Positions 1 through 64,000 of a DNA stretch of 64,000 bases are shown here, piece after piece (the stretch's first letter is position 1; the number at the start of each line of letters is the position of its first letter). The position numbers and the translations under genes are program-made. The DNA comes from Acidimicrobiia bacterium (lineage in GTDB: Bacteria > Actinomycetota > Acidimicrobiia > Acidimicrobiales > Poriferisodalaceae): contig JAJDZE010000021.1 of assembly GCA_022824805.1 (NCBI GenBank), forward strand, positions 1 to 64,000, written 5' to 3'. The notes beneath the pieces were generated by a model. That model was not told where the DNA came from and did not search any database. It was given only the letters and a program-made list of their open reading frames with translations.

Positions 1-315
1 GGGGGGGGGGGGGGGGGTGTCGCTGCGTCGTTCCAAGGCCCGGTAATCGATTTCGCGCGCCAGCATCTCTCCAAGCAGTGCCTTGAGTTCCTTGGGTGAA
101 GCATCCGCAGCTTTGCGTTTCCAGTAGCTCTTGCGAGCGTCGGTGTAGAGCCGCCACAACCTGGCCGCTGTGGCACAGGCCTCGCACGGCTCTTCGTCAC
201 GCTTTCGATGGCGCTGAAATGCCGCATAGGTCCCGCACGGCCGCAGCTTTTTGCCGCCGACGTTGACCCGCGTTCGTTCGCCCCCGTCTGCTAGCGAGTA
301 GCCCTCAGCCGTCAT
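1..315 (-). CDS. Small Cys-containing hypothetical protein, truncated at left edge
   Basis: My own minus-strand reading from ATG at 315 gives MTAEGYSLADGGERTRVNVGGKKLRPCGTYAAFQRHRKRDEEPCEACATAARLWRLYTDARKSYWKRKAADASPKELKALLGEMLAREIDYRALERRSDT, open to the window edge. It is absent from the ORF track. The PCGTxAAxxRHxxxxEEPCEAC pattern resembles small actinophage/actinobacterial proteins. Confidence 0.55.
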   Translation of the reverse strand, partial: MTAEGYSLADGGERTRVNVGGKKLRPCGTYAAFQRHRKRDEEPCEACATAARLWRLYTDARKSYWKRKAADASPKELKALLGEMLAREIDYRALERRSDTPPPPP

Positions 316-324
316 GCGCTGCCC

Positions 325-1002
325 CTACGTATGGAATGGCGCGGATGCTGGCCATCCGATATCGCGCAGCACGCTCGCGGCCTCTTCCGGATTGCGGCGC
401 ACCGCGGCACGCAGTTGTTGAGTGTGGAACCGATCTCGCGAAGCGTCGAGTTCGTCCTGCCACCCCGATCGCGGTGTCACGAGATCTTCAAGTATGCAGA
501 ACTCGATGAGATCTTCGAGGCTCGGCCTGAACCTGCGTCCTCCTACCGGCAGGTGCAAGTCGACAGGCCGGCGCCGTGGGTGCCCGCAGGCGTTCAGCAT
601 CTGTTGCAACGAACTTGCCTCCCCTTGGACAGGGAGATGCGCGGCCGGGTACTGATTCGCAGGCTCTCTTGTGTAGTCATACGTCAGCACCGCTGAACTG
701 TCCCTTGCGGTCTGCAATGTGTACGTGCTTCTTGTGGTGGCCATGTGGCGACCTGCTTCGTCGAGCCGCAGGCTCTGGATGAGGTGGAGGCAGAGGCGGG
801 CCGGTGATCGAGACGTGGTCAGGTCAACAGGCTTGCCGAGTGGCTGCTTCCGTGTGGTGCAGTAGCCGACGACGGCCGTTCCTCGAGGGTCCAAGCTCGC
901 GGTCAGGCGTACGCCGTCCGTCACAGTCCCGTTGAGCAGCTCCGAGAGTTCTCCGGCGAAGTCTCGCGCTTGGCGTAGCAGATCAGGCTGGGAGCGGCTC
1001 AA
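325..1002 (-). CDS. Conserved hypothetical protein
   Basis: ORF 325..1158 with coherent protein-like C-terminal two thirds; the N-terminal part overlaps the upstream small gene, so an internal TTG near 1002 is a likelier start. No family recognised. Confidence 0.5.
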   Translation of the reverse strand: MSRSQPDLLRQARDFAGELSELLNGTVTDGVRLTASLDPRGTAVVGYCTTRKQPLGKPVDLTTSRSPARLCLHLIQSLRLDEAGRHMATTRSTYTLQTARDSSAVLTYDYTREPANQYPAAHLPVQGEASSLQQMLNACGHPRRRPVDLHLPVGGRRFRPSLEDLIEFCILEDLVTPRSGWQDELDASRDRFHTQQLRAAVRRNPEEAASVLRDIGWPASAPFHT

Positions 1003-1189
1003 AAGACGAGATGACGAACCATGCTTGGCGAGCGGTGTGGCTCTCGAATCGCCCTTCGGCGGCTTGGCGCTGGAGTTCTTCCCATGTGCAGCCAGCTTCA
1101 GCGAGCGCGTTGTCGACCATCTCCCGAATGCCTTCGTCGTCAAGCACGATGACCTCAATGTCGTCGTATCGGCTGTCGGTCTCAGTCAT
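983..1189 (-). CDS. Small acidic hypothetical protein (antitoxin-like size)
   Basis: 68 aa ORF MTETDSRYDDIEVIVLDDEGIREMVDNALAEAGCTWEELQRQAAEGRF...; overlaps and precedes the next minus-strand gene. Confidence 0.5.
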   Translation of the reverse strand: MTETDSRYDDIEVIVLDDEGIREMVDNALAEAGCTWEELQRQAAEGRFESHTARQAWFVISSFEPLPA

Positions 1190-1350
1190 CGTGGTGCTCG
1201 CTTCGGCGATGAGCCAATCTCGGCGGAATGTTAGAGGGGCTGGTTGGAACCCGTGTACATGCTCGCGCCGGGGTGTGACACAACGGTACTGGTAACCGGC
1301 ACCGTATGGTGTTTGGCACCGTCATCTCAAGGTGCCTGGACGGGATTCGG

Positions 1351-3048
1351 TCAGCCGCCGTGGCGGAGGAGTTGGCCGCTGTAGGTCTCGGTCTGGGTGT
1401 CTTCGGAGATGGTCTCGGCGCCGTTCACTATGACGCTGCGGTAGCCGCTGGCCCGCTGAATGCGGCGCCACTCGCCGCCCGGCAGGTCGTGCACCACTTC
1501 GTTGGGCCCGACGGCCAGATTCTCTGGGTCGTACACCACGACGTCAGCAGGGCCGCCCTGGCGAATCAGGCCGCGATCGCGGAAACCGGCGAGCTGCGCG
1601 GGAAGCGCCGACAGCCGCCGATGCGCTTCCTCGTAGGTCACCCACTCGTTCTCGCGCACCTGCTCGGAGAGCGTCTCGGTGGGGTAGCGACCTGCCGTGA
1701 GGAACTTCGTGTGCGCCCCGCCGTCGGACACGCCGAACAGCATGTGCGGGTACTGCACCACATCGCGCAGCAGCTCTGAATTGCCCTGCGGCGGCGCCAC
1801 GAAGAACAGCGTGTCCAGCCCGTCAGTGACAGCCACATCCAGCATGAGGTCCACCGGGTGCTTGCCGGCGACTTCGGCCGCCTGGCCCACCGACATCTCC
1901 CGGTACTGCTCGGTCGATTCGGTGCGTGGCGACAGGATGGTCACGGTCTCGATGCCCGCGGTCGCGGTGCGGGGCATCGTGTCCTTGAGCGCCTGCCGGC
2001 GCTCGGGATCGGCCATCTTGGCCAAGCGCTCGGCCTTGTCGCCCATGCAGGCTTCCATCCAAGCCTCGGAGTCGTCGTAGAGGTTCCAGTCCTCAAGGGT
2101 GAACGTGAAACCGGCATCGCTGGTCACGCCCTGGCCGTACACCGGAACGCCCTGTTCGCGGCAGCGCTCCAGCCACTCGATCTGACGGCGGTGGATGCTG
2201 GGCTTGTCCTCGAACGCCTGCACCACGTTGTGCAGCAGCGGCCGCCCGCTGATCGATGCGATCTCCTCGAGGTGGGCCATGTCGTGGGCCACGTTGCCGC
2301 TGGTGAGCGTCATCTGCACGACGCCCTCGTTGCGCTCGGCGAGCACGCGGGCCAGCACCCGGGCGGTCTCGTCGTTCATCATGTCGGTCGGCATCGGCGT
2401 GCCGTCCCAGTCGCGCTGCACCGCAGCGGGACCGGTCGGAGGCAGCCGCTGCGCCGACCAGCCGCAGCCGCCCGCGTCCATCGCCTCGTGCACCAGCTTG
2501 GCCAGCATCTCGTGCTCGCCTTCAGTGGGCAGCCGCCCAGACTTCGCATCGTCGAGGCCGAGCACCATCACCAGCATGGGGCCGATCGGCACGTACGGCA
2601 GAATGTTCATCGCCTTGGGCGTGCGTTCGAGGCTGTCCAGATACTCCGGGAAGGTCACCCAGTCCCAGGGCATGCCCTGGCGCATCGACTCATAGGGGAT
2701 GGCCTCGACGCGGGTCATCGAGCGCATCGCGTACTCGCGCATGTCGGGATCCACCGGGGCGAAACCGAAGCCGCAGTTGCCGATGGCCACCGAGGTGATG
2801 CCGTGCCAGCCTGACAGCGTGCAGTAGGGGTCCCAGAAGACCTGCGCGTCGTAGTGCGTGTGCAGGTCGACGAAGCCGGGGGCGATGTGCATGCCGGAGG
2901 CGTCGATGACCTTGGCGCCCTCGCGGGCGTCGACCCGGCCGACAGCGGCGATCCGTCCGCCGGCGATGCCGACGTCGCCGCGCACCCTCGGTGCCCCGGT
3001 GCCGTCGAAGATCATCCCGTCCTTGATGACGATGTCATAGGTGCTCAT
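1351..3048 (-). CDS. N-acyl-D-amino-acid deacylase / amidohydrolase family protein
   Basis: MSTYDIVIKDGMIFDGTGAPRVRGDVGIAGGRIAAVG...HIAPGFVDLHTHYDAQVFWDP is the typical D-aminoacylase metal-binding start; ATG at 3048 is inside the longer ORF 1351..3393. Confidence 0.9.
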   Translation of the reverse strand: MSTYDIVIKDGMIFDGTGAPRVRGDVGIAGGRIAAVGRVDAREGAKVIDASGMHIAPGFVDLHTHYDAQVFWDPYCTLSGWHGITSVAIGNCGFGFAPVDPDMREYAMRSMTRVEAIPYESMRQGMPWDWVTFPEYLDSLERTPKAMNILPYVPIGPMLVMVLGLDDAKSGRLPTEGEHEMLAKLVHEAMDAGGCGWSAQRLPPTGPAAVQRDWDGTPMPTDMMNDETARVLARVLAERNEGVVQMTLTSGNVAHDMAHLEEIASISGRPLLHNVVQAFEDKPSIHRRQIEWLERCREQGVPVYGQGVTSDAGFTFTLEDWNLYDDSEAWMEACMGDKAERLAKMADPERRQALKDTMPRTATAGIETVTILSPRTESTEQYREMSVGQAAEVAGKHPVDLMLDVAVTDGLDTLFFVAPPQGNSELLRDVVQYPHMLFGVSDGGAHTKFLTAGRYPTETLSEQVRENEWVTYEEAHRRLSALPAQLAGFRDRGLIRQGGPADVVVYDPENLAVGPNEVVHDLPGGEWRRIQRASGYRSVIVNGAETISEDTQTETYSGQLLRHGG

Positions 3049-3473
3049 GTGGTCTCCCAACCCATCCGCTGTGCTGCGTAGAGCGTGTCGGTGTATTCCT
3101 CCATGTGGGCGATCAGGCCGTCGCGGCAGTCGTACACCCAGCAGTACTGGTTGTCGTAGTCGCGGCCGGTGGCCTTGGCGGTGGCCGTCAGCCGCTGCTG
3201 CACAACGGCGGTGCCGCCCTCGACGATCATCCTGCGGACTTCGAGGCTGATCGGCTGGGAGACGTCGAAGGTCTGCCTGACGACACGACCTCCCAAGGCC
3301 TCCACTACCTCTTTTGCGCCCGTCATCGTGTCGACGGCGTTGCCCTGGGCGGCCGTCTCGGGCAGCACCCAGGTGACCTGGGGGTCGAGACACTCGAGCA
3401 TGGTGTCTCGGTCTGCGGTGGTCAGCGCTGCGTAGTAGCGCTCCATCAATGCCCGCGTCTCGGCACTCTCCAT
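3045..3473 (-). CDS. SnoaL-like / NTF2-like nuclear transport factor 2 family protein
   Basis: 142 aa: MESAETRALMERYYAALTTADRDTMLECLDPQVTWVLPE...; typical SnoaL-like pattern. Confidence 0.75.
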   Translation of the reverse strand: MESAETRALMERYYAALTTADRDTMLECLDPQVTWVLPETAAQGNAVDTMTGAKEVVEALGGRVVRQTFDVSQPISLEVRRMIVEGGTAVVQQRLTATAKATGRDYDNQYCWVYDCRDGLIAHMEEYTDTLYAAQRMGWETT

Positions 3474-3527
3474 TGTTGTGATTCCTCCTGTTGCGAAGCG
3501 ATGTGGCGAAGCGATTCGGCCCAGCCT

Positions 3528-4757
3528 CTAGGGCGCCGTGGCGCGCAGCGCATCGTCGAGCCGGTCGAACAGCAGCCCGATCTCGTCATCGGTGATGATA
3601 AGCGGCGGGCAGAACGCAAGTGCATTGCCGATGGAGCGTGTAATGACACCCCGCTTGAGGAAGGCCTCCTTGGCCTCGGTGGCGTCTCGGCCCAGATCGC
3701 AGGCCCAGATGCCGCCAAGTCCGCGGTAGCTGTCGATCATCCCGTCGCCTTGGAGCGCCAGGAAGCCCTCTTCCATCCGATCGCCGATCTCGCTTGCCCG
3801 ATCGACCAGTCCTTCAGATTCGATGACGCCGATGTTCGCAATGCCGGCCGCGCAGGCTGTCGGGTGACCGGAGTAGGTGTAGCCGTGCATGAACTTGGCC
3901 TCGTCGGCTTCGAGCAGGTCGGCGATGTCGCGTGACACCAGCACGCCGGCCAACGGGATGTAGCCCGACGTAACGCCCTTGGCGAAAGTGAACATGTCCG
4001 GTGCCACGCCGAACGTCTGACCGGCGAACCAGCTCCCGGTGCGTCCGAAGCCGCAGATGACCTCGTCGAAGATCAACAGAGCGCCGTTTTCTGTGCACAG
4101 GCGGCGCAGCCCCTCGAAGTACCCAGGGGGCGGCGGAATCACTCCGCCCGCACCTTGAATCGGCTCGGAGATGACCGCGGCGATCCGCTCGCCGTGCTCC
4201 GCGAAGACCTGCGCGGCGGGCTCGACGTCGTCGTTGGGTATCTCGACCACGTGGGGCATGAGGTCGCCCCAGCCCTCACGGTACGCAGCTCCTCCCTGCA
4301 CGCTGGTGCCGCCCACATTCACGCCGTGGTACCCGGCGGAGCGGCGAACGATGATCTGCCGATCGGTGTCGCCCTTGAGATGGTGAACGCGACGGGCGAA
4401 CTTCAATGCCGTGTCGACGGCTTCGGAGCCCGAACATGCCAGGAACACTCGCCCGTCGGGGTGCTGGGAGCGGGCGCGCACCATCTCGGCGAGCTCGACG
4501 GCGGGGCCGTTGGAGAAGGGCTCGAATGTGTTGTAGGTCGCCAGCTGATCGAGCTGCGCACCGATGGCATCGATGACGGTGCGGTTCCCGTGGCCGATCT
4601 GGCACAGCCACAAGCTGGCGAGGCCGTCGATGTACTCGTTGCCAGCGTCGTCGGTGAGTTTGACGCCCTCGCCCGAGACGATCCGAATGAACTCGTTCTC
4701 GCTGCGGCCGACAATCGAATACGGATGGATGAGTGCGTTGCTGTCCATGGTGGACAC
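3528..4757 (-). CDS. Class III aminotransferase (PLP-dependent)
   Basis: 409 aa with LLIFDEVICGFGRTGSWFAGQTFGVAPDMFTFAKGVTSGYIPLAGVLVS, the PLP lysine region of omega-aminotransferases. Confidence 0.93.
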   Translation of the reverse strand: MSTMDSNALIHPYSIVGRSENEFIRIVSGEGVKLTDDAGNEYIDGLASLWLCQIGHGNRTVIDAIGAQLDQLATYNTFEPFSNGPAVELAEMVRARSQHPDGRVFLACSGSEAVDTALKFARRVHHLKGDTDRQIIVRRSAGYHGVNVGGTSVQGGAAYREGWGDLMPHVVEIPNDDVEPAAQVFAEHGERIAAVISEPIQGAGGVIPPPPGYFEGLRRLCTENGALLIFDEVICGFGRTGSWFAGQTFGVAPDMFTFAKGVTSGYIPLAGVLVSRDIADLLEADEAKFMHGYTYSGHPTACAAGIANIGVIESEGLVDRASEIGDRMEEGFLALQGDGMIDSYRGLGGIWACDLGRDATEAKEAFLKRGVITRSIGNALAFCPPLIITDDEIGLLFDRLDDALRATAP

Positions 4758-4881
4758 CCCCGTGTTTGCGCTCCCGAGAGCCTGGGCACAGGCTTGGGCG
4801 CAGCCTACGCGTGCGCTCGTGCCCGAGGCTCAGCCTCCCAAGGGTCGCGCGGATAGGTGAACGTTCTCGTTGTCGCACCTG

Positions 4882-4925
4882 TTGTTTCCCGCTCTAGTTC
4901 GCTTCGCTCGCGGGCCGCTCGGGCC
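4882..4925 (-). repeat. Interspersed 44-nt repeat, copy A
   Basis: Reverse complement ggcccgagcggcccgcgagcgaagcgaactagagcgggaaacaa matches 51379..51422 at 40 of 44 positions. Confidence 0.8.
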
Positions 4926-4997
4926 GGGGGCTCAGCCTCTTTAGGCTGATGGCGTTTGGCGGCTTGCCCGAGGGTGCTGCCGCTGAAGGGAGTTGCG

Positions 4998-6224
4998 ATG
5001 TCGCTGCGATACGGCCGGCCGCTGGTCATGATTCCCGGCCCGTCGGTCATCCCCGATCGGGTGCTGAACGCGATGCGGCGTCCCATTCCGAACATCTACG
5101 AGGGCGAGGTGGTCGATCTCACCTATTCGCTGCTCGAGCGGCTGCCCGCGCTTGCCCGCACCGAGCACCGGGCCTACATCGCCATCTCCAACGGGCACGG
5201 CGCTTGGGAGATGGCGACGACCAACACGCTCTCACGCGGCGACAAGGTGCTCGTGCTCGAAGTGGGCCACTTCGCCACGAACTGGGCCGAGATGGCCGCG
5301 ATGAGCGGGGTCAAGTTCGAAGTGCTGCACGCACCTGATCGGGCAGCCATCGAATTCGATGCCGTGCTGGACCGGCTGCGTGCCGACGTCGGACGGGAGT
5401 TTGCGGCGGTCTTCGTCGCCCAGACCGACACCTCGACGACGGTGCGAAACGACATCGCCGCGGTGCGGCGCGCGCTGGATGAGGCCGACCACCCGGCGCT
5501 GCTGATGGCCGACTGCGTGGCATCACTGGGATGCGAGCCCTTCGAGATGGACGCCTGGGGTGTGGACGTGACGGTTGCGGGCAGCCAGAAGGGCCTGATG
5601 GTGCCGCCGGGCCTCGGCATCGTCTGGGTGGGCCCGAAGGCATGGGAAGCACATCAGCGAGCCGACCTGCGCACCGCCTACTGGGACTGGTCACGGCGGA
5701 CCGATCCCGACGCCCACTACTGGATCTTCTGCGGCACCCCGCCGGTCCAGCACCTGTGGGGCCTCGCCGAAGCGCTCGACATGATCGACGAGGAGGGCTT
5801 GGAGAACATCTGGGCACGTCACGATGTGATGGCGCGAGCCGTGCACGCTGCGGTGGATGCGTGGTCGGCACCGGGCGCTCTCGAGTTGAACGTGCCTGTC
5901 CCGTCGCAGCGCTCGAACTCGGTGACGCTGGTTCGCACGGGTGAGGTGCCGGCTGGCCAGATCCGCCATACATGTGAAGACGAAGCCGGCCTCACCTTGG
6001 GACTCAACATTCAAGGCGACCCCGATGCGGCCTTCCGCATCGGGCACATGGGGCACCTCAACCCGCCGATGCTGCTCGGGACCATCGGCACCATCGAGGC
6101 CGTGCTCGGATCCATGGATGCGCCGATGGGTGGTTCGGGTGTGGCCGCCGCCGCTCAGGTCATCGCACGTGCCACGACGCCGGCGCCCAAGCCGCCCCCC
6201 GCCCCCGAGGATCCCTGGTCCTAG
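4998..6224 (+). CDS. Class V aminotransferase (alanine-glyoxylate / pyridoxamine-pyruvate type)
   Basis: MSLRYGRPLVMIPGPSVIPDRVLNAMRRPIPNIYEGE...MADCVASLGCEPFEMDAWGVDVTVAGSQKGLMVPPGLGIVWV; PLP lysine in SQKGLM. Confidence 0.9.
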   Translation: MSLRYGRPLVMIPGPSVIPDRVLNAMRRPIPNIYEGEVVDLTYSLLERLPALARTEHRAYIAISNGHGAWEMATTNTLSRGDKVLVLEVGHFATNWAEMAAMSGVKFEVLHAPDRAAIEFDAVLDRLRADVGREFAAVFVAQTDTSTTVRNDIAAVRRALDEADHPALLMADCVASLGCEPFEMDAWGVDVTVAGSQKGLMVPPGLGIVWVGPKAWEAHQRADLRTAYWDWSRRTDPDAHYWIFCGTPPVQHLWGLAEALDMIDEEGLENIWARHDVMARAVHAAVDAWSAPGALELNVPVPSQRSNSVTLVRTGEVPAGQIRHTCEDEAGLTLGLNIQGDPDAAFRIGHMGHLNPPMLLGTIGTIEAVLGSMDAPMGGSGVAAAAQVIARATTPAPKPPPAPEDPWS

Positions 6225-6261
6225 ACGACCACGCCGACCATCCGCCGGGCCCCGAGGACCC

Positions 6262-6984
6262 TTAGCCGGCGGCGAGTTGGCGGACGAGCACGACGGCGGC
6301 GCTGGTTGCTGCGACCGACAGCACGATGATCCGGAAGCGGGGGCCTGCCAAGCGTGGCCGCAGCCACCTGCCGATCGGCAGGCCGAGTGCGACAGCGGGC
6401 AGCAGGCCCAGCCCCAACCAGAGCTCCCGCAGGCCGAATTCGCCGACAATGACGAGGGCAGCGATGATCGCCGTGCCGACGAACAGCATGAAGGTGGCCA
6501 AGGTGGCTCGCAGGGCTGATGGCTCCCAGTGGCTGGCAAAGACCGCGTACACCGGCCCGGGCACTGCGGCCACCGACGATGAGAAGGCCGTGCCGGCGCC
6601 GGCTGTGTAGTCGGCTCGGCGGCCCTCGGGCGGCCGGAAACCGATCGCCTGCACCGCCACGGCCGCCAGCACGAACACGCTCACCGCAATCGCCAGCGAG
6701 CGGTCGCTCAGCACCGTCAACAGCGCGACGCCGCCGACAAGACCGACAGGCGCCGCAATCAACTGCCGGCGCAGGGCAGGGGCGTTCAGCGCCGCCCGGT
6801 CCGCGATCGCGTTGCGAACATTGATGCCCCCGGCCACCATCAGCATCGGGCCTGGCACGAAGGTGGGCTCCATCACCACCAGGATCGGGCCGGCGATGAG
6901 GCCCATTCCGAGGCCGATGCAGGCCTGTGTGCCGGCGCCCACCGCGATGCACAGCGCCGCGATCAGGTATTCCGCGACGCTCAC
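6262..6984 (-). CDS. TauE/SafE family sulfite exporter-like membrane protein
   Basis: 240 aa, multiple hydrophobic segments, GLGMGLIAGPILVVMEPTFVPGPMLMVAGGINVRNA pattern. Confidence 0.8.
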   Translation of the reverse strand: MSVAEYLIAALCIAVGAGTQACIGLGMGLIAGPILVVMEPTFVPGPMLMVAGGINVRNAIADRAALNAPALRRQLIAAPVGLVGGVALLTVLSDRSLAIAVSVFVLAAVAVQAIGFRPPEGRRADYTAGAGTAFSSSVAAVPGPVYAVFASHWEPSALRATLATFMLFVGTAIIAALVIVGEFGLRELWLGLGLLPAVALGLPIGRWLRPRLAGPRFRIIVLSVAATSAAVVLVRQLAAG

Positions 6985-7110
6985 GCAGAACTCGTCACGC
7001 CACCGACGGAGCGCTCGCGACCGGCAGGATGCTCACGTGCGCCCGGAGTGCCCGACGCGGACGGCTCTGCTCACGGCCATCGGGCGTCCTGTCGTGGGGG
7101 TATGCCGGCG

Positions 7111-7785
7111 CTAGATCGTGAAGGGCTCCCCGTCGCCTCGCTCGCGCACGGCAATCTCCTCAACCGGCTTGCGGCTCAGCTTGGTGAGCTGCTTGGTCGG
7201 CTTGCCGACAGGAAGCAGCGCGCACACTGCCTCCCAGTCCTCCAGTCCGAGCAGTTCCTTGGCTGCGGGCTCACTTGCCGAGAGCAGCGTGGTCATTGCC
7301 CCGCCCAGGCCCTCATTGCGGGCACCCAGCAGGATGTTCCACGCGAATGGGTACACCGATGCGCCGCTGACCACTCCGATGCGGTCCTGTTCTTTGTCGA
7401 TCGAGGCCACATTGCGCAGATCGACGGTGATCACCAGCACGACGGGCACTTCGTCCATGTGCTCGAACATCGGGAGCGGGAACTTCAGCGACTCGTCGGC
7501 CATGGCCTCTTCGATGTTCACCGAAGACGGGCTGTAGCTCTGCCAATACACCTCGCCGGCAGCGACCTGAGCAGCGGCGACGCGCATCGCTGGAATGCAC
7601 AGCTCGCCGAGGCGCTTCTTGCGAGCGGGATCTCGCACCACGATGACCTTGTGGCCCTGGCGGTTGCCGCCGCTGGCGGCGAAGCGGGCATTGTCGAAGA
7701 TGCGGTACAGCACCTCGTCGGTGACTTCGTCGTCGGTGAAGTCCCGAGCGGCGAAGGTGGTGCGCATGACGTCGTATATCTCCAT
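7111..7785 (-). CDS. Nitroreductase family protein
   Basis: MEIYDVMRTTFAARDFTDDEVTDEVLYRIFDNARFAASGGNRQGHKVIVVRDPARK...; start at 7785 inside ORF 7111..7989. Confidence 0.88.
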   Translation of the reverse strand: MEIYDVMRTTFAARDFTDDEVTDEVLYRIFDNARFAASGGNRQGHKVIVVRDPARKKRLGELCIPAMRVAAAQVAAGEVYWQSYSPSSVNIEEAMADESLKFPLPMFEHMDEVPVVLVITVDLRNVASIDKEQDRIGVVSGASVYPFAWNILLGARNEGLGGAMTTLLSASEPAAKELLGLEDWEAVCALLPVGKPTKQLTKLSRKPVEEIAVRERGDGEPFTI

Positions 7786-7930
7786 CTCGCCAGTCTCGCA
7801 CCGGTCGGCCAACTCCGCGCCGGTGACGAGTCGGCCCGGCAACCGACACGCCGGTGTGTCGTGCGGCGTGTGACACCGGTCGGCAACAATCGCCGCAGCG
7901 CATGACCCGCAGCACCCATCGGAGGCAATC

Positions 7931-10900
7931 GTGAGCTTCACCCGTGTCCTGATCGCCAATCGCGGCGAGATTGCCATCCGGATCGCCAAGGCTGCCGGTG
8001 CCCTGGGAATCGAAACGGTGGCGGTGCACGCGCCGGTCGACGAGCGCTCGCTGCACCTGGTGGCCGCTGATCAGGTTGCGCCGTTGCCTGGCGGCGATCC
8101 GTTGGCCGCGTACCTCGACATCGACGCCCTGCTGCGGATCGCTGTCGAGCACGGCTGCGACTGCATCCACCCGGGCTACGGCTTCCTGGCGGAGAACGCG
8201 GCCTTCGCGGCCGGCTGCGCCGAAGCGGGACTTGCATTTGTGGGTCCCTCTGCGGACACGCTTGAGCTGTTCGGCGACAAGGTCCGCGCCCGCGCGCTGG
8301 CCGCCTCGCTCGACGTTCCCATCGCCGGAGGATCGCCGGGAGCTGTTACCGACGCGGCTTCGGCCGCGGACGCAGCTGCGGAGGTCGGTCTGCCGGTGAT
8401 GCTGAAGGCTGCGGCCGGTGGCGGCGGGCGAGGCATGCGCGCTGTGGAGCGCATCGAGGACATCGCCGAAGCGTTCGAACGGTGCTCCAGTGAGGCCGCA
8501 GCGGCCTTCGGCGACGGCGCTGTGTTTGTGGAACGCCTGGTGGAACGACCACGCCACATCGAGGTGCAGGTGCTCGCCGACCTCCACGGGAGCGTGGCGC
8601 ATCTGTGGGAACGGGACTGCTCGGTCCAGCAGCGCAACCAGAAGGTCATCGAGATCGCCCCCGCGCCGGGGCTTGACGCCAGCCTGCGTGACCGGCTGCA
8701 CGCTGATGCCGTTCGGCTCGCTGCACAGGCCGGTCTGGCGAATGCAGCAACGGTGGAGTTCTTGGTGTCGCCCGAGACCGGCGACCACTTCTTCATCGAG
8801 TGCAATCCGCGAATCCAGGTGGAGCACACCGTCACCGAGCAGGTCACCGGCGTGGATCTGGTCGAGGCCCAGTTCAGGATCGCTGCAGGTGCGCACTTGG
8901 AGGAGATCGGCATCGTCGGGGTCAACGCGGATCAGGACGAGGTTGCGGAGGCGTTCGCGAACGTGATGCGGCTTGCTTCGGCACCGCGTGGCTACGCCGT
9001 GCAAGCACGAGTTGTGGCGACTGGTTCTGGAGCGATCTCCGCCTACCACGAGCCATCGGGCGCTGGCGTGCGGGTCGACGCCGCTGGCTATGCCGGCTAC
9101 ACGCCGCCGCCGCACTACGACCCGCTGCTCGCCAAGGTCATCGGCACGGGGACCACTCTCGAAGCCGCAGTGGCGCGCACATCGGCGGCATTGGGTGACT
9201 TCCACATCGGCCAACTGCCCACCAACATCGATCAACTTCGCCAGATCCTCAGCCACCCCACCGTGCGCAGCGGTGATGCACGCACCACCTTGCTCGCGGA
9301 GACGGCGCCGCTCGCCGATGGGGCGGCGGGCGCATCGAACACCAACGGAGTTTCGGGCAACATGCGCAACGCCTCGCGGCGCGCTGCGATGTTGGAGCCC
9401 GCATCGGCGGCATCACCTGCATTGGGGTCACCGGCCACGGCGCCGGCGTCGGCATGGCCGGACCGCGAGTTCGCCGACGGTGAGGTTGCGATTCGCAGTC
9501 CGCTGCCCGCGAGTGTCGTCGAGGTCCGGGTGAGCGCCGGCGACGCCGTCACAGTGGGGCAAGCGCTCGTGGTGCTGTCGGCCATGAAGATGGAGACGGA
9601 GGTCACCGCCCCGTGCGAGGGCACAGTCTCAGCGCTGCGCGACCTGCAGCCCGGCGACCAACTGGCGGCCGGCGACGTGCTGGCAGTGGTGCTGTCCGGC
9701 GCAGACGCCGGCGGGACTCCGAGCGCGGGCACAGCCTCCAGCGGCTGGGAGCCGCTGCTGGACGACGTGCAGACTTTGCAGCGGCTGGCAGAGGAACGAC
9801 TGGGTCCCGACTCAGACGAGCCTGGCGTGGTCCGCCAGCGCAACCGGGGGAAGCTGCATTGCCGCGACCGCATCCGCCTGCTGCTCGACGAGGGCAGCTT
9901 CCGTGAGGTCGGCAGCCTCGCTGGCTTCGCTTCCTATGACGACGAAGGCGAGATCGCAGCATTCACGCCGGCCAACCACGTCGGCGGCACCGGCAAGATC
10001 GACGGGCGGGGCGTGATTGTCTGCGCCGACGACTTCACGTCGCGAGGCGGCCATGCCGACGGTGCCATCGGTGCCAAGAGCTTCTATTTGGACTTGCTGT
10101 CAACCGAACTGGGCGTGCCCTCCATCCGGCTGCTGGACGGTTCGTCCGGCGGCGGCAGCGTCGCCTCAATGGTGCCCGAGCAGCGCAAGGAAGGCGAGAG
10201 CAGTGCCAAGGAGAGCACCGGGGCCATCAAGGCGGGCCGGCCACGGGTGACGGGTGGTGGAGGTTCGTTCCTGCCGTCGCACTTGGGCAGTACCGAATAC
10301 GCGGAACAGCTCGCGACGGTGCCGGTGGTGAACATGCTGCTCGGCAGCGTGGTCGGCATCGGCGCGGCGAAGGCCGTGCTGGGGCACTTTGCCGTGATGG
10401 TGCGCGACATCTCGCAGCTCTTCGTGGCCGGGCCGCCGGTCGTGAGTCATGCGATGGGCTACGACATCGCCAAGGAAGACCTCGGCGACTGGCGCATCCA
10501 CTGCACCAACGGCTCGGTCGACAACCTGGCCGACACCGAGGAGGAGGCCGCGGCGCTGGTTCGGCGGTTCCTGTCGTACTTGCCGTCGTCGGTGTATGAG
10601 GCGCCGCCGGTGCTGTCGCCCGATCCCGACGATCCGGCTGACCGCTGCGAAGAGGAGCTGCTCACGCTGATCCCGCGCAAGCGCACCACCACCTTCGACA
10701 TCCGCCGCGGGATCGAGCTGATCTGCGACAGCGGCTCGTTCTTCGAGATCGGGCCGCTGTGGGGGACCGATCAGGTTGTCGGTTTCGCTCGCATGAACGG
10801 GCACCCGGTTGGCGTGCTGGCATCGGACAGCCGCCATCGGAACGGGGGCGCACTTACCGCGGACGGCTGCGACAAGCTCACTCGCCACATCGATCTCTGC

Positions 10901-11404
10901 GACATGTTCCATGTGCCGATCTTGAATCTGGTGGACAACCCCGGATTCGCCGTCGGCAAGGAGCACGAGATCGCCGGCACCATCCGCAAGGGTGCCACCT
11001 GGATGACCGCGTTCGCGCAGGCTTCGGTGCCGATCTACACGGTGCTGATGCGCCGCAGCTTCGGAGTGGCCGGCAACAACTACGCCACGCCTCGGCGCCA
11101 GCACAACGCCCGTGTGGCATGGCCGGCTGCCGATGTGGGCGGCATCCCACCCGAGGGCGGCATCGAGGCTGCCTACAAGCGGCAACTCGCAGAAGCAGAG
11201 GATCCAGTGGCGCTGCGGGCCGAGCTCGAAGCTCGCATCGAGGCGGCGCGTGGCCCCATCGGACCGCTCAACCGGTTCCAGATCGAGGAGATGATCGATC
11301 CTCGTGACACCCGGCGGCTGATCTGCGAGTGGATCGAAGGCGCTTACCGGGTGGTCAATCGACCGGCTCAGCTCGCACCGCGCCCGATCGCATACAGGCC
11401 CTAG
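7931..11404 (+). CDS. Single-chain acyl-CoA carboxylase: biotin carboxylase + BCCP + carboxyltransferase
   Basis: FTRVLIANRGEIAIRIAKAAGALGIETVAVH (BC), LSAMKMETEVTAP (BCCP biotin site), then carboxyltransferase with NYATPRRQHNARVAWPAADVGG, in one 1157 aa ORF. Confidence 0.93.
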   Translation: MSFTRVLIANRGEIAIRIAKAAGALGIETVAVHAPVDERSLHLVAADQVAPLPGGDPLAAYLDIDALLRIAVEHGCDCIHPGYGFLAENAAFAAGCAEAGLAFVGPSADTLELFGDKVRARALAASLDVPIAGGSPGAVTDAASAADAAAEVGLPVMLKAAAGGGGRGMRAVERIEDIAEAFERCSSEAAAAFGDGAVFVERLVERPRHIEVQVLADLHGSVAHLWERDCSVQQRNQKVIEIAPAPGLDASLRDRLHADAVRLAAQAGLANAATVEFLVSPETGDHFFIECNPRIQVEHTVTEQVTGVDLVEAQFRIAAGAHLEEIGIVGVNADQDEVAEAFANVMRLASAPRGYAVQARVVATGSGAISAYHEPSGAGVRVDAAGYAGYTPPPHYDPLLAKVIGTGTTLEAAVARTSAALGDFHIGQLPTNIDQLRQILSHPTVRSGDARTTLLAETAPLADGAAGASNTNGVSGNMRNASRRAAMLEPASAASPALGSPATAPASAWPDREFADGEVAIRSPLPASVVEVRVSAGDAVTVGQALVVLSAMKMETEVTAPCEGTVSALRDLQPGDQLAAGDVLAVVLSGADAGGTPSAGTASSGWEPLLDDVQTLQRLAEERLGPDSDEPGVVRQRNRGKLHCRDRIRLLLDEGSFREVGSLAGFASYDDEGEIAAFTPANHVGGTGKIDGRGVIVCADDFTSRGGHADGAIGAKSFYLDLLSTELGVPSIRLLDGSSGGGSVASMVPEQRKEGESSAKESTGAIKAGRPRVTGGGGSFLPSHLGSTEYAEQLATVPVVNMLLGSVVGIGAAKAVLGHFAVMVRDISQLFVAGPPVVSHAMGYDIAKEDLGDWRIHCTNGSVDNLADTEEEAAALVRRFLSYLPSSVYEAPPVLSPDPDDPADRCEEELLTLIPRKRTTTFDIRRGIELICDSGSFFEIGPLWGTDQVVGFARMNGHPVGVLASDSRHRNGGALTADGCDKLTRHIDLCDMFHVPILNLVDNPGFAVGKEHEIAGTIRKGATWMTAFAQASVPIYTVLMRRSFGVAGNNYATPRRQHNARVAWPAADVGGIPPEGGIEAAYKRQLAEAEDPVALRAELEARIEAARGPIGPLNRFQIEEMIDPRDTRRLICEWIEGAYRVVNRPAQLAPRPIAYRP

Positions 11405-11448
11405 TTGCTTGGGCCCTGACGTGTCAGGTCCTGATCAGCTGGGCCAGA

Positions 11449-12933
11449 TCACACAGATTCCACCACCAAGACCGCGGGGCCGGTCCGGCGGCGTATCTGT
11501 TCGATCTCGTCGAGTTCGACTGCGTCTTTGAGAGCGCCATTGATGCCCTTGCCGAGGAGCGCCGGCTGGCGCACTCCCTCGGGGAGATCACGAGTGACGG
11601 TCAGCACGGGTGTCGGCGTCGGCCGTGCTGATCGAGGCCGAATCGGTGCTGCCCGCTCGGATTTCGGCTCCGGTGCTGTCAAGTAGTCGCGGGCCGGGTT
11701 GCCGGCGAAGCTGTAGACGACCAGACCCACCACCGCGATCGCAGCCAATGCGAAGAACGCGGACCGGTAGCTGTACGCATCGTTGAGGATTCCGGTGAGG
11801 AACGGCCCACCGGCCAGTCCGGACACCATCAGCAGTGAGCCGAAGCCGTAGATGCGCGGGTAGTCCCGCACGCCGAAGGCATCGGCCAGGATCAGCGGGT
11901 GCAGCATCAGCAGATTGCCCATGGCGCTGCCCAGCACCAGCACGCCGAACAGGATGGCAAGCCCGCTGCCGGCCACAGAGAGTATGCACAGCCCGACCAC
12001 CTGCACCACCATCAGCACCATCGTGAGCCAGCGCAGCGACACCTTCAGTGCGGCGATGCCGCCGCAGATCCTGGCCACGACGCTCGTGCCCGCGAGCACC
12101 TGCACGGCACCGGTGGCGGCTGCCGCCATTCCCAGCCGGTCCTCGGTGAAGTTGTACATGTGCTGAATTGCCCCGACCTGGCTGCTCATCACCAGCACGA
12201 ATCCGGTGGCGGTGAAGATGAAGAACCGTGTGCGGATGGCCTGCTGGTACGGCGTTCCGGGCGGCGGTCCGGCGGGAGCATCGCCCGGCTCGCTGGACTG
12301 TCTGGCGCCGTCGGGCAGCAGCCCCACATCTCGGGGCCATGCACGAAGGAAGAACCACGTCGAGATCAGCAGCAGAGCGCAGTACACGACGGCGAATCGA
12401 GGGGCCCAGTAGACCAAGGTGTCCGCTTCGATCCGAACGCTCATCTCCGGCAGCAGCACGATGCCGCCGAGCGACAGACCGGTCGACGAGATCGCCATCG
12501 CCACCGAACGTCGGCGCTCGAACCAGCGCGTCACCAGCGTCGTGGTGGGCACCAGACCGCAGAGCCCGAAGCCGATGCCGAAGATGGTCATCACGACGAA
12601 CATCTGCCAACCGCTGCGCACCTGTGAGAGCAGTGCCATGCCGACGGTGCTGACCGCGGTGCCCGCGGTGATCACCCAGCGGGCGTCGAAGCGATTGACG
12701 AGCATGCCCGTGTAGTACCCGCACAGGCCCGACGCCAGCAGGAAGATGCCGACGCCTGCACCTGCCAGACCGGTGCTGAAACCCTGCTCGTCCACGAAGG
12801 CGTTCAGGAAGGCGCCGAGGGCGTAGAACACCATGCCCGAGGTGATCATCATCACGCCGAAGATGCCGGTGAGCACGACCCAGCCCCGAACGAACCGCTG
12901 GCTGCGCTCAGCGGTCGCCACCGGCACATTCAC
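11449..12933 (-). CDS. MFS transporter (OFA/monocarboxylate-like)
   Basis: About 500 aa, ~12 hydrophobic segments. The ORF extends to 12981, but a GTG near 12933 avoids overlap with the divergent gene. Confidence 0.85.
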   Translation of the reverse strand: MNVPVATAERSQRFVRGWVVLTGIFGVMMITSGMVFYALGAFLNAFVDEQGFSTGLAGAGVGIFLLASGLCGYYTGMLVNRFDARWVITAGTAVSTVGMALLSQVRSGWQMFVVMTIFGIGFGLCGLVPTTTLVTRWFERRRSVAMAISSTGLSLGGIVLLPEMSVRIEADTLVYWAPRFAVVYCALLLISTWFFLRAWPRDVGLLPDGARQSSEPGDAPAGPPPGTPYQQAIRTRFFIFTATGFVLVMSSQVGAIQHMYNFTEDRLGMAAAATGAVQVLAGTSVVARICGGIAALKVSLRWLTMVLMVVQVVGLCILSVAGSGLAILFGVLVLGSAMGNLLMLHPLILADAFGVRDYPRIYGFGSLLMVSGLAGGPFLTGILNDAYSYRSAFFALAAIAVVGLVVYSFAGNPARDYLTAPEPKSERAAPIRPRSARPTPTPVLTVTRDLPEGVRQPALLGKGINGALKDAVELDEIEQIRRRTGPAVLVVESV

Positions 12934-12963
12934 ACGGAACAGCCTGCCAGCTAACTTGCCCCG

Positions 12964-14070
12964 ATGCGCCTGGCACGGCACCGCAGCCTCATCGGTCTCT
13001 TGCAGGTCGTGTGCGTAGCCACGCTGTGCTTACTTGCTGCGGCGTGCACTTCAGCAGACCGCACAGTCGGCACGACTGTGCCTCCCATGTCATCGGCAGC
13101 CGTTGCTGAAGCGTTCGCACCTGAGACCTCGAAGCAGGCCGCTCCGTCAACAAGTGCCTCTGCCTCAGATGACTGTCTGCCGGATGCAGATGTTGTCGGT
13201 TCGCACGGTCGCCACCGTCTCGCCTCGGGCGGCAACGAGTACGAGTATCTGCTCTATGTGCCGGCGTCCGCGTCGGCGTCCGCACCGCTGGTCATCAACT
13301 TTCACGGCCTGGGCGGTGACGGACCCGGCCAGGCGGCCTACACGGGTTACGCCGATCTGGCCGATGACGAGGGCTTTGTGGTCGTCCACCCATCCGGTCT
13401 GGGCGACAACGACTGGGGAGGCGTCCGGAGTTGGGAGCTCGCCCACAGCGACACCTCGTCGCGTGACGATGTGCAGTTCGTCGGGGATCTGATCGATCGA
13501 GTCTCCGAACAAGCGTGCATCGACGAATCACGCGTCTACGCGACCGGATTCTCGAACGGGGGCTACTTCAGCGCATACTTGGCCTGCAAATTGGCAGATC
13601 AGATTGCAGCAACGTTCTCTGTCGGCGGCATCAGCCATCCCGAAGGGTGCCAGCCCTCCCGCCCCGTGGCGATGGCAGCCGTTCACGGCACGGAAGACGA
13701 AGTTGTGCCCTTCGACGACCGCCGGCGATCAGTGTTGTTGCAGGGTGTGCAGATCGATGACGAGAAGGCCCGGGAGCTCGAAGCGTTCTTCGCGGAGATC
13801 ATCCCCGACGAACTCGCGGAGTTCGCAGCTGCATTCGGTTGCGCGGTCGTGACTGAGAGCGAGATTGACTCCACGACATCGCTCACGAGCTACACCGGCT
13901 GCGATGACGGGGTCGAACTGCGCTTCTACGCGGTCGAGGGCCTCGGCCATGTCTGGCCCGGCTCATCGTGGGGCAAAGGCAACGGCAAGAACGGTGTCGG
14001 TTCAGAAGCGGGCATCAGCGCCACCGCGGACGGCTGGGCGTTCATGAGCCAGTATTCGCTGAACCAATGA
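12964..14070 (+). CDS. Secreted lipoprotein, PHB depolymerase/feruloyl-esterase-like (LpqC type)
   Basis: Signal peptide with lipobox LLAAACTS; LVINFHGLGGDGPGQAAYTGYADLADDEGFVVVHPSG, catalytic YATGFSNGGYFSAYLACKLADQIAA. Confidence 0.85.
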   Translation: MRLARHRSLIGLLQVVCVATLCLLAAACTSADRTVGTTVPPMSSAAVAEAFAPETSKQAAPSTSASASDDCLPDADVVGSHGRHRLASGGNEYEYLLYVPASASASAPLVINFHGLGGDGPGQAAYTGYADLADDEGFVVVHPSGLGDNDWGGVRSWELAHSDTSSRDDVQFVGDLIDRVSEQACIDESRVYATGFSNGGYFSAYLACKLADQIAATFSVGGISHPEGCQPSRPVAMAAVHGTEDEVVPFDDRRRSVLLQGVQIDDEKARELEAFFAEIIPDELAEFAAAFGCAVVTESEIDSTTSLTSYTGCDDGVELRFYAVEGLGHVWPGSSWGKGNGKNGVGSEAGISATADGWAFMSQYSLNQ

Positions 14071-14113
14071 GAATGATCAGCAACAGGGCGTAGGGCAGAA
14101 AGCGAGCAGACGC

Positions 14114-15178
14114 ATGGAGATGATGAAGGCGGGCCGGATGGTCGATGTGGGTCGCATGGTGTGCGAAGAGATCCCGGTGCCGCCGCTGGACGAGATCTCC
14201 TCAGAAGCCGCCCCGTCGTCCCGGCCCGATGCCGCTTTGGGCATGACGGCGGTGAGCTACGACGTACTGATCCGCTCGGAGATGGCATCGATCTGCGGCA
14301 GCGACCTGCACATGGTGATGATGGGCGCCGGTCTTGCTCACCGACCGCCCTGCCCGCATGGCTTCCCGGGCCACGAAGGCATCGGCATGGTGGTGGAGAG
14401 CCGGGCGCCGAGCCTTCCTGAGGGCACCCATGTGCTGACGTTCCCGAATCCGCCGGTGGGCGAGTGCTTCAACGCCTTCCAGCGGATCAACTCCAGCTAC
14501 TGCGTGCCGTTGCCGGCTGGCGATGTGCCTCGCTCGCACCTGCTCATGGGCCAGCAGCTCGGCACGGTGATCTACGCCATGCGCCAGCACCCACGTGATG
14601 TCGCCGGCGAAACGGTCATGGTCATGGGCCAGGGCTCGGCGGGGCTGTTCTTCACCTACCTGCTGAAGCGGGCGGGCGCCGAGCGGGTCATCGTCTCGGA
14701 CCTGTCGCCGACGCGTCTGGCCGTCGCCGAGGCCTACGGCGCGGACGAGTGCCTGAACGCCGCCGAACTCGGCAACGCCGGCGTCATCGAGGCGGTCAAG
14801 GACATGACAAACGGCCGCGGCGCCGACTATGTCGTCGAGGCCGTCGGCCGCTCGGACACGTTCCTGGACTCCGTCGAGCTCGTGCGCATGGACGGTCAGC
14901 TCCTGTGGTTCGGGCTGCCGTCCACCGACGACAACATCCATGTCCGCTTCCAGAAGTTCTTCCGCAAACGGCTCTCTGCGGCGAGCACCTACGGCGCCCA
15001 GGACGAGCCCGGCGCCATGTCATTCCGCCAAGCACTGCAGCTCATTGTCTCGGGCGACATCGACGTGTCACCGCTGCTCAGCCACGTGTACGACGTGAGC
15101 GACATCGGCGACGCGTTCCGACTGGCTCACGAACCCCACGACGCCGGCGCACTGAAAGTGTCGGTCAGCTTCGACTGA
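14114..15178 (+). CDS. Zinc-type alcohol/threonine dehydrogenase-like (MDR family)
   Basis: MASICGSDLHMVMMG, GFPGHEGIGMVVE, VMVMGQGSAGLFFTYLLKRAGAERVIVSDLSP. Confidence 0.88.
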   Translation: MEMMKAGRMVDVGRMVCEEIPVPPLDEISSEAAPSSRPDAALGMTAVSYDVLIRSEMASICGSDLHMVMMGAGLAHRPPCPHGFPGHEGIGMVVESRAPSLPEGTHVLTFPNPPVGECFNAFQRINSSYCVPLPAGDVPRSHLLMGQQLGTVIYAMRQHPRDVAGETVMVMGQGSAGLFFTYLLKRAGAERVIVSDLSPTRLAVAEAYGADECLNAAELGNAGVIEAVKDMTNGRGADYVVEAVGRSDTFLDSVELVRMDGQLLWFGLPSTDDNIHVRFQKFFRKRLSAASTYGAQDEPGAMSFRQALQLIVSGDIDVSPLLSHVYDVSDIGDAFRLAHEPHDAGALKVSVSFD

Positions 15179-15189
15179 CCCCGGCTGGC

Positions 15190-16593
15190 TCAGTCATCCG
15201 ATCGAGTCGGGGATCCCCAGAGCGTTGCTAGGGGAGCTGAGAGGAGCCGGTCGCCGAAGCTGAGCGCGTGGCGGCCGGTGTGCAGCAGGATGCCTGCACG
15301 GAATGCGCCCGGCTCCGTACGGTCGAGGCTGTCGCGCAGGGCGGCAATGTGGCGCAGGTCGGTGGCGCGTGGCGAGGAAGTGGCCTTGATCTCGACAGCG
15401 GCGATCGCGCCGTCGGGTCGTTCCACAATGAGATCTGCTTCACGACCCGCGTTGTCGCGATAGTGGTAGAGCGTCGCACGATCGGCGCGGGCTGCCAGTT
15501 GCCGGGCGATCTCGCTCACGGCGAACGTCTCCAGCAGCGAGCCGGTTGCGGTCGCGGTCGGCGTGCGCAGCGCTGCGGCGTCGACACCGCTCAACGCTGC
15601 GGCCAGCCCGCTGTCGGTGAGATGCAGCTTGGGCCGACGCACGACGCGTGCCGATCGGTTTCGGGTCCACGACGGCAGTTCATGCACCAGGAACACCGTG
15701 CGCAGCCGGCCCAGATACGACTCCACGGTCGCCCGGTCGGCGCCGAGTTGCTGCGACCACCGCGTCAGGTTCGCCTCGCTGGCCGTGTTGGCGGCGGCAA
15801 GGCGCAGCAGCCGTCCGAGGAGTCCGTCGCGTCGGATGTCGCCGAGGTTCACGATGTCGCGGCTGATGACCGTCTCGACGTAGCTGTCGAACCACTCGGC
15901 ACGTCCCGCTGGCGCGAGTTGCTGCACTTCGGGATAGCCGCCGGTGCACACCATCTCCAAGTAGTCATCACGGTCGGGCCGGTCGGCCTCTCCGGCGGCG
16001 AGCGATTCCGGCGCAGCAGTGCCCCCTTTGAGCCAACGCTCAACGACAGATGCTGTGCCGTCGCGATCTTGACCGCTGACCGTTGCGAAGCGGTCAGCGG
16101 CAGAGGCCGTGCTCGGGTCGCTTCGTCGGCCCTCCGTGGCCTCCCGCGCTGCGGCGGCCAGCTCTGCCCGAGAGAACGGCCACAGCCGCAAGATGACGGC
16201 CCGTCCGGCCAGCGACTCGCTGACAGTGGGCACGGTCAGGAAATTGGTCGAACCGGTGAGCAGGAAGCGGCCCCGGGCGCCGTCCTCGTCGACGGCGATC
16301 TTGATCTCGCGCACGAGACGGTCCCCGCCGAGCTGTACCTCGTCGATCACCAGCGGTGCCGCATAGGCGCGCAGGAAGGTGCGCGGATCGGCACGTGCAG
16401 CATCGAGCACCTGCTGGTCGTCGAGCGTGATGTAGGTGCCGCCGCGCTCGGCCGCAACAGCACGGGCCAGCGTGGTCTTGCCGCATTGACGGGCGCCGTG
16501 CAGGATCACGACTCGTGCGCTGCCGAGCGCGTCCGCCAGCCGAGGCCGCATGTGCCTGTCGACTAGGTCCATGCGAACCAGAGTAGTGTTCAA
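15190..16593 (-). CDS. AAA ATPase, DUF4143-type (copy 1)
   Basis: RVVILHGARQCGKTTLARAVAAERGGTYITLDDQQVL (P-loop), ADPRTFLRAYAAPLVIDEVQLG, FLLTGSTNF, and a C-terminal nuclease-fold-like READLIVERPDGAIAAVEIKA. Confidence 0.9.
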   Translation of the reverse strand: MNTTLVRMDLVDRHMRPRLADALGSARVVILHGARQCGKTTLARAVAAERGGTYITLDDQQVLDAARADPRTFLRAYAAPLVIDEVQLGGDRLVREIKIAVDEDGARGRFLLTGSTNFLTVPTVSESLAGRAVILRLWPFSRAELAAAAREATEGRRSDPSTASAADRFATVSGQDRDGTASVVERWLKGGTAAPESLAAGEADRPDRDDYLEMVCTGGYPEVQQLAPAGRAEWFDSYVETVISRDIVNLGDIRRDGLLGRLLRLAAANTASEANLTRWSQQLGADRATVESYLGRLRTVFLVHELPSWTRNRSARVVRRPKLHLTDSGLAAALSGVDAAALRTPTATATGSLLETFAVSEIARQLAARADRATLYHYRDNAGREADLIVERPDGAIAAVEIKATSSPRATDLRHIAALRDSLDRTEPGAFRAGILLHTGRHALSFGDRLLSAPLATLWGSPTRSDD

Positions 16594-16622
16594 ATCGCAG
16601 TTTGGTCAGAGATCTAGCCCGC

Positions 16623-16655
16623 ATTCTGTATAGCCGCTGATCCCAATTCTGCATA
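16623..16655 (-). repeat. Two 23-bp-spaced TATrCAGAAT motifs upstream of ATPase copy 1
   Basis: Gene-sense strand: TATGCAGAATTGGGATCAGCGGCTATACAGAAT. Confidence 0.6.
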
Positions 16656-16749
16656 ATCCCGGGGTTCCCACGGCGTTGCGAGTGCTGCGAATTCTCAGCA
16701 GCGCTACCTTTTCTCATCAGCTGACAGCGGCAGATCGAACGCAGCCGGC

Positions 16750-18039
16750 TCAGTCGAGCGATTCGATCACCTGCACGAGGATGTCGAGGCCCTCGCCCAT
16801 CTCGGCTTCGGTCACGTTCAGCATCGGGGTGATGCGGATGACGTTGCCGTAGAGACCGCCCTTGCCCACGAGCAGGCCGCGGTCTTTTGCAGATTCCAGC
16901 ACTGCTGCCGTGGTGACGGCGTCGGGCTCGACGCTGTCTGCGTGGCAGAACTCGAGACCTTGCATCAACCCCTTGCCGCGCAGCTCGGCCACATGCGGTG
17001 ACGCGTCGCACACGGGTGCCAGGCGCTCGTGCATCTGCGCCCCGCGGGCTGCAGCGTTGGCCTGGAGGTCGTTCTCGAGCAGGTAGCGCAGCGTGGCCCG
17101 CCCTGCAGCGGTCGAGAGCGGGTTCCCCCCGAACGTCGTGATCGAGTTGCGGGCGAGGCAGTTCATCAGCTCGGCCCGGGCGACGATGCCTGCCAGGGTG
17201 ATGCCATTGCCGACGCCTTTGGCGAAGGTGATCGCATCGGGCGTGATGCCGTGGGCCTCATATCCCCAGAAGTGCTCTCCGGTGCGACCCCAGCCCGACT
17301 GCACCTCATCGGAGATGAACAGGATTCCCTCCGAGTGCAGCACCTTGCCCATGGCCCCGAAGAAGCCGTCGGGCGGCGTGGCAAAGCCGCCGACGCCTTG
17401 GATGGGCTCGGCGATGAGCGCCGAGAAGCCGCCGGAGTCGGTCATGTCGATGAGCTGGACCAGGTCCTCCACGCAGGCATTGGTGAAGGCATCGTCGTCG
17501 AGCTGCCGGAACGGGCTGCGCAGCCGGTAGCCGCCCTGCACGAACTGCACGTCGAGCCCGCTGTAGCTGCTGGTGGACCAGGCGCGGTGGCTGGTGATCG
17601 CCTGGGCCGTGAGTGAGCGGCCGTGGTAGCTGTTGCGCATCGCCAGCACTTGGTTGCTGTTGCGGTAGTTGGTTGCCAGCAGGATCGCGGTGTCGTTGGC
17701 CTCGCTGCCCGATGTGGTGAACAGCACCCGGGGGTCGGGGATGCCCGAGACGGCGGCCACCTCTTCGGCGAACGAGATCATCTCCTCGTTCAGGTACAGC
17801 GTCGAGGTGTGCATCACCTTGGCTGCTTGGGCCTGTACGGCCTGCACTACGACGGGATTGGTGTGGCCGATCATGGTGGTGAGGATCCCGCCGAAGAAGT
17901 CCAGGTAGCGGTTGCCCTCGTTGTCGAAGACATAGCTCCCCTCGCCGCGGTCGATCGAGACCGGCCGCTCGTACAGCGGGCTGATGAAGCTGGGCAGGAT
18001 CGCGCGGTAACGCTCTGCCAGTTCGGCGGTTGTGGCCAT
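16750..18039 (-). CDS. Class III aminotransferase (second)
   Basis: MATTAELAERYRAILPSFISPLYERPVSIDRGEGSYVFDNEGNRYLDFFGGI...ILFISDEVQSGWGRTGEHFWGYEAHGITPDAITFAKGVGNGITLAGIVA. Confidence 0.93.
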   Translation of the reverse strand: MATTAELAERYRAILPSFISPLYERPVSIDRGEGSYVFDNEGNRYLDFFGGILTTMIGHTNPVVVQAVQAQAAKVMHTSTLYLNEEMISFAEEVAAVSGIPDPRVLFTTSGSEANDTAILLATNYRNSNQVLAMRNSYHGRSLTAQAITSHRAWSTSSYSGLDVQFVQGGYRLRSPFRQLDDDAFTNACVEDLVQLIDMTDSGGFSALIAEPIQGVGGFATPPDGFFGAMGKVLHSEGILFISDEVQSGWGRTGEHFWGYEAHGITPDAITFAKGVGNGITLAGIVARAELMNCLARNSITTFGGNPLSTAAGRATLRYLLENDLQANAAARGAQMHERLAPVCDASPHVAELRGKGLMQGLEFCHADSVEPDAVTTAAVLESAKDRGLLVGKGGLYGNVIRITPMLNVTEAEMGEGLDILVQVIESLD

Positions 18040-18063
18040 CGTGACATCGTAGAGTTCGCGTTC

Positions 18064-19302
18064 ATGGCGGGGTTGACGAGATGGATATCGCAGGCCCGCG
18101 AGACCGCCCGCAGCGTCATGCAGTTCGGCGAGTTCGAACGCGATGCCGACAAACGGCACCTGATCCGCGCCGCCGACGTATCTGACCTGCGCCGCATGGC
18201 GAAGCGCCGGATGCCGGGCGGCTGCTTCGACTACATCGACGGGGCAGCGGAAGACGAGGTCAGCGCCGAGCGCAGCGTCTCCGCGTATCACCGATGGCAA
18301 TTCCGGCCTCGAGTGCTGCGAGACGTCTCCGATGTGGACATCTCGGGCCGGGTCCTGGGCCGCGACGTGCCGATCCCGCTGGTGATCGCACCGACCGGTT
18401 TTGACCGCATCGCCCACTCTCAGGGAGAGCTGGCCGTGGCCCGCGCCGCCGAACGTGCCGGCATCCCGTACTCGCTGTCCACCATGGGGACGCGCTCGGT
18501 GGAGGAGGTCGCCGATGTCTGCGACGGCCGGAAGTTCTTCCAGGTGTACGTCTGGCGCGACCGCGAGCTGATGGCTGACCTGCTGAAGCGCTCGACGGCG
18601 GCCGGCTACGAGGCGATCATGATCACGGTCGACACTGCTGTGCTGGGACGCCGCGAGCGCGATGTACGGCACGGCTTCAGCCTTCCTCCCAAGCTGGGCC
18701 CCGACACGATCATCGACGGCCTGATGCATCCGCGCTGGCTGCTGGACTTCCTCAGCAACGAGCCGATCAAGTTCTCGAACTGCGAGGGGGCAGCGGGCGG
18801 CGACGGCGGTGATGCGGTGGCACTGGCCGACTACATCAACAGCCAGTTCGACCCGTCGCTGTCATGGGACGACATCGAGTGGTTCCGTGAGCGCTGGGAC
18901 GGCCCGGTGATGCTCAAGGGGGTGCTGTCGCCCGACGACGCCAAGATTGCTGCCGACATGGAGCTCGACGCCGTGATCGTGTCGAACCACGGCGGGCGTC
19001 AGCTCGACGGGGCGCCTGCGCCGGTGGAGTGCGTGCCTGCCATCCGCGAAGCCGTCGGCGATCGTTGCGAGGTGATCTGCGACGGCGGCATCCGGCGCGG
19101 CAGCGACATCGTGAAGGCGCTGGCCATGGGCGCCGATTCAGCGATGATCGGCCGGGCGTACTTGTATGCGCTCGGCGCGGCTGGCGAGACCGGTGTCGAC
19201 TGGGTGCTCAACTACTTCGTCGAGGGGATGACGCGAACAATGCGACTGAACGGCATCCGTTCGACCGCTGATCTGACCCCTGACCTGCTCGAACGAGTCT
19301 GA
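18064..19302 (+). CDS. FMN-dependent alpha-hydroxy-acid dehydrogenase (lactate/glycolate oxidase family)
   Basis: MPGGCFDYIDGAAEDEVSAERSV..., VDTAVLGRRERDVRHGF, DAVIVSNHGGRQLDGAPAPVE. Confidence 0.93.
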   Translation: MAGLTRWISQARETARSVMQFGEFERDADKRHLIRAADVSDLRRMAKRRMPGGCFDYIDGAAEDEVSAERSVSAYHRWQFRPRVLRDVSDVDISGRVLGRDVPIPLVIAPTGFDRIAHSQGELAVARAAERAGIPYSLSTMGTRSVEEVADVCDGRKFFQVYVWRDRELMADLLKRSTAAGYEAIMITVDTAVLGRRERDVRHGFSLPPKLGPDTIIDGLMHPRWLLDFLSNEPIKFSNCEGAAGGDGGDAVALADYINSQFDPSLSWDDIEWFRERWDGPVMLKGVLSPDDAKIAADMELDAVIVSNHGGRQLDGAPAPVECVPAIREAVGDRCEVICDGGIRRGSDIVKALAMGADSAMIGRAYLYALGAAGETGVDWVLNYFVEGMTRTMRLNGIRSTADLTPDLLERV

Positions 19303-19312
19303 GGCGGCACTG

Positions 19313-22009
19313 ATGGCAGAACAGACTTCAGCCGGGCGCACCCTTGGCGATCGCTCGGTGCCCGACCGCGCCGGGTCTGCGCGCACGATCCCAGATCGTG
19401 CTGCGTCGAATCGCACGATCCCAGATCGTGCCGAAGTCGTCGTGGTGGGCGGCGGCGTCGTGGGCTGCGCAGTCGCGTATCACTTGGTGCGGCGAGGCAT
19501 CACCGACGTGCTGCTGCTGGAGCAGAACCAGCTCACCTCGGGAACCACTTGGCATGCCGCGGGCCTCGCAGCGCAGCTCAAGTCGACCTACAGCCTGACC
19601 AAGCTGGCCACCTACACCGTGCGCCTGTTCGAGGCGCTCGAGGACGAGACGGGTCAGGCCACGGGATTCCGGGCGCCGGGCTCGATCTCGGTGGCATCCG
19701 ACGGCGAGCGCTGGGAGGAGATCCTGCGCGGCGCATCCATGGGCAGGTCCATCGGCGTCGAGTCCCGCGAGCTCGACATGGACGAGCTGTCGCAGATGTG
19801 GCCGCTGATGCGAACCGACGATCTGGTCGGCGCGCTGTACCTGCCCGACGACGGGATGGTGTCGCCCGTCGACGTCACGATGGCGTTGGCCAAGGGCGCA
19901 CGTGCCCGAGGATGCCGCATCGTCGAAGGAGTCGCTGTCACCGGGCTCGAGACCCGCAATGGCGCCATCAGCGGCGTCCGCACTGAGCTGATGCCCGGCA
20001 CCGCGAGCGTCGCCGGCGAGCTGCTGGGCGGTGTCGCCGGGGAAGACCACCTCATCGAGACCGACACGGTCGTGCTGGCTGCGGGCATGTGGACCCGGCA
20101 CCTCGCCGCACAGATCGGGGTCAACGTCCCGCTGCAGGCGTGCGAGCACTTCTATGTGGTCACCGAGCCGCTCGAAGGGCTTGACACCTCCACGCCCATC
20201 GTGCGCGACCCCACCAACTACACGTACTTCAAGGAGGAGACCGGCAAGCTGATGGTCGGCTTCTTCGAGCCGGAAGCCAAGGTGTGGCGTCTCGACGGCA
20301 TTCCCCGCGACTTCAAGTTCGGGACCCTGCCGGAAGACTGGGACCACGTCGGGCCGGTGTTCGAGCGATCCTGCCACCGGGTGCCTGCGCTGTCCGATTG
20401 CGGCGTGCAGCTGTTCTTCAACGGCCCAGAATCCTTCACCCCCGACGGCACCTACTACCTCGGCGAAGCGCCCGAGGTCGACGGCTGCTTCGTGGCCGCA
20501 GGCTTCAACTCCGTGGGCATCCAGTCGGCGGGCGGGGCGGGCTGGGTGCTGGCCGACTGGATCGCCGACCGGCACCCACCGATGGACCTGTGCGCGGTCG
20601 ACATCCGCCGGGCCATGCCGTTCCAGGCCGACAACGGCTACCTGGCCGAGCGCATCAGCGAGAGCCTCGGTCTGCTCTACGCGATGCACTGGCCGTTCTT
20701 CCAGTACACGAGCGCTCGCGACCAGCGTCGTTCCGCGTTGCACGACGCCATGGATGCGGCGGGCGCCGTATTCGGCGAGACGGCCGGGTGGGAACGGGCC
20801 AATTGGTTCGCCGAACCCGGCCAGGAGCGGCAGTACCGCTACAGCTACGGCAAGCAGAACTGGTTCGACAACTCCGGGCGCGAATGCGACGCTGTCCGCA
20901 ACGGCGTGGCCGTGTTCGATCAGTCGTCGTTCGCCAAGTTCACCGTGCGCGGCCCCGATGCGCTGGATGTGCTCGACACGCTCAGCGTCGCCGACGTTGA
21001 CGTGCCTGCCGGGCGCGCCGTGTACACCCAGTGGTGCAACGAGCGGGGAGGCATCGAAGCCGACCTGACCGTGACCAGGCTGGGCGATGACGACTTCTGG
21101 GTGGTCACCTCGGCCGCCTGCCAAGCCCGTGATTGGGCGTGGCTGCGACGCCACTGTCGCGGCAGAGATGTCGAGATCGCCGATGTCACCGACGACTGGG
21201 CGGTGCTGGGGCTGATGGGTCCACGCTCGCGCGAGCTGCTGAGTCGCGTCACCGATGCCCCGCTCGACAACGAGTCGTTCCCCTTCGGCGCCGCCCGACA
21301 CATCGCAATTCGGCACGGTCCTTCACCCCGCACTCCGGCTGCGCCGCGCCACGACACCGCCCACTCGGGCGAGGTGTTAGCGGTGCGGATGAGCTATGTG
21401 GGCGAACTCGGCTGGGAGCTCTATGTGCCCAACCAGCGAGCGGTTGCGGTGTACGAGGCGCTGCGGGACGCCGCCGCGGCGGCCGACGATCTGGAACTAG
21501 CTCACGCGGGCTACCACGCCATGAACACCTTGCGGCTCGAATGCGGCTACCGCCACTGGGGCCACGACATCAGCGACGAGGACACACCACTCGAAGCCGG
21601 TCTGGGCTTCGCGATCGCCTGGGACAAGCCGCGCAGCTTCATCGGCCGCGCAGCGCTGGAAGCGCAGCGCCACGAGCCCCGCACACACCGACTCATCCAG
21701 TTCCGGCTCGAAGATCCCGACGTGCTCGCCTACCACGACGAGCCGATCCGCCGCAACGGCGAGCTCGTCGGCCGGGTCACCTCGGCCATGTGGAGCTACA
21801 CCGAAGACCGCTGCCTGGCGATGGGCTACGTGACCCATCCGGCGGCGGCCAGCCCGGAGCCTCAAGCCGTCACCAAGTCCTGGCTTGACGCCGGATCGTT
21901 CGACATCGAGATCGCCGGCCGCCGCATCGCCGCCACGCCCTCGATCCGCAGCTTCTACGACCCCACCAACCAGCGAGTCCGCCTGCAGTCCTGCAATCTG
22001 AAATGTTAA
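19313..22009 (+). CDS. FAD-dependent oxidoreductase-GcvT fusion (dimethylglycine/sarcosine dehydrogenase-like)
   Basis: EVVVVGGGVVGCAVAYHLVRRGITDVLLLEQNQLTSGTTWHAAGLAAQLKST; C-terminal GcvT-like RMSYVGELGWELYVPNQ. Confidence 0.92.
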   Translation: MAEQTSAGRTLGDRSVPDRAGSARTIPDRAASNRTIPDRAEVVVVGGGVVGCAVAYHLVRRGITDVLLLEQNQLTSGTTWHAAGLAAQLKSTYSLTKLATYTVRLFEALEDETGQATGFRAPGSISVASDGERWEEILRGASMGRSIGVESRELDMDELSQMWPLMRTDDLVGALYLPDDGMVSPVDVTMALAKGARARGCRIVEGVAVTGLETRNGAISGVRTELMPGTASVAGELLGGVAGEDHLIETDTVVLAAGMWTRHLAAQIGVNVPLQACEHFYVVTEPLEGLDTSTPIVRDPTNYTYFKEETGKLMVGFFEPEAKVWRLDGIPRDFKFGTLPEDWDHVGPVFERSCHRVPALSDCGVQLFFNGPESFTPDGTYYLGEAPEVDGCFVAAGFNSVGIQSAGGAGWVLADWIADRHPPMDLCAVDIRRAMPFQADNGYLAERISESLGLLYAMHWPFFQYTSARDQRRSALHDAMDAAGAVFGETAGWERANWFAEPGQERQYRYSYGKQNWFDNSGRECDAVRNGVAVFDQSSFAKFTVRGPDALDVLDTLSVADVDVPAGRAVYTQWCNERGGIEADLTVTRLGDDDFWVVTSAACQARDWAWLRRHCRGRDVEIADVTDDWAVLGLMGPRSRELLSRVTDAPLDNESFPFGAARHIAIRHGPSPRTPAAPRHDTAHSGEVLAVRMSYVGELGWELYVPNQRAVAVYEALRDAAAAADDLELAHAGYHAMNTLRLECGYRHWGHDISDEDTPLEAGLGFAIAWDKPRSFIGRAALEAQRHEPRTHRLIQFRLEDPDVLAYHDEPIRRNGELVGRVTSAMWSYTEDRCLAMGYVTHPAAASPEPQAVTKSWLDAGSFDIEIAGRRIAATPSIRSFYDPTNQRVRLQSCNLKC
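19352..19441 (+). repeat. Three 30-bp in-frame repeats, two of them containing a perfect palindrome
   Basis: cgctcggtgcccgaccgcgccgggtctgcg / cgcacgatcccagatcgtgctgcgtcgaat / cgcacgatcccagatcgtgccgaagtcgtc, encoding RSVPDRAGSA-RTIPDRAASN-RTIPDRAEVV. Confidence 0.85.
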
Positions 22010-22020
22010 CTTTCAGATTG
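21994..22020. promoter_or_regulatory. Perfect 10-bp inverted repeat upstream of ATPase copy 2
   Basis: CAATCTGAAA-tgttaac-TTTCAGATTG, overlapping the stop codon of the upstream gene and ~20 bp before the next start. Could be operator or terminator. Confidence 0.6.
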
Positions 22021-22039
22021 TGCATTTTGCCGGTACGAT

Positions 22040-23728
22040 GTGACCATGATTCGCCGAGAGATCATGCCTCGCCTTCGCAGGCTGTTTGAGCAGTTCCCAT
22101 TCGTGACGGTGACCGGTCCGCGTCAGGCTGGCAAGACCACGCTCTGCCGTGCGGCGTTCGGCGATTTGGCATACATCTCGCTTGACGCAGCCGATGCCCG
22201 TGAACAGGCAGCGTCGGATCCGCGCGGGTTGCTAGCCGAGCTTGGTGCCCCTGCCGTCATCGACGAGATTCAGCATGTCCCAACGCTGTTGTCGTACCTG
22301 AAGGAACGCGCGGACGAAGCAGGCACCAACGGTCAGTACGTTCTCACGGGCAGCGCGAACCTTCGGCTGACCGAGGCGGTGAGTGAGTCGCTTGCGGGTC
22401 GCACTGCGTTGTTGCGGCTTATGCCGTTCTCACTGGCAGAGCGAAAAATGGCGAACTCGCACATGTCGGTGAGCGAGTTGATCTTTGGTGGCTTCTACCC
22501 GCGGATCGTGGACCAGCAGCTTGAACCGAGAACGGTGCTTGCTGACTACTTCGAGACCTACGTAGAGCGCGATATCCGCCTGATGGGCGGCGTCGGCGAT
22601 CTCACGGCCTTCAGGAACTTCGCAGGGCTGTGCGCAGGGCGGATCGGTCAACTCGCGAATCTCTCCTCGCTCGGTGACGACGCGGGCGTGACGCACACCA
22701 CGGCGCGGCAGTGGATGACCGTTCTGGAGCGAAGCTACATCGCATTCCTGCTCCAGCCGCACTTTGCCAATATCCGCAAGCGGCTCGTGCGGACTCCAAA
22801 GATCTACTTTTACGACGTCGGGTTGGCGAGCTACCTGCTCGGTATCGAGCGTCCCGAACAGGTGGCCACGCACCCTCTGCGCGGTGCCCTTTTTGAGAAT
22901 CTCGTGGTTACTGAAGCGCTGAAGCATCGATGGAACCGCGGCTTGGAACCGCGGCTGTCGTTCTTCCGGGACTCACGTGGACTTGAGTGCGACCTGCTCT
23001 ACGAGACCGGATGGGGCATCAACGCCATCGAAATCAAGTCAGGCGCAACGGTCAACAATGACATGTTCCGCGCTCTCCGCAAGGTCGCCGACGTGTTGCC
23101 CGACGTGACTGCCAAGACGCTCGTTTATGGCGGTGAGCGTTCGCAGAGGCGGACAGACTTCGATGTCGTGCCGATCTTCCAATTTGCCGCAGCGCTGGCG
23201 CGATTCGACACCGAGACGGCCGTCATCGTCAGCTGTGACGGCGCTCCCGCCGCCGAGGCCGACGTCTTGGTGCTGTTCCCCAATGGCACGCGTCGAGGCG
23301 CGACGACCGACGCGAGGGGCGTAGCGCGCCTCGACCTGTACACCGACGATCTCCCCATGACGGTGTTCGTCGCCGGGCCGAACCTGAGTGCTCATGTCTC
23401 GACGGGCTGGATTCCAGCCAGCGGTGCGCTGAGTGTCGAGCTGGCATCGCTCGTCGACGGCGGCTCGGCGATCTTCGAAGATCAGACCGGATACGTGCCG
23501 GGCATCGAAGGCCGGCTCGACCCGATACTCGACAATCTTGATCGGACGTACCTGCGCACGACCAACGTCGCTGTCAATGGCGGCCAACAACAACCGGTTC
23601 ACTTCGCTGTTGGCGACGAGGTGCTCAACCTTGTTGATGCTCACGGCAACGAGCGCAACCTGAGGATCGTCGCCATGCGTGGTCAGTCCTCGTTGCTGGA
23701 GTATCACTCGCCGTCTGAATCCGACTGA
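22040..23728 (+). CDS. AAA ATPase, DUF4143-type (copy 2) with extra C-terminal domain
   Basis: PFVTVTGPRQAGKTTLCRAAFGDLAYISLDAADAREQAASDPRGLLAELGAPAVIDEIQHVP; LECDLLYETGWGINAIEIKSG; then about 170 extra residues (VLVLFPNGTRRGATTDARGVARLDLY...GGQQQPVHFAVGDEVLNLVDAHG). GTG at 22040 or ATG at 22046. Confidence 0.9.
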   Translation: MTMIRREIMPRLRRLFEQFPFVTVTGPRQAGKTTLCRAAFGDLAYISLDAADAREQAASDPRGLLAELGAPAVIDEIQHVPTLLSYLKERADEAGTNGQYVLTGSANLRLTEAVSESLAGRTALLRLMPFSLAERKMANSHMSVSELIFGGFYPRIVDQQLEPRTVLADYFETYVERDIRLMGGVGDLTAFRNFAGLCAGRIGQLANLSSLGDDAGVTHTTARQWMTVLERSYIAFLLQPHFANIRKRLVRTPKIYFYDVGLASYLLGIERPEQVATHPLRGALFENLVVTEALKHRWNRGLEPRLSFFRDSRGLECDLLYETGWGINAIEIKSGATVNNDMFRALRKVADVLPDVTAKTLVYGGERSQRRTDFDVVPIFQFAAALARFDTETAVIVSCDGAPAAEADVLVLFPNGTRRGATTDARGVARLDLYTDDLPMTVFVAGPNLSAHVSTGWIPASGALSVELASLVDGGSAIFEDQTGYVPGIEGRLDPILDNLDRTYLRTTNVAVNGGQQQPVHFAVGDEVLNLVDAHGNERNLRIVAMRGQSSLLEYHSPSESD

Positions 23729-23877
23729 CCCCGATGCGCGCGGTGGTGCGCGGGGTGGTGGTAATTTGCGCGCACCATGTCGGCATGCCGCGGGGTGCGA
23801 ACCGGGGGGTTCGGCTCACGTCTGGCCCGGACAAATGGGGACCTACCTATGTCTGAGCAGGCCCGGCATCGCTGAGC

Positions 23878-26388
23878 ATGCCTGAACAAGCGCAATGCGT
23901 GATCGTCGGCGGCGGTGCCATGGGGGCCGGCCTGCTGTATGCCCTCGCGCACGAGGGCTGGACCGACACGATCCTGGTGGAGAAGGGTGAGCTGACCTCT
24001 GGGTCCACCTGGCACGCAGCCGGACTGATCCCGAACTTCATCGGCGATCTCAACATGGCCAAGGTGCACCAGGAGGCGATCGCGCTCTACCCACGCCTTG
24101 AGGCAGAGACAGGACTGTCGGCGGGCTGGCACGGCTGCGGCGCCATCCGGCTGGCGCGCACGGCCGACGAGGCTGACTGGCACCACTACGTCCACGCCAT
24201 GCTCACCCAGATCGGCGTGGAGTCGCACCTGATCGGGCCCGCCGAGATTGCCGAACGGCACCCGCTGCTGACCGATCTCGACGACGTACGGCTCGGCTTC
24301 TTCACACCCCATGACGGCTGGACCGATCCGTCGAGCTGCACCAACGCCATGGCCAAGGGTGCCCGTGATCTGGGCTGTCGGATCATGCGCCACACGCTCG
24401 TCACCGGCATGTCTCAGCGCCCCGACGGCAGCTGGGACGTCACGGTCGTGTGCGGCGGGGCGGATCCGGCCCGCCGCCGCAACGGTTCCGACGGCGAGAG
24501 CGAGCGCGAGACCATCCACTGCGAGCACGTCGTGAACGCCGCCGGGCACTACGCGCCCCAGCTCGGCGCCATGATCGGGCTCGACGTTCCGATCGTGTCG
24601 GTCATCCACCAGTACCTGGTGACCGAGACGGTGCCCGAAGTCGAAGCCCTCGACTTCGAGCTGCCGGTGGTGCGCGATCCCCGTGCCTCGTGCTACTATC
24701 GCCAGGAGATCGACGGCCTGCTCATCGGGCCGTACGAGATGTCCGGTTCCCGGTCGTACGGCGTCGACGGCATCGACTGGGACCTGCACTTCCATCTGCC
24801 CGGCGAGAACCTCGATGTGCTCGAGGAGTGCCTCAGCTTCGCCGAGCAGCGCATCGGCGTGCTGTCCGACGCAGGCATCAAGCAGGTGGTGTCAGGTCCG
24901 ATCACCCACACCCCCGACTCGGGCTACCTCATGGGGCCAGCCCCCGGCGTGCGCAACTACTGGCACTGCAACGGGGCGTCGATCGGGATCACCCAGGGAC
25001 CGGGCGCCGGGAAGTTCCTGGCGCAGTGGATGGTCCACGGCCAGACCGACATCAACGTGCGGAACATGGATCCGCGCCGTTTCGGCGACCACACCGGCCC
25101 CAAGTCGCAATTCGCTCTCGAGAAGGCGCTCGACGAGTACCACGAGATGTACCAAGTGCGGCTGCCGGGCGAGCAGCGCGCCGCTGGCAGGCCGGTCAAG
25201 ACCACGCCGCTGTGGGGGCGCTTCGACGCGTTGGGAGCGCAGTGGCAGGAGATCTACGGGTGGGAACGCCCCCAGTACTTCTCGCCCGACGGCACGCCTG
25301 AGGCCCACTCGTTCCGTCGCTCCAACGCGCACGACGTGGTCGGCGCCGAGGTGAGCGGCGTACGCGAGCGCGTCGGCGTGGCCGATCTGAGCGCATTCGC
25401 CAAGTTCGAGGTGACCGGGCCCGACGCGGCGGCCCTGCTGGACCGGCTGTCGGCCAACCGCCTGCCTGGGCGCGACGGCGGCATCCGCCTGACCCACATG
25501 CTCACCGAGCTGGGCGGCATCGAGTGCGAGATGACCATTGCACGGCTGGCGCCGGACCGGTTCTGGCTGGCCTCCGCGATCATGGGCCAGAGCCACGACC
25601 TCGACTGGCTGCGCGATCACGCAGCGGCCGGCGAGCAGGTCAGCGTGCGTGACGCCACCGACGACACGGCCATCTTGGGTGTGACCGGGCCGCGTGCACG
25701 TGATGTGCTGTCGCCGCTGACCGATGCGGATCTCAGCAACGACGGGTTCAGCTGGCTGACTGCCCAGCAGATCTCGGTGGCAGGCGTGCCCGTCATCGCG
25801 CTGCGGGTGTCCTACGTCGGCGAGCTGGGCTGGGAGCTGCACTGCCCGATGGGCGATGTGGCCCGCGTGCATGACGCGGTCGCCGAAGCCGGCGAACCCC
25901 ACGGCCTCGTGCACTTCGGCAGCTACGCCATGAACGTCATGCGCATCGAGAAGGCCTACAAGGCATGGGGCAGCGAGCTGACCACCGAGATCACGCCGGT
26001 CGAGGCCCGACTCGAGCGCTTCGTGGACTACAGCCGCCCCTTCCTCGGACGTGACGCGGCGGTGGCCCGCCGCGAAGCCGAGGAACGCGGCGAGCCGCTG
26101 TCGATGGTGCTCGTCTACTGCGAGGTAGACACCGAGATGGGTCCGACGGGCAACGACGTGCGCGGCAACGAGCCGGCGTTCGCGCCCGGCAGCGACGAGC
26201 CCATGGGCATCGGCACGAGCGGCGCCTGGGGTCACTCGGTGGGCCGCAGCCTGGCTTTCGTCTACGTCGACCCCCGCTTCGAAGCCCCCGGCAGCACGTT
26301 CGAGCTGGATCTGCTCGGAGAGCGGCGCACCGCCACCGTGCTCGCCGAGGCGGCCTACGACCCCCACAACACAGCGCTGCGAGCCTGA
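23878..26388 (+). CDS. FAD-dependent oxidoreductase-GcvT fusion (dimethylglycine dehydrogenase-like, second)
   Basis: QCVIVGGGAMGAGLLYALAHEGWTDTILVEKGELTSGSTWHAAGLIPNF; C-terminal RVSYVGELGWELHCPMGD. Confidence 0.93.
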   Translation: MPEQAQCVIVGGGAMGAGLLYALAHEGWTDTILVEKGELTSGSTWHAAGLIPNFIGDLNMAKVHQEAIALYPRLEAETGLSAGWHGCGAIRLARTADEADWHHYVHAMLTQIGVESHLIGPAEIAERHPLLTDLDDVRLGFFTPHDGWTDPSSCTNAMAKGARDLGCRIMRHTLVTGMSQRPDGSWDVTVVCGGADPARRRNGSDGESERETIHCEHVVNAAGHYAPQLGAMIGLDVPIVSVIHQYLVTETVPEVEALDFELPVVRDPRASCYYRQEIDGLLIGPYEMSGSRSYGVDGIDWDLHFHLPGENLDVLEECLSFAEQRIGVLSDAGIKQVVSGPITHTPDSGYLMGPAPGVRNYWHCNGASIGITQGPGAGKFLAQWMVHGQTDINVRNMDPRRFGDHTGPKSQFALEKALDEYHEMYQVRLPGEQRAAGRPVKTTPLWGRFDALGAQWQEIYGWERPQYFSPDGTPEAHSFRRSNAHDVVGAEVSGVRERVGVADLSAFAKFEVTGPDAAALLDRLSANRLPGRDGGIRLTHMLTELGGIECEMTIARLAPDRFWLASAIMGQSHDLDWLRDHAAAGEQVSVRDATDDTAILGVTGPRARDVLSPLTDADLSNDGFSWLTAQQISVAGVPVIALRVSYVGELGWELHCPMGDVARVHDAVAEAGEPHGLVHFGSYAMNVMRIEKAYKAWGSELTTEITPVEARLERFVDYSRPFLGRDAAVARREAEERGEPLSMVLVYCEVDTEMGPTGNDVRGNEPAFAPGSDEPMGIGTSGAWGHSVGRSLAFVYVDPRFEAPGSTFELDLLGERRTATVLAEAAYDPHNTALRA

Positions 26389-26490
26389 ACCCGACATGGC
26401 AACGCTGTCGCATCTCTGCCCCTGAACCACAAGGACCCGGCGAACCCCGCCACTCACAACACAGATTGCACGAGGAGGTGCCCGCAGGAG

Positions 26491-28089
26491 ATGTCTGACG
26501 CGGCTGCACCGACACCCGAGACTGCTGAGCCGCCCCGCCGGCGCCGCGGCGGCGGCCGGGCCGGCCGCATCGCCGTCCGCGAAGCGGCGCCCGAGCGCGA
26601 TCGCAGGCCCGTCCGTCCGGGCCTGCCCGGGGGACGATTCAAACCCTTGACCGAGAGCGAAATGCAGCAGGTGTACGACACCGCACTCGGGCTGCTCGAA
26701 GACGTCGGCATGGGCGATCCCCTCGACGAATTCGTCGAGGCGGCAACGCCTGTGGGCGGGTGGGTCGACGACAACGGACGCATTCACCTGCCTCGCGGCG
26801 TCGTGGAGCGCGCCATCGAGACGGCGGCCAAGGAATGGATCTGGCACGGCTTCGACGACGATCAGTCGGTGCACGTGGGCGGCGAGCATGTCTATTTCGG
26901 CACGTCCGGCGCCGCGGTGATGATGTACGACCACGAGACCGGCACGTTCCGCGATTCGCTCGCACAGGACGTGTACGACTGCGGCCGCTTGGTCGACACG
27001 CTCGACAACCTGCACTTCTACGTGCGCACGGTGGTGGCACGCGACATGGTCGAGACCCGTGACCTCGACATGACCACCGCATACGCAGTGATGTGCAGCA
27101 CCACCAAGCCGGGCGGATCGTCGTGGTTCGAGCCGGAATGGGTGTACGAGTCGGTCGAGATGTTCGACCTCGTGCTGGGCGGCGAGGGCGAGTTCGCGAA
27201 GCGCCCCTTCATCGCGGCCAACAACACCTTCGTCGTACCGCCGCTGCGCTTCGCGTACGACTCGGCGAGGTGCCTCGTCGCCCAGGTGCGCACGGGCATG
27301 CCTATCAACCTGCTGTCGGCCCTGCAGGCCGGCGCCACTGCGCCTGCGGCGCTCGCCGGCGCTCTCGCGCAGGCGGTGGCCGAGTGCCTCGGCGGGTTGA
27401 CCTTCGTGAACCTGCTGTCACCCGGACATCCCTGCCTGCTGGGCCTGTGGCCGTTCGTGTCGGATCTGCGCACGGGCGCGATGAGCGGGGGATCGGGCGA
27501 GGAGGGGATCCTCAACGCCGCAGCGGCCGAAGTCGGCCACTGGCTCGGGCTGCCCACCGGCGTGGCCGCGGGCATGACGGATTCCAAGGTGAACGACGCG
27601 CAAGCCGGTTACGAGAAGGGCCTGAACGTCGGGCTGGCCGGTCATGCGGGAGCGAACATCGTCTATGAGTCGGCGGGGATGCTGGCGAGCCTGCTGGCGT
27701 GCTCGCACGAGGCGCTGGTGATCGACAACGACATGCTGGGCGCCATCAACCGCACCGTGCGCGGCATCGAGGTGAACGCCGACACCTTGTCCGCAGAGCT
27801 CATCGGCGAGGTCATTGCCGGGCCGGGCCACTTCCTGGGCTCGCCGCAGACGCTCGAGCTCATGGAAACCGAGTACCTCTACCCGCTGGTGTCCAACCGG
27901 GACACTCCCGAGGACTGGACCGAAGCAGGCAGCCGGGCTGCGCACGATGTGGCTCACGACCATGTGGTGGCCACGCTGAAGAGCCACTGGCCGTCGCACA
28001 TCAGCCCTGCGGTCGACGCCGCTGTCCGCGAAGCCTTCCCGATCGGCCTGCCTCCCCAGGGCCCCGCGATCGAGGAGGCTGCGTCGTAG
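26491..28089 (+). CDS. Trimethylamine/quaternary-amine methyltransferase (MttB) family, non-pyrrolysine form
   Basis: FKPLTESEMQQVYDTALGLLEDVGMGDPLDEFVEAATPVGGWVDDNGRIHLPRGVVERAIE; continuous 532 aa ORF without in-frame amber; typical RRRRGGGRAGR N-terminus. Confidence 0.9.
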   Translation: MSDAAAPTPETAEPPRRRRGGGRAGRIAVREAAPERDRRPVRPGLPGGRFKPLTESEMQQVYDTALGLLEDVGMGDPLDEFVEAATPVGGWVDDNGRIHLPRGVVERAIETAAKEWIWHGFDDDQSVHVGGEHVYFGTSGAAVMMYDHETGTFRDSLAQDVYDCGRLVDTLDNLHFYVRTVVARDMVETRDLDMTTAYAVMCSTTKPGGSSWFEPEWVYESVEMFDLVLGGEGEFAKRPFIAANNTFVVPPLRFAYDSARCLVAQVRTGMPINLLSALQAGATAPAALAGALAQAVAECLGGLTFVNLLSPGHPCLLGLWPFVSDLRTGAMSGGSGEEGILNAAAAEVGHWLGLPTGVAAGMTDSKVNDAQAGYEKGLNVGLAGHAGANIVYESAGMLASLLACSHEALVIDNDMLGAINRTVRGIEVNADTLSAELIGEVIAGPGHFLGSPQTLELMETEYLYPLVSNRDTPEDWTEAGSRAAHDVAHDHVVATLKSHWPSHISPAVDAAVREAFPIGLPPQGPAIEEAAS

Positions 28090-28187
28090 CACCGCGTTCT
28101 GCGCCTCTTGGCGCAGCGACTCGCGGCTCTGGCGCAATCTGAACGGCGGGCTGTCGGTGGTCTGCGTCGGCTGTGAGCGGTCGCTAG

Positions 28188-28262
28188 ATTCCGAATCAGC
28201 CCGGCGCACATTCCGAATTGGCCAGGCGTGTATTCCGAATTAGACAGAGCCTCATGCCGAAT
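28188..28262 (+). repeat. 22-bp iterons, four units, ending at the start codon of ATPase copy 3
   Basis: ATTCCGAAT at 28188, 28210 and 28232, then ATGCCGAAT at 28254; spacing is exactly 22 bp each time. Confidence 0.85.
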
Positions 28263-29513
28263 CAGACCACGCAGAGCGGAGCGCTCATCGCCCGACACGC
28301 CGAGCCGCAGGTGCGCGCGGCTTTGGCCGACACTCGCATTGTCGCCATTGTCGGGCCGCGCCAATCGGGCAAGACGACGCTCGCCCGCCGCATCGCCGGC
28401 GGCGATGGCCGGCAGTTCGTCACCCTCGGTGACGAGCAGTCGAGACAGTTCGCCCAAGAGGACCCGAGGGGATTCACCAGCGGCTTGCACCGAGCAGTGA
28501 TCGACGAAGTCCAGAGAGCGCCGAGTCTGATCTTGGAGTTGAAGCGGATTGTCGACGAAGACCCGCGCCCCGGGCAGTTCCTCATCACCGGTTCGGTCGA
28601 CCTGTTCGCAGGTTCAATGTCGCCAGACTCCTTGGCCGGGCGTGTCGAAACGGTCGAGCTGTTGCCCTTCTCACAAGCCGAGATCGCCGGCACACAGCCG
28701 TCCTCGTTCATCGATCGTGCATTCGCGAGTGACTTCGCGGGCCTGGCTGCCGCCGGGCCCACCGACGACCTCGTGGAGCGAGTGGGGCGCGGCGGCTACC
28801 CCGAGGCGCTGACGCGCTCCGCGCCTGCCAGGCGACGGTCATGGCTGCGCAACTATGCGCGCGTGGTCGCCGAGCACGATGTCCGCGACATCGCCCAAGT
28901 CGCCAAACGCGACGAGCTGCCTCGCCTGATCGCCCACGCAGCCGTCGCAGCCGGCGGACTGCTCAACATGTCCGCACTCGGCACGCGTCTCGGCGTGGAC
29001 GGCAAGACTGTCGACCGCTGGCTCGTGCTGCTTGAGCACATGTTCCTGATTCGCCGGGTGCGCGCCTGGGATCGCAGCGACCTGAAGCGCCTGGTGAAGG
29101 CGCCGAAGCTCCAGTTCCTCGATTCCGGCCTGTTAGCAGCACTGCAAGGCGTAGATGCCGCGAGCATCGCCAGCGACCGGCAACGGCTCGGCCCTTTGCT
29201 GGAGAGCTTTGTCTACGGGGAACTCGCCAAGGCCGTTGCACTCAGCAGTGACCTGACCGCCGTCAGCCACTACCGCGACAAGAGCGGCGCAGAAGTCGAC
29301 TTCGTGCTCGAACGCTCGCCGGGCGCCGTCGTCGGCATCGAAGTCAAGGCGCGGGCCACGGCGCACCCCCGAGACTTCACCGGGCTGCGACGCCTGAAGG
29401 ACGCCGTGGGTGAGAGCTTCGCCTGCGGGGTCCTCCTGCACAACGGCGATCGCGTGCACCAAACCGCACCCGGCATGTACGCGATGCCGGTCAAGATGCT
29501 CTGGGAAGCCTGA
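28254..29513 (+). CDS. AAA ATPase, DUF4143-type (copy 3)
   Basis: MPNQTTQSGALIARHAEPQVRAALADTRIVAIVGPRQSGKTTLARRIAGGDGRQFVTLGDEQ...AVIDEVQRAPSLILELKRIVDEDPRPGQFLITGSVDLF; GAEVDFVLERSPGAVVGIEVKA. Confidence 0.9.
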   Translation: MPNQTTQSGALIARHAEPQVRAALADTRIVAIVGPRQSGKTTLARRIAGGDGRQFVTLGDEQSRQFAQEDPRGFTSGLHRAVIDEVQRAPSLILELKRIVDEDPRPGQFLITGSVDLFAGSMSPDSLAGRVETVELLPFSQAEIAGTQPSSFIDRAFASDFAGLAAAGPTDDLVERVGRGGYPEALTRSAPARRRSWLRNYARVVAEHDVRDIAQVAKRDELPRLIAHAAVAAGGLLNMSALGTRLGVDGKTVDRWLVLLEHMFLIRRVRAWDRSDLKRLVKAPKLQFLDSGLLAALQGVDAASIASDRQRLGPLLESFVYGELAKAVALSSDLTAVSHYRDKSGAEVDFVLERSPGAVVGIEVKARATAHPRDFTGLRRLKDAVGESFACGVLLHNGDRVHQTAPGMYAMPVKMLWEA

Positions 29514-29664
29514 ACTGGCTTCGGCAGCACGCGGGTCAAGCTTCGAGCCGCTGGACCACGTCCGCGGCGATACCGTGCGGCCGGCGACCGTCTGTTTGGC
29601 ACCTGTTCGAACTGTTCGTAGCCAGCGGCTGGCTCGACTAACGGGTCCCCGTCAAGGGTATGGG

Positions 29665-30393
29665 TTAGGCCGAAGCGCCGAGATTCAGTGTTGCGAGCAG
29701 CGCGCCGACACGTTGGCCGATGTCGTCGCGTACCCCGCGTACGACCTCGATCGGCTGGCCGGCGGGGTCGGTGAGCTCCCAGTCCTCGTAGCGCTTGCCC
29801 GGAATGATGGGGCAGGCATCGCCGCAGCCCATCGTGACGATGACGTCGGCAGCTCGGGCGATTTCATCGGTCCACGGCTTGGGGTACTCGCCGGTGATGT
29901 CGATACCGATCTCGCCCATGGCCTCGATGACGGCGGCGTTGGTCTCGAGCCCGGGATCCGAACCGCCGGAGAACACGTCGACGCGGCTACCCGCGAGGTG
30001 CCGGAGCCAGCCGGCCGCCATCTGCGAGCGTCCCGCGTTGTGAGTGCACAGGAACAGCACCGCCGGCACCTCGAGCGATCCGACCTCCAGCCGCTTGAGC
30101 GCGCGCAGCCGGTCGCGGGTGAAGCGCTCGATGAGCAGCGGCAGCCAGTCCAGCAACCGAGCACCGGCCTTCAGCTTGGTGCGTGAATCGACCATGTAGC
30201 GCTCGATGGTCTCGGCGTTGAAGACGCCTTCGAACTCGTCGCGAAGCTTGGCCGCGCCCTGCTTGATCAGCAGCTGCTCGGTGGTGAACTCCGGCAGGCC
30301 AACCTCATGATCTTCCGCCGTGAAGTTGTGCGGCGCGGTGCCGCCCGGTGTCGAATTGGTGGACAAGGGCGCTCCTGGGGTACGACCGCGCAT
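29665..30393 (-). CDS. Arsenate reductase / low-MW phosphatase-like protein with N-terminal helical domain
   Basis: VPAVLFLCTHNAGRSQMAAGWLRHLAGSRVDVFSGGSDPG (LMW-PTP/ArsC P-loop); N-terminal LIKQGAAKLRDEFEGVFNAETIERYMVDS. Start uncertain. Confidence 0.88.
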   Translation of the reverse strand: MRGRTPGAPLSTNSTPGGTAPHNFTAEDHEVGLPEFTTEQLLIKQGAAKLRDEFEGVFNAETIERYMVDSRTKLKAGARLLDWLPLLIERFTRDRLRALKRLEVGSLEVPAVLFLCTHNAGRSQMAAGWLRHLAGSRVDVFSGGSDPGLETNAAVIEAMGEIGIDITGEYPKPWTDEIARAADVIVTMGCGDACPIIPGKRYEDWELTDPAGQPIEVVRGVRDDIGQRVGALLATLNLGASA

Positions 30394-30556
30394 CGGCCCC
30401 GGCGCGGCATCCGGCTCAGCCTCGTAGGTAAGCGGCGACCGTGGGAGGGGTCAAGCGATGTCGCGGCATCGTTGGACGATGTTTGCGCGATGTTCGCGTT
30501 GGACGCTGATGCGCCGGCGCCGCCGCCATGGCGCCGACCGTCTCTAGCGTGAGCCC

Positions 30557-31078
30557 GTGACACGAGCCTCCGATCAGAACGTGGTGCTGACCGGATTCAT
30601 GGGAACGGGCAAGACGACCGTGGGCCGGCTCATTGCGCGCGTGCTGGGCTGGTCGTTCGTGGACACCGATGCCGTGATCGCGGCTCGGCATGGGCCCATC
30701 GACGCCATCTTCGCCGAGCAGGGCGAGGCCACGTTTCGGCAACTCGAACGGCAGGTCGCTGCTGAGTTCGCGCAGCGACGCCAGCACGTCATCGCCACGG
30801 GGGGCCGCATGCTGCTGGACGAAGCCAACTCCGATGCGCTCACCGCAACCGGTCGCGTCTTCTGCCTCGTCGCCAGTACGGATGAGATCATCCACCGCCT
30901 GCGAGCCGATGTCGATGGACCGGTGCGGCCGCTGCTTGTGGGCGACGATCCGGCAGCCGCAGTAGCCCGCCTCCTGAGCGAACGGGCAGCGGGCTACGGG
31001 CAGTTCGAGCAGGTCCACACGGCGGGCCGCTCACCGCAGGACATAGCAACAGACATCATCGACCGCCTCGATATCTAG
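30557..31078 (+). CDS. aroK: Shikimate kinase-like
   Basis: NVVLTGFMGTGKTTVGRLIARVLGWSFVDTDAVIAARHGPIDAIFAEQGEATFRQLERQV...VIATGGRMLL. Confidence 0.78.
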   Translation: MTRASDQNVVLTGFMGTGKTTVGRLIARVLGWSFVDTDAVIAARHGPIDAIFAEQGEATFRQLERQVAAEFAQRRQHVIATGGRMLLDEANSDALTATGRVFCLVASTDEIIHRLRADVDGPVRPLLVGDDPAAAVARLLSERAAGYGQFEQVHTAGRSPQDIATDIIDRLDI

Positions 31079-31215
31079 CTCGACTCGGAGCGTTGCTGGT
31101 CCGGTTTGGTTGGTGCATTCGGCACGGACTTACGCCCGAGCGGCGACATTGCGCGCCGTCAACCTGGTTGCAAGTCGGGCTGCTATGGCAGTGAGACCGT
31201 TCGCGTGGAGGGCTG

Positions 31216-32553
31216 TCACCGAAGGACGTCTGACGGCAATGGAACGTCGTCGACATCGCGGAGGCCCCAGCAAGCGAGATCACCGTCAGTATCGATCGCG
31301 CACGAGAACGAACCTTCGGCGACAACGTCCAGATAGATGCCCGCGGGGGGCGATGCCTGCCCGCGAGAATCGTCGCCCCAGCATGCGAGTTGGCCATCGG
31401 TGCGGATCGCACAGGAGTGAGATCGCGCAGTGCTGACAGCTATGTAGGTGCCCGCAAGCGGCGACCACTCGCGACCGGTGGTGCCCCAGCACGCGAGCTG
31501 GCCGTCGGTGCGGATCGCGCACCAGTGATGGTCGAATGCGTCGATCGCTGCATAGGTCCCTTCGGGCGGCGATGCTTGGTCGGTCCAGCCGGAACCCCAG
31601 CATGCGAGTTGGCCGTCGGTGCGGATCGCGCATGCGTCGACGATGGCAGCCGCAACGGCGGTGTAGGTCCCCCCGGGCGGCGATTCGAGCCCGGAAATGC
31701 CGCGCTCCCAGCATGCGAGTTGGCCGTCGGTGCGGATCGCACACCAGAGATGGTCACCGAGGTCTACGTCTTGGTAGGTCCCTTTGAGCTCCGATGCTTG
31801 ACCGGGCCAGCTGTAACCCCAGCATGCGAGTTCGCCGTTGGTGCGGATCGCGCATGCCGACCCGGTTCCAGCGGAAATCGCAGAGAAGTTCCCTGCTGGC
31901 GGCGATGCTTGCCCGAAGTCACGCCCTGCGATGCCGTCACCGCCGAGGAGCGAACATGCGAGTTCTCCGTCGGTGCGGATCGCGCACGCGAAATTCCACC
32001 GAGCGGCGATCGCGCTGTAGCCGCTGACCTCTTCCACGGTGTCGGCATCGATGACGGTGAAATCGGGGGAGCGCCCAGCGGCGAGGTCCGTAGCGAGCTC
32101 ACCTACAAGTCGAGCAGTTTCCCAGCGGTCAGCGCCTCCGATTCGATGTATTTGGCGGCCGTGGAGTTTCGCGTCGGGTACGGCCGCGACTCCACCCACT
32201 ACGTACACGTTTGGTGCCGCGGCAGCGAGCAACGCCTTCGAAGCCGCGGGCATCGGGGCACCTCGCGCGCCGGCATCTACTACACAGCGTGAACCGATGA
32301 CCCCTGCGAGGGTCACTGCGCTGTAGATGTCGCTTTGCGCTGCGTCGTCGGAAGCTGCCATCACCGCGTTCGCTCCCACGCAACGGTCCATGCCTGAGGG
32401 CCAGCGCGCACCGCCGGTGCTTGCATTCGCTGCATCTGCATGCAATGCCACAGGCAGCATCACAGCTGCTGCAACCATGGCGGCCAGACTGCAGACGGCC
32501 CGAGACCGCCGCTGTGCATGGGCGTCACGAAGACGAGTCATGCGAAACATCAT
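31216..32553 (-). CDS. Secreted protein with cell-wall-binding-repeat-like N-terminus and RCC1-like repeats
   Basis: Hydrophobic leader; PNVYVVGGVAAVPDAKLHGRQIHRIGGADRWETARLVGELA is CWB2-like; seven CAIRTDG(Q/E)LACWG-type repeats follow. Confidence 0.85.
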   Translation of the reverse strand: MMFRMTRLRDAHAQRRSRAVCSLAAMVAAAVMLPVALHADAANASTGGARWPSGMDRCVGANAVMAASDDAAQSDIYSAVTLAGVIGSRCVVDAGARGAPMPAASKALLAAAAPNVYVVGGVAAVPDAKLHGRQIHRIGGADRWETARLVGELATDLAAGRSPDFTVIDADTVEEVSGYSAIAARWNFACAIRTDGELACSLLGGDGIAGRDFGQASPPAGNFSAISAGTGSACAIRTNGELACWGYSWPGQASELKGTYQDVDLGDHLWCAIRTDGQLACWERGISGLESPPGGTYTAVAAAIVDACAIRTDGQLACWGSGWTDQASPPEGTYAAIDAFDHHWCAIRTDGQLACWGTTGREWSPLAGTYIAVSTARSHSCAIRTDGQLACWGDDSRGQASPPAGIYLDVVAEGSFSCAIDTDGDLACWGLRDVDDVPLPSDVLR

Positions 32554-32603
32554 GGCGCGTCACGCTAAGCCGATGAGTGGGGAGCGAACCCGTCCCGTTC
32601 GGA

Positions 32604-33842
32604 TCACGCCCGTGTGGAATCGTCTGAAGCGATAACCCCGCGCTCGGTCAGGTCGGCGATCTCGTCTTCGCCGAGCCCCAGCACCTCGGACAGCACCGCT
32701 GCGGTGTGCTCACCGGCTCGCGGTGCCGGGCCGCGTACGCCCACGTCGGGAGAGTTGTGCATCCGGAACGGCGCAGCAACCGTCTCGAAGTCGCCGGTCT
32801 CGGGATGGTGGATGGTCTCGAACGCGCCCGTAGCGCGCACCTGCGGATCCTGCGCTGCTTGGGCTGTGTCGTTGATGGGCGCCCAGATGCAGCGGTGCTC
32901 GTCCAGCCGGGGCATCCAGTATTCGGACGGCTGTGACTTGAGGGTGTCGTCGATGTCGGCAAGCAGTGCGCGCATCGACCGGAAGCGCTGCCGTCCGGTC
33001 TGGTAATCGGGGTTCGACAGCAGGTCATCCCGCTCGATGGCCTTGCAGAAGCGCTCCCACGCGTCACCGGTGTCGGGCATCGTGAAGTGCAGCCAGCGCC
33101 CGTCCGCGCACTCGAAGGCTTCGAGCATCGGCGACAGGCCGCTCTCGCGGGGCCGTTCGGTGTTGGGGCGACCGTCCACGAGCGACGTGGCCATGTCGAT
33201 GGCGATGGTCCATGTCGCTGTTCGCAGCAGCGATGACTCCACGACCTGGCCCTCGCCGGTCACGTCCCGGGCCCGCAGCCCGGACATGATCGCGCCGAAG
33301 AACGCCAGGCTCGTGGTGTGGTCTCCCTGACCGGGTCGAGCATGCGGCGGGGCACCGCCAGGTGGCGTCGAGGCACCGTAGAGGCCTGACCGGGAGAAGA
33401 ACGCCGTCACGTCGTAGCCGGGCCGGTCGATTTCCTCGCCAACCTCGCCGTAGCCCGAGAGCACGCCGATCACCAAGTCGGGCTTAATCGAAAGTAGATC
33501 GTCAGTATTGAGTCCGAACCGGTCACGGCGCTCGGGCAGCAGGTTCATCACCACCACATCTGACGCAGCGATGAGGCGACGAGCGATCGCTGAGCCGTCG
33601 GGATCCTCGAGGTTCAGCTGGATCGACTGCTTGCCCCGGTTGATGAACTGGAATGCCACGTCTGGGTTGTGGACGCCCTCGGGCACCTTGGCCTGCTTCA
33701 TCAGCCCGCGGATCGGATCGCCGCCGATCGCCTCTACCTTGATCACGTCGGCACCGAGGTCGGCCATGATCGCCACGGCCGACGGCGCGGCCGCGAAGTT
33801 GGCGAACTCGGTGACCCGGATGCCCTCGAGGGGTGATGTCAT
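32604..33842 (-). CDS. CaiB/BaiF family CoA-transferase
   Basis: MTSPLEGIRVTEFANFAAAPSAVAIMADLGADVIKVEAIGGDPIRG...NRGKQSIQLNLEDPDG. Confidence 0.92.
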   Translation of the reverse strand: MTSPLEGIRVTEFANFAAAPSAVAIMADLGADVIKVEAIGGDPIRGLMKQAKVPEGVHNPDVAFQFINRGKQSIQLNLEDPDGSAIARRLIAASDVVVMNLLPERRDRFGLNTDDLLSIKPDLVIGVLSGYGEVGEEIDRPGYDVTAFFSRSGLYGASTPPGGAPPHARPGQGDHTTSLAFFGAIMSGLRARDVTGEGQVVESSLLRTATWTIAIDMATSLVDGRPNTERPRESGLSPMLEAFECADGRWLHFTMPDTGDAWERFCKAIERDDLLSNPDYQTGRQRFRSMRALLADIDDTLKSQPSEYWMPRLDEHRCIWAPINDTAQAAQDPQVRATGAFETIHHPETGDFETVAAPFRMHNSPDVGVRGPAPRAGEHTAAVLSEVLGLGEDEIADLTERGVIASDDSTRA

Positions 33843-34945
33843 CTCCGTTGCTCCTGAATGTCGGTAACGATGAACTCGGTCGCCGGCTTGGCGGGCAACC
33901 CGCCCATCGCACGGCACGCAATGGTCGGCACGGTGCGCCCTTCCTGCACGGTCACGGTCCAGGCACGCCCTGCGGATGTTGCGATCACGTCGACTTCCCA
34001 GGCGTCAGGGGTGCGTCGGAAGCGCACCTCGCGCGCCATCGATTCGAGCGACCAGCCGACCTCGGCCAGCACCGCCCGCTCGCCCACCTGGGCGGGCCCG
34101 GTCGCAGCCCCCCACCAGCCGCGACAGCGTGGCGCCACGGCCGCTGCGTCGGCGGTCCGATCCAGGATGGAGGCCAACTCGCCGGCCTCGATGCCGGCCC
34201 ACATGCGGCCGTCGGGCAGCGTCATCGCCGTCGGGGCGAATCGGTGGCCTCCGGTGTGGCTGACGCGGTATACGGCGACCCGCCCGCCTGCGGTCGGCGC
34301 ACCGGCGTAGGGCTCGTCGATGTCTGCATCCCGGTAGGCGCGCAGCACCGCTTCGAAGTCGGCGGCGAGGCGGGTGCCCTCGCTGCCGCAGCACACGTCA
34401 TGGCTGCCCTGGGTGCAGATGAGCACCGCCCGTTCGTTCTCGGCGTAGCCGACCGAGGCGAACCGGGTGTCCTGCGGCACCGGTTCAGCGGGCGATCGAT
34501 CTCCAAGGTGAGCGAACAGCTCGTGGAGTCCGTCGGCGCCGTCGGCTTCGAAATAGGCCGACTGCGTGCCCGCTCCCGAGCGCCAGTGCAGCACCACAGG
34601 AATCCTGCTGGAGATCTCGTTGCGTCGGTCGCGCCCTCCCGCTGACACCACCGCCAGCACCCGTGTGGGACCTACCTGAAGATCCATCATGGACGAGAGG
34701 CCTGCGAGCAAGCCGCTCATGAACACGGGCTTCGGCCACGGCAGTGGCGCCTCCACCAGCGCTACCGCGTCGGCCGCAATTGCAGTGCCACCAGGATCGG
34801 TGCCGATGCCGGCAGCGTGCGCGGAGCAGCGTGGCGCCTCGTCGGCAGCCGGAAGCAGCGTCTGCACATCGGGCTCAAGCGGCGGCAGGGCCCCCAGGTT
34901 CGGCTGCGCCAGTCGGGACGCTGTTCCCTGCGGTGCCGCTGCCAT
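33839..34945 (-). CDS. Sucrase/ferredoxin-like (thioredoxin-like ferredoxin) family protein
   Basis: PRCSAHAAGIGTDPGGTAIAADAVALVEAPLPWPK...VLICTQGSHDVCCGSEGTRLAADFEA...RVSHTGGHRFAPTAMTLPDGRMWA. Confidence 0.85.
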   Translation of the reverse strand: MAAAPQGTASRLAQPNLGALPPLEPDVQTLLPAADEAPRCSAHAAGIGTDPGGTAIAADAVALVEAPLPWPKPVFMSGLLAGLSSMMDLQVGPTRVLAVVSAGGRDRRNEISSRIPVVLHWRSGAGTQSAYFEADGADGLHELFAHLGDRSPAEPVPQDTRFASVGYAENERAVLICTQGSHDVCCGSEGTRLAADFEAVLRAYRDADIDEPYAGAPTAGGRVAVYRVSHTGGHRFAPTAMTLPDGRMWAGIEAGELASILDRTADAAAVAPRCRGWWGAATGPAQVGERAVLAEVGWSLESMAREVRFRRTPDAWEVDVIATSAGRAWTVTVQEGRTVPTIACRAMGGLPAKPATEFIVTDIQEQRR

Positions 34946-35078
34946 CGGACCAGCATAGGAAGCCGTGCTGGCTGGGGCCCGATGAATTCTGCGCCGAGCG
35001 GTCGTTCCCGGAGCCGTCGGGAGAGGTTCGCCATGGCGCTGCTCAAGCGTTGTGCGGGCTCGCGGTAGGTTCGGGGAC

Positions 35079-36587
35079 GTGCCGTGGTGGCTGTGGTTGC
35101 TGATCAGCATCGGGGCCTTTCTTGGGATCGTGTTCATTCACGACAGCACTCAGAAGCGGCACTCGATCCTGCGCACGTACCCGGTCATCGGCCATCTCCG
35201 TTTCCTGCTGGAGAAGATCGGACCCGAGCTGCGCCAGTACATCGTCGCTCACAACGAGGAGGAGCGGCCGTTCAACCGCGACGAGCGACGCTGGGTTTAC
35301 TCGACAGCCAAAGAGCAGAACACGTATTTCGGGTTCGGCACCGACGACGAGATCGACAAGCCCGGCCACATCACGTTCCGCCACAGCCCGTTCCCCCTGG
35401 GCCGCACCGTGCCAGCCGATGCGCCGCTGCCATGCGGCAAAGTCATGGGCGCTTGGAGCGGCCGGGACAAGGCATTCCGCCCCGCTTCGATTGTGAACGT
35501 CTCGGCTATGAGCTTCGGGTCATTGTCCGGTACGGCGATCGAAGCGCTCAACCGCGGGGCGAAGCTGGCGGGCTGCATGCACAACACGGGCGAAGGAGGC
35601 ATTTCCAAGCACCACCGCAGCGGCGGCGATCTGGTCTTCCAGATGGGGACTGGCTACTTCGGGTGCCGGAATCCCGACGGCACCTTCTCGATGGATCGGC
35701 TGCTGGAAACCGTCGAGGGGGCGCCGGTCCGATCCATCGAGGTGAAGCTGTCCCAAGGAGCGAAGCCGGGTGTCGGCGGCCTGCTGCCCGGGGCCAAGGT
35801 GAGTCCCGAGATCGCAGAGGCACGTGGCGTCCCGGTCGGCAAGGATGTGGTGAGTCCCAGCCGCCACTCGGCATTCGGCAGCGTCGCGGAGTTGGTGGAC
35901 TTCGTGGAAGAGGTGGCCGGGGCGACCGGTCTGCCAGTGGGCATCAAGTCGGCGGTGGGCCAGGAGGCATTCTGGACCGAGCTGGCCCAACACATGGCCG
36001 AGACCCGCCGTGGACCCGACTTCGTTACCGTGGACGGCGCAGAGGGGGGAACAGGTGCAGGACCGCTGGTGTTCACCGATCACGTCGCACTGCCGTTCTG
36101 GCGGGCGTTCGGCATCGTGCACCGGGCCTTCGGCGAGGCCAGCCTGACTGACCAGATCGTGATGATCGGCTCCGCCAAGCTCGGCTTTCCTGCCCCCGCG
36201 GCGCTGGCATTCAACATCGGGGTCGACATGATCGGCGTGGCTCGCGAACCGATGATGGCGATCGGCTGCATTCAGGCGCAGCGCTGCCACACCGACCACT
36301 GCCCCACCGGCGTGGCGACGCAGAACAAGTGGCTCTCTCGTGGCCTCGACCCCACGCTCAAGAGCGTCCGGCTGGGGAACTACGTCATCGGGTTGCGCAA
36401 GGAGCTGTTCCGGCTGGCCGATGCGTGCGGTGTCGAGCACCCGGGCCTCATCGGGGGCGACAATGTGAACGTGGTGAGTCCCTTCGGCGATCTCGTTCCC
36501 GCCCACCACGCCTTCGGCGTGACCCCCGAGCGCACCCACAGCCCCGCCCGCATCGCCGGACTGCTGGAAGCGGTGAGCGCGCCATGA
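35079..36587 (+). CDS. FMN-binding glutamate synthase-like family protein
   Basis: VPWWLWLLISIGAFLGIVFIHDS TM, then SAMSFGSLSGTAIEALNRGAKLAGCMHNTGEGGISKHH and DFVTVDGAEGGTGAGPLVFTDHV. Confidence 0.9.
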   Translation: MPWWLWLLISIGAFLGIVFIHDSTQKRHSILRTYPVIGHLRFLLEKIGPELRQYIVAHNEEERPFNRDERRWVYSTAKEQNTYFGFGTDDEIDKPGHITFRHSPFPLGRTVPADAPLPCGKVMGAWSGRDKAFRPASIVNVSAMSFGSLSGTAIEALNRGAKLAGCMHNTGEGGISKHHRSGGDLVFQMGTGYFGCRNPDGTFSMDRLLETVEGAPVRSIEVKLSQGAKPGVGGLLPGAKVSPEIAEARGVPVGKDVVSPSRHSAFGSVAELVDFVEEVAGATGLPVGIKSAVGQEAFWTELAQHMAETRRGPDFVTVDGAEGGTGAGPLVFTDHVALPFWRAFGIVHRAFGEASLTDQIVMIGSAKLGFPAPAALAFNIGVDMIGVAREPMMAIGCIQAQRCHTDHCPTGVATQNKWLSRGLDPTLKSVRLGNYVIGLRKELFRLADACGVEHPGLIGGDNVNVVSPFGDLVPAHHAFGVTPERTHSPARIAGLLEAVSAP

Positions 36588-37435
36588 GCCGCCCCTACGG
36601 CCGCCCGATCCAGGCCAGCTCGCAGCCACGAGAGCGCATCACCGACGAGCACAAGGCGGTGTTCGCGGCGGACGGCGTGGTGAAGGTGACCCATGCGGTG
36701 TCGGACGAGTGGGTCGAACGGGTGCTCGGCGTGGCCGACCAGCAGCTGCGCGAGCCCGGCAAGTGGGTTTCGGACACGAATCCGGGAGCGCCGGAGAACC
36801 GGCTGTTCACGAGCCGGTACCGCTGGGAGGTCGATCCGGTCATCGGCGACTTCGTCTTCAACTCGGGCATGGCCCAGATGGCCGCGGCGCTGATGGGCTC
36901 GGATACTGCCCGCTTCTACTTCGACCACCTGCTCATCAAGGAGCCGCGGACTGCCAACCCCACGCCGTGGCATCAGGACATCCCCTACTGGCCCTTCCTG
37001 GGCAAGCAGATCTGCTCGGCGTGGGTGGCGATGACACCGGTGACCGTGGCCGAGAGCTCGCTCGAGTTCGTGCGAGGTTCGCACAGCTGGGACGCCTACT
37101 ACGCACCCGAGTCCTTCGACGGCAAGAAGGGCTTCATGGCCGACTTCGAGGGCCCCAAGATGCCTGATGTCGAGGCCGACCGGGCCGCGTACGACATCGT
37201 CGGCTTCGATGTCGAGCCCGGCGATGCGCTGTTCTTCTCGTCGTGGATCATCCACGGCTCGCCGGGCAATGCCGGCGACCACCGGCGGGTGGCGCTGTCC
37301 ACCCGCTGGCTGGGCGACGACGCCGTGTGGTACCCCCACCCGGGGTGCGATCCCATCGTGGGCGACGACGACACGACATCGGTCGCCGGCGAGTACCCCG
37401 CCGACGATCACAAGTTCCCGCTCGTCGCCGCGTAG
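36584..37435 (+). CDS. Phytanoyl-CoA dioxygenase family protein
   Basis: LLIKEPRTANPTPWHQDIPYWPFLGKQICSAWVAMTPVTVAESSLEFVRGSHSW; overlaps the upstream stop (ATGA). Confidence 0.9.
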   Translation: MSRPYGRPIQASSQPRERITDEHKAVFAADGVVKVTHAVSDEWVERVLGVADQQLREPGKWVSDTNPGAPENRLFTSRYRWEVDPVIGDFVFNSGMAQMAAALMGSDTARFYFDHLLIKEPRTANPTPWHQDIPYWPFLGKQICSAWVAMTPVTVAESSLEFVRGSHSWDAYYAPESFDGKKGFMADFEGPKMPDVEADRAAYDIVGFDVEPGDALFFSSWIIHGSPGNAGDHRRVALSTRWLGDDAVWYPHPGCDPIVGDDDTTSVAGEYPADDHKFPLVAA

Positions 37436-37495
37436 CGCAGCCATTGTGCGCGGGTGAATCACGAGTGCCGCCGGAAGTGCGAGTAGTTTCAGGGC

Positions 37496-38080
37496 ATGGA
37501 CTACCCAGCCTCAGTAACTGTTCAACCCTCAGAGCGCGTGGCCAACTGGCGTCCGCTGGTCCACTGGATCCTGCTGATCCCGCACTTCGTGATCCTCTTG
37601 GTGTTCCACATCGTGGCCTGGCTGCTCTCCCTCCTGACCATGTTCGCGATTTTCTTTACCGGCAAGCTGCCGGCAGGCATGGCGAGCTTCCAGGTGATGT
37701 ACATCCGCTACTACCACCGCGTGCTGTCGTACGTGCATCTCATGCACGACCAGTACCCGCCATTTGAATTCCCTTCGTCGGAAGAGGAACCGGGCGGATT
37801 GCCGGTGGCGACGAATGTCGCAGTGCCGTCGGGGAACCGCAATCGTCTGGCAGCACTGTTCCGCCCGATCTACGGGCTGCCGCAGATCGTGTTCGTCACC
37901 GTCTACTCGTATCTCGTCGTTCTCGTGGTGACGATCGCCTACTTCATCATCATGGTCACCGGCCGCTGGCCCGCAGGCATGCGCAACTTCGTGATCGGGT
38001 TCTACCGGGCCCACGCGCGCTACTTGGCCTTCATGTACATGCTGACCGACCAGTACCCGCCCTTCAGCGCCGCCGAATAG
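37496..38080 (+). CDS. DUF4389-type membrane protein
   Basis: Two internally similar halves: RLVHW..IPHFVILLVF...ITMFAIFFTGKLPAGMASFQVMYIRYYHRVLSYVHLMHDQYPPF and ...GRWPAGMRNFVIGFYRAHARYLAFMYMLTDQYPPF. Confidence 0.82.
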   Translation: MDYPASVTVQPSERVANWRPLVHWILLIPHFVILLVFHIVAWLLSLLTMFAIFFTGKLPAGMASFQVMYIRYYHRVLSYVHLMHDQYPPFEFPSSEEEPGGLPVATNVAVPSGNRNRLAALFRPIYGLPQIVFVTVYSYLVVLVVTIAYFIIMVTGRWPAGMRNFVIGFYRAHARYLAFMYMLTDQYPPFSAAE

Positions 38081-38181
38081 GTCCAGTTCCGACAGTCACC
38101 GAACGCGCATTCGACGGGCGGCCAGCGCCGTCGCAGGGCTACCGTGCGGGCGATGAGCGAAGCCCGAGGTGAGTGACTGCC

Positions 38182-39855
38182 ATGAGTGAGATGACCGGCG
38201 GCGAGGCCGTCGCAGCGACGTTGGCGCGCTTGGGCGTGCGGCACGTCTTCGGAATCGTCAGCGTGCACAACCTGCCGATCTACGAGGCACTGTCGGTGCG
38301 TGACGACATCGAGGTGGTGAAGGTTCGCCACGAGCAGGCCGCCGCTCACGCCGCCGATGCCTACTGCCGCGCAACCGGGGAGATGGGCGTGCTGCTCACC
38401 TCGACCGGCCCGGGCGCGGCCAATGCGGTGGCGGGGCTCTACGAGGCATCGTTCACCAGTTCGGCCGTGTTGATGGTGACCGGTCAGACCGAATCCCGCT
38501 TCTACGGCAAGGGCAAGGGCTTCCTGCACGAGAACGATCAACAGGTCGAGATGCTGCGCTCGGTGTGCCGCAGCGTGGCGTCTGTGCGGCACCCGAGCGA
38601 GATCTCGGCTGAGATCGCCCGCGTCGCTGATGACATCCGCACCGGCCGACCTCAGCCTGGCGCGGTGGAGATCCCGATCGATTTCCAGTACGCCAAGGTC
38701 GGCGACGGACCCGCCGCAGGCTCACCCGAGGTGCCCCGACTTCGACCAGATGCATCGCTGCTCGACGATGCGGCGGAGCGCCTCGCGGGCGCTCAGCGAC
38801 CGCTCATCTGGGCCGGCGGCGGCGTCGTCAGCGCAGATGCCTCGGCCGAGCTCACCGCGTTGGCCGAGCGGCTCGGCGCGCCGGTCGTGACGACGATCGA
38901 AGGTCGCAGCGCGCTGAGCGAGCTGCATCCGTTGTCGCTGGGCTTCCGCTCAGACCGCCCCCAGATGGCCGACGTCTTCGCCGAGGCCGACCTGCTGCTG
39001 GCCGTGGGCACCCGATTCCAGAACTACGCAACCCGGGTGTGGGCGCTGCAATTGCCCGACGAGCTGATCCACCTCGACGCCGATCCTGGCGTGATCGGCC
39101 TCAACTACCCGGCGTCGCTGGCCGTCGTGGGCGACGCAAAGCTCAGCTTGGCCGGCCTGCTCGAACGGGTGGGCGACGGCGCGCCCACCATCGATGACGG
39201 CTACGTCGAACGGGCACGCAAGCATCGCTCGTCCGACATCGAAGCGATGCGGGAAGAGATCGGACCCGACCACGCGGCGATCTGCGACGCGATCCGCCGC
39301 ATGCTGCCCGATGAGGCCCGCATCGTCCGTGACACCACCGTGCCCGGCTACATGTGGGGCAATCGGCTGCTGCCGATCGTGGCGCCGCGCACGTCCATCC
39401 GGGCGGCGAACGCGGCGATCGGCCCCGGCGTGCCGATGGCGGTCGGTGCGGCGCTTGCCACCGGCCAGCCGACCGTGGTGATCCAAGGCGACGGCGGGCT
39501 GATGCTGTCTGTGGGGGAGCTCTCGACGCTCGCCGAGCATGGCCTGCCCGTGATCGTGTGCGTCTTCAACGACGGCGGCTACGGCGTGCTGCGCATCATC
39601 CAGGACGCCTTGTGGGACGAGCACCACGGCACCGAGATCGGCGGCATCGACTTCGTCGCGGCGGCTGAGGCCATGAGCGTGCCGGCCCAGCGGGTGCGCA
39701 GCGTGGCCGAGTTCGAAGCTGCCTTCGGCGAAGCGGTTGCCCGTGCCAGCGGCGAATCAGGCCCCGTGGGACCGTCGCTGATCGACATCGACCAAACCGC
39801 GCTCGTCCCGATCACGTTCCCGCTCCCCGCGCACCAGCGTCGCCGCGACGACTGA
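38182..39855 (+). CDS. Thiamine-pyrophosphate-dependent enzyme (acetolactate synthase-like)
   Basis: GGEAVAATLARLGVRHVFGIVSVHNLPIYEAL...VRHEQAAAHAADAYCRATGEMGVLLTSTGPGAANAVAGLYEA; C-terminal GDGGLMLSVGELSTLAEHGLPVIVCVFNDGGYGVL. Confidence 0.93.
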   Translation: MSEMTGGEAVAATLARLGVRHVFGIVSVHNLPIYEALSVRDDIEVVKVRHEQAAAHAADAYCRATGEMGVLLTSTGPGAANAVAGLYEASFTSSAVLMVTGQTESRFYGKGKGFLHENDQQVEMLRSVCRSVASVRHPSEISAEIARVADDIRTGRPQPGAVEIPIDFQYAKVGDGPAAGSPEVPRLRPDASLLDDAAERLAGAQRPLIWAGGGVVSADASAELTALAERLGAPVVTTIEGRSALSELHPLSLGFRSDRPQMADVFAEADLLLAVGTRFQNYATRVWALQLPDELIHLDADPGVIGLNYPASLAVVGDAKLSLAGLLERVGDGAPTIDDGYVERARKHRSSDIEAMREEIGPDHAAICDAIRRMLPDEARIVRDTTVPGYMWGNRLLPIVAPRTSIRAANAAIGPGVPMAVGAALATGQPTVVIQGDGGLMLSVGELSTLAEHGLPVIVCVFNDGGYGVLRIIQDALWDEHHGTEIGGIDFVAAAEAMSVPAQRVRSVAEFEAAFGEAVARASGESGPVGPSLIDIDQTALVPITFPLPAHQRRRDD

Positions 39856-39873
39856 GCGCTGCCGGCCGACGGT

Positions 39874-41049
39874 CTAGAGGCCGGAGGTGTCGGCGTCGGG
39901 GTCGAAGAACGTGCGGCCGGCCAGCTCCATCACCGGCATCGCGACCATGAAGTGGGCCGAGGCGGTCTGGGCGTCACGCAGGTGGCGTTGCAGCGGGGAT
40001 GCTTCGAACACCGCCGTGCCCCCGACAGCGGCGTTCATGGAACCGATCACGCGCAGGCTGGTCTGCATCGCATGGGTGGTTGCCGTGCGCAGGTCACGGC
40101 GGAGCTCCAAGTCGGACAAGCCATGCTGTGCGCGCTCCCAGGCGGCATCGATCGTCGCGTACAGCAGCGTGCGGGCCGCCCGCACCTCGGTGTCTGCCAC
40201 TGCCACGGCCGAGTGCAGCGCCGGTCGCTGATCCAGGGTGCGACGCGACCCTTGGGGCACCTTCGACCCCGCGACGTCAATGACTTCGTCCACGCTCGCC
40301 CGGGCCATCCCCAGCGCGATCGCGCCGATGGGCAGCGCCAGCAGGCCGAACAGCGGCATGCGGTACAGCGGCTCGGCGGCGTACGACGACTTCAGGATGG
40401 AGCGCTCGTAGGCGATGCGCGATGCAGGCAGCCAGACATTGTGAACCTCGAACGTGCTCGAACCCGAACCGCGCAGCCCGCTGGTGCGCCAGTCGTCGTG
40501 CAGATCGATGTCGTCGGGCCGGAAGAACGCCCGGCCGAGAGCCGGCTGGAGGCTGACGCCACCGCGATCAGCGGCAGTGCCATCGTCGATCTGCACGCCT
40601 GCGGAGATCCATGCCGCGTTGTGCGAACCCGAGGCCCATGCCCAGCGCCCGCTCACCATGTACCCGTCGTCGCCGTCGGGCCCGGGTGCAGCCGTGGCTG
40701 TCCCCGAGTGTGCGAACACCCCGGCCGTGATGACATCGGGGTTCTCCAGCACCTCCGCAAGCTGGGCCGGCCCGAGCGCCGCGAACATGATCTGCGATGT
40801 CGCACCGATGAACGTGCACCACGCGGCCGAGGCGTTGCCCATGGCGAGCACTTCGCTGATCTCAGCGACCACCGCCGGCGCAAGCCCCAGCCCGCCCAGC
40901 TCGGGCGGCACCAGCGTTCGGTAGAAGCCGTCGGCCGCCAGCGCTTCGGCCAGGTCCTGGGGAAGCTGCCGCAGAGCGTCGATCTCGACGCTCCGCTCTC
41001 GCAGCGTCGGGCCCCACTCCGCTGCCAGCGTCAGCATCCTGTCGTTCAT
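39874..41049 (-). CDS. Acyl-CoA dehydrogenase / flavin-dependent monooxygenase family protein
   Basis: LPQDLAEALAADGFYRTLVPPELGGLGLAPAVVAEISEVLAMGNASAAWCTFIGAT... Confidence 0.87.
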   Translation of the reverse strand: MNDRMLTLAAEWGPTLRERSVEIDALRQLPQDLAEALAADGFYRTLVPPELGGLGLAPAVVAEISEVLAMGNASAAWCTFIGATSQIMFAALGPAQLAEVLENPDVITAGVFAHSGTATAAPGPDGDDGYMVSGRWAWASGSHNAAWISAGVQIDDGTAADRGGVSLQPALGRAFFRPDDIDLHDDWRTSGLRGSGSSTFEVHNVWLPASRIAYERSILKSSYAAEPLYRMPLFGLLALPIGAIALGMARASVDEVIDVAGSKVPQGSRRTLDQRPALHSAVAVADTEVRAARTLLYATIDAAWERAQHGLSDLELRRDLRTATTHAMQTSLRVIGSMNAAVGGTAVFEASPLQRHLRDAQTASAHFMVAMPVMELAGRTFFDPDADTSGL

Positions 41050-42173
41050 GCCGACACAGGCTGGCACTCGAATGGCACACCCAGCTCGTCGCCGACACGG
41101 CCCAGAGACCTGACGACCGACGCCGGGTAGCTGACAGTGCCCGCGGCAGTCCGCCGATCCATCTCGAGTTGTTCGAGTTCGCCGGGCAGGTACACGGTCT
41201 GGCCTGGCAGCGCGTCCTCTTCCCCGGCAGCGCGGATCTGGGCCACCATGTCCTCGATGTCGTCGTAGTAACCCTCACGGTCGCGGAACACGCCCGGATC
41301 CATCAGCAGGAAGAACTGCCCCCGCCGACCCACGGCCACATCGCCGGTGTGGGCTGAGCCGCCCAGGATCCCGGCGGCGATGTTCGAAGCCGTGATCATG
41401 CCGATGCCCTTGTAGCCGCCGATGGCCGGCACGATGCCGCGCATCGCCACGTCGGGATCGACCGTGGGGTTGCCGTCGCGGTCCAGGAAGCCCCACTCCA
41501 CCGGAATCTCGGCGCCCTCGGAACGAGCCCGCAGCACCTTGCCCAGCGCGACGGGCGTGATGGCCATATCGAGCACGATCGGCGGCTGGTCGCGGCGCGG
41601 GAACGTCCACACGATCGGGTTGTTGCCGAACAGCTTCCGGCGGCTGCCAAACGGCGCCAGGTTCGGCACCGACGTGGTGGTGCCGTAGCAGACAAAGCCG
41701 GCTTCAGCGGCCTGGTATGGGTAGTTCGCGCCGCAGCCCCAGTCGTTCGAATTGCGGATCACGCCGACCACCAGCCCGCTTTCGCGGGCGGCGTCAATGA
41801 GCTGCTCCATGAAGCGGGTGATCACGAGCTGGCCGAGCCCGTGGTGCCCGTCGGCGACCAGCACTGACGGCGTGCGGGTGACGATCTCGCACTGCGCAGT
41901 CGGGTCGGTGGTGCCGTCGCGGAACCAGTTGACATACCAGCTGACGCGCTGGAAGCCGTGCGTGTCGACGCCGCGCCGATCCGACCAGAGCTGGTTGTCG
42001 ACAACAGTCGCCGCGTCGTCGGCAGCCATGCCCGCTGCTGCGTATGCCGCAACGCCCCACGGCCGAAGCTCGTCCAGCCGAAACGACACCGGCGCACTGT
42101 CGTCGCCGTCGGCTGGCCGGTCGTCAGGTATTCCCCGCGGCAGCGTCTCGCCGCTCGCCGTCTGCTCGCTCAT
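41046..42173 (-). CDS. Ldh family oxidoreductase (malate/L-lactate dehydrogenase type 2)
   Basis: DNQLWSDRRGVDTHGFQRVSWYVNWF...VVGVIRNSNDWGCGANYPYQAAEAGFVCYGTTTSVPNLAPFG. Confidence 0.9.
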   Translation of the reverse strand: MSEQTASGETLPRGIPDDRPADGDDSAPVSFRLDELRPWGVAAYAAAGMAADDAATVVDNQLWSDRRGVDTHGFQRVSWYVNWFRDGTTDPTAQCEIVTRTPSVLVADGHHGLGQLVITRFMEQLIDAARESGLVVGVIRNSNDWGCGANYPYQAAEAGFVCYGTTTSVPNLAPFGSRRKLFGNNPIVWTFPRRDQPPIVLDMAITPVALGKVLRARSEGAEIPVEWGFLDRDGNPTVDPDVAMRGIVPAIGGYKGIGMITASNIAAGILGGSAHTGDVAVGRRGQFFLLMDPGVFRDREGYYDDIEDMVAQIRAAGEEDALPGQTVYLPGELEQLEMDRRTAAGTVSYPASVVRSLGRVGDELGVPFECQPVSA

Positions 42174-42293
42174 CTCGTTTCGCCTGCCTCCATATCGAAC
42201 CGTACGCGAGTGTGTACACCGGCAGTCGCTGCTTCGCGCTGGACGGACACTGGAATCAGCGGGTCAGGAAAATGATGCGGACAAAGAGCGACG

Positions 42294-42617
42294 ATGTGCG
42301 ATGATGCCGGAGTGAGCCAGTTGCAGCAGGCCCAATTCGCCGACGTGGGTGCCATGGCGCAGCCCGACGCTGTGCTCACCCGCTTGGAGAAGCGGTTTGA
42401 GAAGCTTCGATCGGCGCTTGTCGCTGACCATCCTGGTCAGTGGGCGCTGCTCATCGACCGCGGTTCAAGACTGGTGCCGCTGCTCCAAGTGTTGGACGAC
42501 GAATGGGACGCGATTCGTGCTGGCTATGGCGACCCCGCCGTCCGCCGCTTCTGCGTCAAGCCGATCCTTGAGGCCGACCCAGAGTTGATGGTGAATTCGT
42601 TGGGGGACCGGCATTGA
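42294..42617 (+). CDS. Small DUF5678-like protein
   Basis: RLEKRFEKLRSALVADHPGQWALLIDRGSRLVPLLQVLDDEWDAIRAGYGDPAVRRFCVKPI; directly upstream of an aspartic-protease-like gene. Confidence 0.55.
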   Translation: MCDDAGVSQLQQAQFADVGAMAQPDAVLTRLEKRFEKLRSALVADHPGQWALLIDRGSRLVPLLQVLDDEWDAIRAGYGDPAVRRFCVKPILEADPELMVNSLGDRH

Positions 42618-42684
42618 TTCCGCGGCTGCCCCGTGGCCGCTGACGGCCCGCATCACCGGCAGCGGCGCACGCGTTGATTTCGAG

Positions 42685-43062
42685 TTGAACGCCACGGCAG
42701 TCGACGTGCAAGAGCATCGAATGGTCGCGCGCCCGCTGCCGCTGCCAGTCCGCGGCAAGGCACTGATCGACACTGGTACTCAGATGTCACTGATAAGCGA
42801 CCGCATCGCGCAGGCACTCGGCCTTGACCCGACGCGCACAACGGGGCTGCGCACCGCCGCCGGTCGGACTACCGCTCTCTGTTACGCCGTTGCGTTCTCA
42901 TTCGTGTCGCACGGAACCGTCATCGGCAATCCTCAAGACCTAATCGTCGGGCGTGCCGACACGCTGCAAGAAGACATGCTGCTTGGCCTCGACGTGCTCC
43001 GTCGCAGTCGCATGGAATGGAACGGCCCCACCGCCACTGTCCGAATATTCCGGCACGGCTAG
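42685..43062 (+). CDS. Retropepsin-like aspartic protease family protein
   Basis: GKALIDTGTQMSLISDRIAQALGL (D-T-G signature) and LLGLDVLRRSRMEW; coding potential extends upstream to about 42616, so the start is uncertain. Confidence 0.72.
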   Translation: MNATAVDVQEHRMVARPLPLPVRGKALIDTGTQMSLISDRIAQALGLDPTRTTGLRTAAGRTTALCYAVAFSFVSHGTVIGNPQDLIVGRADTLQEDMLLGLDVLRRSRMEWNGPTATVRIFRHG

Positions 43063-43128
43063 GCCGTCGGCCTGTCTCCGACGGCCTTGGCCGCCGCCGT
43101 AAGGGGGACTGTCATTTTTGACAGTCCC
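43062..43128 (+). terminator. Two consecutive perfect hairpins between convergent genes
   Basis: GGCCGTCGG-cctgtct-CCGACGGCC (43062..43086) and GGGACTGTCA-tttt-TGACAGTCCC (43105..43128). Confidence 0.75.
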
Positions 43129-43158
43129 ACGTCCAGTGCGAATCGAGTCGAGTGTCGA

Positions 43159-44223
43159 TCAGTGGCCTGACAGATTGTCGACGACGGCGCTGGCGAAGCC
43201 TTCGGTGCCCGCAGTGCCGCCTTGGTCGGGGGTCAGGTGCTCGCCCGCTTCGTACACGGCGGCCAAGGACCGGTCCAGCCGATCTGCCGGTGCGTCGAGG
43301 CCCAAGTGGCGCAGCATCATCTCGGCCGACTCCAGCGTGGCAGTGGGGTTGATGATGCCCTGCCCGACAATGTCGGGCGCCGTGCCGTGGGCCGATTCGA
43401 AGTACGCCCAGTCGTCGCCGTAGCAGCCCGACGGCGCCAGGCCCATGCCGCCGATCGTGCCGGCGCCCTGGTCGGACAGGATGTCGCCGTACAGGTTCGG
43501 CAGCAGCAGCACGTCGAGATCGTGGGGCCGTACCACCAGCCGGTGCGCCATGTCGTCGACGATGAACTGCTCGTATTCCAAGCCGGGGTACTCCTGGGCC
43601 ACCTCCCGGGCGATGTCGCAGAACCAGCGATCGGTGGCCGGCAGCATGTTCGTCTTGGCCGAGACGGTCAGCTTGCCGCCGCGGCTCAGCGCCAGCTCGG
43701 CGGCGAAGCGGGTGACCTGTTCGGTGCCGGGCCGGGTGATGATCTTCGCCGCGAAGCGGCCCTTGGCGGCATCGGGCGGGACGCGAGAACGGCCCTCGGT
43801 CAGTCCCGCATCGAGCAGCCGTTGCGCCGGGCCCATGACGCCGACGTACATGTCCTCGAGGTTCTCCCTGACGATCACATAGTCGATCCCCTCGGGCCGG
43901 GCCAGCGGCGAGGCGTAGCCCGGCCGCCACCGCACCGGTCGCACGTTGGCGTAGGTGCGCTTGCCCCAGCGCATGAAGCCCGCCCCCGGCGTGGTGCCGT
44001 TCGACGATCCGAACAGCACCGTGTCGGCAGCGTCGATGCGCTCGCCGACCAGCGCCTCCCGCTCGTCGGGCGTGAGCGCTGCGAGCTCGTCGCCCACCGG
44101 CACGTGGTCCCAGTCGATGGGCAGGTCCAGCGCATCGAGCACCTGCAGCGACGCTGCCATCGCCTCGGGTGCCGCATCGTCACCTGGAATCACGCACACC
44201 CGGTGCCGCCGTTGCTCAATCAC
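43159..44223 (-). CDS. Isocitrate/isopropylmalate/tartrate dehydrogenase family protein
   Basis: RVCVIPGDDAAPEAMAASLQVLDAL...LLLPNLYGDILSDQGAGTIGGMGLAPSGCYGDDWAYFESAHGTAPDIVGQGIINPTATLESAEMML. Confidence 0.92.
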   Translation of the reverse strand: MIEQRRHRVCVIPGDDAAPEAMAASLQVLDALDLPIDWDHVPVGDELAALTPDEREALVGERIDAADTVLFGSSNGTTPGAGFMRWGKRTYANVRPVRWRPGYASPLARPEGIDYVIVRENLEDMYVGVMGPAQRLLDAGLTEGRSRVPPDAAKGRFAAKIITRPGTEQVTRFAAELALSRGGKLTVSAKTNMLPATDRWFCDIAREVAQEYPGLEYEQFIVDDMAHRLVVRPHDLDVLLLPNLYGDILSDQGAGTIGGMGLAPSGCYGDDWAYFESAHGTAPDIVGQGIINPTATLESAEMMLRHLGLDAPADRLDRSLAAVYEAGEHLTPDQGGTAGTEGFASAVVDNLSGH

Positions 44224-44272
44224 GCACGCCGACGCTACGCGGCGGCGTCGAGGTCCGCATGGGCGCCGCGGT

Positions 44273-44932
44273 TCACAGGCCTGGCTTCGTCACCATCACA
44301 GCAATGGCGGCCACGATGACCAGGTTGTTCGCCATCGACCAGAGCTCGGCCCGCTTCCGCAGCCGTTCCGCATCGCCGGACCGTTCGGAACCCGCGTCCA
44401 TGGCCTCGGCCAGCTTGGCGCCGGTCGGCCGCAGTGCGCCGTGGGCGATGCCTAACCAGACGAAGTACAAGATGAACGCAGTCGTCACCCAGCCTTGCCC
44501 TAAGGTCCAGCGGTCATCGAGGAGCACCGCCACCACGCCGGCAACGCCGGCGAGATAGGCCGCCATGTCGGTCAGCCGATTCGACGCAAACTCGAACGAG
44601 CGCCGCACAGCAGCTGCAGCGTCAGGACCATCGGCCCATGCCTGTCTCAGCATCAACGTGCCCAACGCGCTGCCCCCGAAGCCCACCACGGCACTCACGA
44701 GGTGGACGACCAGCACGGTTTGGTACCAGCCCGAGTTGAAGCTGGCCGCCACAAGGAAATCGCTGAAACCGAGTGCCATGCCCGCGAGTATCGCCGCCAG
44801 AGGCACCGATGCCGCAGTAGGCGCACCAAGAACGGTGCGATGAGCGAGCTCGTTCGGATCGCCGTGACTGGCAGTGGTAAGTTCGCTGTGCCGCAGAGAC
44901 ACGGCCGGATCTCCGGGGGAAGGGGTATCCAT
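44273..44932 (-). CDS. Predicted integral membrane protein (DUF2269-like)
   Basis: Several hydrophobic segments: LVVHLVSAVVGFGGSALGTLML, MAAYLAGVAGVVAVLLDDRWTLGQGWVTTAFILYFVWLGIAHG. Confidence 0.65.
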   Translation of the reverse strand: MDTPSPGDPAVSLRHSELTTASHGDPNELAHRTVLGAPTAASVPLAAILAGMALGFSDFLVAASFNSGWYQTVLVVHLVSAVVGFGGSALGTLMLRQAWADGPDAAAAVRRSFEFASNRLTDMAAYLAGVAGVVAVLLDDRWTLGQGWVTTAFILYFVWLGIAHGALRPTGAKLAEAMDAGSERSGDAERLRKRAELWSMANNLVIVAAIAVMVTKPGL

Positions 44933-45188
44933 GCCGATCGAGTCATCAGGCCATAGCGCAGGCAACCCGAGGCTGTACGAGGTCATCGAGGGTGCACCCA
45001 AGGAGGGCGCCAGCCCGACGATCTGGGCCTGGCCGCAGATCATCGACTATCTCAAAGTCGCTGGTCAGCCAGTTCAGGGGCCATGGCCGCCACACCAACA
45101 GCGACGGCCTGATCCCGACGCCGAATCATTGCCGCGAGCTGTGCCGGATCCGCAAGGTCCCGGCGGCCCGTCGACAGGGGGCTGAGGA

Positions 45189-46064
45189 ATGTATCCATCT
45201 CGCTTCCGCTACGAAGCGCCCTCGACCGTCGCCGAGGCAGTTGCGATGCTCGCCGCAGCAGACGGCGAGGCGAAGATCCTGGCGGGCGGCCAGAGCCTCA
45301 TCCCGATGATGAAACTGCGATTCGCCGCGCCCGAGATGATCGTGGACATCAACGGCATCGGCGGCCTCGACTATCACCGGGCCGATCCCGACGGCACCTA
45401 CCGCATCGGCGCATTGTGCCGGCACGCCGATCTCGAGAAATCCGCTGCGCTCGCCGATGCCCAGCCGACCATCGCCGCGGCGGCCCCTGTCGTGGCCGAT
45501 CCCTTGGTGCGCACACGGGGGACGCTCGTGGGCTCGGTGTGCCACGCCGACCCGCAAGGCGACTGGGCCTCGGTGATGGTGTCGCTGGAAGGCGCCATCG
45601 TGGCGCAGGGTCCCAAAGGACGCCGGAGCATTCAGGTGGCCGACCTCATCGACGGTCCGTTCCAGACGGTGCTCGCTCCCGACGAGATCGCCACCGAAGC
45701 AGTGGTTCCCGCGCCACGCGGCGCCCGGGCCGGCGGCTATCTCAAGCTGGAACGTCGAGTGGGCGACTTCGCCACCGTCGGCGTGGCGGTCTCCGTCGAG
45801 ATATCGGGCGGCAGCGTTGCGCGTGCGGGCATCGGGCTCACCGGCGTCGGGCCTGCCACCATCAACGCCTCCGACGCTGCGGCGGCGCTAGCTGGCACCG
45901 TGCTCGATGCAAGCGCCGTGGACGCGGCAGCCCAACTCGCGGCCGAGGCGGCTCAGCCACGCTCTGACCACCGGGGGAGCGCCGACTACAAGCGCCACGT
46001 CGTCGCCACCTTCGTGCGACGCATCGGTGCCCAGATCCAGCGATCAGAACAAGAGGCGGCCTGA
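45189..46064 (+). CDS. coxM: Aerobic CO dehydrogenase medium (FAD) subunit
   Basis: [54 protein letters not shown]; first gene of coxMSL. Confidence 0.93.
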
Positions 46065-46065
46065 C

Positions 46066-46644
46066 ATGAGCACATTGTTCGAAGAGGTCCGGCCGAGCGT
46101 CGCCGCCGATGACGCTGTGCCGGTTCGCCGGGTGGAGCTGACCGTGAACGGCGAGCGGCGTGCGGCCGATGTCGAACCGCGATTGCTGCTGGCGCACCTG
46201 CTGCGCAACGGCTTCCGGCTGACGGGAACCCACACCGGCTGCGACACGACCAACTGCGGCGCATGCACCGTGCTCTACGACGGTGTGCCCGTCAAGAGCT
46301 GCACGATGTTCGCCGTCCAAGCCGACGGCCACGAGGTGCTCACCGTCGAAGGCCTGGCGACGGCGAGCGAGCTGCACCCGATCCAGGAAGGCTTCAAAGA
46401 CGAGCACGGCCTGCAGTGCGGTTTCTGCACGCCGGGCATGATGCTCGCAGCCAAGGCGCTGCTGGAAGAGAACCCGAACCCCAGCGAGGACGAGATCCGC
46501 TGGGAGCTGTCGGGGAATCTCTGCCGCTGCACCGGGTACCAGAACATCGTCAAGGCAGTGATGTGGGCCGCCGACAAGCTCGGCGCCAACGCTGAGAGCG
46601 ACGGTGCGGGCGATGCCGGCGACGACGCAGGCGGGGAGGGCTGA
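46066..46644 (+). CDS. coxS: Aerobic CO dehydrogenase small (2x[2Fe-2S]) subunit
   Basis: [33 protein letters not shown] and [14 protein letters not shown]...[16 protein letters not shown]. Confidence 0.95.
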
Positions 46645-46645
46645 G

Positions 46646-49024
46646 ATGGCGCTCGACGAGATCAAGATCGGCGGCCTCGGCGCCAGCCGGCGGCGGGTGG
46701 AGGACAATCGCTTCATCCGCGGCAAGGGCAACTACATCGACGACATCGTCCTGCCGGGAATGCTGCACATGGAGATCCTGCGCAGCCCGCTCGCCCACGC
46801 CCGCATCCGCTTCATCGACGTCAGCGCCGCCTGGGCCATCCCCGGCGTTCGCATGGTGCTCACCGGCGACATGCTGGCCGCCCGGAATCTGGCGTGGATG
46901 CCGACGCTGTCGTACGACACTCAAGCTGTTCTCGCCACCGACAAGGTCCGATTCCAGGGTCAGGAAGTTGCCTGCGTCGTCGCCGACGACCCCTACATCG
47001 CCAAGGACGGTTGCGAAGCCATCGTGGTCGACTACGAACCGCTGCCGCCCATCGTCAATCCGACCCAGGCAACGGCCCCCGACGCGCCGTTGATCCGAGA
47101 CGACAAGACCGGGCAAGATTCCAACGTCGTCTTCGACTGGGAGGTCGGCGACCGCGAGGGCACCGATCGGGCCTTCGCGCAGGCCGATGTGACCTCGACC
47201 ATCGAGATGCACTACCCCCGGTCCCACCCCTCGCCCATCGAGGCGTGCGGCTCGATCGCCGACTTCAACCGGGCTACCTCGAAGCTCACTGTGTACATGA
47301 CCACCCAAGCGCCGCACATCATCCGCGCCGCGGTGGCCTTGGTCGCCGAGCTGCCCGAGCACATGATCCGCATCGTGTCGCCCGACCTCGGCGGAGGCTT
47401 CGGGAACAAGGTGCCCGTGTACCCGGGTTACGTGGTGTCGATCCTGGCGTCGATCCTGCTCGAATGCCCCGTCAAGTGGATCGAGGACAAGAGCGGGAAC
47501 CTCATCTCGACGGGGTTCGGCCGCGACATCTACCTCAAGGGCGAGATGGCGCTGCGCAACGACGGCCGCATTCTCGGCGTGCGGATGCACACCGACTCCG
47601 ACCACGGCGCCTTCTTCTCCGATGCGCAGCCGAGCAAGTTCAAGATCGGTCTGATGCACTCGGCCTTCAGCTGTTACGACATCCCGGCCGCGCATCTCAC
47701 CGCGCAGGGCGTGTACACCAACAAGGCGCCCGGCGGCGTGGCGTACCGGTGCTCGTTCCGGGTCACCGAGGCCATGTACTTCCAGGAGCGCATGGTGCAG
47801 GCGGCCGCCAGCGACCTCGGCATGGACCAGGCCGAGTTCCGCCGCGTCAACTTGGTGCGCGACGACGACTTCCCCCATCGCACGCCTTGGGGGTTCCTGA
47901 CCGACTCGGGCCAGTACGCCAAGTGCCTCGACCTCGGCCTCGAAGCGATCGGCTACGAGGACTTCCTGCGCCAGAAGGCGCAGGCGCGCCAGCGCGGCCG
48001 GCTGCTGGGCATCGGCATCTCGACCATGACCGAGCCCCTCGGGGCGGGCAACAGCCGGGAGTACGACATCTTGGGCATCAAGATGTTCGACTCCGCCGAG
48101 CTGAAGGTCCACATGACCGGCAAGGCGCTGCTGCGCACCGGCGCCAAGACACAGGGCCAAGGCCACGAGACCACGTGGGCGCAGATCGTCGCTCACGAAC
48201 TGGGCATACCGGCCGAGGATGTCCTGGTCGAAGAGGGCGACACCGACACGGCCCCGTTCGGCATGGGCACCTATGCCTCACGCAGCACCCCTGTGGCGGG
48301 CGCGGCGGTGTCCATGGTGTCGCGCAAGATCCGCGCCAAGGCCCGCAAGATCGCCGCGCATCTGCTCGAGGTGTCCGAGGAGGACATCGACTGGGAGCTC
48401 GGCAGGTTCTCGGTGCGTGGCGCACCTGACCGGGGCGTGACCATCCAGGAGTGCGCGATCGCCGCCTACAGCAACTTGCCCGACGGCATGGAGCCGGGCC
48501 TGGAGAACAACGCCTACTACGATCCGCCGAATCTGACGTGGCCGTTCGCCTGCTACATCGCGACGGTTGAGGTCGATCCCGAGACCGGCGTATGGGACGT
48601 CCTGCGGGTAGTGGCGGTGGACGACTGCGGCGTGCGCATCAACCCGATGATCGTCGAGGGCCAGATCATGGGCGGGCTCACCGAGGCCTACGCCATGGCC
48701 AACATGCAGTTCATCACCTTCGACGAGGACGGCAATTGCATCGGGTCCAACTACATGGACTACCTGTTGCCGACTGCGTGGGAGACACCGGGCTTCGAGC
48801 TGCATGAAGTGGTGACGCCGTGCCCCCACCATCCCATCGGGGCGAAGGGCATCGGGGAGTGCGCCACCGTGGGCGGTCCTGCGGCGTTCGTCAACGCGGT
48901 GATCGATGCCATCGGCGACACCGGCGTGCGCAACATCGACATGCCGCTGCTGCCCGATCGGGTCCATGAGGCCATCACGCAGGGCCACGACGTCTCCGGT
49001 GCTCCACCGGTGAAGACTGAATGA
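46646..49024 (+). CDS. coxL: Aerobic CO dehydrogenase large (Mo) subunit, form I
   Basis: [33 protein letters not shown]; form I catalytic-loop motif AYRCSFR at 47741..47761. Confidence 0.95.
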
Positions 49025-49983
49025 TGATCAGCTCCGGCGCCGTCGGGCCCGAACCGGACGGACACAGGGCCGTCGAGGGCTGGGGTGTGCTCGAGCGCGC
49101 CACCGAGCTGGCACGCAGCGGAGAGGCCTTCGTGCTGGCCACGGTTGTCTGGCGCGAGGGACCGACGTCGGGGCAGCAAGGTTCTCGCGCCATTTACACG
49201 GCCGCAGGCGAGATGTACGGGTGGATCGGCGGCGCATGCGCCGAGCCGGTGTTCATCCGTGAGGCCATCGCAACGCTCCAAGCGGGGAGGCCGCGCTTGC
49301 TGGCGCTCGGCGCGAGCGACCGATTCGGCGACCTGCCCCAGGGCACGACTGCGGTGCCGATGTCGTGCCAGAGCGAAGGCGCCCTGCAGATCTACTTGGA
49401 GCCCGTCGTGGCCACACCCCATCTCGTGATTGTCGGAAGCTCGCCCATGGCGACCACCCTGTCTGCTCTGGCCGCCCAGCTCGACTGGCGTGTCGAGCTG
49501 GTGGATCGTGCCGAGTTCAGCGAGGGACTGCTCGCACCGCAGTCGATGGTGGTTGTCGCCACCCAAGGACACGGCGATGAGGACGTGCTGGCTGCAGCAT
49601 TCAAGGCCGACCCCGCCTACGTGGGGCTGGTCTCGTCGGCTCGGCGAGGCCGCAGCGTGCGAACCCTGCTCGCCGCGCACGGTGTGGAGGAAGCTCAGCT
49701 CGGCGCACTGCGAGTTCCTGCCGGCCTGGATCTGGGCAGCACCACGCACAAGGAGGTCGCGGTGTCGATCCTGGCCGAGCTGGTGCAGCTTCGCGCCGAG
49801 GGTGCGCTCACGGCGGCTGTCGCTGCTCAGACGCCCACGATGCCGGAGGCTGTCGACCCTGTCTGCGGCATGACCGTCCAGGTCGATCCGGCGACGCCGT
49901 CGCTGGATATCGGCGATGAGGTCTTCTACTTCTGCTGTGCGGGGTGCCGCACAGCCTTCGCACGCGAGCGGGGAGTCGCCTGA
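49021..49983 (+). CDS. XdhC/CoxI-type maturation protein with C-terminal YHS domain
   Basis: LVIVGSSPMATTLSALAAQLDWRVELVDR, AYVGLVSSARRGRSVRTLL; C-terminal AVDPVCGMTVQVDPATPSLDIGDEVFYFCCAGCRTAFARE. Confidence 0.9.
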   Translation: MMISSGAVGPEPDGHRAVEGWGVLERATELARSGEAFVLATVVWREGPTSGQQGSRAIYTAAGEMYGWIGGACAEPVFIREAIATLQAGRPRLLALGASDRFGDLPQGTTAVPMSCQSEGALQIYLEPVVATPHLVIVGSSPMATTLSALAAQLDWRVELVDRAEFSEGLLAPQSMVVVATQGHGDEDVLAAAFKADPAYVGLVSSARRGRSVRTLLAAHGVEEAQLGALRVPAGLDLGSTTHKEVAVSILAELVQLRAEGALTAAVAAQTPTMPEAVDPVCGMTVQVDPATPSLDIGDEVFYFCCAGCRTAFARERGVA

Positions 49984-50567
49984 TGCAGATCACCAATCAG
50001 TTCCAGGTCGCGCAGCCGCCCGAGGCTGTGTGGAACTTCTTCGGCGACGTGCCGCAGGTCGCGGCGTGCCTGCCGGGCACTGAGCTGACGACCGAGCTGG
50101 GCGACGACCGCTACGGCGGCACCGTGTCCATCGGCCTCGGCCCCATCAAGCTGGACTTCGACGGCGGCGCCGAGATCACTCAACGCGATGAGGAGAACCG
50201 CACCATCTCCGTCGCTGCCAGCGGCGCCGATCGCAAGGGCCGGGGCCAAGCCACGCTCGAGCTCAACGCCAGCTTCGCTGACGCCGCGGGCGGCACGGGC
50301 GTGGAGGTAGCCATGGATCTGCAGCTTTCCGGGCCCGCAGCACAGTACGGGCGCGGCTTGGTGAGCGACATCACCGCGGTGCTGCTGAACGACTTCGCCG
50401 CCAACGTCCAGAACCGGCTCGCCGCCATCGCAGAGGGCCGCGATCCCGACCGAGTCGAACAGGTTCAAGCCGCCGGCGGCCTCGCCATCGGTCTGCGTGC
50501 CGCGGGCATGGGCCTCGCCCGCGTCGTGCGCCGACTTGCCCTGCCGTACCGACCCGAGGCCGTGTGA
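49983..50567 (+). CDS. coxG: CoxG family SRPBCC protein
   Basis: MQITNQFQVAQPPEAVWNFFGDVPQVAACLPGTELT...GSVSIGLGPIKLDFDGGAEI-type pattern with VNDFAANVQNRL-like C-terminal segment (LLNDFAANVQNRLAAI). Confidence 0.9.
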   Translation: MQITNQFQVAQPPEAVWNFFGDVPQVAACLPGTELTTELGDDRYGGTVSIGLGPIKLDFDGGAEITQRDEENRTISVAASGADRKGRGQATLELNASFADAAGGTGVEVAMDLQLSGPAAQYGRGLVSDITAVLLNDFAANVQNRLAAIAEGRDPDRVEQVQAAGGLAIGLRAAGMGLARVVRRLALPYRPEAV

Positions 50568-50577
50568 GGAGGCGCTC

Positions 50578-50829
50578 GTGCTCTGGTGGATAGGAAACCT
50601 GATACTGCTCGTGGTGGTCGTGCCCGTTGCGCTCGCGCTGCTGAACCGGGTACTCGCCGCGATCGAGCGCATTCGCAAGGCCAGCGACGACATCTTGGCC
50701 GGCGGCGTGGGGATCATCGGCGAGCTCGACACCACGCAGGACTTGCTCGCAACTACTGATGAGACGATCGAACAAGTGGCCGACGGAGCGGTCCGCTACG
50801 CCGGTTCGGTCGGGAAGCTCCTGGGCTGA
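50578..50829 (+). CDS. Small single-TM protein 1 of 5
   Basis: GTG start preceded by AGGAGG (50567..50572). VLWWIGNLILLVVVVPVALALLNRVLAAIERIRKASDDILAGG... Confidence 0.75.
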   Translation: MLWWIGNLILLVVVVPVALALLNRVLAAIERIRKASDDILAGGVGIIGELDTTQDLLATTDETIEQVADGAVRYAGSVGKLLG

Positions 50830-50840
50830 AAGGGGACGTG

Positions 50841-51068
50841 ATGCCTGTTGTTGCCTGGGTCACTGTCATCATCGGCGGCTTGATCATCCTGGCGGCTGCG
50901 GTGGGCCTGCTGCGGGTGGTGCTGCACTTGGTTGCAGTGCACCGCACGCTCACCCAAGTGGCCGGGGGTGTTCGTGTCATCGCCGAGCAGACCTCGACGG
51001 TGCCCACGGTGCTGCCGTCGGTCAACTCGACGCTGATGCCCGTCCACGACTTCTGCGAATCGATCTGA
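50841..51068 (+). CDS. Small single-TM protein 2 of 5
   Basis: MPVVAWVTVIIGGLIILAAAVGLLRVVLHLVAVHRTLTQVAGGVRVIAEQTSTVPTVLPSVNSTLMPVHDFCESI. Confidence 0.72.
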   Translation: MPVVAWVTVIIGGLIILAAAVGLLRVVLHLVAVHRTLTQVAGGVRVIAEQTSTVPTVLPSVNSTLMPVHDFCESI

Positions 51069-51081
51069 GGGAGGCACCGCC

Positions 51082-51360
51082 ATGGCGCAGTTGCTCGCCC
51101 AGAGCTCGGACGCCGGATCCACCACCGGATGGGTCATCGGCTATGTCATCGGCATCGTCGTGGTGATCGCGGTGGTCGCCCTCGTCGTGCCCATCTTGAT
51201 GCTGGCCCGCTCGATCGGCAACCGGGCCACCGAGATCAACGACGGTCTGGAGGACGCCGTCACCAACACGGCGGCGCTCGGGGAACTGAACACCACGATC
51301 GCAGCGGCAACGGTGATCGTCGACGGCCTCAAACGCGGCCGGAACCGGTTAGGAGGCTGA
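51082..51360 (+). CDS. Small single-TM protein 3 of 5
   Basis: MAQLLAQSSDAGSTTGWVIGYVIGIVVVIAVVALVVPILMLARSIGNRATEINDGLEDAVTNTAALGELNTT...; GGGAGG upstream. Confidence 0.75.
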   Translation: MAQLLAQSSDAGSTTGWVIGYVIGIVVVIAVVALVVPILMLARSIGNRATEINDGLEDAVTNTAALGELNTTIAAATVIVDGLKRGRNRLGG

Positions 51361-51378
51361 GCCGAATGGCGAAGCCGT

Positions 51379-51422
51379 GGCCCGAGCGGCCCGTGAGCGA
51401 AGCGAACAAGAGCGGGAGGCAA
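51379..51422 (+). repeat. Interspersed 44-nt repeat, copy B
   Basis: ggcccgagcggcccgtgagcgaagcgaacaagagcgggaggcaa; 40 of 44 positions match 4882..4925 reverse complement. Confidence 0.8.
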
Positions 51423-51474
51423 TTGGCGATGCAACAGAAAGTTCCGCTGATCGGCGCAGGCTTAGGAGGCTGAC

Positions 51475-51765
51475 ATGAACCTGCTGGCTCTCACCGACAC
51501 CCAAGAGAACCTGTGGTGGGGGGTCATCATCGGCGGCTTCGTGGTGATCGTGGCAGTGGTGGTGCTGCTCACCATGCTGGTGCTGCTGGTGCGCACGATC
51601 GAGCGCCGGGTGGAGACCATCAAAGGCACGCTCGAGCGGGCCGCCGCCAACACGTCTGACACCGCCCTGATCGCCGAAACCGCCGACGGGGTCGATGCGG
51701 TGCTGACCGAAGGCCTCGAACACCACCTGTTCCTCGGCCGAGTACTCGACAAGGTGCGCTCATGA
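51475..51765 (+). CDS. Small single-TM protein 4 of 5
   Basis: MNLLALTDTQENLWWGVIIGGFVVIVAVVVLLTMLVLLVRTIERRVETIKGTLERAAANTSDTALIAETADGV...; similar in layout to protein 3. Confidence 0.78.
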   Translation: MNLLALTDTQENLWWGVIIGGFVVIVAVVVLLTMLVLLVRTIERRVETIKGTLERAAANTSDTALIAETADGVDAVLTEGLEHHLFLGRVLDKVRS

Positions 51766-52124
51766 CAACGCTCGTAGTTCTCTCGGTCATCCTGATCGGC
51801 CTGTTCATCGCCGGGCTCGCCTTCTACCTGTTCGTAGTGGGCAGCCAGCTCACTCGCATCGCCGGCTTGCTCGAGGAGTGCTCGCAGCTCGTGTGGAAGA
51901 TCAAGTCCGACGCTGAGGCCGTCGAGCCGGGCGTCGAGCGCATCAACAACACGGCCGGCGTCATCGCGGGCGCATTGCCACTGCTGTACGGCATGGCCGA
52001 AGGCATCGTGACCGGCGCCACCTACGAGCCTGAACCAGAGCCGCGCGAGCCGTCGCCGGCCCGGCCCGCGATGGGCACGCGCCGCAGCCGGCTTCACGAC
52101 GCAGTCGGCTACCACCCCGAATAG
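51762..52124 (+). CDS. Small single-TM protein 5 of 5
   Basis: MTTLVVLSVILIGLFIAGLAFYLFVVGSQLTRIAGLLEECSQLVWKIKSDAEAVEPGVERINNTAGVIAGALPLLYGMAEGI...; overlaps upstream stop (ATGA). Confidence 0.8.
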   Translation: MTTLVVLSVILIGLFIAGLAFYLFVVGSQLTRIAGLLEECSQLVWKIKSDAEAVEPGVERINNTAGVIAGALPLLYGMAEGIVTGATYEPEPEPREPSPARPAMGTRRSRLHDAVGYHPE

Positions 52125-52134
52125 CCGCCTGCGC

Positions 52135-52602
52135 TCAGCTTGACTCTGACTCTGAGGCTGAGCCGGCCGAGCCGCTGGGATCTCGCGTCGTGGTGAGCGG
52201 GCCTGCGGTGGGGGCCCGGTAGCTGCCGATCCACTCGTCCTCCCACACCCGGTCGAACTGGTCGGGCGCGCAGCCGGGCCGGTAGATGGCGACGAGCTCC
52301 TGGACGATCTGCTCGCGATGCGAGCGCAGCCCGCCCGGCACCTCATAGGTGCAGATGTGGAGGTTCCACTTGTTGCCGGCGCGCCGTTCCCAGCACTTGG
52401 CTCGGGGGTGGCCGAACGGCAGCCCCGCACTAGCCAGGTTGTCCGCATGGTCGACGTCGAGCACGGCGTAGTCGTACGGCTTGCCGTCGGGGTCGGCCCG
52501 GTACAGGATCGCGAACACGGCTGCACTCGCGGGCGGCGTCCAGCCGCCGAGCACTCGTGGCCCCTCGAAGGGGTAGCCGGCGAGCGAGCCGAGCCGAATC
52601 AT
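52135..52602 (-). CDS. Conserved hypothetical protein
   Basis: 155 aa MIRLGSLAGYPFEGPRVLGGWTPPASAAVFAILYRADPDGKPYDYAVLDVDHADNLASAG...; soluble, coherent codon usage. Confidence 0.7.
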   Translation of the reverse strand: MIRLGSLAGYPFEGPRVLGGWTPPASAAVFAILYRADPDGKPYDYAVLDVDHADNLASAGLPFGHPRAKCWERRAGNKWNLHICTYEVPGGLRSHREQIVQELVAIYRPGCAPDQFDRVWEDEWIGSYRAPTAGPLTTTRDPSGSAGSASESESS

Positions 52603-52628
52603 TGGGGCAGCGTCATTGGGGCAGCGTC
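52601..52628. repeat. Perfect 14-bp tandem duplication at gene junction
   Basis: ATTGGGGCAGCGTC twice in tandem, followed by ATTCG. Confidence 0.8.
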
Positions 52629-52911
52629 ATTCGTCGAACTCCAACTCGTCCTCGCCGATCACTTCGGCTCGGGTCATCGGCCAGGCGGGGAGGTCTGCTG
52701 TCTCGACAGCAGCAGCGAACGCCGCCACGGCCGCTTCGACGGCTTGGTCGGAACTCTCAGCCTCCACAACGATCTGGGCGCCGTAGGCCATCGCACCGAC
52801 GCCGGATGCGATGCCTTCGAGCGGTGCGACAGCATCGGCCAGCGCGACCACCTCATCCAGTTCGATGGGGCGGTCGCCTTCGGCCTGGATGGAAACGCTC
52901 CACTTGGCCAT
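52627..52911 (-). CDS. Small conserved hypothetical protein
   Basis: 94 aa MAKWSVSIQAEGDRPIELDEVVALADAVAPLEGIASGVGAMAYGAQIVVEAESSDQAVEAAVAAFAAAVETADLPAWPMTRAEVIGEDELEFDE. Confidence 0.65.
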   Translation of the reverse strand: MAKWSVSIQAEGDRPIELDEVVALADAVAPLEGIASGVGAMAYGAQIVVEAESSDQAVEAAVAAFAAAVETADLPAWPMTRAEVIGEDELEFDE

Positions 52912-53013
52912 GTGTTCGCATCCGTTCAGTCGCCGCTGGTGTGCTGCGCCCAGCGAGCCCGATCAGTCTTGGCCGCCGACACTTCGAGCTTGGTTTGAGG
53001 TGCTGACCACGGT

Positions 53014-54180
53014 CTAGCCGACATGGGCCAGCTTGGCGGCGAAACGCTCCAGGCTGGCGAGATCGTGGCCTGACTCGAGGCTGTCGATGAACGGACCGGC
53101 GGCCATCATGCCGAGCGTGTTCGGCAGCGTCTCGACATCGTCGCCGGCGAGCGGGTTCATCCAGATGGTTCGATGGCACAGCCGGCCAAGTCGTTCCATG
53201 GCATCGGCCAGGGCGGCAGGCTCGCCCCGATCCAGCCCGTCGGAGCAGATGACGACGGTGGCGCCGCGGCTGAGCCCCTTGCGGCCCCACCTGCGGATGA
53301 AGCTGTCCAACGATGCTCCGATCTGGGTGCCGCCGTCCCAATCCAGAACGCGGGCAGCCGCCAGCCTCATCGCGTCGTCGGGGTTGCGCCGGTCGAGCGC
53401 TGGGGTGATGCGCGTCAACCGGGTGCCGAAGCAGAACACCTCCACCTTCTGGGCTGCCCGGCGCATCGAGTAGGCGAACTGCAGCAGGTTGCGGGAGTAG
53501 TCGGCCATCGACCCCGATATGTCGAGGATCAGCACGAGCGGGCGAGCCCGCTCGGCTCGGGTCACGCGGTGCAGGACCGGGGCGGCGTGGCTGAGACGCA
53601 TGGCGTCGCGGGCGATGCGGCGGATGTCGAGGCGTGCCCCCGACGGGTCGGTGCGACGCCGCCGAGTGCGACGGCGTGGCGGTTCGAGTCGAACATGCGC
53701 CATGATGCGCCGCAGCGCAGCCAGCTCGGTGGGCGTGCACTCGGCGAAGCGCTTGTCGCGCTGGATCTCGACCCCGGAGGCCTGACGCCCGAGCACCATC
53801 GGCCGATCGTCGCCCGATTCGGCGCCGGGCTCGCTGTCGGGCACGTTCAGCGTGCCGCTCTGGCCCTGTGCAATCGGTTCGGATTCGGACGGCTCGGGGT
53901 CGGCCGAGGCCCGGTGTCCCAAGAAGTACCGGCGGAATACGTCGTCGTAGAGCGGCAGGTGGTCCTGGCGATGGACCAGCGTCGTGCGGCCGCTCCAGTA
54001 GACGTCTTCGAGATCGCTCGGCGTGAGCTCGGACACCGCAGAGCAGAACGTGACCACATCGTCGGCGCCCACCGCCAAACCCTCGTCTCGCAACGCATGG
54101 CCGAAGCCGACGAGCCTCGCTACGAATTCCGTTGACGGCGTGTCGGCCGCCGCATCGAGCGCCCGACCCACCTCAGGCAT
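53014..54180 (-). CDS. coxE: VWA-domain protein, CoxE-like
   Basis: RPLVLILDISGSMADYSRNLLQFAYSMRRAAQKVEVFCFGTRLTRITPAL...DWDGGTQIGASLDSFIRRWG; MIDAS DISGS. Confidence 0.9.
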   Translation of the reverse strand: MPEVGRALDAAADTPSTEFVARLVGFGHALRDEGLAVGADDVVTFCSAVSELTPSDLEDVYWSGRTTLVHRQDHLPLYDDVFRRYFLGHRASADPEPSESEPIAQGQSGTLNVPDSEPGAESGDDRPMVLGRQASGVEIQRDKRFAECTPTELAALRRIMAHVRLEPPRRRTRRRRTDPSGARLDIRRIARDAMRLSHAAPVLHRVTRAERARPLVLILDISGSMADYSRNLLQFAYSMRRAAQKVEVFCFGTRLTRITPALDRRNPDDAMRLAAARVLDWDGGTQIGASLDSFIRRWGRKGLSRGATVVICSDGLDRGEPAALADAMERLGRLCHRTIWMNPLAGDDVETLPNTLGMMAAGPFIDSLESGHDLASLERFAAKLAHVG

Positions 54181-54218
54181 CGGTGACACGGCTGTCAAGA
54201 TCGGGCTCGATGCCCGTG

Positions 54219-55112
54219 TCAGGCATCGGCGACAACCCTGTCCAGCTCGCCTTCGACCAGTTCGAGGTCGTCGCGGTCCTTGATGACCGCGCCGATCGTG
54301 TCGGCTGCGGCTGGTACATCGAGATCGTCGGTGCCCAGCACGCCGAGCGCATCGACCCAGTCCAGCGTCTCGGCCACTCCCGGCGGCTTGGCGAGATCCA
54401 TGTCGCGCAGGCGCTGAACGGCAGCAACCACCTTGTGCGCCAAGGTCGCGACGGCATCGGGCGCGCGCAAGCGCACGATCTCGATTTCCTCCTCGAAGCT
54501 GGGGTAGCCGATCCAGTGATACAGACATCGGCGCTTGAGGGCGTCGTGCAATTCCCGTGTGCGATTCGAGGTCAGCACCACCATCGGCCGGCTGGCCGCG
54601 GTGATGGTGCCGAGCTCGGGGATCGTGATCTGGAAGTCCGACAGCAGCTCCAGCAGGAAGGCCTCGAATTCGTCGTCGGCACGATCGACCTCGTCGATGA
54701 GCAGCACCGCACTGCTGCCGGCCTTGATCGCCGACAGCAGCGGCCGCTCGATCAGGAATTCAGGGCCGTACAGCCCGCTGACGGCCCCGGCGTCGGTCAG
54801 CTCGCTCTCTGACAGCGCCCTGACGTGCAGCATCTGCCGCGCGTAGTCCCACTCGTAGAGCGCCTGGTAGGTGTCGATTCCCTCGTAGCACTGCAGGCGG
54901 ATCAGCTCCCGCCCGCCGATCTCCGCGAGGCACTTGGCCATCTCAGTCTTGCCAACCCCGACCTCGCCTTCGAGCAGGATCGGCCGGCCCAGCCGCATCC
55001 CGATGAGCGCTGCAGTGGCCAGGCCTCGGCTCGCGAGGTAGCCGGCTGCTCGAAGCTGTGCCCGGAGGTCGGCAACGCTCGCCGGTGTCTCGTTGCGGGG
55101 CTGCTCGCTCAC
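54219..55112 (-). CDS. coxD: MoxR-type AAA ATPase, CoxD-like
   Basis: GRPILLEGEVGVGKTEMAKCLAEIGGRELIRLQCYEGIDTYQALYEWDYARQML...VLLIDEVDRADDEFEAFLLELLSDFQITIPELGTI; GTG start near 55112. Confidence 0.92.
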   Translation of the reverse strand: MSEQPRNETPASVADLRAQLRAAGYLASRGLATAALIGMRLGRPILLEGEVGVGKTEMAKCLAEIGGRELIRLQCYEGIDTYQALYEWDYARQMLHVRALSESELTDAGAVSGLYGPEFLIERPLLSAIKAGSSAVLLIDEVDRADDEFEAFLLELLSDFQITIPELGTITAASRPMVVLTSNRTRELHDALKRRCLYHWIGYPSFEEEIEIVRLRAPDAVATLAHKVVAAVQRLRDMDLAKPPGVAETLDWVDALGVLGTDDLDVPAAADTIGAVIKDRDDLELVEGELDRVVADA

Positions 55113-55138
55113 CGTTCGAGCCCGGAACGCTGCCGGCC

Positions 55139-55444
55139 TCAGTCGCCCGAAGTGGGACCGAGGACCAGGTCGCGCACTGAGGTGCCGTCGGGGGATGACT
55201 TGCCTTCGCGCTCGAGCAGCTTCCGCCACGACGTGGCGATGTCCTCGTCGCCTTCAGCAAAGCCGTCGAAGGTGAAATGGCGAGCGTTGCGGCAGATCTT
55301 GACGTTGCTGCTCTCAGCGTCGAAGCCGGCGCCGTCGTCTCCCTGCCAGACATCTGTCAGGACGGGCTGCGGCTCGGTGCCGACGTCTGCCTGCACAGAC
55401 ACCGGATCGGTCGAGGTCACCGCCTCGATAGTAGCCGCAGGCAC
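55139..55444 (-). CDS. Small hypothetical protein
   Basis: 101 aa acidic ORF MPAATIEAVTSTDPVSVQADVGTEPQPVL...; position upstream of coxD. Confidence 0.45.
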   Translation of the reverse strand: MPAATIEAVTSTDPVSVQADVGTEPQPVLTDVWQGDDGAGFDAESSNVKICRNARHFTFDGFAEGDEDIATSWRKLLEREGKSSPDGTSVRDLVLGPTSGD

Positions 55445-55586
55445 GAATTCCCGATCAGCGCCCCTGGCGAGAGCTGCCAGCGGCAGACTTCGCAGTGAAC
55501 AGCCACTGCGGGCGGCGGCCGGTGCTCAGGCCGTAATCTCGGAGGACCCAGGGGTACCTCGGGCACGCTGTGAGAAAAGGGCTCGC

Positions 55587-57797
55587 ATGACCGATCGCCA
55601 GATCCATATCCGAAGCTGCTCATTGTGCGAGGCGATGTGCGGGCTCGAGGTGCACCACGCCGACGGCGAAGTGAAGCTGATCAGGCCGAATCGCGACGAT
55701 GTCTGGTCGAAGGGCTACATCTGCCCCAAGGGCACCGTGCTCGGGCGCATGTACGCCGATCCCGATCGAGTGCGCAGGCCGCTGGTCCGCGACGCAGCCG
55801 GCGATCTGGTCGAGGCCAGCTGGGACGCCGCCATGGAGCGCTGCGCCGACCTGCTCGGCGGCGTCCGCGACAAGTACGGGGTCGAGGCGATCACCGCCTA
55901 CCTCGGCAACGCCACTGGCTTCAACTACTCCATCAGCCGCTATGCTGGCATGTTCCTGCAGCTTGCCGGGATACCCACGGTCTATTCGTCTGGCACCGTC
56001 GACACGTGGTCGAAGAACGTGGCCTGCCAGCTGATGTACGGGCACTCGTGGCGCATCCCGATACCCGACATCGACCGCACCGACTTCATGGTGGTGCAGG
56101 GCGCCAACCCGTCGGCCAGCCAAGGCAGCCTCATGGGCTGCCCCGATGTTCCGGGTGCGCTCGAGGGGGTGCGCGAGCGAGGCAAGGTGGTGGTGATCGA
56201 CCCTCGCCGCAGCGAAACCTGCGCCCACGCCGACCAGTGGCTGCCGGTACGGCCTGGCACCGATGCGCTGCTGCAGCTCGCGGTGGTGAACGTGCTGTTC
56301 GACGAAGGGCTTGTGCGGCTGGGGCACCTCGCAGATCGACTCAAAGGGGTGGACGACGTGCGGGCCATCGCTGCTGAGTTCCCGCCGGAACGGGTGGCCG
56401 AGGCGTGCGGTGCGGACGTCGGGGCGATCCGCACCCTGGCCCGCGAGTTCGCTGCGGCTGAGCGCGCTGTGTGGTACGCCCGCATCGGCACCTGCAATCA
56501 GGAGTTCGGCACGCTGGCGTCGTGGCTGCCCGACGTCATCTGCGCCCTCACCGGCAACCTCGACACGGTCGGCGGGATGATGTGGCCGAAGCCGGTGGCG
56601 TGGTCGATGCTGCAGCAGGACTGGGGCTTCGAGGGCGGGTTCGACCGCTGGCGGAGCAGGGTCCGCGACATTCCCGAGGTGCTCGGCCAGTTCCCGATGG
56701 GGTGTCTGGCAGAGGAGATCGACACGCCCGGCGAGGGGCAGCTCAAGGCGCTGATAGTGGTGGGCGGCAACCCGGTGCTGTCGGCCCCCAATTCCGACCG
56801 TCTCGACGAGGCACTGCCGCTGCTGGAGGCGATGATCTCGGTGGACAATGCGCTGAACGAGACCTCCCGCCACGCCCATGTCGTCTTGCCGGGGCTCGCA
56901 GCGCTGGAGCAGCACTTCTACTCGGAGATGCTGTGGGGCTGGGCCAAGCGCTCTGCGGCGAAGTATGCGCCCCCGCTGTTCCCGCCTGCCGATGATCGAC
57001 CCGACGAATGGGAGATCCTCACCCGGCTCGGAGCAATGTGCGCTGGCATGGGAGATGTGAATGCCGCGGAGTTCGACGACCTGTACTTCTCGGCGCTTGC
57101 CGAGCTGGCCGGCGTAGACCCGGCGATGGCGCTGGAGACGTCGCCCGAGCCTGGGCCCGAGCGGCTGAACGATCTGGCCATCCGCACCGGTCCGTGGGGC
57201 GACCGCTACGGCGAGAATCTCGACGGCTTGAACCTCGACAAGCTCAAGGAGCTGCCGAACGGGCTCGACATGGGCCCGATGGTCCCCCGGGTCGACGACA
57301 TCGTCGTGAACGCCGACGGCAAGATCGACTTGGCGCCTGAGCGCATCACCTCCGATATCGAGCGCCTCGAGGCGAGCCTCGAGCGGCCCGATGCGTCGCT
57401 GGTGCTCACCAGCCGGCGCCATGTGCGCTCGAACAACTCGTGGATGCACAACGTGGAGGTCTTGGTGCGCGGCAAGGATCGCTGCACGCTGCTCATTCAT
57501 CCCGACGATGCCGCGAACGCAGGCGTGACCGACGGAGAGCTGGCCCGGGTCTCGTCGTCGAATGGCGCCGTCGAGGTGCCCGTCGAAGTCAGCGATCAGA
57601 TGTATCCGGGAGTCGTGTCGCTGCCCCACGGATGGGGGCACGACAAGCCCGGCACCAGACAGTCAGTGGCGAGCCGCTACGCCGGTGTCAACTACAACGT
57701 GCTTGTCCCGCCCGATTTCGTCGACGTTCCGTCTGGCAACGCCGCCGTCAATGGCGTGCCGGTGACCGTCGCCCCGGCATCCGGGGTTCCCGCCTGA
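55587..57797 (+). CDS. Molybdopterin-dependent oxidoreductase (DMSO reductase/formate dehydrogenase superfamily)
   Basis: IRSCSLCEAMCGLEVHHADGEVKLIRPNRDDVWSKGYICPKG ([4Fe-4S] C-x2-C-x3-C...C pattern), RGKVVVIDPRRSETCAHADQWLPVRPGTD. Confidence 0.93.
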   Translation: MTDRQIHIRSCSLCEAMCGLEVHHADGEVKLIRPNRDDVWSKGYICPKGTVLGRMYADPDRVRRPLVRDAAGDLVEASWDAAMERCADLLGGVRDKYGVEAITAYLGNATGFNYSISRYAGMFLQLAGIPTVYSSGTVDTWSKNVACQLMYGHSWRIPIPDIDRTDFMVVQGANPSASQGSLMGCPDVPGALEGVRERGKVVVIDPRRSETCAHADQWLPVRPGTDALLQLAVVNVLFDEGLVRLGHLADRLKGVDDVRAIAAEFPPERVAEACGADVGAIRTLAREFAAAERAVWYARIGTCNQEFGTLASWLPDVICALTGNLDTVGGMMWPKPVAWSMLQQDWGFEGGFDRWRSRVRDIPEVLGQFPMGCLAEEIDTPGEGQLKALIVVGGNPVLSAPNSDRLDEALPLLEAMISVDNALNETSRHAHVVLPGLAALEQHFYSEMLWGWAKRSAAKYAPPLFPPADDRPDEWEILTRLGAMCAGMGDVNAAEFDDLYFSALAELAGVDPAMALETSPEPGPERLNDLAIRTGPWGDRYGENLDGLNLDKLKELPNGLDMGPMVPRVDDIVVNADGKIDLAPERITSDIERLEASLERPDASLVLTSRRHVRSNNSWMHNVEVLVRGKDRCTLLIHPDDAANAGVTDGELARVSSSNGAVEVPVEVSDQMYPGVVSLPHGWGHDKPGTRQSVASRYAGVNYNVLVPPDFVDVPSGNAAVNGVPVTVAPASGVPA

Positions 57798-57856
57798 TCT
57801 GTCAGCGGTCAGAGGAAGATACGCCGACCAGCGCGCCCTCGTAGGATGCCGCGCTG

Positions 57857-59293
57857 ATGCGCAGGGGGGCGGCGGCCGCTGAGGCGCCGCGCCTCGAATC
57901 CGAGGTCCGCGGCGGCGGTGCATTCTCGGCCCGCGGGTTCGCCCCGCTGTGGTTCAGCGGGCTGTGCTGGCACTGGGGTCGCTGGGCGATTGCGTTCCTG
58001 GCGAGCTATCACGTCAACCAGATCACCGGCTCGCCACGGATGGTGCAGCTGACTGGGGCCATCATGTGGGCGCCTCTGCTGCTCGGCGGGGCCATCGGCG
58101 GGGTGATCTCGGATCGCTTCGACCGCCGGCGCACCGTGCGATTGCAGACGGCGCTTCTGGTGCCGTTCGTGGCCGTGGTAGGGCTGGCCGAGCGGGCTGG
58201 GCAACTGGGCATCGCACTGCTGTATCCGTTCTTGTTGTTCGCGGGCATCGGCTGGGTGGTGGACATGACCAGCCGTCGAGCGCTGGTGCTCGACATCGTG
58301 GGGCCGCATCGGCTGCACAAGGCGATGGCGTGGGAGACGATGGCTCTCGCCTCGGGCGTAGCGGCGGGGCAGCTGCTGGGCGGCGCATTTGCTGACCGGG
58401 CTGGCGTAGGGGCTGCCTTCCTGGGAGTGGCCCTCATGCTGGGCCTCGGCCTGGTGCTCCTCATGTGGGTACCGCACGTGCCGCCTTCGATGCCCGCCCC
58501 GTCGCAACGCATGGCCGAGCGCAACCGTGCCGACCCTGGGCTGGCTGGATTGCGACTGGCTCACCCGCGCTGGGCACGGTCGATGGCCGAGCGGGTGTTC
58601 GAACTGGTGCCCTTGGGCTCTGCGCCGCACGAGATGATCGATGACTCCTCGCCAGAGGCGACCGCCTCCGGCCTGCCCCGGCGAACATCGCCGCTGACCG
58701 AATTGCGTGACGGCTTGCGCTTGGCCCGCACCAATCGCAGCCTGCTCAGCATCCTCGGCGTCACCGTGATGGCGAACTTCTTCATGTTCGCCTACTTCCC
58801 GGCCGTCCAGCTCATCGGCGACGAGGTCAATGCCACGGCATCGCAGATCGGGATCATCGGCTCGATGACCGGCTTCGGCATGATCACCGGATCGCTGGTC
58901 ACGGCGAGGTGGGGCGAGGGTCGTTGGGGGATCGCCTACTCGTTCGGCGTCTTCGTGGCGATGGCGACGCTCATCGTGTGGGCGCTGTCGCCGAATGTCC
59001 TGATCGCAGTGATCACGCTGTACGTCGCGAGCTGCGGCAGCGGGCTCTTCGCTGCCACGCAGTCGACGCTGGTGCTCACCACCGTGTCAGAGGAGATGCG
59101 GGGCCGCGCGATGGGCTTGCTGAGCATGGCGATCGGCGCGCTGCCGGTGGGCACCTACGTGCTCGGCGAGGTGGCGCAGCAGCTCGGCGCCCGCGCCGCC
59201 GTCATCTTGATGGCGTCGTTGGGACTCGCCGGCATGACGCTGTGGCTGCTGATCAGACCGGAGGTACTGCGGCGCGGAGGCCCCACGTCGTGA
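57857..59293 (+). CDS. MFS transporter
   Basis: About 478 aa, multi-TM: GGAIGGVISDRFDRRRTVRLQTALLVPFVAVVGLAERAG; TTVSEEMRGRAMGLLSMAIGALPVG. Confidence 0.9.
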   Translation: MRRGAAAAEAPRLESEVRGGGAFSARGFAPLWFSGLCWHWGRWAIAFLASYHVNQITGSPRMVQLTGAIMWAPLLLGGAIGGVISDRFDRRRTVRLQTALLVPFVAVVGLAERAGQLGIALLYPFLLFAGIGWVVDMTSRRALVLDIVGPHRLHKAMAWETMALASGVAAGQLLGGAFADRAGVGAAFLGVALMLGLGLVLLMWVPHVPPSMPAPSQRMAERNRADPGLAGLRLAHPRWARSMAERVFELVPLGSAPHEMIDDSSPEATASGLPRRTSPLTELRDGLRLARTNRSLLSILGVTVMANFFMFAYFPAVQLIGDEVNATASQIGIIGSMTGFGMITGSLVTARWGEGRWGIAYSFGVFVAMATLIVWALSPNVLIAVITLYVASCGSGLFAATQSTLVLTTVSEEMRGRAMGLLSMAIGALPVGTYVLGEVAQQLGARAAVILMASLGLAGMTLWLLIRPEVLRRGGPTS

Positions 59294-59379
59294 GGTTTCC
59301 TGCGGCATCCTGAGGGTGAGTACGCTGCCGCGTGGCCGAGTCGCGCCGCCGACATGCGTGACGAGAGGGGAAGCCGACC

Positions 59380-60471
59380 ATGAAAGCTGCAGTGCTCAAC
59401 GAGATTCCGGGCGAACTCGACATCGAGGACATTTCTGTTGATGCGCCCGCTCCAGACGAGGTCCTGTTGCGGGTGGTGCACGCGGGTCTGTGCCACAGCG
59501 ATCTGCACTTCATGGATGCCCACTGGCCGTACCAGCTCCCCGCTGTCATGGGTCACGAGAGTGCCGGTGTGGTTCAAGCCGTCGGCGAGAACGTCGCATA
59601 CGTGAAGCCCGGCGACCATGTCATCTCCTGCCTGTCGGTCTTCTGCGGCCACTGCGAGCGTTGCCTCACCGGCCGCCCGAACATCTGCGCCAATCCTGCG
59701 GCGGTTGCTCGGCCCTCCGGTGTCGCACCACGCCTGTCCAAGCCCGATGGCACCGAGGTGGGCCAGTTCGCCCGTCTCGGCGGGTTCGCCGAGGAGATGC
59801 TGATCCACCAGAACGCTGTCGTGAAGATCCGCGACGACATGCCGCTCGACCGTGCGGCGCTCATCGGCTGCGGCGTCACCACGGGGTTGGGTGCCGTGTT
59901 CAAGACGGCCCGCATCGAACCCGGTGCGACCGTGGCCGTGTACGGCGCGGGCGGCATCGGCCTGTCGGCAGTGCAGGGTGCCCGCATCGCTGGCGCCGGC
60001 CGGGTCATTTCTGTGGACGTCGAAGACTCCAAGCTGGAAACGGCTCGCCAGGTGGGCGCTACCGACACGGTCAACGCTTCGGAGGGCGACCCGGTCGAGG
60101 CGATCAAGGAGCTCACGAGCGGTGGCGTCGATTACGCCTTTGAGTGCATCGGGCTGAAGCAGACCTGCGAGCAGGCGTGGTCGTCGTCGCGGCCCGGCGG
60201 CACCACCGTCATCGTGGGCATGATGCCATTCGGCGAGAAGATCGAGATCACGGGCTATGAGGTGTTCATGCTCGAGAAGCGGCTGCAGGGCTCGATGATG
60301 GGCTCGAACGCCTTCCGGGTGGACATGCCGCGCTACGTCGACATGTATCTCGACGGCCGCCTGATGCTCGACGAGATGATCTCGGCCCACATGCCGCTCG
60401 AGGACATCAACGTCGGCTACGAGCAGATGCGTCAGCGCGTCGGCACCCGCACCGTCATCGATTTCGACTAG
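59380..60471 (+). CDS. Zn-dependent alcohol dehydrogenase (class III-like MDR)
   Basis: MKAAVLNEIPGELDIEDISVDAPAPDEVLLRVVHAGLCHSDLHFMDAHWPYQLPAVMGHESAGVVQAVG; CGHCERCLTGRPNIC. Confidence 0.94.
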   Translation: MKAAVLNEIPGELDIEDISVDAPAPDEVLLRVVHAGLCHSDLHFMDAHWPYQLPAVMGHESAGVVQAVGENVAYVKPGDHVISCLSVFCGHCERCLTGRPNICANPAAVARPSGVAPRLSKPDGTEVGQFARLGGFAEEMLIHQNAVVKIRDDMPLDRAALIGCGVTTGLGAVFKTARIEPGATVAVYGAGGIGLSAVQGARIAGAGRVISVDVEDSKLETARQVGATDTVNASEGDPVEAIKELTSGGVDYAFECIGLKQTCEQAWSSSRPGGTTVIVGMMPFGEKIEITGYEVFMLEKRLQGSMMGSNAFRVDMPRYVDMYLDGRLMLDEMISAHMPLEDINVGYEQMRQRVGTRTVIDFD

Positions 60472-60530
60472 CTGGTCCACCCCGGAGGGGGTCGGGCCGC
60501 ATCACACCAACAACCAGCAAGAGAGGGGCC

Positions 60531-61355
60531 ATGGAGGTCGAAGGCAGAGTTGCCGTGGTGACGGGCGCGGCGAGCGGCATGGGCCGCGCTATGGCCGATA
60601 CGTTCGCGACGGCAGGCATGAAAGTGGTGCTGGCCGACATCGAGGAAGCGCCGCTGAACGATGCCGCTGCCGAGGTGTGCGCGACCGGGGCGGAAGCCAT
60701 CGCGGTGCGCACCGACGTATCGCAGCTGGCGCAGATCGAGGCGCTCGCCGAAGCTGCGGTGGAGCAGTTCGGCGCCGTGCACGTGCTGTGCAACAACGCG
60801 GGCGTCGGCATCCCCGGGCCGGTGGGGGACATGTCGCTCGAAGACTGGCGCTGGACGCTCGACATCAACCTGTGGGGGCCGATCTACGGCTGCCACGTGT
60901 TCCTGCCGATCATCGAGGCGGCAGGCGAGGGCCACATCAACTCGACTGCATCGGTGGCCGGGCTGTACGGCGGAGCTTCGCTCGGCGCGTACAACGTGTC
61001 CAAGCACGGTGTCGTGGCGCTGATGGCCACGCTGGAGCGAGATCTGCGGCTGCGGAACTCGAACGTGCATGCCTCGGTGCTCTGCCCGGGGCCGATCAAC
61101 ACCAACATCGTCTACAGCCAGCGCAATCGTGCCCCCGAAGATGCCGCCCACCACGTCCGCACCGATCAGGGCGACAAGTTCTGGGACATGCTCAAGGGCT
61201 ACCTGGCCGAGGGCATGGACCCCGCCGACGTGGGGCCGATGGTGCTCGACGCCGTGCGCACCGACCGATTCTGGGTGCTGACCCACCCCGAGATGGGCAA
61301 GATCGCCCGCTACCAGGCCGACGCCATGCTCGAAGACGGTCATCTCACGCGCTGA
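60531..61355 (+). CDS. Short-chain dehydrogenase/reductase
   Basis: GRVAVVTGAASGMGRAMADTFATAGMKVVLADIEE; VLCNNAGVG; YNVSKHGVVAL. Confidence 0.94.
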   Translation: MEVEGRVAVVTGAASGMGRAMADTFATAGMKVVLADIEEAPLNDAAAEVCATGAEAIAVRTDVSQLAQIEALAEAAVEQFGAVHVLCNNAGVGIPGPVGDMSLEDWRWTLDINLWGPIYGCHVFLPIIEAAGEGHINSTASVAGLYGGASLGAYNVSKHGVVALMATLERDLRLRNSNVHASVLCPGPINTNIVYSQRNRAPEDAAHHVRTDQGDKFWDMLKGYLAEGMDPADVGPMVLDAVRTDRFWVLTHPEMGKIARYQADAMLEDGHLTR

Positions 61356-61561
61356 ACCGAGGCGCTGCGTGTCGGCCAGTCGACGCGGCTGCCCAAGGTT
61401 CGGCGCGGAGCTGCCTCGACGGCGCAACAGCACGTTCGGCCTGCTCGCACGGCGACGCTGAGGCAAACCGTTCGGGAAGGCGTTTACTGAGCCCGTGACT
61501 CCGACCGCGCCGCCGAGAGCGAAACGTTCGCCCGAAGCGCTGCCCTGTCGGTCCTGAGCAC

Positions 61562-63133
61562 GTGAAGCCCGCAGGACGAAGCGTGCGCGCGCAGGCACGG
61601 CTGGCTGCAAGGCGGCCGTCGGTCTTCGCCGTCGTACCGCAGATTCTCGATGCAGCCGGTCGGCCGCTCGCTCCAGCGGTGGCACCCCCCGCCCCGAGCA
61701 CGGCCCCGTCGGGCGCTGCGCCCGCCGACCGCGCCGCCCCGCCCGCCGACGCGCCCCCGTCAGACAGCTACCGGTGGCGGCTGCTCGGCGTGATCGGGCT
61801 GGCAGTGCTCGGGTTCGGTTCGCTGATGACCTTGGTGGGGGTTTCGCTGACGCCGATCGCCGAAGACCTGGGAACCTCACTGCCCACGGCCGGCTGGGTC
61901 ATCACCGGCCTCATGCTGGCCATGGCTGTCTCCACACCGGCCGGCGGCAAGCTGGCCGACCGGTTCGGGCACCGCCGCATCTTCCTCATCGGCATTATCG
62001 GGATGACCGCGACGATGATCGCCAACTACTGGGTGCCCGACATCGGCACCTTCATCGCCGTAAGAGTGGTGTTCGGGCTGTGCGGCGGGCTGCTGATGCC
62101 CTCGGGCATGGCGCTGCTCATGCACGCGTTCGGTCCGGCCGAGCGGGCGCGGGCTGTCGGGTGGTTCCAGTTCGCTATGACCGGTGCGCCGACGATCGGC
62201 GTGGTCGTCGGCGGGCCGCTGCTGAACGTGTTCGGCTGGCGCGGCATCTTCTTGCTGTTCGGCGTGATCAGCCTCGTGTCGTTGATCTTCGCCGCCGTCG
62301 TCGTCAAGCCGATTCCCCGGGGCGCTCGGGTGCCGATCGACGTGCTGGGGGCACTGCTGCTGGCCGGCGGCACGCTGCTGGTGCTGTGGGCCATCACGCG
62401 GCTGCCGATGCTCCTGCGGGCAGGCGATGGGCTGCTGTCAGACCAGACGCTCATGCTGATGCTCGGCGGGGCGGTGGTCTGCTTCGTGCTGTTCGTGCTG
62501 TGGGAACGCCGAGCACCCGCCCCCTTCTTGGACCTGCGCCTGTTCCGCCGAGCCAGCTTCACCCTGCCGCTGCTGTCGGCGCCGGCCAACCAGTTCGCGT
62601 ACATGGGCGGCTTCATGGTGGTGCCCTGGGTTCTGCAGGAGCGGTACGGCTTCTCGGTGGGCATCGCTGCGATGCTCATGGTTCCCCGGCCCGGCGCGTT
62701 TGCCGTGGCTTCGCCGATGGGCGGCACGCTGGTGACCAAGATCGGTGCCCGGATCCCGATGTTCTTCGGCACCTCCGCGATGATCGGCTCGATGATCGCC
62801 TTTGCTCTGGGCGCCAAGCCAGTGGGCTGGGGCCTCGCGGCGATCATGGTGGGGCTGGTGCTGTCGGGGGTCTCCGCAGGCGTCGGCTCACCCGCTTACC
62901 AGGTGCTGGTGGCCAACTCGGTCGAAGACAAAGACCTCGGCATGGCCAATGGCATGAACCAGACGGTCATGTGGATGGGCATCATCCTGGGGATCCAGTC
63001 GATGCTGGCCTTCACCGGCGAGGATCCCTCGCTGGGACGGCTGCGAGCCACGTTCCTGTTCGGCGCCGCAGTGGCGGCGATCGGCTTCGTGGCGCCCCTG
63101 TTCGCCACCCGCCGATCCACCCGCTTGACCTAG
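61562..63133 (+). CDS. MFS transporter (DHA2/EmrB-like)
   Basis: Multi-TM: SLTPIAEDLGTSLPTAGWVITGLMLAMAVSTPAGGKLADRFGHRRIFLIGIIGM. Confidence 0.92.
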   Translation: MKPAGRSVRAQARLAARRPSVFAVVPQILDAAGRPLAPAVAPPAPSTAPSGAAPADRAAPPADAPPSDSYRWRLLGVIGLAVLGFGSLMTLVGVSLTPIAEDLGTSLPTAGWVITGLMLAMAVSTPAGGKLADRFGHRRIFLIGIIGMTATMIANYWVPDIGTFIAVRVVFGLCGGLLMPSGMALLMHAFGPAERARAVGWFQFAMTGAPTIGVVVGGPLLNVFGWRGIFLLFGVISLVSLIFAAVVVKPIPRGARVPIDVLGALLLAGGTLLVLWAITRLPMLLRAGDGLLSDQTLMLMLGGAVVCFVLFVLWERRAPAPFLDLRLFRRASFTLPLLSAPANQFAYMGGFMVVPWVLQERYGFSVGIAAMLMVPRPGAFAVASPMGGTLVTKIGARIPMFFGTSAMIGSMIAFALGAKPVGWGLAAIMVGLVLSGVSAGVGSPAYQVLVANSVEDKDLGMANGMNQTVMWMGIILGIQSMLAFTGEDPSLGRLRATFLFGAAVAAIGFVAPLFATRRSTRLT

Positions 63134-63149
63134 CAGTCGCTGTCCGGCG

Positions 63150-64000
63150 CTAGAGCGCGGCGAGGAAGTCGAGCAGTTCGGCGTTGAGTTCGTCGGCGGC
63201 TTCTTGTTGGACCCAGTGGCCGATGCCGTCGAGAATTACCGACTTGTGCAGGTTGGGCATGGTTTCGCCGAACTTGGCGATGGAGCCGGCGCCCCACACG
63301 GTCGGGCCGTCGACCTCGCCGCCGACGAACAGGCTCGGCTGGATGATGGCTGCTCCGTCGAAGGCGGCCATGTCCTCCCAGTCGCGGTCCACGTTGCGGT
63401 AGCGGTTCAGCCCGCCCGACATGCCGGTGCGGGTGAACTCCGAGGTGTAGTAGGCAAAGTCGGCTTCTGACATCCAGTGAGGCCAGGAGCCTTTCTCGGG
63501 CCAGATGAAATTGTCGGACAGCTTGCCACCGGGGGCGACGCCGAAGCCGCCGCCTGATGAGTCGCCCGATGCCTGCCGGGCCCGCACGCCGTCTCCCGAG
63601 GCGGCGTAGTACATGCCCAGCAGCCAGTGGGCAAGGTCGACCTCCATCTCAGCCTCGGCACGGCCCGGCTCCTGGAAGTACTCGATGTAGAACTCCTTGT
63701 CGCCGCCCATCATGCGGAAGGCGGCGCTGGGCTTGAAGTCGCTGCGGGCGTTGTAGGGCACGCTCACCAGTCCGAGCGCGGCGAAGATGTCGGGCCGCAG
63801 CAAGGCCGAGCTCCAAGCGATGGGTGCACCCCAGTCGTGGCCCACGATCACGGCCGAGTCCTCGCCGAGCGCCCGCACGACGCCCACGTTGTCGGCGACG
63901 TGGCGCACCATGCGGTAGTCGTCGACCGCGGCGGGCGCCGAGGAGCGGCCGTAGCCGCGCACGTCGATCGCCACCGCCCGATACCCAGCCGCAGCCACCG
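63150..64000 (-). CDS. Alpha/beta hydrolase (epoxide-hydrolase-like), truncated at right edge
   Basis: GYRAVAIDVRGYGRSSAPAAVDDYRMVRHVADNVGVVRALGEDSAVIVGHDWGAPIAWSSALLRPDIFAALGLVSVPY; start lies beyond the window. Confidence 0.9.
   Translation of the reverse strand, partial: VAAAGYRAVAIDVRGYGRSSAPAAVDDYRMVRHVADNVGVVRALGEDSAVIVGHDWGAPIAWSSALLRPDIFAALGLVSVPYNARSDFKPSAAFRMMGGDKEFYIEYFQEPGRAEAEMEVDLAHWLLGMYYAASGDGVRARQASGDSSGGGFGVAPGGKLSDNFIWPEKGSWPHWMSEADFAYYTSEFTRTGMSGGLNRYRNVDRDWEDMAAFDGAAIIQPSLFVGGEVDGPTVWGAGSIAKFGETMPNLHKSVILDGIGHWVQQEAADELNAELLDFLAAL

Follow-up and report, generated by a model that had tools for sequence, protein, structure and literature searches.

Five small genes, P1 to P5, that lie directly downstream of coxG in a locus for the Mo-Cu CO dehydrogenase (CODH) of an Acidimicrobiia bacterium look, on profile comparison and gene layout, like a version of HylTM1-5 that accompanies CODH instead of the high-affinity [NiFe]-hydrogenases of group 1l. 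HylTM1-5 are five short proteins with a single transmembrane (TM) segment, encoded between the small- and large-subunit genes; Ray et al. (2022, PMC9561532) mention them, citing an earlier study, and give no function. We consider it fairly probable that P1 to P5 are the CODH-associated version of a HylTM1-5-type module, in which a hetero-oligomeric helical anchor would dock the dehydrogenase at the membrane for quinone delivery. How electrons pass to the membrane from soluble, high-affinity oxidases of CO and H2 in soil bacteria is a question that HucM and CoxG answer in two cases, and a five-protein module common to Mo-Cu CODH and hydrogenase lineages suggests a coupling device that both kinds of atmospheric trace-gas respiration share.

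Five small single-TM proteins are encoded after coxG in a form I CODH locus

The window, i.e., the whole stretch of 64,000 nucleotides analyzed here, comes from a 3.69-Mb assembly of 211 contigs, whose closest named relatives are metagenome-assembled Acidimicrobiia. At 45-55 kb, the plus strand carries the run coxM-coxS-coxL-XdhC/YHS-coxG followed by P1 to P5, and X1, X2, and then the coxE/coxD-like genes lie 3' of P5 on the minus strand (Table 1). The gene order coxM-coxS-coxL and the AYxCSFR loop of CoxL, present as AYRCSFR, identify the enzyme as a form I Mo-CODH, and the nearest solved structure to the window CoxL is that of PDB 8uem. The coxM gene has an alternative start upstream, at 45189, and the coxE-like gene is 35-36% identical to annotated VWA genes adjoining coxL in two other loci (L315 and L317). 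The five consecutive plus-strand reading frames of 75-120 aa that the original prediction had placed directly after coxG were all confirmed; P1 begins after a gap of 10 bp from the end of coxG (50567), and P4 and P5 overlap by ATGA.

Table 1. Features of the cox locus (positions in the 64,000-nucleotide window)
Feature	Position	Strand	Evidence
coxM (medium, FAD subunit)	45246..46064	+	ORF; orthologue 5' of coxS-coxL in intact related loci
coxS (small, 2Fe-2S subunit)	46066..46644	+	ORF; conserved locus
coxL, form I, active-site motif AYRCSFR	46646..49024	+	ORF; PDB 8uem CoxL E 1e-290
XdhC/CoxI-type protein, C-terminal TRASH/YHS-like domain	49021..49983	+	PF13478 E 1e-25, PF02625 E 2e-16
coxG (SRPBCC quinone-shuttle family)	49983..50567	+	PF06240 E 8e-18
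P1, 83 aa, GTG start, one TM helix, HylTM-like family 1	50578..50829	+	profile vs hydrogenase-P1
P2, 75 aa, one TM helix, HylTM-like family 2	50841..51068	+	profile vs hydrogenase-P2
P3, 92 aa, one TM helix, HylTM-like family 3	51082..51360	+	profile vs hydrogenase-P3
P4, 96 aa, one TM helix, HylTM-like family 4	51475..51765	+	profile vs hydrogenase-P4
P5, 120 aa, one TM helix and cox-specific C-terminal tail, HylTM-like family 5	51762..52124	+	profile vs hydrogenase-P5
X1, 155 aa, convergent, without known family, conserved in cox locus	52135..52602	-	
X2, 94 aa, convergent, without known family, conserved in cox locus	52627..52911	-	
coxE-like (VWA), approximate start	53014..54072	-	ORF; conserved position
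coxD-like MoxR-type AAA ATPase, approximate start	54219..55229	-	PF07728 AAA_5 E 2e-14

P3 and P4 are separated by an insert of about 114 bp (51361-51474), where sister genomes have a 1-bp gap. The first ~57 bp of this insert are a dispersed repeat found at about 50 places in the genome, some of them tandem, with another copy in the window at 4889-4920 on the minus strand; Rfam had no match in the region 50400-52700, the insert included. On the far side of the array, X1 and X2 (52135-52911, minus strand) are kept beside coxE/coxD in most of the CODH clade described below.

Each of the five proteins has a single strong hydrophobic segment and a polar tail. The original prediction had also taken P3 and P4 to be paralogues, which profile comparison bears out (probability 97%, E 2e-11), and had seen P5 as their relative. 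This last claim fell, since the profiles of the cox set give it a probability below 2%; the paralogue of P5 is P2, a relationship that is clear in the hydrogenase versions described below (98.7%). Of the profile searches suggested for each protein, those against Pfam and NCBIfam gave no match over the curated cut-off for any of the five, sub-threshold hits being low-complexity or TM matches, and a PDB profile search found no homologue of P1 or P4, the weak matches of P4 being designed helical repeats. DUF948 (PF06103) shares the architecture of one TM segment and a helical tail; P3 was rejected as a member, scoring 15.8 bits against a gathering cut-off of 37.2. A cytochrome or Fe-S role was likewise ruled out for all five, as their alignments have no conserved Cys motif.

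The array accompanies a clade of form I CODHs

A scan for CoxL, with one genome per species, gave 80 named loci with 83-98% identity to the window CoxL, and the 58 that reach at least 1.65 kb past coxG were taken as testable. All five P genes lie directly 3' of coxG in 57 of these 58 loci and four in the remaining one, so the anticipated co-occurrence with form I coxL and coxG held in this clade; loci too short to test hold as many P genes as fit. Median dN/dS was 0.22-0.31 per gene (49-56 pairwise comparisons each), which indicates purifying selection and, together with the conservation of all five genes in place, identifies P1 to P5 as real genes. Cultured carriers of the CODH version are found in Nocardioides (e.g., N. 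soli DSM 105498), Kineosporia, Frankia, Trebonia, Planosporangium, and Actinomadura, so that the coupling question is now addressable in cultured strains.

Within the same order, eight other assemblies (L039-L046) have P1 to P5 with coxG; the whole coxMSL-XdhC-coxG-P1-P5 run is present in seven, and in the eighth a contig end interrupts it. Among 148 genomes of the order, the array was found in all eight with a CoxL at least 87% identical to that of the window, and the 23 whose best CoxL is 54-66% identical show no cox-type array. The reference CODH loci of Afipia carboxidovorans OM5, Thermomicrobium roseum, and Deinococcus sp. AJ005 are also without it. A plasmid collection yielded only canonical hydrogenases (27-43% identical) and other CODHs, which served as negative controls.

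Two further observations concern these loci. In seven loci (L244, L263, L269, L276, L278, L283, and L289), the cox operon with the P genes stands back to back with a second, divergent coxMSL set (CoxL 55-57%). In addition, genome G027 retains P4, P5, and a truncated P3 (L047, 8463-9374), although cox genes are missing from the surroundings and a search of the genome gave no form I CoxL; its sister G145 has a cox locus with P1 to P5, and the G027 array looks like a remnant after cox gene loss.

The same five families adjoin [NiFe]-hydrogenases

A second type of locus came to light through weaker matches, obtained with P5 and with the P1 profile. For the large and small [NiFe]-hydrogenase subunits encoded there, the best structural match by far is the group 1h enzyme of Ralstonia/Cupriavidus (PDB 5AA5; E 8e-157 and 1e-107, respectively); subgroup names are used here by gene layout and PDB similarity, not by a curated classifier. 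Accessory genes at these loci encode HycI, HypC, NifU-like, and CooC-like proteins, and the array reads P1-P2, often Q1-Q4, then P3-P4-P5. Comparison of cox with hydrogenase profiles paired the five proteins one to one: 99.1% (E 5e-19) for P1, 97.1% (E 5e-11) for P2, 99.0% (E 3e-18) for P3, 99.0% (E 2e-18) for P4, and 97.7% (E 2e-12) for P5. In each case, the best hydrogenase profile is that of the same number, all other pairs being weaker save the paralogues P2/P5 and P3/P4. As judged from these profiles, P1 to P5 are not CODH-specific, and the same five families adjoin [NiFe]-hydrogenases of a group 1h-like lineage.

The linkage extends to the phylum. Of the 19 phylum genomes whose large subunit shares 50% identity or more with the query hydrogenase, 18 have P1, and the one exception is a 75% complete genome; 13 canonical hydrogenase loci (42-46% identity) are without P genes. 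In the hydrogenase tree, in which the long branch of L194 is unsurely placed, most array-bearing enzymes stand apart from canonical ones, with L140 as the exception. In the source genome itself, no large subunit of the group 1h/1l-like kind turned up at E ≤ 1e-60.

One hydrogenase family, f77 (L207, L208, L209, and L212), has the order small subunit - P3-P4-P5-P1-P2 - large subunit. These arrays were recovered with profiles built on the cox and order-level hydrogenase arrays, and their P proteins fall in the five families of the window. They share the published layout of HylTM1-5, and it is on this layout that the identity with HylTM1-5 rests. The window set resembles HylTM1-5 in comprising five short proteins with one TM segment each, whose genes lie together with those of a high-affinity gas oxidoreductase. 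The window set differs in that its partner is the Mo-Cu CODH, its order is P1-P2-P3-P4-P5 after coxG rather than between hydrogenase subunit genes, and its P5 has a long conserved C-terminal tail that hydrogenase P5 lacks. Group 1m [NiFe]-hydrogenase clusters have two proteins of 82-92 aa with one TM segment beside CooC, TPR, BirA-like, and HybD-type genes (PMC9561532), and these surroundings resemble those of P1-P2 in L057, L136, L143, and L147. Two small proteins were reported for group 1m, whereas here P3 to P5 follow further along or on another contig. As such, the published descriptions of groups 1l and 1m both match loci found here. The expectation of an undescribed component thus stood only in part: the name HylTM was already in the literature (in our search, in PMC9561532 only), with no function given there, and that search, which left the group 1l source paper outside, turned up no account of the module beside CODH genes.

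Other genes also recur at these loci. Q1 to Q4 are four larger one-span proteins with Arg-rich N termini, of opposite predicted topology, and repetitive tails; in many hydrogenase loci they separate P2 from P3, and they also adjoin some CODH arrays (e.g., L057, 12791-15453; L050, L054, L061, L142-L145, L203, and L205). CoxD/CoxE-like (MoxR/VWA) genes, 28-55% identical to those of the window, occur within the hydrogenase loci L181, L183, L195, and L206.

A proposed membrane anchor for soluble dehydrogenases

In 111 of 112 homologues, the membrane span is followed by more Lys and Arg residues than precede it, with one tie, a bias that places the tails in the cytoplasm, on the same side as CODH and CoxG. 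Each protein is predicted to have a short N terminus outside, to cross the membrane once, and to extend a tail of at least about 50 residues into the cytoplasm. The model of P1 is a single helix (residues 2-82, pLDDT 92), and that of P5 is a helix (2-85) followed by a low-confidence yet conserved tail; these long-helix models count for little, because AlphaFold draws most lone helices straight. Measured against permuted controls, the helical tail is amphipathic in P1, P2, P3, and P5 (p 0.0005-0.026) but not significantly so in P4 (p 0.27). The hydrophobic segments of all five proteins and the helix models of P1 and P5 agree with the original description of an N-terminal hydrophobic helix followed by a polar, helical-looking tail.

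In the docking mechanism that we favor, the five chains would form a hetero-oligomeric, membrane-anchored helical anchor or stalk, and their cytoplasmic tails would hold the soluble dehydrogenase at the membrane, whether this is the hydrogenase SL unit or CoxMSL together with CoxG. Menaquinone could then receive the electrons of CO or H2 efficiently; in the CODH case, the quinone itself is probably carried by CoxG. The platform for CODH and CoxG envisaged in the original prediction is partly supported, being consistent with the linkage, the predicted N-out/C-in topology, and the long-helix models; its CODH-only framing is lost, since hydrogenases share the set. The cofactors of the two enzymes differ, being Mo-Cu-pterin in CODH and NiFe-CN-CO in the hydrogenase, and therefore a common module more likely serves a common step, namely meeting the membrane and the quinone pool. 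The HucM stalk of Huc, described below, is a precedent for this mechanism too. Several findings run against this reading: CoxG is in the same operon and may alone suffice for quinone coupling, a few arrays have no visible enzyme neighbor, and G027 has P3 to P5 without cox genes. Furthermore, the module is missing from the reference CODH loci and from canonical group 1h loci, and it is therefore dispensable for the chemistry in general.

The module might instead be a membrane-bound platform for maturation or assembly, needed at cofactor insertion rather than in electron transfer, with CoxD/CoxE-type ATPases acting alongside it. MoxR/VWA genes near many cox arrays and in the four hydrogenase loci named above fit this idea, as do the NifU-, CooC-, and HycI-like maturation genes that adjoin hydrogenase arrays. 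However, the two cofactors differ in their maturation chemistries as well, maturation genes occur without the module in canonical group 1h loci and in other CODH loci, and the f77 array sits between structural genes. We therefore regard a maturation role as unlikely.

A second alternative takes its precedent from HucM of Huc (group 2a, Mycobacterium smegmatis), a membrane-associated helical stalk that scaffolds the enzyme and supplies menaquinone (PMC10017518). By description rather than by sequence, P1 to P5 would resemble HucM as small helical scaffolds linking a cytoplasmic gas-oxidizing enzyme to the membrane and quinone; HucM, in contrast, is one protein, a homotetramer with peripheral membrane association, whereas the P proteins have a true TM segment. 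The five proteins could then be a heteromeric analogue that does more than dock the enzyme, namely a hydrophobic tube of helices through which menaquinone would reach it. The continuous helices of about 80 residues in the P1 and P5 models, the amphipathic tails in four of the five, and the lack of a CoxG match in array-bearing hydrogenase loci would suit such a tube. It would, however, be partly redundant in cox loci, which encode CoxG, a menaquinone-binding protein according to Kropp et al. (2025, as cited in PMC13240472), and we think it improbable. CoxG (PF06240), implicated in CODH-to-quinone coupling from the same operon, has an SRPBCC fold, and P1 to P5 have no PF06240 match.

Distribution and repeated association with CODH

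A phylum scan, in which many genomes are incomplete assemblies, found P1 in 41 of 397 genomes. Of 40 P places fetched, 11 are beside CODH genes (one of them beside coxG only, at a contig edge), 20 are beside hydrogenase genes, and nine are beside neither. The refutation named in the original prediction, homologues mostly away from cox operons, is half borne out, yet the hydrogenase context is functionally parallel.

In a tree of concatenated P1 to P5, the window clade and the arrays of L203 and L205, which belong to other CODHs (CoxL about 73%), form one supported group, and the arrays with a CoxL of 56-57% (L202, L210, and L213) form another. The well-supported branches of this tree require the non-window cox label to change at least twice, so the CODH association arose, or was exchanged, more than once, and the array appears to have been acquired by CODH at least twice. 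Extending the docking mechanism, we tentatively raise the possibility that P1 to P5/HylTM are a portable five-subunit TM adaptor, a hetero-oligomeric stalk recruited more than once that would dock different soluble atmospheric-gas dehydrogenases (Mo-Cu CODH and group 1l/1m-like hydrogenases) and give them access to menaquinone. If so, many Actinomycetota would rely on one module for the respiration of both atmospheric CO and atmospheric H2.

A generic membrane-stress or scaffolding set, near these operons only through shared regulation or historical linkage, would account for the few arrays without a gas-enzyme neighbor, one of them adjoining apparent Mrp-type antiporter genes, but is very improbable given the near-invariant linkage in the CODH clade, the presence of P1 in nearly all phylum genomes with a related hydrogenase, the separate CODH associations, and the insertion of the array between hydrogenase subunit genes.

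The nine places without a gas-enzyme neighbor are L189, L196-L199, L201, L204, L215, and L214; five of them belong to one genus, some on short contigs. The P1 match in L214 (E 4e-6) falls within a 459-codon open frame and was judged spurious. L215 (9370-17000) has a divergent P1-P3-P4-P5 array, followed by Mrp-type antiporter-like genes, with no CODH or hydrogenase gene near. L189 has a full P array, and the other genes on its contig read as the large and small subunits of RuBisCO and CbbX.
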